In this document: piece by piece, positions 1 through 36,205 of the stretch
How the letters are laid out: every line of letters starts with the position of its first letter
Position numbering within the stretch: position 1 is the stretch's first letter
Source of the DNA: Clostridia bacterium
GTDB taxonomy: Bacteria > Bacillota > Clostridia > Peptostreptococcales > JAAYPU01
NCBI GenBank assembly: GCA_016278615.1
Contig: JADQBM010000006.1
Coordinates: forward strand, 1 to 36,205
Length of the DNA stretch: 36,205 nucleotides
Reading direction: 5' to 3'
Translations under genes and position numbers: made by a program
The notes under the pieces: generated by a model
What the model saw: the letters and a program-made list of their open reading frames with translations, nothing else
Databases searched by the model: none
Told to the model about the DNA's origin: nothing

Positions 1-191
1 AAGAATTAACGAGGAAATTTGAAAAAATCAAATTTCCTCGTTCAATCTTGAAGCCCATATGGCATATGCGTTCTCTAATAATATAATCAAGATTTTGAGA
101 AACAAAATCCCCCTTAACTCTTATCTATTATCTGTTATCTATTATCTTTCCCTTGTCCCCTGTCACCTGTAACCTGTCACCTGTAACCTAT
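1..191. repeat. Intergenic element A: terminator hairpin, conserved hairpin and 7-bp-period array
   Basis: Seen directly: a 13-bp hairpin (10-40), a second hairpin with arms AAGATTTT and AAAATC (89-109), then ten consecutive 7-base units (122-191) sharing the core NNNCTRT, starting as TATCTAT/TATCTGT and drifting to CACCTGT/AACCTGT. The period stays exactly 7 over all ten units. The array runs into the stop codon of the minus-strand gene ending at 188. The 89-121 part and the TATCTRT words recur almost unchanged at 24494-24554 and 33869-33920, so this is one copy of a dispersed element whose left part may lie outside the window. No gene is present in 1-187. Confidence 0.75.
10..40. terminator. 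Rho-independent terminator-like hairpin
   Basis: Perfect 13-bp inverted repeat (CGAGGAAATTTGA and its complement) around a 5-base A loop. The T-tract is weak on both strands (TTCAATCTT on +, TTAATTCTT on -), so it could serve genes from either side. It is the first hairpin of intergenic element A. Confidence 0.55.
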
Positions 192-1393
192 TTTTGTTCA
201 AACAAGGGTAGAATTTCATAGGTGACTTTATCTTTGTTTACAGTGAAGAACAGGGTATCCAGGTCGTTGTAGATGTTGTATTTACTTACTGTGGGGAAGT
301 TTTTTAACGCGACGTAGTGAATGCCATCTTCTAATGTCACTTTGTACTGATTTTCTCCCCCGTATAAAATCCAGATATCCATGTCCTTTTCTTCTTTAAG
401 CTCTGTTAGCTTATTCTTAAATAGATTTTCTTCCAATGGATCACTGAAATTCAAAGGTTTCGGTAGGGATATGAAAAGATTCTTGACCCCTGAATTTTCA
501 AGTGTGGTTAAGAGCCATGGCCACTGATTTGAATTAGAAAGTCTGAGACCTCCATTTGTGTTATCCAATGCAATGAAGCCACTATTAGAATGTTCTGTAT
601 AGGAATATCCCTTGTTGGTGATGATTAACGGGGCTTTAAGCTTCTCACTTAAATGATGATCCAAAGTACCTGAAAATAGATTTATTGAGCTTGTTTCATT
701 TATGGATTTTGCCATCTTAGATGTGACGATGTTGTCTAAGAGGGTATCGATATTTGTCACACTTCCATATGCAAAGAAGCGAAAAGCATCCGTTGTCTCT
801 AAATCAGCTTTTATAGCAGCTAAATCTTTACTGGTGGTGACAGGAGATGGTACTTCCTCTGAAAAAATCAAAGGATATGAGAGTGTTAAATTATCTAAAT
901 AGACTTTTCCCGTATCTTTCATAGCCGGGTTGATTTCTACAACATAGATGCGTTCCAGTTTAAGAGGAGAGGTCAAGGAAGCAGGAAGCTTTGCTTCAAT
1001 GTATTTCCAACCGTTCCAGTTAATAGATTGAGCAAGGGTCACGTTTTCCGATAAACCTTTAGCATCTGTCATTTTCAATTTTAATCCATGACCGCCACCT
1101 TCATTTCCATAAACCCATAATCCAATGTTTTGGGGTTTTGACTCTAAGGGAATACCCTCATTATTAAAAACAAGATAAGCAGCTCTTGTAGCATCTGTGG
1201 TTGTAAAATCATAAGATATTTCACCTGCAGAGCGGCCTTCTTTTTTAAAGGATCCAATTCTGTAGTTGCCTGTAACAACTGCAGGGAATGAAAGAAAGGT
1301 TCCATTTGCACTTTCAAAATCATCTATGACAATATCCTGGGTACCAATAATGACGGGTACATAGGCAGTCAACTCTCCCATAGATATTTTCAT
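188..1393 (-). CDS. C-terminal part of a frameshifted phosphodiester glycosidase-type exported protein
   Basis: This 401-residue frame has no ribosome binding site at its first ATG. Its reading frame is open further upstream to about 1520 and continues, in sense and style, the protein encoded at 1486-3018. Residues about 20-172 look like a jelly-roll, carbohydrate-binding-like domain (starts IVIDDFESANG, ends KVYLDNLTLSY). Residues from about 203 (FRFFAYGSV) to the end resemble the fold pattern of a calcineurin-like phosphoesterase but lack recognisable metal-binding Asp/His motifs, so I infer a degenerate domain only. The 43 codons between the frameshift and the ATG (VDNEGYSAS to NGTGIM) read as normal coding sequence, supporting one ancestral or real gene of roughly 940 codons. 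The piece is probably not translated on its own. The stop codon lies inside the 7-bp-period repeat. Confidence 0.6.
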   Translation of the reverse strand: MKISMGELTAYVPVIIGTQDIVIDDFESANGTFLSFPAVVTGNYRIGSFKKEGRSAGEISYDFTTTDATRAAYLVFNNEGIPLESKPQNIGLWVYGNEGGGHGLKLKMTDAKGLSENVTLAQSINWNGWKYIEAKLPASLTSPLKLERIYVVEINPAMKDTGKVYLDNLTLSYPLIFSEEVPSPVTTSKDLAAIKADLETTDAFRFFAYGSVTNIDTLLDNIVTSKMAKSINETSSINLFSGTLDHHLSEKLKAPLIITNKGYSYTEHSNSGFIALDNTNGGLRLSNSNQWPWLLTTLENSGVKNLFISLPKPLNFSDPLEENLFKNKLTELKEEKDMDIWILYGGENQYKVTLEDGIHYVALKNFPTVSKYNIYNDLDTLFFTVNKDKVTYEILPLFEQK

Positions 1394-1485
1394 AATTCCA
1401 GTTCCATTATGACTGGAAGATTGATAGAATCCATTGTTGTCAATATAACCGATCCCAGGGGAATCAAATTGAATAAATTTTGGGT

Positions 1486-3018
1486 CTATAGACGCACTAT
1501 AACCCTCATTGTCGACGCCTTTACAGACAGTTGCAAGGAACTGTTAGGGGACAAAGTTATTTTAGAAGGAGAAATGGATAGTGCACTTGGGGCGTTCAAT
1601 ACTCTGAGTTCAAGGGATTCTTTAACACCCTGATATTCAGCGGTAAGGAGCACTTTTCCTGGTTGGGTAGGTATAAACACGCCCTCTTTTATTTCTCCAT
1701 TGGCGCCATCTACTGTCCACTTTATCTGTGAGGGGTTGATTTCTTTAGGATTGTAGTTTTTATCATATCCACTTACTAATATTTTTCGTGACGTATTTAC
1801 AAAAACATTTAAATCCTCTGTTTTTAAAACAAGTCCCTTAAGAGAGGATTTCGGTGCTGTACTGACAATCCCTAATCCATTGGTAATGTTTCGTTCACTT
1901 CCTACGGACAGATGATTGGCAATACTTAAACTCTCTTGACCTACTGGCCGCAGAATCATATTTGTAGATCCACCACCATCTAAATTTATAGCCGAATGAG
2001 CACCTAATTCTACCATTATTTGTGCCAGCTCTTTTTGAGAGACTCCTGGAAAAGACGCTGTGCGCCCATCTATTGTAACAAGCAGTATTTCATTACCTTT
2101 TGTTATGCCTATAGCTGTTCTTGGATGATTGCCTGTAATATCATGGGAGAACACTTCTTTAGCAATGCCATTTTCCACAAGAATTGCACCACCTCCAAGG
2201 GCTAAAGACAGTTCCTCATAATCTAAATCAGAATCTATATGATAAGTGACTTTATCTCCAACAGCAAAAGAATTCTGAATGTAATCCGCTTTGCTACCTG
2301 TAGCAAAGATCACATACCCCTGGGCCGGGATTAAATTCCCAGAACTAACTGCAGGATTTATTTCCAGTATTTGATTATTGGATACAATCATTTCAACGGC
2401 AGTGCTCAGTTTTGGGCTTATTGGAGGTGTGTTTTTACCCCACGCTGAAGTATAGACAACAGTAATATCTGAGGATTGCGTCTCCTTATTAACGGCCTCA
2501 ATTAAGAGGGTTTCTTGATTTTCGTTATTTGTTACAGTAATATTGGGTAAAGACCAATGACGGATAAATGCTTTTTCTTTCTCAGTCATATTAAATGTCC
2601 CCATTTGGGAGGGTAAGTAAAAAGGTGTTGTTAATAGTTGGCCTTTATGAATCATGGGTCCTAAGCTGGCGGCACCTTGGGTATTGAAAAAATCACCATT
2701 TACGGCTGCAACGACTTGCTGGTTTTGATTTGCCAATTCAGACAGTTTTTTTCTAACACCAATACCCTCCTGATTGTGTAACAAATCAAGGGTAACATAG
2801 GGGCTATCAATATCAGCTTTTAAAATATTAACATTGTACCAGCCCTTATCAGTAAAACGAAGTATTTGCTCATGTTCAATACCTGAACCGATATATTGAT
2901 GAGTTGTATCTTCATAAAAGGGAAGCCACCAATTCCCATAAGAATATGTACTAAATAGCGATAATGAAATTGTGAATGTGATAATTAAAGATACTGCTAA
3001 TCGAGAAAATCTTTTCAT
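1486..3018 (-). CDS. Phosphodiester glycosidase (NAGPA-domain) exported protein, N-terminal part
   Basis: The 510-residue product has an N-terminal signal peptide (residues 1-28, MKRFSRLAVS then a hydrophobic core). It carries a phosphodiester glycosidase domain of the NAGPA family: NGDFFN near residue 107, HPRTAIG near 299, and the hallmark INLDGGGSTN near 345. Family members act outside the cell and cleave sugar-phosphodiester bonds; in Firmicutes they are usually linked to cell-envelope glycopolymers, but the substrate here cannot be read from sequence. After the domain come Ig-like/bacterial surface repeats (about 400-499). The last 11 residues (STMRVIVRL end) are out of frame: reading on in the -1 frame from about 1515 restores the protein that continues in 188-1393. 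Start codon ATG at 3018 follows a purine-rich site (AAAGGAC). Either a disrupted gene or a sequencing error. Confidence 0.75.
   Translation of the reverse strand: MKRFSRLAVSLIITFTISLSLFSTYSYGNWWLPFYEDTTHQYIGSGIEHEQILRFTDKGWYNVNILKADIDSPYVTLDLLHNQEGIGVRKKLSELANQNQQVVAAVNGDFFNTQGAASLGPMIHKGQLLTTPFYLPSQMGTFNMTEKEKAFIRHWSLPNITVTNNENQETLLIEAVNKETQSSDITVVYTSAWGKNTPPISPKLSTAVEMIVSNNQILEINPAVSSGNLIPAQGYVIFATGSKADYIQNSFAVGDKVTYHIDSDLDYEELSLALGGGAILVENGIAKEVFSHDITGNHPRTAIGITKGNEILLVTIDGRTASFPGVSQKELAQIMVELGAHSAINLDGGGSTNMILRPVGQESLSIANHLSVGSERNITNGLGIVSTAPKSSLKGLVLKTEDLNVFVNTSRKILVSGYDKNYNPKEINPSQIKWTVDGANGEIKEGVFIPTQPGKVLLTAEYQGVKESLELRVLNAPSALSISPSKITLSPNSSLQLSVKASTMRVIVRL
1511..1520 (-). other. Apparent 1-bp deletion (frameshift) joining the two halves of the glycosidase gene
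   Basis: On the minus strand the upstream frame reads VKA then STM and soon stops. If one base is inserted after GCG the reading becomes VKA-VDNEGYSAS and continues without a stop into the 401-codon frame. The site is GGCGTCGAC; a lost G from GCGGTC would explain it. No slippery heptamer of the X-XXY-YYZ type is present, so programmed frameshifting is unlikely. Confidence 0.75.
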
Positions 3019-3056
3019 TCTTTTTATGTCCTTTCTTAGAAGAAATGTCTGTTATA

Positions 3057-3092
3057 ATTATACCGTTACAAGAGTGAATAATAAAGTTAAAA
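3057..3092 (-). promoter_or_regulatory. Possible promoter of the glycosidase gene
   Basis: On the minus strand a perfect -10 hexamer TATAAT lies about 40 bases before the start codon at 3018. The -35 side is poor (TTTATT at 17 bases), so the call rests mainly on the -10 box and its position. Confidence 0.35.
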
Positions 3093-3144
3093 ACTCATTA
3101 CAAAATGCATCGTTATTCTTGCATAAAATGGGCAAATAATGCAC

Positions 3145-3174
3145 AATGATAAATATCTTAAGGGATTTATCATT
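3145..3174. repeat. 10-bp inverted repeat in the dgt promoter region
   Basis: AATGATAAAT and its exact complement ATTTATCATT flank a 10-base spacer. Neither strand has a following T-run, so it is not a standard terminator. It lies just upstream of the sigma-H-like promoter at 3181-3208 and could be an operator; no regulator can be named. Confidence 0.45.
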
Positions 3175-3180
3175 AAAAAT

Positions 3181-3208
3181 AAAGGAATTTAAAAATCATT
3201 TGTAGAAT
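3181..3208 (+). promoter_or_regulatory. Sigma-H-type promoter upstream of the dgt-like gene
   Basis: AAAGGAATT, a 12-base spacer and GTAGAAT match every position of the sigma-H consensus RNAGGAWWW-N11/12-RNNGAAT described for Bacillus. Transcription would start near 3215, about 33 bases before the start codon. It is a sequence match only; supported by a second perfect match in front of dnaG. Confidence 0.6.
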
Positions 3209-3247
3209 AAAGAATCAAATTGAAAGGCTGTTGTTGAGGATATTAAA

Positions 3248-4258
3248 ATGAGAATGAGAGAACAATTAGAAGAACAAGAGATTAATTATTTATCTGAGTT
3301 TGCCTGTAAATCTGCTGAATCTAAGGGAAGACTTGTGTATGAAGAAAGTTGTGATCTCCGAACAGAATTTCAAAGAGATCGTGATAGAATTATTCATTCG
3401 AAATCTTTCAGAAGACTCATGCATAAAACACAAGTGTTTTTAGCGCCTGAGGGAGATCACTTCAGAACAAGGTTAACGCATACCTTGGAAGTTTCCCAGA
3501 TTTCTAGAACCATAGCAAGAGCATTAGCTCTTAACGAGGACCTGACAGAAGCCATTGCTATGGCCCATGATTTGGGACATACGCCTTTTGGTCATAGCGG
3601 TGAAAAATATCTGGATGAAATACATCACAAAGGATTTAAACATAATGAACAAAGTCTAAGAGTTATTGATGTTTTAGAAAAAGGAAAAACACCAATGGGC
3701 ATGAACCTCACGGAAGAAGTTCGAGATGGGGTATTGAATCATACCGGAAATGTAGAACCTTTTACTATGGAAGGACAGATTGTTAGAATCAGTGACCGAA
3801 TCGCTTACATCAATCATGATATTGACGACGCCATTAGAGCAGCAATCATAAAAGAAAGTGATTTGCCAAAGGATTGCATCCAGATTTTAGGGGGAACGCA
3901 TCGGGAAAGAATTAATAATTTAGTCATTGATGTGGTTAAAAATAGCACTGGGAAACCAAAAATTTTAATGAGTGATGAATTTCAGCACTATAAGAATAAG
4001 TTGCGTACATTTATGTTTGAAAATGTCTATTATAGTAGTATTGTAAAAAAAGATGAAGAGATGGATAAAATTTTCAATATCATTGAAAAATTATATACTT
4101 ATTATAGTTTGAATATAGATAAAATCCCCCAAGAGTATCAAAGAATGATAGAAAAATGGGGTATAGAAGAAATTGTTAAGGATCAGATTGCAGGAATGAC
4201 GGATCGATATGCCATTAATGTTTTTTCAGAGATATTTCTTCCTAAAGGATGGAAATAA
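3248..4258 (+). CDS. dgt: dGTPase-like HD-domain deoxynucleotide triphosphohydrolase
   Basis: Deoxyguanosinetriphosphate triphosphohydrolase-like family; members hydrolyse dNTPs to the deoxynucleoside and triphosphate. The metal-binding HD signature is complete: H78 in RLTH, H107-D108 in AHDLGH, further His at 111 and 116, and D191 in the INHDIDDAIRA segment. The FRRLMHKTQVF segment near residues 54-64 is also typical. At 336 residues it is the short, bacterial type-2-like form. ATG 3248 is preceded by GAGGA at a 7-base gap. The gene sits directly before dnaG-rpoD, the usual clostridial arrangement, and appears to have its own sigma-H-like promoter. Substrate preference cannot be told from sequence. 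Confidence 0.93.
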   Translation: MRMREQLEEQEINYLSEFACKSAESKGRLVYEESCDLRTEFQRDRDRIIHSKSFRRLMHKTQVFLAPEGDHFRTRLTHTLEVSQISRTIARALALNEDLTEAIAMAHDLGHTPFGHSGEKYLDEIHHKGFKHNEQSLRVIDVLEKGKTPMGMNLTEEVRDGVLNHTGNVEPFTMEGQIVRISDRIAYINHDIDDAIRAAIIKESDLPKDCIQILGGTHRERINNLVIDVVKNSTGKPKILMSDEFQHYKNKLRTFMFENVYYSSIVKKDEEMDKIFNIIEKLYTYYSLNIDKIPQEYQRMIEKWGIEEIVKDQIAGMTDRYAINVFSEIFLPKGWK

Positions 4259-4314
4259 TTAAAGGTCTGAATCTAGGCAGAAAATAAAAAATATAAATTT
4301 TTTTCACAAAAAAA

Positions 4315-4341
4315 GAAGGATAAATGAATACTGTGTCGAAT
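4315..4341 (+). promoter_or_regulatory. Sigma-H-type promoter upstream of dnaG-rpoD
   Basis: GAAGGATAA, an 11-base spacer and GTCGAAT fit RNAGGAWWW-N11/12-RNNGAAT at every fixed position. The start would be near 4348, about 30 bases before the dnaG start codon. In Bacillus subtilis the dnaG-sigA operon is known to have a sigma-H-dependent promoter, which makes the match more credible. Confidence 0.6.
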
Positions 4342-4377
4342 TTAGTTTAAATCGATAAAGTTTTTTGGTGATATTTG

Positions 4378-6138
4378 ATGAACATGATTATTAAAGAGGA
4401 GATTATTGATGAAATAAAAGCAAGAACCAATATTGTTGATGTTGTTGGAAAATATGTAAACGTTAAGCGAACTGGAGCAAATCATAAGGGGTTATGTCCA
4501 TTTCACAGTGAAGACACACCATCTTTTATTGTTTCTGAAGACAAGCAGATATTTACATGTTTCGGTTGTGGTGCCACAGGAGATGTTATAGAATTCATCA
4601 AACGTATTGAGAATATTGAGTTCATAGATGCTTTAGAAAAACTTGCCGACGAATGTGGGCTTAAGCTACAAGAAAACACCAACAAGGATAGTGAAAAGAA
4701 GAAAGAATTATTGTATCAACTCAATAGAGAAGCAGCTCTTTTTTTCTATCACAACTTTCATGAGAAAAATAATCCTGGGATTAAATACATGAATGAGCGT
4801 GGTATTAATAATTCAACTTTAAAGCACTTTGGTGTTGGATTTGCTAAAGATTCGTGGGATAGTTTGTACAAGCATTTTAAGGGTAAAAATATTGAAGATA
4901 GAATTCTTTTGGATTTGGGCTTGTTATCTTACAGTAAAGAACGATATTTTGATAAATTCCGAAACAGAGTGATTTTTCCTATTATCAATACACGAGGTAA
5001 AATAATTGGCTTCGGTGGACGAACAATTGATAAGAATTCGCATCCTAAATATCTTAATTCTCCTGAATCTATCGTATTCCACAAAAAAAGTAATTTGTAT
5101 GGTTTGAATTTATCCAGGCAAGAAATTCAAAAAATGAATTCTGTTTTTTTAGTTGAAGGTTATATGGATGCAATTTCCTTATTCCAAAAAGGAATAAAAA
5201 ATATTGCTGCATCTTTAGGGACTGCATTGACCATTCAACAAGCCCAAATGCTAAAAAGATATTCCAATAATGTCATCTTAGCATATGATGCAGATGAGGC
5301 AGGACAAGCTGCTGCACTGAGAGGCATGGATATCTTGTATGAAGCAGGATGTAATGTAAAAATACTTAAAGTAAAGGGCTATAAAGATCCAGATGAATAC
5401 ATCAAAGCTTATGGGAAAGAAGCATTTCTTCAACTTGCTTCAGAGGCTGTACCATTTATTGAGCATAAATTGGATGAAGCAAAAAAAACGACACGCATGA
5501 ACACTACAGAAGGAAAAGTATCTTATTTACAGGAAGCTGCAAAAATTCTTAGCAAAATAAAGAGTCATGTAGAAGTGGATGCTTATATTAAGAAAATAGC
5601 CTTGGAGACTAATATTTCAGAAAGTGCTATTAAATTAGAAATACTTGGTAATAATAGAGAAGAAATACAGAATAACGCAAAAAAAGAAAATAAGCAAAGA
5701 GAAAATTTTCCTAAAGGCGATGTGAACAATGACCTTCTTGAGAAAAACTTAATTAAATTGATGATTATAAGAAGTGACTTTATCACTGAAATAAGAAAGT
5801 ATTCCGAAATATTCTCAAATACTTCTCATCAAAGAATTTTTGAACTGATCAATCTACTTTATGCTGAAGATCAAGAGATAGATGTGATTAAATTAAAAGA
5901 TAGCCTTACAACAAGTAATGATATTGAGATACTGGATGAGATTATTGAAAACATACATTTTTCAGGCAAAGAAGTACAAATTTTTCATGATTGTATAAAC
6001 AGAATAAAAATCGACAGAATAAAGAAAAGACAAAGTGAAATTATTGATATTTTACAAGTGTTAGATGAAGAAGAGGACAAAGAAAATATAAAAAAATTAT
6101 CCAATGAACTATTGGATATTCAAAAAAATCTTAAGTAA
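4378..6138 (+). CDS. dnaG: DNA primase DnaG
   Basis: Replicative primase that makes RNA primers at the fork together with the DnaB-type helicase. The N-terminal CHC2 zinc domain is intact (C40, H43, C61, C64). The TOPRIM catalytic core carries E260 in VEGYMD, and D304 and D306 in YDADEAG, matching the metal-binding residues of the family. The remaining C-terminal part (about 430-586) is a charged helical helicase-interaction region. Length of 586 residues is normal. I chose ATG 4378 because GGTG at 4367-4370 lies 7 bases before it; a TTG at 4375 and an ATG at 4384 are alternatives. rpoD follows after 29 bases, so both are probably cotranscribed. Confidence 0.97.
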
Positions 6139-6167
6139 GATTATTCCACAGAAAGAGGAGATTATTA

Positions 6168-7280
6168 ATGAGTCTCGAACATAACAATGTAGATGAAAAT
6201 AAAAGTGAATATATACGTGAACTTTTAGCTAAGGCTAAGAAAAAGGGTGCGATAACTTATAGAGAAATTGCAGACCATTTAGAGAATGTAGAACTTGATA
6301 AGGAACAAATGGATGACTTGTACGATGCACTTGCTTCTTTAGGGATCGATATTGTGACTGAAACTGAAGATATAGAAATTGCGGATGATGATTCAGATAC
6401 AGATGTTGACGTAGAAGAAATTGATTTAGAATTTACCATTCCAAAAGGAATCAATGTTGATGACCCAGTTCGGATGTATCTAAAAGAAATTGGAAAAGTT
6501 CCTTTGCTTTCAGCTAGTGAAGAGATTAGATTGGCTAAACTTATGGAAGATGGCGATGAAGAATCTAAACAGAAATTATGTGAAGCAAATCTCAGGCTTG
6601 TGGTAAGCATTGCTAAGCGTTACGTAGGTAGAGGCATGCTTTTTCTTGATTTGATACAAGAAGGTAATTTAGGGCTTATTAAAGCAGTAGATAAATTTGA
6701 TTGGCGAAAAGGGTATAAATTTAGTACATATGCCACTTGGTGGATACGCCAAGCCATTACAAGGGCCATTGCGGATCAAGCTCGAACCATTAGAATCCCT
6801 GTTCATATGGTAGAAACAATCAATAAATTAATTCGGGTTTCTCGACAACTCCTTCAAGAATACGGACGTGAACCACGCCCAGATGAGATTGCAGGAGAGA
6901 TGGACTTGCCAGAAGAAAAAGTAAGAGAAATCTTGAAAATTGCACAAGAGCCTGTTTCCTTAGAAACACCTATCGGAGAAGAAGAAGACAGTCATCTTGG
7001 TGATTTTATTCCAGATGAAGATGTTCCTGCACCAGCAGAAGCGGCTGCATTTTCCATGCTAAAGGAACAGTTGATAGAAGTTCTTGATACTCTGACTGAA
7101 CGTGAACAAAATGTACTGAAGCTGAGATTTGGTCTGGACGATGGACGAGCCAGAACTCTTGAAGAAGTTGGCAAAAGATTTGATGTTACCAGAGAAAGAA
7201 TACGACAAATAGAAGCCAAAGCTTTAAGGAAATTACGACATCCCAGCAGAAGCAAAAAGTTAAAAGATTATTTAGAGTAA
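6168..7280 (+). CDS. rpoD: Primary sigma factor RpoD/SigA
   Basis: Housekeeping sigma-70 factor of 370 residues. Regions in order: a short region 1.1 with the [10 protein letters not shown] segment near the N-terminus; region 1.2 ([16 protein letters not shown]); region 2 with [17 protein letters not shown] and the -10-recognising [15 protein letters not shown] helix; region 3 ([12 protein letters not shown] onward); region 4 with [15 protein letters not shown] and the helix-turn-helix [18 protein letters not shown]. The short acidic insert after region 1.1 is typical of Gram-positive SigA. ATG 6168 follows AGAGGAG with a normal gap. It is the last gene of the dnaG operon and is followed immediately by a terminator hairpin. 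Confidence 0.98.
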
Positions 7281-7288
7281 GCTTAATT

Positions 7289-7315
7289 AAGAATCTTCAA
7301 AAGAAGATTCTTTTT
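7289..7315 (+). terminator. Terminator after rpoD
   Basis: Perfect 10-bp stem AAGAATCTTC/GAAGATTCTT with an AAAA loop and a short T-tract, nine bases after the rpoD stop codon. Confidence 0.85.
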
Positions 7316-7465
7316 AATATAATAGGAAATATCGATTTTCTACTATATTAAAAAGAGGGGAGTGGGGGAATCCCCTTTGCCGGAAAAGGAGGGTGCTCAG
7401 ACTGTGATAGCAGTCGCCGAAGGGAACCATAGGGTTCCATAGCGGAGTGGCGAAGCCACCTTTTT
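7314..7465 (+). other. Block of consecutive hairpins, GC-rich, ending in a terminator-like stem
   Basis: No gene is visible in 7281-7535. It holds a series of hairpins: a 17-bp imperfect stem (7314-7351), AGGGGA/TCCCCT (7356-7376), GACTG/CAGTC (7400-7415), GGAACC/GGTTCC (7423-7438) and GTGGC/GCCAC followed by CTTTTT (7447-7465). TCGCC (7414-7418) can also pair with GGCGA (7450-7454), enclosing the GGAACC hairpin. Base composition is far richer in G+C than the surroundings. It could be a small structured RNA, a leader or a dispersed palindromic repeat; I do not recognise it as a known family. Confidence 0.5.
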
Positions 7466-7485
7466 AATGTAAGATGCAATAATAT

Positions 7486-7516
7486 AGATGAAAGATGAGC
7501 GATGAAAAGATGAAGT
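7486..7516 (+). repeat. Short 7-bp-period array (AGATGAA words)
   Basis: AGATGAA, AGATGAG and CGATGAA follow at 7-base steps, then AGATGAA again with a 1-base slip. It belongs to the intergenic 7-bp-period pattern seen elsewhere in the window, with a different word. Confidence 0.5.
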
Positions 7517-7535
7517 TTAAGGAAGTAGGTATGAA

Positions 7536-8237
7536 GTGATTCGTTTAACAGAGAGATTACAAAAAATTGCGGATGGTATTCATATAGGTGAGCGCGTTGC
7601 AGATATCGGTAGTGATCATGGCTATCTGCCTATTTACCTATGGGAAAAAAGGATATCAAATCATATAATTGTAACGGATATAAAGAAAAGTCCCCTAAAT
7701 ATTGCTAAGAAGAACATTCGTGGTTATATTTCCAAAGAAGTGATGGATTTCAGATTGGGTAGTGGTTTGGAAATCCTTGAGAATGCAGAAGTAGATACAG
7801 CTGTTATTGCTGGAATGGGCGGTCTGTTAATTATGGATATTCTTTCCAAGGATATCTCTAAAAGTCTGTCTTTTAAAAAAATAATTCTTCAACCCCGAAA
7901 TGCTCAGGATAAGCTCAGAAAATGGCTGGTACAAAATGGTTTTAAAATTGCAGAAGAAAATCTTGCAAAAGAAGGAAAATTCATTTGTGAGATCATCACT
8001 GTTATACCAGGAAAAGACAAAGAGCTTGAAGACATTTATTATGAAATAGGAATTAAACTTTTGGAAAATAAGGATCCTCTTTTAGAAAAATTCATTCTTA
8101 AAAAAATAGAAATTGAAAAGAATATTCTTAAAGATACCAAGAATAAAAGCAGTAAGAATGCAGTAAAACAATATGAGCATTCAAAAAATAGAGTACATCA
8201 ATTAGAGGAGGTATTAAATCATGTCCGTTTCTTGTGA
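7536..8237 (+). CDS. trmK: tRNA (adenine-22-N1)-methyltransferase TrmK
   Basis: SAM-dependent methyltransferase of the TrmK (YqfN) family, which methylates N1 of A22 in bacterial tRNA. The N-terminal Rossmann fold shows the SAM motif VADIGSDHGYLP at residues 21-32 and the family motif AGMGGLLIMDIL near 88-100; LQPRNAQDKLRKWL follows near 120. The C-terminal third is a charged helical region (about 160-233) typical of the family. The start is GTG at 7536, since the ATG at 7531 leads to an immediate stop; AAGGAAGTAGGT lies upstream. The 3' end overlaps the next gene by 17 bases, indicating translational coupling. The trmK-nif3 pair downstream of rpoD is conserved in Firmicutes. Confidence 0.94.
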   Translation: MIRLTERLQKIADGIHIGERVADIGSDHGYLPIYLWEKRISNHIIVTDIKKSPLNIAKKNIRGYISKEVMDFRLGSGLEILENAEVDTAVIAGMGGLLIMDILSKDISKSLSFKKIILQPRNAQDKLRKWLVQNGFKIAEENLAKEGKFICEIITVIPGKDKELEDIYYEIGIKLLENKDPLLEKFILKKIEIEKNILKDTKNKSSKNAVKQYEHSKNRVHQLEEVLNHVRFL

Positions 8238-9333
8238 TGAAATCATGAGCACTTTACGTCATATTGCTCCCGAAAAACTGGCTGAAGAGTGGGACAATAC
8301 AGGTATACAGCTTCTGTCAGGAAGCAATGATGTGGAACGTATTTTAGTGTGTTTAGAAATCAATGACAAGATTGTAGAAGAATCCATAAGCAATAACATT
8401 GATTTAATCGTTACACATCACCCCCTAATCTTCAGTTCTTTAAAAAAAGTCAGTCATGATAATTGGTTGGGAAATACAATCATTAAACTTTTGAAAGAGG
8501 ACATCAAAGTCTATTCAGCACATACGTCTTTTGACTCCACAACAGGGGGGAATAATGATTATTTAGCAGAGCTCTTGGGATTAAAAAGAATTGGCCCTCT
8601 GAAGGAACAATCTATTGAAAACTATTATAAGTTAGTGGTATATGTTCCAGAAGAAGGGTTGGATAAAGTAAAAGAAGCCATATGCCTTGCAGGAGCAGGA
8701 AGAATTAATAATTATAGTGACTGCACATTTTTCCAAAAGGGGACTGGTACCTTTTTACCCAATTCAAATGCAAACCCTTATATAGGTAAAGCAAATAAAA
8801 CCGAATATGTGAGTGAATATCGATTGGAAAGCATTGTGCCTGAGGGTAAATTGAATGGTGTTCTTTCTCACATGGTTTCAGCACACCCTTATGAAGAACC
8901 CGCATATGATGTTTTTAAACTCGAAAACAAAATCAATCCAACGAGCTTAGGGAGAACAGGAGAACTGGATCAAGATAAACCCCTTAAAGATATTTCTGCT
9001 TTGTTAAAGGAAAAATTAAACATAGAAGAACCCATATCGGTTATTGGAACATTAGATAGGCCCATTAAAAAAATCGGGATATGTACTGGAAGTGGTATGG
9101 ATTTAATACACAATGCAGTGGATAAAGGATGTCAGTTGTTTATCACAGGGGACGTGAAATATCATGATGCTCAAACCGCCCTTCAATTGGGGATCGCGCT
9201 CATAGATGCAAAGCACTTTCATACTGAAAAAATTTTTGTTCGTAATATGGCTGAAAAGTTGAAAGAAGTATTTAATGGGAGAGTGGAAATAATCGCATCT
9301 GAAGTGAATTTAAATCCTTTTCAATATCTATAA
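8221..9333 (+). CDS. Nif3-like dinuclear metal centre protein (DUF34)
   Basis: Member of the Nif3/DUF34 family (YqfO in Bacillus). The two halves of the Nif3 fold contain the metal-ligand motifs: THHPLIF near residue 62, HTSFDSTTGGNND near 101, and the C-terminal GDVKYHDA and DAKHFHTE segments near 318 and 336. Between them, at about residues 138-238, lies the CutA/PII-like insert domain (KLVVYVPEEGLDKV to HPYEEPAYDVF) of the long Gram-positive form. At 370 residues it is full length. GAGGAGG inside the end of trmK is its ribosome binding site. Biochemical role is unsettled; metal insertion or GTP cyclohydrolase-related functions have been proposed for the family. Confidence 0.93.
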   Translation: MSVSCDEIMSTLRHIAPEKLAEEWDNTGIQLLSGSNDVERILVCLEINDKIVEESISNNIDLIVTHHPLIFSSLKKVSHDNWLGNTIIKLLKEDIKVYSAHTSFDSTTGGNNDYLAELLGLKRIGPLKEQSIENYYKLVVYVPEEGLDKVKEAICLAGAGRINNYSDCTFFQKGTGTFLPNSNANPYIGKANKTEYVSEYRLESIVPEGKLNGVLSHMVSAHPYEEPAYDVFKLENKINPTSLGRTGELDQDKPLKDISALLKEKLNIEEPISVIGTLDRPIKKIGICTGSGMDLIHNAVDKGCQLFITGDVKYHDAQTALQLGIALIDAKHFHTEKIFVRNMAEKLKEVFNGRVEIIASEVNLNPFQYL

Positions 9334-9345
9334 GGGGATAGGGAT

Positions 9346-9507
9346 ACAGGTTATAGGTTACAGGGGACAGGGGACAGTTGGGAAAAACAAATATTTAAGA
9401 TATAAGGTAAATTTTATAATACAAAATCTTAAATTATAGAAAATGCATTACAAATTCAAAGAATTATCACCAACCATCAACTCCAAACGACGAACCACGA
9501 ACTTTGG
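9346..9507. repeat. Intergenic element E: two 7-bp-period arrays around an inverted repeat
   Basis: Immediately after the Nif3 gene, five 7-base units (ACAGGTT, ATAGGTT, ACAGGGG twice, ACAGTTG; 9346-9380) follow in perfect phase. Their complement (NNCCTGT) is the word of element A. The middle part has ATTTAAGAT and its exact complement. On the far side, ACCATCA, ACTCCAA, ACGACGA, ACCACGA, ACTTTGG (9473-9507) again keep a period of 7 with another word. No gene is seen in 9334-9560. Confidence 0.65.
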
Positions 9508-9532
9508 ACTATTTTTTGGATAACATTGCTTC

Positions 9533-9560
9533 TTGTATTGGGATTAAAATGTGATATACT
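9533..9560 (+). promoter_or_regulatory. Promoter of rnpB
   Basis: TTGTAT, a 16-base gap and TATACT place a start near 9567, right at the beginning of the predicted RNase P RNA. Sigma-A type. Confidence 0.7.
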
Positions 9561-9567
9561 ATCTTAA

Positions 9568-9912
9568 TGAGTAAGTCAGACAGCTGCGCGTATCCTTTTG
9601 GATATTCGAGGAAAGTCCGAGCTCCATAGGGCAAGGATGCTGGGTAACCCCCAGTGGAGGCAACTTTAAGGAAAGTGCAACAGAAAGATACCGCCCGGTA
9701 TTGCCGGGTAAGGATGAAAAGGTAAGGTAAGAGCTTACCAGCAGCCTGGTGACTGGCTGGCTATGTAAACCCCATCCGGAGCAAGACCAAGTAGGGCATG
9801 AAAGGCAGTTGCCCGCTGCCGCCCAATTGGTAGGTCGCTTGAGCCTATTGGCAACAATAGGCCTAGATAGATGGCTGTCAAATACAGAACTCGGCTTATA
9901 GGCTTACTCATT
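9568..9912 (+). ncRNA. rnpB: RNase P RNA
   Basis: Catalytic RNA of RNase P, which matures tRNA 5' ends. The conserved core is clear: GAGGAAAGTCC near 9608, the AAAGTGCAACAGAAAGATACCGCC-type segment around 9674-9694, and AGATAGATGGCTG with ACAGAACTCGGCTTA near the 3' end. The 5' end (GAGTAAG) pairs with the 3' end (GGCTTACTC) to form helix P1. Length of about 345 nt fits. Ends are approximate by a few bases. Confidence 0.97.
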
Positions 9913-9974
9913 ACATATATTTTACAAAATTAACCAATTAATCAGAAAATTCAAAAAAATATTTATTTATTCAC

Positions 9975-10003
9975 TTGACAAGTTCAGACAAAGGAAATAC
10001 AAT
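9975..10003 (+). promoter_or_regulatory. Promoter of the riboswitch-controlled pilus operon
   Basis: TTGACA (perfect -35), a 17-base gap and TACAAT. Transcription would start near 10010 and produce a leader of about 245 nt holding the c-di-GMP aptamer and a terminator before the first gene. Confidence 0.85.
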
Positions 10004-10032
10004 GAAAATAATTAAATAGGATATTAATATAA

Positions 10033-10116
10033 AACCGATACTGGCAAACTTGCTGAAAGGCAAGGACGCAAAATCACAGGCCTAAGGTCAAATTGACTAG
10101 GGTGGCTGGGTCATCG
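10033..10116 (+). promoter_or_regulatory. c-di-GMP-I (GEMM-I) riboswitch aptamer
   Basis: The aptamer has the family layout: a closing stem (CGAT 10036-10039 with ATCG 10113-10116), the GGCAAAC segment, a hairpin CTTGCT-GAAA-GGCAAG (10049-10064) with the conserved GAAA tetraloop, the invariant GGACGCAAA segment (10064-10072), and the second hairpin with GGCCTAAG serving as tetraloop receptor side and GGTC/GACT pairing, ending GGTGGCTGGG. It binds the second messenger c-di-GMP. It controls the downstream Tad/Flp pilus operon, probably through the terminator at 10199-10237. AACCGATA (10033-10040) can alternatively pair with TATCGGTT in that terminator. Confidence 0.93.
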
Positions 10117-10198
10117 AAGTTTTATTTTATTTTGTAAATAATGTTTAAAATATTATAGTTTTTTTATTATTTTATTTTTAATATTATTTTACGTATGG

Positions 10199-10237
10199 AA
10201 TAGCTTTAATCAATTATCGGTTAGGCTATTTTTTTAT
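10199..10237 (+). terminator. Riboswitch expression-platform terminator
   Basis: AATAGCTT and AGGCTATT form an 8-bp stem (one G-U pair), extended by AA/TT across a bulge, followed by a T-run, ending about 18 bases before the first pilus-operon gene. The terminator loop and upper stem include TATCGGTT (10215-10222), fully complementary to the 5' closing strand of the c-di-GMP aptamer, so the two structures compete. Inferred logic: ligand stabilises the aptamer stem, releases the terminator and switches transcription off. Confidence 0.75.
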
Positions 10238-10255
10238 TTTATAAGGGGTGGTAAA

Positions 10256-10789
10256 ATGCAAAGAATTATGAGGAACACACTGATATTGTTACTGTCCATG
10301 ATTATTTGTGTGACCCTTCAATCAAAAAATACTTATGGAATCTCAGATGATCCTTCTAAGAAGTATTCTGAAAGAGAAATGATTATTCTAAAGACCATAG
10401 GAGCTGAAATTGAAGATGAATATAAAATGGCCACGGCAATATCTGTTGAAAAAATCGTCTCTAATACTTTAAGTTTCAAATTTGATACCCCGCCCATCAT
10501 TTACGATGACCGAACACTGATACCTGTAAGAGCTGTGACAGAAAGCTTAGGTGCAAGTGTTGGGTGGTATCCCAAAGAAAAGAAGGTGTCTATTATAAAG
10601 GATTCCATTACTATAAATCTTTATATAGACAACAACAAAGTGACTGTAAACGATAAAGAAAAGAAAATTGATGTTCCAGCAAAGTTATTAAATAGCAGAA
10701 CTTATGTACCCCTTAGATTTGTAGTTGAGGAGTTTGGGCTGGATATTCAATATGATTCTAAAACCGGTGTTATCACGCTTGGAAATTAG
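10256..10789 (+). CDS. Exported copper amine oxidase N-terminal-like (stalk domain) protein
   Basis: A 177-residue protein with a signal peptide (about residues 1-29: MQRIMRN then a hydrophobic stretch) and a C-terminal stalk domain of the copper amine oxidase N-terminal type (about 80-177), showing the repeated motif RTLIPVRAVTESLGA and RTYVPLRFVVEEFG. In Firmicutes this domain is a common non-catalytic module of surface proteins. The middle segment (30-78) has no recognisable domain. ATG 10256 is preceded by AAGGGGTGG. It is the first gene after the c-di-GMP riboswitch and the leader terminator, so it is probably the most directly controlled; a role at the cell surface with the Flp pilus is inferred only from position. 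Confidence 0.85.
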   Translation: MQRIMRNTLILLLSMIICVTLQSKNTYGISDDPSKKYSEREMIILKTIGAEIEDEYKMATAISVEKIVSNTLSFKFDTPPIIYDDRTLIPVRAVTESLGASVGWYPKEKKVSIIKDSITINLYIDNNKVTVNDKEKKIDVPAKLLNSRTYVPLRFVVEEFGLDIQYDSKTGVITLGN

Positions 10790-10792
10790 GAG

Positions 10793-10963
10793 GTGAATGC
10801 CATTGATTTTTTCAAGATTAGAGAAAAAACAAAATCAAAAGGGCAGTCCGTAGTAGAATATGCACTGATCTTAGGAGGAATTGTTTTTCTTGTGATACTG
10901 GCAATACATACTTTTGGTGATACATTAAAAAGTTATTACGACGTTATCATTTCAAACATTTAA
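10793..10963 (+). CDS. Short Flp-type prepilin (about 53-56 residues)
   Basis: The frame reads KSKGQSVVEYALILGG followed by a hydrophobic helix ending near DTLKSYYDVIISNI. This is a class III (Flp) prepilin pattern: a short basic leader, a G/Q cleavage site, Glu at position +5 of the mature protein and Tyr after it. It lies between the stalk protein and the second Flp pilin. The start is unusual: GTG 10793 overlaps its own Shine-Dalgarno AGGAGGTGA (10788-10796), while ATT 10802 in the same frame has an ideal gap; the nearby ATG 10797 and TTG 10803 are in a different frame that stops quickly. Initiation at the rare AUU is therefore possible. Function: minor or alternative Flp pilin (inferred). 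Confidence 0.75.
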   Translation: MNAIDFFKIREKTKSKGQSVVEYALILGGIVFLVILAIHTFGDTLKSYYDVIISNI

Positions 10964-10992
10964 CAATAAATAAAAACAAGGAGGAACAAAAA

Positions 10993-11184
10993 ATGTTGAT
11001 GTATTTTATGAACCAAATTAAATCTTTAATTTCAAATGAAAGAGGACAAGGCATGGTCGAGTATGCTCTGATTATTTCAGGAATTGCTATTGTAGTATTT
11101 GTAGTCTTTGGTGCTTTAAGCGGTCAGCTCACGACTACTTTCAATACCATTATTACTAAGCTTGGCGGAACTCCAACTCCATAA
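10993..11184 (+). CDS. flp: Flp family type IVb pilin
   Basis: A 63-residue prepilin. The leader is 18 residues ending in NERG; cleavage between G18 and Q19 would expose QGMVEYALII with Glu at +5, the standard Flp signature, followed by one hydrophobic helix (about 22-48) and a small Thr/Gly-rich tail. Flp pilins are cut by a TadV-type peptidase and assembled by the TadA/B/C machinery into thin adhesive pili. GGAGG lies 7 bases before ATG 10993. This is probably the main structural pilin, because its start signals are the best of the small pilin genes. No prepilin peptidase gene is present in the window. Confidence 0.93.
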   Translation: MLMYFMNQIKSLISNERGQGMVEYALIISGIAIVVFVVFGALSGQLTTTFNTIITKLGGTPTP

Positions 11185-11253
11185 GTCAATCGTTATTTCA
11201 ATGTCCATAAAGTGTTATAGGCAAATATCATCTTAAAAAAAGGAGGAAGTACT

Positions 11254-11655
11254 ATGGCGCTGATTAATAAAATAAACAAAAATTCAAAAGGGCAATCTAT
11301 AGTAGAATTAGCCCTTGTACTTCCTTTAATACTTTTTTTAATCATGGGCATGATTGATTTTGGAAGAATTATGAATGCTTATCTCATCACAAATCAAGCT
11401 TCAAGAGAGGGGGTAAGACAAGCTGCAGTGGGTAAAACAGATACAGAAATTATTTATGCAGTGAACCATACTGCAGCTTCTCTTGATTCTTCGATCCTTA
11501 GCATTCTTATAGAACCTCATGAATCTCTGAGACATAGAGGAACTGAAACACAAGTGGCCATTACTTATGAAGTTGAAATTATAACACCAATGATGAGCCA
11601 AATTATTTCAAATCCTTTTGTTATTGAAACCAGCACAAGGATGAGGGTTGAGTAA
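11254..11655 (+). CDS. TadE-like minor pilin
   Basis: A 133-residue TadE-family pseudopilin. The N-terminus has KGQSIVELALVLPLILF with the G13/Q14 processing site and Glu18 (+5), followed by the family motif MIDFGRIMNAY near residues 37-47. The rest is a small periplasm/exterior-facing domain ending at a cluster of Thr. TadE and TadF/G proteins are processed like Flp and needed for pilus assembly. ATG 11254 follows AGGAGG. The next gene follows after 14 bases. Confidence 0.92.
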   Translation: MALINKINKNSKGQSIVELALVLPLILFLIMGMIDFGRIMNAYLITNQASREGVRQAAVGKTDTEIIYAVNHTAASLDSSILSILIEPHESLRHRGTETQVAITYEVEIITPMMSQIISNPFVIETSTRMRVE

Positions 11656-11669
11656 AAGAAGGTGTAAAG

Positions 11670-12593
11670 ATGAAAAGTTTACTCTCTAATCAAAAAGGAT
11701 CCGCTTTGCTAATTGTAACCATTGGAATGACTATCATTTTAGGGACTGTTGCTTTGGTAACGGATGTGGGACTTGCTTTAATAGAAAAGAATAAATTAAA
11801 AAACACAGCAGATTCTGCCGCTTTGGCTGGAGCATTAGAGCTACCCCAATATCCCAATAAAGCAAGAGAAATCGCATTATCTTATGTGGAGAAAAATGGA
11901 TTCCCAAGAGAAATTGCTCAGGTTTCTATCACAGACGATAATCATGGTATTCAATTGATTTTAGAAAATGATATGGATTTTATATTCGCAAAGGTGTTAG
12001 GCTTTACAAGCACAGAATTAAATGTGACTTCAAAGGCAGTCCTGGGATCCGTTACAGAAGTATATAAAGGCATTCGCCCTTTTGCAGTTGAACAGCAATC
12101 ATTTTCTTATGGACAACAAGTGGTTCTGAAAAATGGAGGTGGAGACGGATACCATGGGAATTACGGTGCTCTTGAATTAGGTGGGACAGGTGCCAGTGTC
12201 TATGAAAATAATATCAAAAATGGGTATATAGGAACTATGAGTGTGGGGGATTTCATTGATACAGAGCCTGGGAATATGGCAGGACCCACATTAGACGGTG
12301 TGGATTACATTATTAATGGGGTTGAAGATATTCTTGATGGAGATTACAGTACATTTGATAATTACGCACCAGATTCAAGAAGACTCTGGACGATTCCCGT
12401 AGTGGATTATTTAGATTATGATGGAAGGTCTACAGTGGAGATCGTAGGGTTCGCACTTTTCTTTTTAGAAGATGCAGAGAAGGTGTCAGGACAAGCAGAA
12501 ATAACAGGAAGGTTTATTGAGTTGGTTACCAATGGGAATATTTCTCAAAGCCAGACCCATTATGGGCTATATGGAATTAAACTGGTTCAATAG
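11670..12593 (+). CDS. TadG-like pilus assembly protein
   Basis: 307 residues. The N-terminus has a leader ending QKGSALLIVTIGMTIILG and a TadG-type continuation (TDVGLALIEKNKL, then NTADSAALAGALELP at about residues 46-60) that is typical of the Flp-pilus TadG N-terminal domain. The remaining exterior part (about 120-307) has no von Willebrand A motif that I can see and is rich in Gly/Asp/Asn (GGGDGYHGNYG, DGVDYIINGVEDILDG). It begins 14 bases after TadE, ATG 11670 following AAGGTG, and ends directly before CpaB. Function is inferred from the N-terminal region and the operon. Confidence 0.85.
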   Translation: MKSLLSNQKGSALLIVTIGMTIILGTVALVTDVGLALIEKNKLKNTADSAALAGALELPQYPNKAREIALSYVEKNGFPREIAQVSITDDNHGIQLILENDMDFIFAKVLGFTSTELNVTSKAVLGSVTEVYKGIRPFAVEQQSFSYGQQVVLKNGGGDGYHGNYGALELGGTGASVYENNIKNGYIGTMSVGDFIDTEPGNMAGPTLDGVDYIINGVEDILDGDYSTFDNYAPDSRRLWTIPVVDYLDYDGRSTVEIVGFALFFLEDAEKVSGQAEITGRFIELVTNGNISQSQTHYGLYGIKLVQ

Positions 12594-12607
12594 TAGTGGA
12601 GGTACCT

Positions 12608-13360
12608 ATGAAAAGTTTGAATAAAAAAATATTCTTTTTTGCTATTATCGTTTCATTGATAACTGCCTATTTGGCCTATGATTATCTCAATAAGCTTCAA
12701 CAAGGAAGTTCCGTCATGAAAACCAAAACAATGTTGATTGCTTCTCAGGATATAATGCCAGGGGAGAAAATCTCTAAAAATATGATTACAGATATTGAAG
12801 TTCCTGAGGAGAGTTATTCTCCAATGGGTATACATAACATCAATGAGCTTACAGAAAAAGTCGCAAAAGAGAAAATATTAAAAGGGGAGATTATCCCCCA
12901 TGAAAGATTGTTGCAAGAAGGGGAAACACAACTCCCATTTTTAATCCCTGATGGCAAACGTGCCCTTTCCCTTGCTATTGATGAATTCAGTGGCGTTGCA
13001 GATTTAGTCAAACCCAATGACTTTATTGACATTTATATAACAGTAGAAGAAGAGATAATTGACATGCAGGACAGTAAAATTGTGCATCCTAAGACATCAA
13101 TTCTGCTACTTCAAAACATTCAAGTCATGGCTATAAGTAAAGAAGTAATGAAATCAGAGGATGAAAGGGAAGTGCCGGCGAAATATGCCGTCACAGTAGC
13201 TGTAGACCCTTCCGATGGAGAAAAATTGGTATTAGGTGAAGAAATGGGAAATATTAAAATAGCGTTAAGGGGTATAGGAGATGAATCCATCTATTTTACG
13301 CCAGGCGTTGTCAGAGAAGATTTAGTAACAGAAAAAGGACAAGTCGTTATTTATAAGTAA
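12608..13360 (+). CDS. cpaB: Flp pilus assembly protein CpaB (SAF domain)
   Basis: 250 residues: one N-terminal membrane anchor (about 6-24), an SAF domain (about 36-105) with the family pattern ASQDIMPGEKISKNMITDIEVP, and an RcpC/CpaB C-terminal domain (GKRALSLAIDEFSGVADLVKPNDFIDI and YAVTVAVDPSDGEKLVLGEE). In diderms CpaB works with the secretin; in Gram-positives its role in the envelope is unclear. GGAGG at 12598-12602 fits ATG 12608; the GTG 12 bases upstream would overlap that site and is not used. It follows the TadG-like gene with a 14-base gap. Confidence 0.92.
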   Translation: MKSLNKKIFFFAIIVSLITAYLAYDYLNKLQQGSSVMKTKTMLIASQDIMPGEKISKNMITDIEVPEESYSPMGIHNINELTEKVAKEKILKGEIIPHERLLQEGETQLPFLIPDGKRALSLAIDEFSGVADLVKPNDFIDIYITVEEEIIDMQDSKIVHPKTSILLLQNIQVMAISKEVMKSEDEREVPAKYAVTVAVDPSDGEKLVLGEEMGNIKIALRGIGDESIYFTPGVVREDLVTEKGQVVIYK

Positions 13361-13376
13361 TTGAGGTGAATTTCAG

Positions 13377-14528
13377 TTGGATAAAATCAAGATATTGATT
13401 GCCGATAACAGAAGAGACACACGGGAACTTATTAAAACTTATCTATCGAAAGATCGGTTGATTAAAGTAATTGGTGAAGCAGAAAATGGAAAGAAAGCAC
13501 TGGAACTTTCTATGGAGCTTAAACCAGATATTTTATTGATTTATTACAATATGATTGAAATAGATGGGTATGAAGTTACAGAAAAAGTCACTTCAGAGTT
13601 AAGGGATACTGTTGTAATCATGACTTCGGAAAATGATGATATCAGCTTGGTAAAAAAAGCCATGTTTCATGGCGCCAAGGAATATGTGGTCACACCATTT
13701 TTGCAAGATACATTAGTGGAAACAATTCGATCTGTCTATGAAAAGGAATTTTTGAAAAAAGCAAATCACGAAGTGATTAATTCTAAAGGAACACACAACG
13801 ACAACAAATGTAAAATCATCAGTGTTTTCAGCACAAAAGGAGGTGTGGGAAAATCGACAATTGCTATTAATACCGCATTGGCGCTGACAAAACAGACCCA
13901 AGAAAAAGTGGCTATAATGGATTTAGACCTTCAATTTGGTGATGTGTTGTTAATGGTAAATAAAGAGCCCGTCACTTCCATCATAGACTTTATTAATCAG
14001 TGCGATGAGTATACCCTGGATAACCTTAAATTATTTATGCATGATTATAAAGGCGTTTCCATATTAGCCTCTCCCGTAAGTCCTGAGTTTGCTGAATATA
14101 TATCAGAAGAACATATCGTAGAAATCATTAATTTATTGAAACAGGAATTTAGATATATTGTAATTGACAACCCTAATAATTTTGATGAAACCACTTTATC
14201 CGCTTTGGATGCATCGGACACCATTCTTTTAATTTCCACAATGGATATCGTGTCCATTAAAAATGTAAAAGTGGGCATGGGTGTTTTAAATTCCATTGGT
14301 TATAACGACGAAAAAGTAAAATTGGTTATTAATAAAGCCAATGAAAAATTTGGAATAAAGCTTAAGGATTTAAAGACTGTTTTTGACAAAAATATTTGTC
14401 AGGTTATCATTGAGGACGTGAAAACAGTTGTTACTTCAATAAATAAAGGGACACCTTTGGTTTTAGGGTTCAGCAGTAGTAAAATATCAAAATGTATCTA
14501 TAAATTAGCAGAGCAATTAAAAAAGTAA
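13377..14528 (+). CDS. CpaE/TadZ: pseudo-receiver fused to a ParA/MinD-type ATPase
   Basis: 383 residues. Residues 4-120 have the fold pattern of a response-regulator receiver, but the phosphoacceptor position is Tyr56 (PDILLIYYNM) and the conserved Lys is Thr106 (VVTPF), while the switch Thr83 remains; it therefore cannot be phosphorylated in the usual way. Residues 145-383 are a MinD/ParA-type ATPase with deviant Walker A STKGGVGKST (K159) and VAIMDLDLQFGD. TadZ/CpaE proteins place the Tad machine, usually at a pole. The start is TTG 13377 with GAGGTGA 7 bases upstream. It follows cpaB by 16 bases and precedes the pilus ATPase. Confidence 0.9.
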   Translation: MDKIKILIADNRRDTRELIKTYLSKDRLIKVIGEAENGKKALELSMELKPDILLIYYNMIEIDGYEVTEKVTSELRDTVVIMTSENDDISLVKKAMFHGAKEYVVTPFLQDTLVETIRSVYEKEFLKKANHEVINSKGTHNDNKCKIISVFSTKGGVGKSTIAINTALALTKQTQEKVAIMDLDLQFGDVLLMVNKEPVTSIIDFINQCDEYTLDNLKLFMHDYKGVSILASPVSPEFAEYISEEHIVEIINLLKQEFRYIVIDNPNNFDETTLSALDASDTILLISTMDIVSIKNVKVGMGVLNSIGYNDEKVKLVINKANEKFGIKLKDLKTVFDKNICQVIIEDVKTVVTSINKGTPLVLGFSSSKISKCIYKLAEQLKK

Positions 14529-14607
14529 TCATTACCATTCAAAGAAAAACCATTAAGATTTCTTTTTATCACCAAATTCTTGATTGAGATGGAAGAGGGA
14601 TGAGGAT

Positions 14608-15939
14608 ATGTCATTAAAAGATCGATTGGAAAAAGATAAAATAGAAAGCAATCATGTAATCAAAAAAAATGACATTCACGATAACTCCAATGAGGCATTA
14701 AAGAATAAGATTCAAAACAAAATCATTCAGGAATTATCTGTTGATTATAAAAAGGCCAATGAAAAATATGATGAATTAAAAGACAACATCGAAAAGCTCT
14801 CTGAAGAGATGCTAAAAGATGAAAAAATTACACTAACTTCTAAAGAAAAGGAAAAAATCATCTCAGAAATTTTAGATGAAATTATTGGATTTGGACCCAT
14901 TTCACCTTTTTTAAGGGACAAAGATGTAACTGAAATCATGGTTAATGGGTGTTCTCAAATCTATGTTGAGAAAAATGGAAAATTAATAAAAACCAATAAA
15001 AAATTCAAGGACAATACACATGTATATCATGTTATTGATAAAATTGTAGCCCCATTAGGGAGAAGAATAGATGAAAGTTCTCCTATGGTAGATGCAAGAC
15101 TTCCCAATGGGTCTAGAGTCAATGCCATTATTCCTCCTCTTTCACTTAAGGGTCCCTCATTAACCATTAGGAAATTTTCAGAAGATCCTTTTGGTATAAC
15201 TGATCTTGTAGGCTTTGGGACCCTAACTTCTCAAATGGCGGAATTTATAAAAGCTTGTGTTCAAGGTCGATTAAATGTTGTTGTATCAGGAGGAACAGGT
15301 AGTGGAAAAACCACAACTCTTAATGTACTTTCTTCTTTTATTCCACATAATGAAAGAATTGTCACCATTGAAGATGCAGCAGAACTTCAATTGCCGCAAG
15401 AACATGTGGTGAGCTTAGAAACACGACCTCCAAATGTAGAAAACAAAGGTGAAATTACCATTAGAGATTTGGTTAGAAATAGCCTTAGAATGCGACCAGA
15501 CAGAATTATTGTTGGAGAGGTTCGTTCTGGAGAAGCTTTGGACATGCTTCAGGCTATGAATACAGGCCATGATGGTTCATTAACAACAGGACATGCCAAT
15601 TCTCCTCGAGACATGCTGTCAAGGCTTGAAACAATGGTTCTCATGGCAGGAATGGAGCTTCCCATCAAAGCCATTCGCGAGCAGATCGCCTCCGCTGTTA
15701 ATCTCATTGTACAGCAATCCAGATTAAGAGATGGCAGCAGAAAGATTACCTATATCACTGAAGTACAGGGTATGGAGGGAGATGTGATTATTTTACAAGA
15801 CATTTTTAAATTTCATCAATATGGATTAGATAATAAAGGTAGGGTCATAGGAGAGTTTAAATTTACAGGCATAAAACCTAGTTTTATTGAAAATCTTGTA
15901 TCAAAGGGCATATCCATTCCAACGGGCTTGTTTATTTAA
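14608..15939 (+). CDS. cpaF: Tad pilus assembly ATPase CpaF/TadA
   Basis: 443-residue secretion ATPase of the GspE/VirB11 superfamily, which powers Flp pilus assembly from the cytoplasm. Residues 1-90 are a charged helical N-terminal region. The ATPase part shows VTEIMVNGCSQIYVEKNGK (about 108-126), Walker A GGTGSGKTT (K234), the Asp box IVTIEDAAELQL, Walker B-region DRIIVGEVRSGEALDMLQAMNTGH and the His box LTTGHANS. ATG 14608 follows GAGGGATGAGG; a TTG at 14584 extends the frame but has no site. A gap of 79 bases separates it from the TadZ gene; no convincing promoter is seen in it. Confidence 0.95.
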   Translation: MSLKDRLEKDKIESNHVIKKNDIHDNSNEALKNKIQNKIIQELSVDYKKANEKYDELKDNIEKLSEEMLKDEKITLTSKEKEKIISEILDEIIGFGPISPFLRDKDVTEIMVNGCSQIYVEKNGKLIKTNKKFKDNTHVYHVIDKIVAPLGRRIDESSPMVDARLPNGSRVNAIIPPLSLKGPSLTIRKFSEDPFGITDLVGFGTLTSQMAEFIKACVQGRLNVVVSGGTGSGKTTTLNVLSSFIPHNERIVTIEDAAELQLPQEHVVSLETRPPNVENKGEITIRDLVRNSLRMRPDRIIVGEVRSGEALDMLQAMNTGHDGSLTTGHANSPRDMLSRLETMVLMAGMELPIKAIREQIASAVNLIVQQSRLRDGSRKITYITEVQGMEGDVIILQDIFKFHQYGLDNKGRVIGEFKFTGIKPSFIENLVSKGISIPTGLFI

Positions 15940-15981
15940 GAGACACGTATGGAATTTTGAATAAAATGGAGGAAGCCAAAC

Positions 15982-16962
15982 ATGAAAATCTTATTAATAG
16001 GCTTGATTTTTTTCTCTTGCTATTTGAATATATATTTATTATTTTCTTTTGTTCTCAATCGACCAAAGACCATTGATCGTGTTCATATATATACCCAATC
16101 TAATCATATGAAAAAAGTATCTGTTTCAAAGAAACAAAAGGGTATTTCTGTCCTGCAATTTTCAAAGATCATATCGTTGTTTGGTAAAGCGGTTATCAAA
16201 CTAAACTTCATGTCAAAATTAAAAGACAACCATCAAAAAGAACTCATTAAGGCGGCAATTCCTTTGAAGGGTGAAGAATTTATTGTTATCCAGATCATGT
16301 TGAGTTTTCTTTGTGCTTTCATAGCTTTTCAAATTTTTGACACATTAATTGCGGGATTTTTCTTTGGAATCTTAGGAATTGCTGTTCCGGAAATAGTTGT
16401 GAAGCATAAAAAAAACAAGCGATTAAAACAGTTTAACGATCAGTTAGGGGATACAGTGGTGATGATTTCTAACTCTTTAAAGGTTGGTCATAGTTTTTTG
16501 CAGGCAATTGATACAGCTTCCAAGGAAATGCCAGAGCCCATTTCAAAAGAATTAGGAAAACTTGTTCATGAAATGAAACTGGGGGTATCCTCGGAAGCAG
16601 CATTTGACAATCTCTTAAAGAGAGTAGAAAGTGATGACTTAAGCCTTATGATTACTGCCGTCAATATTCAAAGGCAGACCGGAGGAAATTTAGCAGAAAT
16701 ATTGGATATTATTTCGAAAACCATTCGGGAACGAATCAAAATGAAGGGCGAGATAAAAACACTGACAGCACAAGGTAAATTATCTGGTATTATTGTTTCA
16801 GCGCTTCCGATTCTTATTGCTATTCCTCTCACTTTAATGGATCCTGAATACCTTAAGCCTTTATATACCACCAAACTGGGGATTGTTCTCCTTTGCATAG
16901 CTGTATTCAATGAAATAGTAGGATATTTAATCATCAATAAAATCGTCAAAATTGATTTTTAG
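15982..16962 (+). CDS. tadB: Tad pilus inner-membrane platform protein TadB
   Basis: 326 residues: an N-terminal membrane segment (about 1-22), two further segments (about 105-140), a T2SSF/GspF-type cytoplasmic domain (about 150-280) with QLGDTVVMISNSLKVGHSFLQAI and NIQRQTGGNLAEILD, and two C-terminal membrane segments (about 265-320). With TadC it forms the platform driven by CpaF. ATG 15982 follows GGAGG. tadC begins 9 bases after its stop codon. Confidence 0.92.
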   Translation: MKILLIGLIFFSCYLNIYLLFSFVLNRPKTIDRVHIYTQSNHMKKVSVSKKQKGISVLQFSKIISLFGKAVIKLNFMSKLKDNHQKELIKAAIPLKGEEFIVIQIMLSFLCAFIAFQIFDTLIAGFFFGILGIAVPEIVVKHKKNKRLKQFNDQLGDTVVMISNSLKVGHSFLQAIDTASKEMPEPISKELGKLVHEMKLGVSSEAAFDNLLKRVESDDLSLMITAVNIQRQTGGNLAEILDIISKTIRERIKMKGEIKTLTAQGKLSGIIVSALPILIAIPLTLMDPEYLKPLYTTKLGIVLLCIAVFNEIVGYLIINKIVKIDF

Positions 16963-16971
16963 GAGGCCAAT

Positions 16972-17892
16972 ATGTTATATATTTTGTCTGCCTTAGTTTT
17001 CATCATTATATTTACGTTATGGTATCTTTTGATGAGTTTTTTTTATAAAGACAGGATTCAAATCCTATCAAGGATAAACCAGATTATTCAATCAGGGATA
17101 CAAAAAGAATTGTCTGAATTAGACACACCATTTAGACAGAGAATAATCGTTCCTTTTATCAGAGCAATAGAGAAATTCATCACGAAAATAACCCCTAACG
17201 TAATGAAAAACAAAATAGAACAATACCTCCTAATGGCAGGAAAGCCGATTCATCCTTATGCAGATCGCTGGTTGCTATTTAAAATTGCCTTCGGTTTTAT
17301 TCTTCCCATAGTCCTTTTTGTTTTCATATTTTACAATGGTATTTACTTGAATCATTCTACAGTTATAATAATGGTCTTATTGGCTGTAATGCTTTTTTGT
17401 TTACCTGAACTTTATCTTATGCAATTGGCAAGGAAAAGAAAAAAGGAAATAGAAAAAACCCTCCCAGATGTTTTAGATTTATTAACTGTTAGTGTTGAGG
17501 CAGGGTTATCATTTGATAGTGCCGTCAACAAACTTTCTGAAAAAATGTCAGGTGTCATATCAGAAGAATTTGGTCGAGCTTTACATGAAATAAGAATTGG
17601 CAAAAAAAGAAAAGAAGCATTGATAAGTATAAGCAAACGATGCAATGTTTCAGATTTGTCTATATTTATCAGTTCGTTGATTCAGGCAGATGAACTGGGG
17701 ATTGGCATTGCAAAAATCTTAAAAGTTCAATCTGAACAAATGAGAGAAAAAAGACGCCAACGCGCGCAGGAACAAGCCATGAAGGCACCTGTAAAAATTC
17801 TTTTTCCTTTGGTGTTTTTCATTTTTCCAACGATATTTGTTATTATCTTAGGACCAGCCATTATTAAATTTACACAACTAATGGGTAAATAA
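16972..17892 (+). CDS. tadC: Tad pilus inner-membrane platform protein TadC
   Basis: 306 residues, paralogous to TadB: membrane segment at 1-20, pair at about 100-145, T2SSF domain (about 155-280) with the typical LPDVLDLLTVSVEAGLSFDSAV and LIQADELGIGIAKILKVQSEQMR, and a final membrane segment (about 280-300). Start ATG 16972 has AGGAGG just upstream. Gap to the DUF192 gene is 15 bases. Confidence 0.92.
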   Translation: MLYILSALVFIIIFTLWYLLMSFFYKDRIQILSRINQIIQSGIQKELSELDTPFRQRIIVPFIRAIEKFITKITPNVMKNKIEQYLLMAGKPIHPYADRWLLFKIAFGFILPIVLFVFIFYNGIYLNHSTVIIMVLLAVMLFCLPELYLMQLARKRKKEIEKTLPDVLDLLTVSVEAGLSFDSAVNKLSEKMSGVISEEFGRALHEIRIGKKRKEALISISKRCNVSDLSIFISSLIQADELGIGIAKILKVQSEQMREKRRQRAQEQAMKAPVKILFPLVFFIFPTIFVIILGPAIIKFTQLMGK

Positions 17893-17907
17893 AAAAGGAA
17901 ATCAAAT

Positions 17908-18255
17908 ATGAAAAATGTCATCATTACAAATCAAGATAAGGAACCCCTTTTTACAAAAGCTCAAATGACAACACGTTTTTTTGAGAGACTTGTTGGTTTA
18001 ATGGGAAAAAATAACATAGAAGAAGAAAGCGCTTTGTGTATAAAACCCTGTAACAGTATTCACATGTTTTTTATGAGGTTTTCAATAGATGTTGTTTTTT
18101 TGGATGCTGAAGGAAGTGCTATCTGGTTAATTGAGCATATGAAACCTTGGCAAATAAGCAAAATCGTTAAAAAATCAACATGTGTTATAGAAATGCCCTG
18201 TGGTGCCATAAAGAAAAAAAAGATTAAATTATATGATAAAATTGAAGTTGTATAA
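17908..18255 (+). CDS. DUF192 family protein
   Basis: 115 residues, nearly entirely a DUF192 domain, with the family hallmarks RFFERLVGLMGK (near 24-35), CNSIHMFFMRFSIDVVFLD (near 49-67) and CGAIKKKKIKLYDKIE at the end. No signal peptide, unlike many DUF192 proteins. Function of the family is unknown; its genes are often found beside Tad genes in Gram-positive bacteria, and here it ends the pilus operon, 15 bases after tadC. It is followed by a strong terminator, so it is very likely cotranscribed with the Tad genes. AAAGGAAATC precedes ATG 17908. Confidence 0.88.
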   Translation: MKNVIITNQDKEPLFTKAQMTTRFFERLVGLMGKNNIEEESALCIKPCNSIHMFFMRFSIDVVFLDAEGSAIWLIEHMKPWQISKIVKKSTCVIEMPCGAIKKKKIKLYDKIEVV

Positions 18256-18281
18256 AGTACTGATAATCCTCCTATATCCTA

Positions 18282-18322
18282 AACGATTAAATTCAATTCT
18301 ATGAATTTAATCGTTTTTTTTT
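18282..18322 (+). terminator. Strong terminator closing the Tad/Flp operon
   Basis: Perfect 14-bp stem AACGATTAAATTCA/TGAATTTAATCGTT, 6-base loop, and a T-run of about nine. One of the strongest terminators in the window and the natural 3' end of the 8-kb operon that begins at about 10010. Confidence 0.93.
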
Positions 18323-18450
18323 AGAAAAAGAGCAGAAATTTCCAATAATAAGAATAAATAATTCTTGAAAGCGCATATTTAAGAATGTCTAATAGAAGAG
18401 TTGATTTTATTATATATAAAAAATTAACTTAATATAAATATATATTTGAC

Positions 18451-18478
18451 TTACAATTTGATATAATTGAGTTATAAT
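18451..18478 (+). promoter_or_regulatory. Promoter of the activase gene
   Basis: TTACAA, a 16-base gap and TATAAT place a start near 18485, about 22 bases before the start codon. The region is very AT-rich and has other TATAAT boxes (18462), so the -35 assignment is tentative. Nothing else is seen in 18323-18450. Confidence 0.5.
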
Positions 18479-18506
18479 GATATAAAATTCTTCTCGCGGA
18501 GTGAAC

Positions 18507-21500
18507 ATGATGAATCAAAAAATATTAAGATTAGGTGTTGATATTGGATCAACTACTATAAAGACTGTATTGTTAAATGAAAGAAATCATATTATTTATA
18601 GCAGTTATGATCGACATATGTCTAACATCTGGAAAAAGACAACTTCTGTGATTAACGATGTCTATTTGAAATTTCCCAATAGTCAAGTTTGTGTTGCCAT
18701 AACAGGCTCAAGTGGATTGGGAATCTCTCAAAGTCTGGATTTGCCCTTTGAACAAGAAGTTATCGCATGTAGCAAAGCAGTAGAAGCTTTTATTCCCGAA
18801 ACAGATGTTGCTATCGAGCTTGGTGGAGAAGATGCCAAGATTACGTTTTACGGCAGTACCATTGAACAAAGAATGAATGGAACATGTGCAGGGGGAACAG
18901 GTGCTTTTATCGACCAGATGGCAGTTCTCCTTAAAACAGACGCTCTGGGTTTAAATGAATTGGCCAACCAGAACTCAACACTTTATCCAATCGCTGCGCG
19001 ATGTGGTGTCTTCGCTAAAACAGATATTCAACCTTTGTTGAATGAAGGTGCAAGAAAAGAAGATATTGCTGCATCCATATTTCAATCAGTGGTTAATCAA
19101 ACCATAGGTGGACTTGCTTGTGGACGCACCATCAAAGGAAACATTGCTTTTTTAGGAGGCCCGTTGTTCTTTTTGCCGGAATTGAGAAAGCGTTTTATAG
19201 AAACTTTGCATATGAAAGAAGAAGAAATTATTTTTCCAGAAAATGCACACTATTATGTCGCAATGGGAGCGGCACTTCTTTCGGAAAAAAATTCCCCCAT
19301 GGCTTTAACAGAACTTAACAGTCTTATTAAAAACGTCCCTAAAAACGCAACTTCTGATATAAAATATTTAGACTCGTTGTTTAATAATCAAGAAGAATTT
19401 GAAGAATTTACTCAACGACATAGTAAAAATGGCATAGAAAAAATAGATATATCACAGGCAAGTGGGGGTTGCTTCTTAGGTATTGATGCAGGTTCCACTA
19501 CCACAAAAGCGGCTTTGATAGATGAAAGTGGACGCTTGATGTATACCTTTTATAAGAATAATGAAGGAAAACCTTTAGAAGCGGCAAAGGAAATGCTTAA
19601 AGAACTGTATGCATTACTTCCAGATAAAGCGTTCATTGCACACTCAGCTGTTACCGGTTATGGAGAAGGATTGCTTAAAACGGCGCTTTCAATAGATATT
19701 GGTGAAATTGAGACCATGGCTCATTATAAAGCCGCCCAATTTTTTTTACCAGGGGTTGATTTTATACTGGACATTGGTGGGCAAGATATGAAGTGTATGA
19801 AAATAAAAGACAGTGTCATACACAACATCATGCTTAACGAAGCTTGTTCATCTGGATGCGGGTCTTTTATTGAGACCTTTGCAAAGTCTCTTGATATGGA
19901 AGTAGAGGAATTTGCTGAATCCGCCTATTTTGCAGAGTCACCCGTTGACTTGGGTACAAGATGTACCGTGTTTATGAATTCAAAGGTCAAGCAAGCACAA
20001 AAAGAAGGTGCTACCATTGGAGATATTTCTGCTGGTTTATCTTATTCTGTTGTAAAAAATGCTTTGTACAAGGTTATTAAAATGAGAAATTCTAAAGATG
20101 CAGGGGAAAAAGTCATTGTACAAGGTGGAACATTCTATAACAATGCTGTTCTTAGAGCCATAGAGAAGATACTGGGACGAGAAGTCATAAGACCTTCTAT
20201 TTCTGGAATAATGGGGGCCTTCGGAATTGCTTTGATTGCGAAAGAAAAGCATGTTACGGGAATGTCATCTGGGATCATTCTTTCAAAGGACATTGAAGCT
20301 TTTAATTCTCAGGTGCTTTTTTCTAGGTGTCATAGGTGTGAAAATAATTGTCAGCTCACCATTAACAAATTCAGTAATGGTAAAAGATTTACTACAGGTA
20401 ATCGATGTGAAAAAGGGGAAGGATTGGAACTTGCAGATAATCATATCCCTAATATGTTTGATTATAAATATAAAAAACTATTTGATTATCAACCCTTAAA
20501 AATTCCAAAGGAAAATAGAGGGATTATTGGAATTCCAAGAGTTTTAAATATGTATGAAAACTATCCGTTTTGGTTTACGGTTTTGACGAATTTGGGTTTT
20601 CAGGTTGTACTTTCTCCCTGTTCCTCTAAAAAGATTTATGAACTTGGAATAGAAAGTGTCTCATCAGATACCGCTTGCTACCCAGCTAAGCTTGTTCACG
20701 GACATATCAGATGGCTGATGAATCAAGGGATTAAAACCATATTTTATCCTTCTATTGTGCATGAAGTTCTTGAAGATAAAAATACCAACAACCATTTTAA
20801 CTGTCCTATTGTAGCTTCTTATCCTGAAGTCATAAAGAACAATATGGATGATTTATTTAAGAGTCATCAAGTAAAATTCATACATCCATTTTTGCCTTAT
20901 GATGATAAAAAAAGATTGGCCACAAGAATTTCTGAGGAATTTAAAGAATATCATGTGACTTTAAAAGAAGCAAAACAAGCAGTTAAGGCAGGGGATGAAG
21001 AGGATAAAAAGTTTAAGCAAGATATAAAAGATAAAGGAAAGGAATGGGTAGACCTTTTAAACAAGGAAAATAAAAAAGGGGTTATACTGGCCGGAAGACC
21101 CTATCATTTAGACCCTGAAATAAATCATGGAATCGCTAATATCCTTATGTCTTTTGGCATGGCAGTACTTACAGAGGATGCGGTTTCTCATTTAGGTCAT
21201 ACCCAAAGGCCTCTGAGAGTGCTTGACCAATGGATGTATCATACGAGACTTTATCAAGCGGCCTCTTTTGTTTCAAATGAAAAAAATCTTGAATTAATTC
21301 AGTTAAATTCTTTTGGATGTGGCCTTGATGCCATCACAACAGATCAGGTAGAAGAAATTTTGCTTAACAATAACAAACTTTATAATGTCATTAAAATAGA
21401 TGAAGGCAGTAATTTAGGTGCTGCTAAAATCAGAATTCGATCTCTGAAGGCAGCAATGGAAGAAAGAGAACAAAATCATATGGTGCCAGGCAAGAAAGAA

Positions 21501-22757
21501 AAAAGTTTTAAACGTGCTGAGTTTAAAAAATCAATGAAAAAAGAACACACCATCTTGTGCCCACAAATGTCGCCCATTCATTTTCAATTCTTAGAAGGTG
21601 CCATGAGAACGGAAGGGTATAATATAGTTGTATTACCAACGGTCAACAAGAGTGCAGTTGAAGAGGGCCTCAAACATGTGAACAATGATGCTTGTTATCC
21701 AACAATTGTTACTCTAGGGCAAATAATAGATGCATTGAAATCAGGAAAATATGATCTTGACAAAACCTCCGTTATTATTTCTCAAACCGGTGGTGGATGT
21801 CGGGCAAGTAATTATATTGCTTTGTTAAGAAAAGCATTAAAGGAAATTGGAATGCCACAAGTGCCTGTTATTTCAGCCAATATTGTTGGTCTTGAAAAAA
21901 ATGAAGGCTTCAAACTTAGTTATTCTTTGATTAAAAAAATCGTCATGGGCATTTTATATGGTGATTTGCTCATGAGAGTCGTTTATAAGATTAGGCCTTA
22001 TGAAAGAATCAAAGGAACAACAAATGCTCTTTACAATAAGTGGTCAGAGACGAGTTTGGATAATGTTAAAAACGGGAGTTTAAAAGAGTTCAAAGAAAAT
22101 ATAAAGAGTATCGTAAGAGAATTTGACAGTATTGAGATGGTGGAAAAAAACATACCAAAAGTTGGGGTTGTAGGGGAGATATTGGTTAAATACCATCCCA
22201 CTGCAAACAATGATGTTATCAACATTATTGAAAAAGAAGGTGGAGAAGCTGTAGTCCCTGATTTAATGGATTTTTTCCTTTATGGGATGCACAGCAAAGA
22301 GTTTAATTATGAAAAATTATCAGGGAAATGGAATACCATGTTTCTCAATAAAATAGTGATTGGTATTATTGAAAACTTAAGAGATGTTTTAAGAAATGCA
22401 CTTGAAGATAGCAAACATTTTGAACCGCCCATAACCATTAGAAAATTGGCTCAAAAAGCTCAATCCATCCTATCTCTTGGAAATCAATATGGCGAGGGTT
22501 GGCTTTTGACAGGGGAAATGGTAGAATTATTGGAAAGTGGCATATCCAATATTATTTGCTTACAGCCATTTGCTTGTCTGCCCAATCATGTGACGGGGAA
22601 AGGTATGATGAAGGTGCTTCGAAAAAGATACGAATATGCCAATATTGTAGCGGTTGATTATGATCCTGGTGTAAGTGAAGTCAACCAATTAAACAGAATA
22701 AAACTCATGATGTCTACAGCTTATAAAAATATAAATAATAAAAAAAATTGCGTATAA
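18507..22757 (+). CDS. Large 2-hydroxyacyl-CoA dehydratase activase-type protein (BadF/BadG/HgdC ATPases fused to DUF2229 and HgdB-like regions)
   Basis: About 1416 residues. Two ASKHA-type activase domains in tandem (about 8-265 and 322-590), each with a VDIGSTT or IDAGSTTTK phosphate loop. The 4Fe-4S ligands of the HgdC family are present in both: C127 in NGTCAGGTG and C166 in AARCGVF; then C447 in NEACSSGCG and C486 in TRCTVF. Both pairs are 39 residues apart. Next come a Cys cluster CHRCENNC and GNRC (about 610-636), a DUF2229 region and a large HgdB-like region (for example [17 protein letters not shown] near 1100). HgdC-type proteins reduce a dehydratase by ATP-driven electron transfer; the partner and substrate of these giant fusions are unknown. 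GGAG lies 5 bases before ATG 18507 (18510 also possible). No dehydratase subunit is encoded nearby. Confidence 0.88.
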
Positions 22758-22777
22758 GATCCAGAAAGGAGAAACAA

Positions 22778-23047
22778 ATGAGAGCAGTTATTACTGTAAT
22801 AGGAAAAGACAAAATAGGAATTATTGCAGGTGTTACAACAATACTTGCTGATAACCAAATTAACATATTGGATATCAGCCAAACCATTTTACAGGATTTT
22901 TTCACTATGGTCATGATAGTCGATACAGAAAAATGTCAGATGAAATTTGAGGACCTTCAAAATCGATTAAGAGCTAAAGGTGAAGAGATAGGTTTATCCA
23001 TTAGAATTCAACATGAAGACATTTTTAATTCTATGCATAATATTTAA
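22778..23047 (+). CDS. ACT-domain protein (UPF0237)
   Basis: 89 residues forming a single ACT domain: [26 protein letters not shown], then a central strand [19 protein letters not shown] and the final helix and strand. ACT domains bind small ligands such as amino acids and usually regulate. The family is nearly always encoded directly before a DUF711/PFL protein, as here (gap 14 bases). AAAGGAG precedes ATG 22778 by 6 bases; the open frame extends to 22748 but without a site. No DNA-binding part, so it probably acts on the neighbour or binds it (inferred). Confidence 0.92.
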
Positions 23048-23061
23048 TCGGAGGTCATTAT

Positions 23062-24420
23062 ATGTTTAACTATAATTATATTATGGAAACCATTTCTATG
23101 ATAGAAAAAGAAAGTTTAGATATTCGAACCATTACCATGGGCATCTCACTTTTAGACTGTATCAGTGATGATGGTCAGGTGTGTCGGAATAGAATATATG
23201 AAAAAATAACAAGAAAAGCAGAAAAACTAGTAGCAACAGGTGACCTTATTGAAAAAGAATATGGTATTCCCATTATAAATAAAAGAATATCGGTAACGCC
23301 TATTTCGCTTATTGCCCAAGCTTGCAAAGACACCGATTATGTAAAATTTGCAGAAATCTTAGACAAGGCTGCCATTACTGTAGGTGTGAATTTCATCGGA
23401 GGGTTTTCTTCCTTGGTTCATAAAGGATACACAAAAGGGGATGAAATTCTAATAAGGTCCATTCCTGAAGCTTTAAATGTAACAGAACGAGTTTGTTCTT
23501 CCGTTAACATAGGAAGTACTAAAACAGGTATCAATATGGATGCTGTAAAGCAGATGGGGACAATCATCTCTGAAACAGCCAGGTTAACAGCTGATCGAGA
23601 TGGCCTTGGTTGTGCCAAGCTTGTGGTTTTTGCAAATGCAGTTGAAGATAATCCTTTTATGGCAGGTGCCTTTCATGGTATTGGTGAACCGGATTCGGTT
23701 ATTAATGTTGGCGTAAGTGGTCCGGGAGTGGTTAAAGTAGCTTTAGAATCTTGTAAAGGCGAACCCTTTGATGTGGTTTCAGATACAATTAAGAAAACAG
23801 CCTTTAAAATCACCCGTATGGGACAACTTGTAGCTGCAGAAGCTTCTAAAAGGCTGGATGTTCCATTTGGAATTGTTGATTTATCCCTTGCCCCAACGCC
23901 TGCTGTTGGGGATAGTATTGCTCGAATTCTCGAAGAGATGGGACTTGAAGCCTGTGGGGCACCAGGGACTACAGCAGCCTTGGCACTTCTAAATGATGCG
24001 GTAAAAAAAGGTGGTGTAATGGCTTCTTCTCATGTTGGCGGTTTAAGTGGTGCTTTTATTCCAATTAGTGAAGATGAAGGGATGATAAATGCAGTAAAAA
24101 TTGGGGCGCTTAACATCGAAAAGCTTGAAGCAATGACTTGTGTCTGTTCAGTAGGGTTGGATATGATCGCTATTCCTGGCAAAACGCCACCAGAAACCAT
24201 TTCAGCAATTATTGCAGATGAAGCGGCAATTGGTGTGATAAACAATAAAACCACAGCAGTGCGTATCATTCCTGTATTTGGAAAAGACGTAGGAGATGAA
24301 GTGGTCTTTGGAGGGCTCTTAGGAAATGCACCTGTTATGGCCGTTAATCCTTTTTCAAGCAAATTGTTTATCGAAAGAGGTGGCAGGATTCCTGCTCCTA
24401 TTCATAGTATGAAGAATTAG
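23062..24420 (+). CDS. PFL family protein (UPF0210/DUF711)
   Basis: 452 residues, full length for DUF711. The fold is related to pyruvate formate lyase-like 10-stranded barrels, but no glycyl-radical motif is seen. Typical segments: [23 protein letters not shown] at the N-terminus, [33 protein letters not shown] near 178-210 (in blocks), and the C-terminal [33 protein letters not shown] region. Catalytic function has not been assigned for the family. GGAGG lies 6-7 bases before ATG 23062. It forms an operon with the ACT gene, possibly together with the activase gene ending 20 bases before the ACT start, and is followed by a terminator. Confidence 0.92.
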
Positions 24421-24422
24421 AT

Positions 24423-24575
24423 ACAGGTGATAGGTTACAGAGAACAGAAAAAATAGAGAATATAAAACGTTCTCTATTTTTTTCTACATCATGAAGATTT
24501 TATGAAACAAAATCGGCCATAACTGTTATCTATTATCTGTTATCTATTATCTCTACTTCATCCTGTCACCTATAT
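24423..24575. repeat. Intergenic element B: inverted 7-bp-period arrays around terminator and conserved hairpin
   Basis: Starts two bases after the PFL stop codon. Left array: ACAGGTG, ATAGGTT, ACAGAGA, ACAGAAA (24423-24450). Then a terminator hairpin (24451-24484), a second hairpin AAGATTTT-AT-GAAACAAAATC (24494-24514) that is almost identical to 89-109, the linker TAACTGT, and the right array TATCTAT, TATCTGT, TATCTAT, TATCTCT (24527-24554) ending with CCTGTCACCTAT (24562-24573), roughly the complement of the left array. A palindromic, about 150-bp element. Confidence 0.75.
24451..24484 (+). terminator. Terminator after the PFL gene
   Basis: AAATAGAGAA/TTCTCTATTT, a perfect 10-bp stem with a 9-base loop, followed by a T-run. 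It is also the central hairpin of repeat element B. Confidence 0.88.
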
Positions 24576-24578
24576 TAG

Positions 24579-24607
24579 TTGTTAAGTAATGGCATTTACG
24601 GTATAAT
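24579..24607 (+). promoter_or_regulatory. Promoter of yebC
   Basis: TTGTTA, a 17-base gap and a perfect TATAAT, with the start near 24614, about 27 bases before the ATG. Confidence 0.75.
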
Positions 24608-24640
24608 GGTATTATTAAATGGAAATTAAGGAGTGGTTAA

Positions 24641-25372
24641 ATGGGTAGACATGGCACTATTGCAGGTAGGAAAGAAAAACAGGATGCAAAAAGAGGACAA
24701 ATTTTTACAAAGTATGCAAGACAAATTACCGTCGCTGCCAAGTCAGGTGGAGATCCGGATTATAATATTACTTTAAAACATGCTATTGAAAAAGCAAAAT
24801 CAATCAATATGCCCAATGATAATATTACAAGAGCCATAAAAAAAGGCACAGGTGAACTTGAAGGCGAAACATATGAAGCCCATAACTATGAAGGATATGG
24901 ACCAGGTGGTGTCGCTATTATTGTAGATACTCTTACAGATAATAAGAATAGAACCAGTAGCCAGATGAAGCATTATTTCGATAGACATAACGGCAATCTT
25001 GGAGTTCCTGGCTGTGTTAATTATATGTTTGAAAGGAAAGGATACTTTCTAATAGAAAAAACTGAAAATATTAGTGAGGAATCTCTTATGGAAGCAGCCC
25101 TTGAAGCAGGTATGGAAGATATGACCACCAATGATGACAGTTATGAGATTTATACTACTACTGAGGACTATGAAAATGTTAAAACAGCATTGGAAGAAGC
25201 CGGATTCGAATTTATTGAATCCGATGTGGAACTCATTCCTACCATTACAACCGCCACATCCTCTGAAGGCGAGCTGAAAACCTTAACAAAGCTTATAGAT
25301 GCCTTAGATGAGAATGATGACGTTCAAAAGGTCTATCACAACTGTGCGGATGATTTGTATGAGGCAGAGTAG
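24641..25372 (+). CDS. yebC: YebC/PmpR family protein
   Basis: 243 residues, full length. The N-terminal hallmark GRHGTIAGRKEKQDAKRG is followed by IFTKYARQITVAAKSGG, NMPNDNITRAIKKGTGE and YEGYGPGGVAIIVDTLTDNKNRT. Proteins of this family were annotated as transcriptional regulators and have more recently been linked to translation, resolving ribosome stalling at difficult peptide sequences; which applies here cannot be told. AAGGAG lies 8 bases before ATG 24641. It is a single-gene unit with its own promoter. Confidence 0.96.
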   Translation: MGRHGTIAGRKEKQDAKRGQIFTKYARQITVAAKSGGDPDYNITLKHAIEKAKSINMPNDNITRAIKKGTGELEGETYEAHNYEGYGPGGVAIIVDTLTDNKNRTSSQMKHYFDRHNGNLGVPGCVNYMFERKGYFLIEKTENISEESLMEAALEAGMEDMTTNDDSYEIYTTTEDYENVKTALEEAGFEFIESDVELIPTITTATSSEGELKTLTKLIDALDENDDVQKVYHNCADDLYEAE

Positions 25373-25468
25373 GCGCCATTAAAAAAATTATTAAATTTAT
25401 TGTATGAAAATACCTATGTTTCTGTAATTTTCAATATAGACTTTTTTTATAAATATGTTATTATCGTA

Positions 25469-25474
25469 TATAAT
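25469..25474 (+). promoter_or_regulatory. -10 box of the 6S RNA gene
   Basis: Perfect TATAAT about 15-20 bases before the predicted RNA. I find no convincing -35 hexamer at the right distance. The remaining 25373-25468 is AT-rich and shows nothing else. Confidence 0.5.
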
Positions 25475-25489
25475 AAGAGTATAAGTTAT

Positions 25490-25675
25490 ATGTTCCTGGG
25501 ATGTTTGTTTAAGGTTATTTAATTCAACCTACAGTTTGCATTCGGAAGTTCGGGTTTTTTCATGTATGGCATGCCTCCTTTGAGTGGAAGTCAGAAATGA
25601 AAAGCAGAACATCCACCTAATTTTGTTAGGGTGTGAATTGGTTAACCTAACGGCATTCCGGGTATTATTGTTTTT
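25490..25675 (+). ncRNA. ssrS: 6S RNA (probable)
   Basis: A 180-190-nt RNA with the 6S layout: the ends pair (CCTGGGATG 25495-25503 with CATTCCGGG 25654-25662, with two wobble pairs), the GCATTCGG and GTTCGGGTTTTTTC segments, the ACATCCACCT strand opposing AGGGTGTG, and a large central asymmetrical bubble are expected for clostridial 6S. It is followed by a T-rich stretch. 6S RNA binds the housekeeping RNA polymerase and mimics an open promoter. Boundaries are estimated to about 5 bases; identification rests on remembered family features, so a covariance search is needed to be certain. Confidence 0.75.
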
Positions 25676-25680
25676 TGAGC

Positions 25681-26478
25681 TTAAATTCTAACAAACTCAG
25701 GAATCATATTTTTGAAAGTTGTGATATATTTAAAACCCATATTTTTTAATAAATCATAAATATAATCAAACTTGTAGCCTACATAATCAGGGGTATGTGC
25801 ATCTGAACCAAGGGTAATAATTTCTCCTGATAATTCTTTATAGTGCTGGAGCATCTCCATAGTGGGTGACAGAACCTCCATGTTATATCTAAAACTTGAA
25901 GTGTTGATTTCAATTCCTTTCCCATCTGTTATAATCATTTTCAGTATATCTTCTATTAAATCGCTATAAACACTGTATTCAATAGGACCATTCATATATT
26001 TTCTGTATCGATCGATGAGATTCAAATGACCTACAACATTGTAACTTTTAAACATTTTAAGGCAATGGTACATATAAGTATAATAATCCAAGTAAGCTTC
26101 TTGGATTTTCTTGTCTTTGAAAAAATCACCATTATGCAAATCTTTTTTTTGAGCACCATGTAAAGAACATATGACGAAATCATAAGGATAATCCATGATT
26201 GTGTTCTGACATTCCTTTATAATATGCTTTTGAATGCCGATTTCAAGGCCTTTTACGACCCTTATTTTATTCCTATAAGCTTTATAATAATCTTCAAGAG
26301 ATTGTTGATACCCTTTAAAATCAAGAGAAAAATCAAAATGTGAATCGGGATAATCATAATCAATGTGATCGGTTATGGCGATTTCAGAAAAACCCTTATC
26401 CAGAGCTGAATCAATCATTTTGCTCATTTCTATATCACAATCTGATGAAAAAGATGTATGTACATGATAATCAAACAT
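25681..26478 (-). CDS. hisJ: Histidinol-phosphatase, PHP family (HisJ-type)
   Basis: 265 residues with PHP-domain metal motifs in order: YHVHTSFSSD (H5, H7), ITDHIDY (near 35-41), GLEIG (near 81), ICSLHG (near 107), GHLNLIDR (near 155), and the C-terminal LGSDAHTP (near 229). These proteins dephosphorylate L-histidinol phosphate, the penultimate step of histidine synthesis, and the gene lies divergently next to the histidine operon, which lacks any other phosphatase. The 26478 ATG is preceded by AGGAGGT-like GGAGGTA. Its stop lies very near the end of the 6S RNA gene on the opposite strand. Other PHP phosphoesterase activities are possible. Confidence 0.9.
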   Translation of the reverse strand: MFDYHVHTSFSSDCDIEMSKMIDSALDKGFSEIAITDHIDYDYPDSHFDFSLDFKGYQQSLEDYYKAYRNKIRVVKGLEIGIQKHIIKECQNTIMDYPYDFVICSLHGAQKKDLHNGDFFKDKKIQEAYLDYYTYMYHCLKMFKSYNVVGHLNLIDRYRKYMNGPIEYSVYSDLIEDILKMIITDGKGIEINTSSFRYNMEVLSPTMEMLQHYKELSGEIITLGSDAHTPDYVGYKFDYIYDLLKNMGFKYITTFKNMIPEFVRI

Positions 26479-26522
26479 GAAAAAATACCTCCATTAATGT
26501 GATGTACTAGTAATGTTATTGT

Positions 26523-26551
26523 ATGATATCGCAGTTCAATACTATTTGCAA
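26523..26551 (-). promoter_or_regulatory. Possible promoter of the histidinol-phosphatase gene
   Basis: On the minus strand TTGCAA, a 17-base gap and TATCAT place a start near 26515, about 37 bases before the start codon. Confidence 0.5.
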
Positions 26552-26623
26552 GATTGTTGTTGCATCATTATAGAGCCCAACTCCTAGCGGCATATATATT
26601 ATGTAAAAACATTGAATTATTAC

Positions 26624-26653
26624 TTGACAAGAATTAACCGTGGATGCTATAGT
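26624..26653 (+). promoter_or_regulatory. Promoter of the histidine operon
   Basis: Perfect TTGACA, an 18-base gap and TATAGT. The start would be near 26660, leaving a leader of only about 33 nt before hisZ, too short for a T-box or a peptide attenuator. No operator was recognised. Confidence 0.8.
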
Positions 26654-26692
26654 AATTTAGTGTAATAAAGCGATGAAGTGAGGATGTAGAAA

Positions 26693-27907
26693 ATGGTTAA
26701 TAAAAGAAAGTTTACCCCAGAAGGCGTTGAAGATATTAATGCCATTCAATATGAAAAAAAAGAGTGGATTCAATTAAAAATTAAAGAAGTGTTCAAAAGG
26801 TTTGGGTATAAGCAAATACTAACACCAACTTTTGAATATTATGATTTATTTTCTGAAATTGATTCTGCCATAGATACGGAAGATATGTATAAGCTTATCG
26901 ATGCCAGTGGAAAGATCTTAGTTCTTCGCCCTGACGTCACCATTCCAATTGCAAGAATGGCTGCTACTAAGTATAAGTCAATCAACGAGAATCTGAAATT
27001 TATGTATTTCACGTCTGTTTTTCGGAGTTCTGATTTTAGAGCTGGAGGGAAAAGGGAGTTTGTTCAGGCAGGTGTTGAATACTTGGGAAATTCAAACCCT
27101 GAAGCAGATGCAGAGGTGATTGTCACCGCCATTAATAGTCTAACCCATATGGGTTTTGAAAATATTCATATTGATATTGGACAAACAGATTATTTTAAAG
27201 GAATCATGAATGAAATAGAAATTGCTCCAGAAATAAAGAACTCTATACGACAATTAATAGAAAATAAAAACTTTGCTGATTTGGGTATTTTATTAGATTC
27301 ATTAGATATAGAGAGTACTTATAAAGATCTGCTCATGGAAGTTCCATATTTATATGGTGATTTTGAGGAAATTGCTCAGAGAGCGAATCAACGAGCAATG
27401 AACGATACCATGAAAAAATCAGCGAAAAACCTTTTGGAAATCCACAAAATTATAGATGCGTATGGTTATAAAAAATACGTCTTTGCCGATTTAGGATTAA
27501 TCAATCATTTAGATTATTATTCGGGTATGATATTTAAAGGTTATGTGGGTAATTTTGGGACACCTATATTGAGTGGGGGACGTTATGATGATTTATTCAA
27601 AAAATTTGGCAAAGAAGTCCCTGCAATTGGCTTCGGAATGAATGTTGACGCAATGCTTGAAGCTGCCCACCAATACGAGTTTATAAAAGAAGTAGAAGAA
27701 GAGAAAGATTATCTTTTGTTATATGATGATTTGCATTGCCAGGTGGCTTTAAGGAAAAGCATGGAACTAAGAGCTTCTGGATATGTTGTTGAAACAGAAC
27801 GGGTTAATTCCCGAGAAGTGGTTGATGATGATTTTCATGATGGGGCTGGTTATAAAAAGATCATGGCTGTCTTTGGAAATGAAATAACAGAAGTTAAAAA
27901 GAAATGA
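26693..27907 (+). CDS. hisZ: ATP phosphoribosyltransferase regulatory subunit HisZ
   Basis: 404 residues. A class II aminoacyl-tRNA synthetase (HisRS)-like protein without tRNA ligase function, which pairs with the short HisG to make the active, histidine-regulated first enzyme. Seen: FTPEGVEDI at residues 7-15, the motif-2-like region VLRPDVTIPIARMAA and FRSSDFRAGGKREFVQAGVE, and the later YYSGMIFKGYV and SGGRYDDLF segments that resemble HisRS. ATG 26693 follows GTGAGGATG. Short HisG next door (208 residues) requires HisZ, which supports the assignment over a true HisRS. Confidence 0.93.
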   Translation: MVNKRKFTPEGVEDINAIQYEKKEWIQLKIKEVFKRFGYKQILTPTFEYYDLFSEIDSAIDTEDMYKLIDASGKILVLRPDVTIPIARMAATKYKSINENLKFMYFTSVFRSSDFRAGGKREFVQAGVEYLGNSNPEADAEVIVTAINSLTHMGFENIHIDIGQTDYFKGIMNEIEIAPEIKNSIRQLIENKNFADLGILLDSLDIESTYKDLLMEVPYLYGDFEEIAQRANQRAMNDTMKKSAKNLLEIHKIIDAYGYKKYVFADLGLINHLDYYSGMIFKGYVGNFGTPILSGGRYDDLFKKFGKEVPAIGFGMNVDAMLEAAHQYEFIKEVEEEKDYLLLYDDLHCQVALRKSMELRASGYVVETERVNSREVVDDDFHDGAGYKKIMAVFGNEITEVKKK

Positions 27908-27926
27908 ATGATGAGGAGTCTGAAAG

Positions 27927-28553
27927 ATGTTAAATATAGCCCTTGGAAAAGGAAGATTAGCGGAAATTACATTAAAGAAATTAAATGATATCGATATAAA
28001 ATTTACGGAATATTCATCTAAAAGTAGAAAGCTTATTTTTAATGATGAAAATCATCGCATGAAATTGGTTTTTGTGAAAGCCAGTGATGTAGGCATCTAC
28101 GTGGAAAGAGGTGCCTGTGACTTAGGTGTAGTTGGAAAAGATACAATTATGGAAAATGAACCTGATGTTTATGAAATGATGGATTTGAAATTTGGCAGGT
28201 GTAAATTTGCAGTTGCTGCTCCCATTGATTTTAATAAAGAGTCCTATGAGAAAATAAGGGTGGCAACGAAATATCCCAATGTAGCAAAAAAACACTTTGA
28301 AAAAAAAGGGGTGCCCATTGAAATCATAAAAATAAACGGATCAGTAGAATTGGCCCCTTTAATGGGATTGGCTGATGTCATCGTAGATATTGTGGAAACA
28401 GGCACCACGTTAAAAGAGAATGGTCTTGTTGTAATAGAGGAAATATCCCAAGTCAGTGCAAGATTAATTGTCAATAAGGTAAGTTTAAAAACCAAAAGAG
28501 ATGAGATCCTGACCATAATAAAAGCGCTTAATTCTGAAGGAGGTGCCCTGTGA
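27927..28553 (+). CDS. hisG: ATP phosphoribosyltransferase HisG, short form
   Basis: 208 residues: the catalytic, first enzyme of histidine synthesis (ATP plus PRPP). The N-terminal NIALGKGRLAE, the RGACDLGVVGKDTIME segment (near 60-75), and the PRPP loop VDIVETGTTLKENGL (near 150-164) are in place. The C-terminal regulatory ACT-like domain of the long form is absent, fitting dependence on HisZ. AATGATGAGGAGT precedes ATG 27927. Its stop overlaps hisD (GTGA), indicating coupling. Confidence 0.96.
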   Translation: MLNIALGKGRLAEITLKKLNDIDIKFTEYSSKSRKLIFNDENHRMKLVFVKASDVGIYVERGACDLGVVGKDTIMENEPDVYEMMDLKFGRCKFAVAAPIDFNKESYEKIRVATKYPNVAKKHFEKKGVPIEIIKINGSVELAPLMGLADVIVDIVETGTTLKENGLVVIEEISQVSARLIVNKVSLKTKRDEILTIIKALNSEGGAL

Positions 28554-29851
28554 GAGTTATCAAGATAAAAAAAGGAAATGAGGAGGCCATCCTTCAAGAA
28601 CTAAAAAATAGAGATGAAGAAGAACTCACATCAATTGATAATATCGTAAAAGACATTATCAAAAAAGTACATGACAAAGGGGATGCAGCCCTTTTTGAGA
28701 TTACACAAGAAATAGACCAGGTGAAGCTGGACACTTTGAAAGTTTCCAAAACTGAAATTGAGGAAGCGTTGAAAGAGGTTGATGAGAAATTCTTCGAGAT
28801 TTTAAAAATGGCTTCAGAAAATATTCGTGTTTTTCATGAAAAACAGTACGAAAAGAGTTGGCGTTTTGAAAAAAATCAAGATATCGTTTTAGGACAGCTT
28901 ATCAATCCCATTGAAAGCGTAGGGGTGTATGTGCCAGGTGGAAAAGCAGCTTATCCTTCTACTGTACTCATGAATGTAATTCCAGCAAAAATTGCAAAAG
29001 TAAAACGAATTGCTATGACCACTCCTGCAGGAAAAGATGGAAAGATAAATCCTATCATTATTGCAGCAGCTACAATAGCAGGTGTAGATGAAATCTACAA
29101 ATTAGGGGGCGCACAAGGGATTGCTGCTTTTGCATACGGTACTGAAACCATAAAGCCTGTGAAGAAAATCGTTGGCCCAGGAAATATTTATGTGGCCAGA
29201 GCAAAAAAATATCTTTATGGGACAGTGGATATTGATATGATCGCAGGACCCAGTGAGATATGTATTGTTGCAGACGCGTATTCTGATGCTTCATTTATTG
29301 CAGCGGACATGCTTTCTCAGGCAGAGCATGATGAAATGGCCGCTTCCATACTTATTACAACATCGGAAGAATTAGCAAAAAAAGTTCAGGAAGAAATTGC
29401 TCAGCAACTTTTGGCACTTCCCAGAGTTGAAATTGCTAAAGCGTCAATGGACAATAATGGCCTTGTTTTATTAACCGAGGATTTAGACTCTGCTTTTGAA
29501 CTTTCCAATTTTATCGCACCTGAACATCTTGAATTGATGATTGAAGAACCCATGAATTATATTGACAAAGTTAAAAATGCTGGCGCTTTATTTCTTGGGA
29601 AATATGCACCGGAACCTCTTGGAGATTACATGGCAGGACCCAATCACACTCTGCCCACAGGAGGAACAGCCGCATTTGCTTCACCCCTTGGCGTTTATGA
29701 TTTTTTAAAACGCACCAGCTTGATTTATTATTCTAAGAACGCTTTAATGAATGAAAAAGATTATATCATTGACTTTGCAGAACAAGAAGGCCTTACGGCC
29801 CATGGGAATGCTATAAGGATCAGGTTCAGTGATAATGATGTTGATGTTTAA
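28550..29851 (+). CDS. hisD: Histidinol dehydrogenase HisD
   Basis: 433 residues. NAD-dependent zinc enzyme of the last two steps of histidine synthesis. Seen: VYVPGGKAAYPSTVLM (near 125-140), GPGNIYVARAKKYLYG (near 208-223), the DMIAGPSE and QAEHDEMA segments, and the catalytic APEHLEL near 324 in the usual position. GTG 28550 starts inside the end of hisG (4-base overlap), preceded by GGAGGTG. It is followed by 140 bases without a gene before hisB. Confidence 0.96.
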   Translation: MRVIKIKKGNEEAILQELKNRDEEELTSIDNIVKDIIKKVHDKGDAALFEITQEIDQVKLDTLKVSKTEIEEALKEVDEKFFEILKMASENIRVFHEKQYEKSWRFEKNQDIVLGQLINPIESVGVYVPGGKAAYPSTVLMNVIPAKIAKVKRIAMTTPAGKDGKINPIIIAAATIAGVDEIYKLGGAQGIAAFAYGTETIKPVKKIVGPGNIYVARAKKYLYGTVDIDMIAGPSEICIVADAYSDASFIAADMLSQAEHDEMAASILITTSEELAKKVQEEIAQQLLALPRVEIAKASMDNNGLVLLTEDLDSAFELSNFIAPEHLELMIEEPMNYIDKVKNAGALFLGKYAPEPLGDYMAGPNHTLPTGGTAAFASPLGVYDFLKRTSLIYYSKNALMNEKDYIIDFAEQEGLTAHGNAIRIRFSDNDVDV

Positions 29852-29861
29852 GTGTAAAAAT

Positions 29862-29975
29862 TAACGCTTTCGCGTTAGTATAGATACCTTTCACTTTTAT
29901 TTAAAAGATGCGGATGGGCACGGAGACCCATCCCTACAATTTACTTATACTCATACTTAAACTTACACTTTACTG
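29862..29975. repeat. Intergenic repeat G between hisD and hisB (GGGG-type palindrome plus hexamers)
   Basis: No gene in 29852-29991. It holds a hairpin TAACGC-TTTC-GCGTTA (29862-29877), a palindrome-like GATGGGCACGGAGACCCATC followed by CCTACA (29913-29938), and hexamer-like TTATAC, TCATAC, TTAAAC, TTACAC (29944-29970). On the other strand this reads TGTAGGGATGGG then CCCATCC, and AAGTGT/AAGTTT/AAGTAT hexamers, the same make-up as the three copies at 35614-35875 in opposite orientation. The element interrupts the histidine operon without a clear terminator. Confidence 0.65.
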
Positions 29976-29991
29976 AGGGAGGAAATTATTT

Positions 29992-30573
29992 ATGAGAAAG
30001 TCAAATATAGAAAGAAAAACTTCAGAAACAGATATCTCGTTATTTTTACAGTTGGATGGTTCAGGTGAATCTGAAATTCAAACGAACATTGGTTTTTTTG
30101 ATCATATGTTGCAGCTTTTTTCACGCCATGGAAAAATGGATTTGAGATTAAAATGCAGTGGGGATGTGGATGTGGATTACCATCATTCTGTAGAAGATAT
30201 AGGAATCGTTTTAGGAAAGGCTTTTAATGAATGTTTAGAGGATAAAGCTGGAATCCGTCGATATGCTTCAGATTTCACCCCAATGGATGAAACTTTAATA
30301 CAAGCTTCTGTGGATATCAGTGGACGTGCCTATTTGGTTTTTAATGTGGATTATAAAACAGAAAAAGTAGGAGCCTTTGATACGGATTTAGTAGAGGAGT
30401 TTTTTAGGGCTTTCGTTAATCATGCTAAGATTACGCTACATATCAACTTAATGTATGGTAAGAACACGCACCATGTTATTGAAGCTATTTTCAAATGTGT
30501 TGGTAGAATTCTATATGAGGCTTCATTTATAGATGGAAATGAGATTCTAAGTACGAAAGGTTTAATAGATTAA
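29992..30573 (+). CDS. hisB: Imidazoleglycerol-phosphate dehydratase HisB
   Basis: 193 residues, the monofunctional dehydratase. Metal-binding and catalytic motifs: GFFDHMLQLFSRHG (near 35-48), DVDVDYHHSVEDIGIVLG (near 57-74) and the second set EEFFRAFVNHAKITLH and GKNTHHVIEAIFK in the C-terminal half. GGGAGG lies 12 bases before ATG 29992, a slightly long gap. Confidence 0.96.
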   Translation: MRKSNIERKTSETDISLFLQLDGSGESEIQTNIGFFDHMLQLFSRHGKMDLRLKCSGDVDVDYHHSVEDIGIVLGKAFNECLEDKAGIRRYASDFTPMDETLIQASVDISGRAYLVFNVDYKTEKVGAFDTDLVEEFFRAFVNHAKITLHINLMYGKNTHHVIEAIFKCVGRILYEASFIDGNEILSTKGLID

Positions 30574-30598
30574 TTAACAGGAAGGGATGTTGAAATTT

Positions 30599-31204
30599 AT
30601 GATTTCAATTATTGACTATGGGGCTGGAAACTTAAAAAGTGTCAGTAAAGCTTTGGAAAAACTGGGCATGAATGCTGTCATTACATCCTCTTTTAAAGAG
30701 ATAAATAAGAGCAAAGCTATGATTTTGCCTGGAGTGGGTTCATTTGGAGATTGCATGAATAGTCTTAAATCTAAAGACCTAGATCAATGCATTATAGAAA
30801 ATGTTCAGAATGGCAAGTATTTATTAGGTATCTGTTTAGGTTTGCAACTTTTATACGAAAAGAGTTATGAAGAGGGTGTTTGGGCAGGGTTAGGACTTCT
30901 AAAAGGTGAAGTGCTTAAATTTGATCCATCCAATAAAATACCCCACATGGGTTGGAATAATCTTACTAAAGGCAAAGAGGACATTCTATCCCACAATATA
31001 GAAGATGGAGAGTATGTATATTTTGTTCATTCTTATTATGCAAAACCTGAAAATATAGAAGATGTTGTTTTTTGGACAGAGTATGGCGTTAAAGTCCCTG
31101 CTGTGGTACGTGAAAAAAACATTATTGGAATGCAATTTCACCCTGAGAAGAGTGGTCCTACAGGTTTTAAGCTATTGAAAAATTTTGGGGAGTTGATTAA
31201 ATGA
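30599..31204 (+). CDS. hisH: Imidazole glycerol phosphate synthase glutaminase subunit HisH
   Basis: 201 residues from ATG 30599. Class I glutamine amidotransferase delivering ammonia to HisF. The family N-terminus IIDYGAGNLKSV is preceded by only MIS if this start is used. The catalytic Cys is in GICLGLQLLYE (near 80) and the His-Glu pair in MQFHPEKSG (near 182). An in-frame ATG 12 bases upstream lies directly on the GGAAGGG site, so 30599 is preferred though its gap (12) is long. It ends with a 4-base ATGA overlap with hisA. Confidence 0.94.
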   Translation: MISIIDYGAGNLKSVSKALEKLGMNAVITSSFKEINKSKAMILPGVGSFGDCMNSLKSKDLDQCIIENVQNGKYLLGICLGLQLLYEKSYEEGVWAGLGLLKGEVLKFDPSNKIPHMGWNNLTKGKEDILSHNIEDGEYVYFVHSYYAKPENIEDVVFWTEYGVKVPAVVREKNIIGMQFHPEKSGPTGFKLLKNFGELIK

Positions 31205-31914
31205 TTGTTTTTCCTGCTATTGATATAAAAGATGGAAAATGTGTAAGACTGACTCAAGGGGATTTTAATCTTGTAGAAACCTTCAGCACAGATCCCGCAA
31301 AGACAGCAAAAGAGTGGGAATCTCAAGGGGGGGAATACCTACATGTGGTGGATTTGGATGGTGCCCTAAAGGGCTGTCCTGTCAATCTTGATGCTATAAA
31401 GAAGATTGTAAATAGTGTTCAAATACCAGTACAGTTTGGTGGCGGTATAAGAAATGAAGAATCTATCATGGAAATGTTGAATTTAGGGGTAACCAGAGTC
31501 ATATTGGGAACCAGCGCCCTTTCAGATAAGCAATTCACAAAATCCATGATTGAAAAGTATAAAGATCAAATCGTGGTATCAATTGATGCAAAAGAGGGTA
31601 AAGTTGCTGTTCGTGGATGGACGGAAGTAAGTGAAATAAAAGCCATTGACCTGGCTGATGAATTGACTTCTTTTGGTCTTAAGACCATTGTTTATACGGA
31701 TATTGCAAAAGATGGCATGCTATCAGGGCCAAATTTTGCAGAATTGGCTCATATGAATCAAATCTCAAAAAATATTATTGCTTCAGGGGGAATTTCTTCT
31801 TCTGATGATTTAGAAAAATTGAAACAAATGAAACTATATGGCGCCATCATCGGGAAGGCTCTCTATACAGGAGCCATACGAATATCTGATGTTAAAGACA
31901 ATATGGAGGAATAA
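31201..31914 (+). CDS. hisA: ProFAR isomerase HisA
   Basis: 237 residues, a (beta/alpha)8 barrel of the HisA/HisF family. Catalytic Asp8 is in [23 protein letters not shown] (near 79) and [10 protein letters not shown] (near 163-172), with its second Asp, complete the phosphate-binding and active-site set. Starts within the hisH stop (ATGA overlap). Confidence 0.96.
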
Positions 31915-31916
31915 AA

Positions 31917-32672
31917 ATGCTTACTAAAAGAATTATACCTTGCTTAGATGTGGATAATGGACGTGTTGTAAAAGGAAAAAAGTTTCATAATATTCAGGAT
32001 GTATCCGATCCAGTTCAGTTGGCAAAGATGTACAGTGAAGCAGGCGCAGATGAGCTTGTCTTTTATGACATAACAGCATCCAATGAAGAAAGAGATATTT
32101 TTATTAACATTGTTGAGAAAACAGCTTATGAGGTGTATATTCCTTTTACAGTTGGAGGCGGTATTCGAAGCGTTGATGACTTTAATAAAGTTTTGAGGGC
32201 TGGAGCAGATAAAGTCTCAGTCAACTCTGCAGCAGTAAAAAATCCGCATATTATTACCGAAGCAGCTCTGAAATTTGGCAACCAGTGTGTGGTCTTATCC
32301 ATAGATGCAAAAAAGGTTGGAATTAACTGGCATGTTTTCATTAATGGCGGAAGAGTGGATACTGGATTGGATGCTATTGAATGGGCCATAAGAGGCGAAC
32401 AATTAGGCGCAGGTGAGCTGGTATTAAATAGCATCGATGCAGATGGTGTTAAAGAAGGGTATGATATTGAGCTTAATAGAATGATTGCAGAAAAAGTAAA
32501 TATACCCATTATTGCATCAGGGGGAGCTGGTAAAAAAGAAGATTTTTTAGATGTGTTCAAAAATGGCAAGGTAGATGCGGCCCTTGCAGCTTCTGTATTT
32601 CATTTTGGTGAAATTGACATATTGGAGTTAAAGAAATATCTAAAAGATCATGATATTCCTATGCGTGTTTAA
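31917..32672 (+). CDS. hisF: Imidazole glycerol phosphate synthase cyclase subunit HisF
   Basis: 251 residues, a HisF barrel that works with HisH. Seen: [17 protein letters not shown] (active Asp11), [13 protein letters not shown] (near 77-89), [10 protein letters not shown] and [13 protein letters not shown] (second Asp near 130-180) and [11 protein letters not shown]. The gap to hisA is 2 bases, so coupled translation is likely; GGAGGAATAAA serves as its site. Confidence 0.97.
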
Positions 32673-32700
32673 AAAAATATCCAATTCAAGGAGAAGTTAA

Positions 32701-33318
32701 ATGATTGAATTAAAATATGATGAAAAAGGACTCATCCCGGCTATTATTCAGGATTATCAAACAAAAGAGGTTCTAATGTTGGCTTATATGAATCAAGAAT
32801 CTTTTGAAAAAACCCTTGAGACGAAAAGAACTTGGTTTTATAGTCGAAGCAGACAGAAACTATGGAATAAAGGAGAAACTTCAGGCAACTATCAAGAAGT
32901 TGTAAACATATCTTATGATTGTGATGAAGATACTCTTTTAATAGAAGTGATTCAGCAGGGAAGTGCCTGCCATACAGGGAATAAAAGTTGTTTCTACAGG
33001 ACCATCACAGAATTGGAAGAAAAAATAAAGCATGAGATTATTTATAATGTATTTGAAACAATCAAAGATCGTAAAGAGAATCCCAAAGACGAATCTTACA
33101 CCAATTATCTTTTCAAAGAAGGTATTGATAAAATACTCAAAAAAGTAGGCGAAGAGTCAAGTGAAATCATCATTGCTGCAAAGAATACAGATAAAAAAGA
33201 ACTGGTTTTTGAGATTTCTGATATGATCTATCATGTTTTAGTATTGATGGTTGAAAAAGGCGTTGAAATAGAGGACATTAAGAGAGAGCTTACGGAAAGA
33301 TTTACAAGGAATGAATAA
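32701..33318 (+). CDS. hisIE: Bifunctional phosphoribosyl-AMP cyclohydrolase / phosphoribosyl-ATP pyrophosphatase HisIE
   Basis: 205 residues. HisI domain (about 1-105) with [16 protein letters not shown] and the zinc/metal-site [11 protein letters not shown] and [11 protein letters not shown] segments; HisE domain (about 110-205) with YTNYLFKEG and [14 protein letters not shown]. Catalyses steps 2 and 3 of histidine synthesis. It is the last operon gene. The final codons and the stop (AAT-GAA-TAA) already belong to the AATGAAT repeat that follows. AAGGAG lies 6-7 bases upstream of ATG 32701. Confidence 0.96.
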
Positions 33319-33527
33319 TGAACAATGAATAATGAATAATTAAGGTAGAAATTTTACTTTGGTAAAATTTCTTCTTTTTTATTTTATTATAAGAATGATA
33401 TTGTTAAAAACAAGCCATCCTATTAAATAAGATGTATAATGATAGATTTCAAGAATTAAATTAAAGGTAGAAATTATGTTCATCATAATTTCTGTCTGTA
33501 ATTCTTCATTATTCATTATTCATTGTT
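33310..33527. repeat. Intergenic element D: 20-bp exact inverted AATGAAT arrays around two hairpins
   Basis: The left array AATGAAT, AATGAAC, AATGAAT, AATGAAT (33310-33337) has a period of 7 and overlaps the end of hisIE. The right side (33508-33527) is the exact reverse complement of 33321-33340, 20 of 20 bases. Between them lie the operon terminator (33347-33380) and a second hairpin AGAAATTATG-TTCAT-CATAATTTCT (33469-33493); both begin with GGTAGAAATT. The layout equals elements B and C. No gene in 33319-33552. Confidence 0.8.
33347..33380 (+). terminator. Terminator of the histidine operon
   Basis: AGAAATTTTAC/GTAAAATTTCT, an 11-bp perfect stem with a 4-base loop, followed by TCTTTTTTA. 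Confidence 0.88.
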
Positions 33528-33552
33528 AATTATATTATTAGGAGGGTTCATA

Positions 33553-33768
33553 ATGATTGATGAGAACAGAACGGTTCAACAACTTATTTCCGAAATCCCC
33601 GAAACCAAAAGAGTTTTTGACTTATATGGCATAAAAGATTTGCCTATTAATGAAGGTGGCGATTTAGAGAGAACCGTGGTGGAAGCTTGTAGAAGATATA
33701 ATATTGATAAAAGTGTGCTGATTAACAATTTGGGAAACATGGAAGTTATTAATAATAGAGTGAAATAA
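33553..33768 (+). CDS. Small DUF1858/DUF542-like protein
   Basis: 71 residues, no signal or membrane segment. The pattern TVQQLISEIPETKRVFDLYGI, a short loop, then LERTVVEACRRYNIDKSVLINNLG resembles the small helical DUF1858 or ScdA N-terminal (DUF542) domain. The Cys pair that normally follows YGI in ScdA-type domains is absent (GIKDLPINEGG), leaving one Cys near residue 48. Function unknown; DUF1858 proteins are often associated with hybrid-cluster or redox proteins, but no such gene is adjacent. GGAGGG lies 6 bases before ATG 33553. Confidence 0.7.
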   Translation: MIDENRTVQQLISEIPETKRVFDLYGIKDLPINEGGDLERTVVEACRRYNIDKSVLINNLGNMEVINNRVK

Positions 33769-33783
33769 AGACAAGACTTGGTT

Positions 33784-34006
33784 AGATAAAAGATAAAAGA
33801 TAAAAGATAACAGATAAGAGTTAATGTTAGTTTTGCTTTTTGCAAAACTTTCTTTTTATATAAAACAAGAGATTTTTGAAAAAAAATCTTTCCTTAACTA
33901 TAATCTATTATCTGTTATCTCTTATCTCGTCCTTATCTTTCTGTTATCTGTTATCTCGTCCTTTCTTTTCCTGTTATCTATTATCTGTTATCTCTTATCT
34001 CTTCTT
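33784..34006. repeat. Intergenic element C: inverted 7-bp-period arrays with terminator and conserved hairpin
   Basis: Left array: AGATAAA three times, then AGATAAC, AGATAAG (33784-33818), period 7. Then terminator hairpin AGTTTTGC/GCAAAACT (33829-33849), second hairpin AGATTTTT-GAAAAAAAATCT (33870-33889, like 89-109 and 24494-24514), the linker CCTTAACTA, and a right array of TATCTAT/TATCTGT/TATCTCT/TATCTCG words up to about 34006, the complement of the left words. The arrays are longer and less regular than in element B. Confidence 0.75.
33829..33858 (+). terminator. Terminator after the DUF1858-like gene
   Basis: AGTTTTGC/GCAAAACT, an 8-bp stem with a 5-base T loop, followed by TTCTTTTTAT. 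It is the central hairpin of element C. Confidence 0.7.
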
Positions 34007-34036
34007 ATGAGTCTTTCCCGACAAAAAAATTTATGT

Positions 34037-34042
34037 TATAAT
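34037..34042 (+). promoter_or_regulatory. -10 box upstream of the ECF sigma factor gene
   Basis: Perfect TATAAT about 37 bases before the start codon. No good -35 at 16-18 bases, and no ECF-type AAC...CGT promoter was seen, so autoregulation is not shown. Confidence 0.4.
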
Positions 34043-34078
34043 AATGTTCTGACTCATAATTCATTAGGGGGTTTTATC

Positions 34079-34663
34079 ATGTCATCTGAGGAAAAATTAT
34101 TGCTTAGTCATGCGATAAATGGTGATGTTGAAAGCTTTGAGAAACTCATTGAGAGTTATCAATTAAAAGCTTATAACATTGCTTTTAGAATGCTCGGCAA
34201 TGAAGAAGACGCAAAAGATGCGATTCAAGATTCCTTTATCAAAATATACCACTCGCTGCATAATTTTCGAGGTGACAGCAGCTTTTATACATGGGTTTAT
34301 CGAATTGTATCCAATACCTGTTATGACTTTTTAAAAAAGAAAAATAGATTGAATAATAATATTATGAGCTTGACAAGCTACAACAATTCTTTAGAAGGAG
34401 AAATCGGTGACATAAAAGATGAATTACATCAACCAGATATCCTTTTAGATAACAAAGAGAACGAAGCTACTATGGTACAATGTATTCACAAATTATCATA
34501 TGACCATAAATCCGTCATCATATTGAGGGATATTCAAGGCTTTTCATATGAAGAAATAGCTCAGATATTGAATTGCTCTGAAGGTACTGTTAAATCAAGA
34601 ATCAGTAGAGCTCGAAACAAACTAAAAGAAATCGTTCTTTCTAATATGGAACAAATCAAATGA
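34079..34663 (+). CDS. ECF-type RNA polymerase sigma factor
   Basis: 194 residues with sigma-70 region 2 (about 20-90: AYNIAFRMLGNEEDAKDAIQDSF and FRGDSSFYTWVYRIVSNTC) and region 4 (about 135-185: LSYDHKSVIILRDIQGFSYEEIA, then CSEGTVKSRISRARNKLKE), no region 1 or 3: a SigW-like ECF factor. The frame is open further upstream, through the repeat element, but AGGGGG ends 7 bases before ATG 34079, and this start gives a normal N-terminus. The linker between the domains is long and Asn-rich. Its partner, a zinc-finger anti-sigma factor, follows. Confidence 0.93.
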   Translation: MSSEEKLLLSHAINGDVESFEKLIESYQLKAYNIAFRMLGNEEDAKDAIQDSFIKIYHSLHNFRGDSSFYTWVYRIVSNTCYDFLKKKNRLNNNIMSLTSYNNSLEGEIGDIKDELHQPDILLDNKENEATMVQCIHKLSYDHKSVIILRDIQGFSYEEIAQILNCSEGTVKSRISRARNKLKEIVLSNMEQIK

Positions 34664-34703
34664 AAATTTGGTCTAAAAATATGTTAGGAAAGGGGCTTTT
34701 GTT

Positions 34704-35603
34704 ATGAATTGCATAGATATTAATGAAAAAATGTCTTTATATATAGACCATCTTCTTGAAGCGTCAGAAAAATGCGACTTTGAGAAGCATCTTTCTGAGT
34801 GTTCAGATTGCATGGAAGCCTACGAACTGATTTCAGCTAATATCAAGTTATGCAATGAAATACCTGAGTTGGAACTGCCTGCAAATTTCAAAGATCAATT
34901 TCATACTAAATTAATGGCAGAAAAAAGAAAAAGCAATGCGACAAAGAGAAATTGGCGTACTTATGGAGTGGTTGCAGCTGCTCTGTTTATTGTGTTTGCT
35001 TCAACCTTTCAAAATATGTTTTCAAATAAGTCAACTCAAGATATAGCAAAAAAAGAATCCTCTTCTATTGGCTCCAAATGGACATTGTCAAATGATTCAG
35101 ATGAAAGTCTCAAAGAACAAATGAGTATAGCAAAGGTTCCTGAAGAAGAAGACGCCATAGAAGCCCCCATGTCTATAATGAGTGGCGGTGTTGAAAATAC
35201 TGACACTGTAGCTGATTTTGCTCAGGACGATACATTGAAGGAGACTGAACAGGATTATGGAAGAAGAATGGATATGCTTGATGATTCTTCATCTTCTTCT
35301 GATGGCACGGTAAAAACCTATGATGGTTTCATATCTGTTCAAAATGATTCGCTTGACCAAGTAATGGCATTTTTAGATCCTTTTTTATTGGAGCATCCCA
35401 ATATAATTGCTTCTTCTGACAGTGGATCAGATGATTTAAAAATCACACTCACAATGCCTACTGAAATTTTTATGTATTCTCTGGATTTTGTTACACAATA
35501 TTCCAATGTCACAGGATATAATGTAGATATAAATGACGAAACAGTAAATAATATTGAAGAAGAAACACAAAATTCTACTATTATTATTACCATAGAAGAA
35601 TAA
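34704..35603 (+). CDS. Membrane-anchored zinc-finger anti-sigma factor
   Basis: 299 residues. The N-terminal ZAS domain (about 1-60) has the HLSECSDC motif (H-x3-C-x2-C near residues 30-37) that binds the cognate ECF sigma. One membrane segment is at about 85-103 (TYGVVAAALFIVFASTF). The external part (about 105-299) has a Ser/Asp/Glu-rich, probably disordered linker (SSSSD cluster near 200) and a compact C-terminal domain from about residue 205 of unrecognised family. The short gap of 40 bases to the sigma gene and the AAAGGGG site before ATG 34704 fit cotranscription. The signal sensed is unknown. Confidence 0.9.
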   Translation: MNCIDINEKMSLYIDHLLEASEKCDFEKHLSECSDCMEAYELISANIKLCNEIPELELPANFKDQFHTKLMAEKRKSNATKRNWRTYGVVAAALFIVFASTFQNMFSNKSTQDIAKKESSSIGSKWTLSNDSDESLKEQMSIAKVPEEEDAIEAPMSIMSGGVENTDTVADFAQDDTLKETEQDYGRRMDMLDDSSSSSDGTVKTYDGFISVQNDSLDQVMAFLDPFLLEHPNIIASSDSGSDDLKITLTMPTEIFMYSLDFVTQYSNVTGYNVDINDETVNNIEEETQNSTIIITIEE

Positions 35604-35613
35604 AATATATGTT

Positions 35614-35875
35614 GAAGTTTAAGTTTAAGCGTAAGTAAAGGTAGTAGGGGCGGGTCTTGCACCTGCCCGTAAAAAGCAAAGCGTAAGTTGAAGTATAAGT
35701 TTAAGTTTAAGCGAAAGCAAAGTCTGTAGGGGCTGGGCCTTGCGCCTGACCGTAAAAAGCAAAGCGTTAAGTTGAAGTATAAGTTTAAGCGGAAGCAAAA
35801 TCTGTAGGGGCTGGCCTTGCGCCTGCCCGAAATAATTAAAGTTTAAGCATAAGTGTAAGCGTAAGTTTAAATAGA
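35614..35875 (+). repeat. Tandem repeat H: three copies of a GTAGGGGC palindrome with AAGTTT hexamers
   Basis: No gene in 35604-35902. Three units begin TAGGGG at 35645, 35727 and 35805, spaced about 80 bases. Each has a GTAGGGGC(G/T)GG...CCTGCCCG-type palindrome (the second varies) followed by GTAAAAAGCAAAGCG and a run of AAGTTT/AAGCGT/AAGTAT hexamers; the third lacks the AAAGCAAAGCG part. GGGGC...GCCCG stems are typical of dispersed REP-like repeats in bacteria. A copy in opposite orientation is at 29913-29975. Confidence 0.7.
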
Positions 35876-35902
35876 AAAGGGTTTTGGATAAAGGAGTATA
35901 GG

Positions 35903-36205
35903 ATGCGTGAAAAAAGTATTATAATCATTGATGGAAATAGTTTGATTAATAGAGCCTATTATGCGTTGCCCCCTTTGATGACAAAGGAAGGCCTCTATAC
36001 CAATGCGGTATATGGTTTTAATAATATGCTCAATAAAATCATTGGAACTTATGATCCCAAGTATCTTATCGTGGCTTTCGATAAGAAATCACCCACATTC
36101 CGACATGAAGCCTATAAAGAGTATAAGGCTGGCAGAAAAAAAATGCCTTTAGAACTTGCACAGCAGATGCCTCTTTTAAAAGAACTTTTAGAAGCTATGA
36201 ATATT
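35903..36205 (+). CDS. polA: DNA polymerase I, N-terminal (5'-3' exonuclease) part, cut by the window end
   Basis: 101 codons to the end of the window. The product begins MREKSIIIIDGNSLINRAYY with the PLMTKEGLYTNAVYGFNNML and YLIVAFDKKSPTFRHEAY segments of the 5'-3' exonuclease (FEN) domain of PolA; the Asp in IDGNS and the Asp in FDKK are metal-binding residues. Short exonuclease homologues exist, but the clostridial PolA N-terminus is the closest pattern. AAGGAG lies 6 bases before ATG 35903. DNA polymerase I fills gaps and removes RNA primers, complementing dnaG earlier in the window. Confidence 0.85.
   Translation, partial: MREKSIIIIDGNSLINRAYYALPPLMTKEGLYTNAVYGFNNMLNKIIGTYDPKYLIVAFDKKSPTFRHEAYKEYKAGRKKMPLELAQQMPLLKELLEAMNI

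Follow-up and report, generated by a model that had tools for sequence, protein, structure and literature searches.

A c-di-GMP-I riboswitch candidate with a predicted 5'-strand antiterminator ahead of a Tad/Flp pilus operon in a Clostridia bacterium

The Tad/Flp operon and its leader

The DNA analysed here, referred to as the window, is the whole 36,205-nt stretch at positions 1-36,205 of the forward strand of contig JADQBM010000006.1, from a Clostridia bacterium (JAAYPU01) with a host genome of 3.5 Mb in 128 contigs. A Tad/Flp pilus operon occupies 10256-18255, with genes for Flp, TadE/G, CpaB, CpaE, TadA, TadB and TadC arranged in a row; such an operon had been named in an earlier note on this DNA, and profile matches from Flp through TadC bear it out. 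All genes of the operon and all elements of its leader lie on the plus strand. The first gene (10256-10789) encodes a secreted protein with a Cu_amine_oxidN1 domain (PF07833, E 3e-36) and has orthologs behind the same leader in two other genomes, G001 and G024. It is followed by a probable extra Flp-type pilin of 56 residues, SKGQSVVEYALI (10793-10963), too short for the ORF list and matched by Flp_Fap at E 1e-4, which does not reach the curated cut-off. Its ribosome-binding site is good; as the frame has no ATG, it would start at GTG or ATT. A search of the stretch from the first gene to the pilins found no promoter or terminator. The genes that follow encode an Flp pilin (10993-11184; PF04964), a TadE-like pseudopilin (11254-11655; PF07811), a TadE/G-like Tad protein (11670-12593; PF13400), CpaB/RcpC (12596-13360; PF16976, and TIGR03177 above the cut-off), a CpaE/TadZ-like protein combining a response regulator with an ATPase (13377-14528; Response_reg and AAA_31), the TadA/CpaF ATPase (14584-15939; PF00437, with the TadA family TIGR03819 as best NCBIfam match), and TadB-like (15982-16962) and TadC-like (16972-17892) proteins, both T2SSF. 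A DUF192 protein (17908-18255; PF02643) is the last of the cluster, and a 15-bp stem followed by a T run at 18281-18316 is a probable operon-end terminator.

Several other elements were seen in the window. A 1418-aa CoA enzyme activase with two BcrAD_BadFG stretches and DUF2229 is encoded at 18501-22757, after the Tad operon. A 6S RNA (25490-25668, 85.2 bits) is flanked by yebC-like and PHP-domain genes, and a Clostridiales-2 RNA (RF02937; 7348-7427) by a sigma-70 factor gene and trmK. Letters resembling the latter, AAGGAGGGTGC...GCCGAAGGGAACC, also occur behind the aptamer in L065. The RNase P RNA gene (9568-9914) lies directly upstream of the leader; it is also upstream in G001, there with an extra insertion of about 90 bases.

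The leader begins with a sigma-A-type promoter, TTGACA-17-TACAAT (11/12 matches; 9975-10003), with a predicted start near 10010; a similar promoter sits at the equivalent place in G001. The c-di-GMP-I (GEMM-I) aptamer follows 30 nt downstream, exactly where the earlier note had placed it (10033-10118). Its covariance-model score for RF01051 is 71.6 bits (E 2.6e-12), above the curated gathering cut-off of 35, and P2 with a GAAA tetraloop, P3 and the GACGCAAA junction are all present in the RF01051 alignment. The site is typical of RF01051, a leader ahead of surface or motility genes, here with a promoter, a terminator and Tad genes. Rfam finds five c-di-GMP-I aptamers in the host genome, the window copy included. 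The same genome holds 22 GGDEF and 6 EAL matches, so c-di-GMP signalling is likely in the host.

The 5' side of P1 is formed by AACCGAUA (10033-10040), hereafter the P strand, and the 3' side by the A strand at 10113-10123 (AUCG, an AA bulge and GUUUU). An A+U-rich linker hairpin (10135-10189), predicted in both folded states, would bring the P strand near the terminator. The intrinsic terminator (10197-10236) consists of a hairpin at 10197-10232 (-10.1 kcal/mol, z -2.98) followed by TTTTTTT, and its loop and 3' arm contain UAUCGGUU (10215-10222), the complement of the P strand.

Pairing of the P strand with the terminator and its retention in relatives

In the DNA, AACCGATA (10033-10040) and TATCGGTT (10215-10222) are exact reverse complements over 8 bp, with no extension, as the earlier note had stated. 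Of the second segment, UAUC lies in the terminator loop and GGUU at the top of the 3' arm. We estimated the chance level with 20000 dinucleotide shuffles, counting exact complements of at least 8 between the 5' region of P1 and the terminator; these arose in 241 shuffles of the terminator (1.2%) and in 1037 of the whole leader (5.2%). The window's own pairing was also weak in separate shuffles (2-9%). Taken alone, the pairing is statistically weak; its weight comes from the relatives: both segments are unchanged in G001, and in G024 different letters form the pairing.

The family comparison covered three genomes. G001 carries this leader ahead of the corresponding operon, with 81% identity over 226 bases; AACCGATA and ATTATCGGTT are unchanged there, the linker is 74% identical and the terminator is stronger (-17.5 kcal/mol). 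Aptamers of the order often have CGATA as their 5' flank, so the unchanged P strand in G001 is modest evidence by itself. G024 belongs to another family and has an aptamer, a first gene orthologous to that of the window (41% identity, E 3e-41), a second aptamer and pilins. By folding at the decision point, its P strand GCAUAuCGAUAaCGG (also given as GCAUAUCGAUAACGG) is predicted to form about 12 bp with the terminator of its own leader, CCGUAUCGUAUGC. The two pairing segments have a core in common with those of the window, the flanks of this core differ on both sides, and the pairing persists; G024 is more telling than G001 for the antiterminator, as one case and not a statistical test of covariation. 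The earlier note had set complementarity in relatives as a test of the pairing, and these two leaders uphold it. Accordingly, it is quite unlikely that the window holds a chance 8-bp match in an A+T-rich leader, with a terminator that provides basal attenuation and any regulation running through other pairing: the shuffle rate of the whole leader and the common CGATA flank speak for such a match, and retention of the pairing in both orthologs, in G024 through other letters, speaks against it.

Several other candidates were set aside in the search for relatives. The contig ends 66 bases away from a similar aptamer in G002, so the platform there is unreadable. G015, which has an aptamer and Tad genes, was rejected as an ortholog: its leader lacks the pairing, and the first gene there is Flp. 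Homologs of the first gene in other genomes were mostly other stalk-domain paralogs with no leader of the window type, and most weak matches in a DNA search of the order were to the A+T-rich linker or the aptamer core and were disregarded. On the G024 contig C291 (locus L262), two c-di-GMP-I aptamers stand at the head of one Tad operon, preceding the Cu_amine_oxidN1 gene and the pilins, respectively. In L162, three separate c-di-GMP-I aptamers (at 396, 3206 and 5946) lie upstream of a TadA gene on a 10-kb contig.

A wider survey took in 73 leaders of the order with a clear terminator, located by a finder strict enough to pass over the window's A+U-rich linker hairpin. For each 5' strand, its own terminator was ranked against all terminators. 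The own terminator fell in the top 5% for 11 leaders, against an expected 3.65; the mean pairing energy was not shifted relative to mismatched pairs (p 0.14 over the 73 leaders), only the tail being enriched. A general rule that c-di-GMP-I 5' strands pair with terminators was therefore rejected. Strong non-orthologous cases were found in G042 (shuffle fractions 0-0.002) and G028 (0.002-0.007); L182 did not beat its shuffles and was dropped. A 3'-strand signal (p 4e-7) was left unused as partly an artefact, the fixed 3' segment overlapping some terminators. The 5'-strand wiring thus recurs in the order but is not the rule. Nor is it general among Tad leaders: six more distant ones at five loci (G015, L091, L108, L152 and two in L162) fold with 3'-strand antiterminators, in the manner of Cd1 of C. 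difficile. An aptamer ahead of Tad genes in Neobacillus muris (L097), for which a nearby terminator was not found, was left out of the wiring classes.

Predicted switching and its sign

Our preferred reading is that the leader at 10010-10255 is probably an OFF riboswitch of the c-di-GMP-I class that acts on transcription of the Tad/Flp operon. The P strand AACCGAUA would have a choice of two partners that exclude each other. With ligand bound, it would pair with the 3' strand of P1 (10113-10123), the terminator would be free to form and transcription would stop near 10236. Without ligand, UAUCGGUU, on leaving RNA polymerase, would capture the P strand before the 3' arm of the terminator is complete, and this pairing would take GGUU from the terminator and allow read-through, presumably into the whole operon. 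The earlier note had proposed the 5' closing strand as antiterminator, a role in which folding and the two orthologs concur.

In constrained folding of the whole leader, the computed ensembles were balanced between two states: -55.6 kcal/mol with the antiterminator forced and the same with P1 forced, and -54.9 kcal/mol for P1 together with the terminator. P1 and the terminator are compatible in these folds and the antiterminator excludes P1, as in an OFF platform. Stepwise equilibrium folding of the window put P1 at 0.96 once the aptamer was complete, the antiterminator at 0.99-1.00 when 10215-10222 emerged, and antiterminator and terminator at about 0.5 each once the terminator was finished. 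From this predicted order, a ligand that stabilises P1 would therefore cause termination. At full length, a bound-like aptamer comes at a cost of only about 1.2 kcal/mol, an amount that a ligand present at tenfold its Kd could supply (RT ln 11 = 1.5). These figures describe equilibrium secondary structure, and leave aside ligand, tertiary contacts, kinetics and polymerase pausing. At full length, equilibrium in G001 favours the terminator even without P1; the switch there must therefore be kinetic.

We infer the OFF sign, which the earlier note had also predicted, from this folding. The reverse sign, with ligand favouring read-through, is very unlikely. In its favour, high c-di-GMP often goes with pilus production. 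There is also a precedent in B. thuringiensis, where the class I switch Bc2 turns on an adhesin (PMC4933901). However, an ON switch of the Bc2 kind is at odds with the folds, in which the 3' strand of P1 was not seen to pair with the 5' arm of the terminator, and P1 and the terminator were predicted together.

The earlier note had held OFF to be contrary to expectation for an adhesion system, a claim that does not stand. In C. difficile, class I switches are OFF, a calcium-binding adhesion protein being among their targets, and class II switches are ON, including that of type IV pili (PMC11477304). Moreover, all Tad leaders classified by folding appear to be of OFF design, in two wirings. Among the class I switches of C. 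difficile, OFF is thus usual; for a pilus it is still of interest, though it would not stand alone. The two OFF wirings predicted for Bacillota Tad leaders raise a testable question, whether Gram-positive Tad pili are switched off at high c-di-GMP.

The ligand and comparison with known systems

The earlier note had overlooked a U at 10114, the position of C92, the ligand-pairing residue in other members. Mutation had assigned the equivalent C87 of Cd1 as a ligand partner (PMC9262584). Among 113 aligned aptamers, position 92 is C in 105, U in 4 (the window included), A in 3 and a gap in 1. Its neighbourhood reads CAUCG in the window, CGCCG in G001 and CACCG in G024; both orthologs keep the C. 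Separately, L073 (G001 contig C14) holds two tandem pairs of c-di-GMP-I aptamers, and the last of these four aptamers (425-508, minus strand) likewise has U at position 92. The other ligand contacts of the window aptamer are intact, with the G20 equivalent at 10043, A47 at 10070 and A47-A49 retained, in numbering transferred through Rfam and Bc1 alignments and not from a structure. The U at 10114 may be an assembly error.

Because C92 is U in the window copy, its c-di-GMP affinity or specificity seems doubtful, and a response to c-di-GMP itself would be less certain than for its orthologs. Lacking the C of the c-di-GMP-sensing class, the window RNA is therefore placed in the RNA family, and as a sensor it is a predicted one only. 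U92 also lets A10038-U10114 and U10039-A10113 lengthen P1, and this extension fits the preformed P1 predicted by folding. One alternative is that U92 and A91 simply extend P1 (CGAU/AUCG) with no grip on a ligand, so that the leader would be a constitutive, leaky attenuator of the pilus operon. Such decay is unlikely, though of some weight: besides the U itself, stepwise folding without ligand gives a preformed P1 in the window (0.96) and hardly any in G001 (0.01-0.18), and the window terminator is the weaker of the two. Against simple decay, P2 carries a compensated change between the window and G001 that appears to date from after their split, G20 and A47-A49 are intact and the antiterminator pairing is retained.

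A change of ligand is another alternative, in which an aptamer with G20 and U92 would favour a dinucleotide whose second-site base is adenine, such as 3',3'-cGAMP or, with lower probability, c-di-AMP. The window has G at 10043, not the A at position 20 that we take to be the mark of GEMM-Ib (3',3'-cGAMP) riboswitches. Within the class, a G20A mutation can permit cGAMP binding. An engineered Vc2 G20A/C92U binds c-di-AMP, and takes c-di-GMP only at 4900 nM versus 0.011 nM in the wild type (PMC9049102). In the window, however, G20 is kept, and C92U by itself still permits a G-U wobble with c-di-GMP; U92 is limited to the host genome and a few weak aptamers, and the neighbouring C93 might assume the ligand pairing. 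We consider a changed ligand very unlikely, and a natural C92U aptamer with G20 that senses another cyclic dinucleotide (one guanine, one adenine) and is joined to a 5'-strand antiterminator highly improbable. The natural C92 substitution beside C-keeping orthologs offers a ready test of how affinity and specificity are tuned in the class.

The earlier interpretation thus stands for the family, the operon, the 5'-strand antiterminator and the OFF sign, and fails in calling OFF unusual and in passing over U92. The RNA class is well known; what would be new, judging by the letters of two families, is a c-di-GMP-I platform that breaks its terminator with the 5' closing strand, a wiring of GEMM-I switches for which a limited literature search found no description. 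The window RNA is a c-di-GMP-I family member with a less common expression platform, and there is real doubt about its ligand.

Among known systems, Cd1 of C. difficile flgB (PMC9262584) shares with the OFF riboswitch proposed here the GEMM-I aptamer, a terminator compatible with the bound aptamer, an antiterminator in the free RNA and the OFF sign. Its antiterminator uses the 3' strand A (T+A+H; PMC9262584), whereas the window, G001 and G024 by folding use the 5' strand P and are therefore not Cd1-type platforms; Cd1 controls flagella, and the window leader precedes a Tad pilus operon. Bc2 of B. thuringiensis cap likewise joins a GEMM-I aptamer to a terminator before a surface adhesin gene, but is ON by experiment (PMC4933901), in contrast to the predicted OFF sign of the window leader. 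The C. difficile c-di-GMP-II switch resembles it as a riboswitch over a type IV-family pilus operon, with a class II aptamer and an ON response (PMC11477304) where the window has class I and a predicted OFF response. The pilM GEMM-I riboswitch of Geobacter metallireducens shares the GEMM-I fold and a pilus-related gene name and, unlike the window RNA, has cGAMP as ligand and an ON platform with a P+A antiterminator (PMC9262584).
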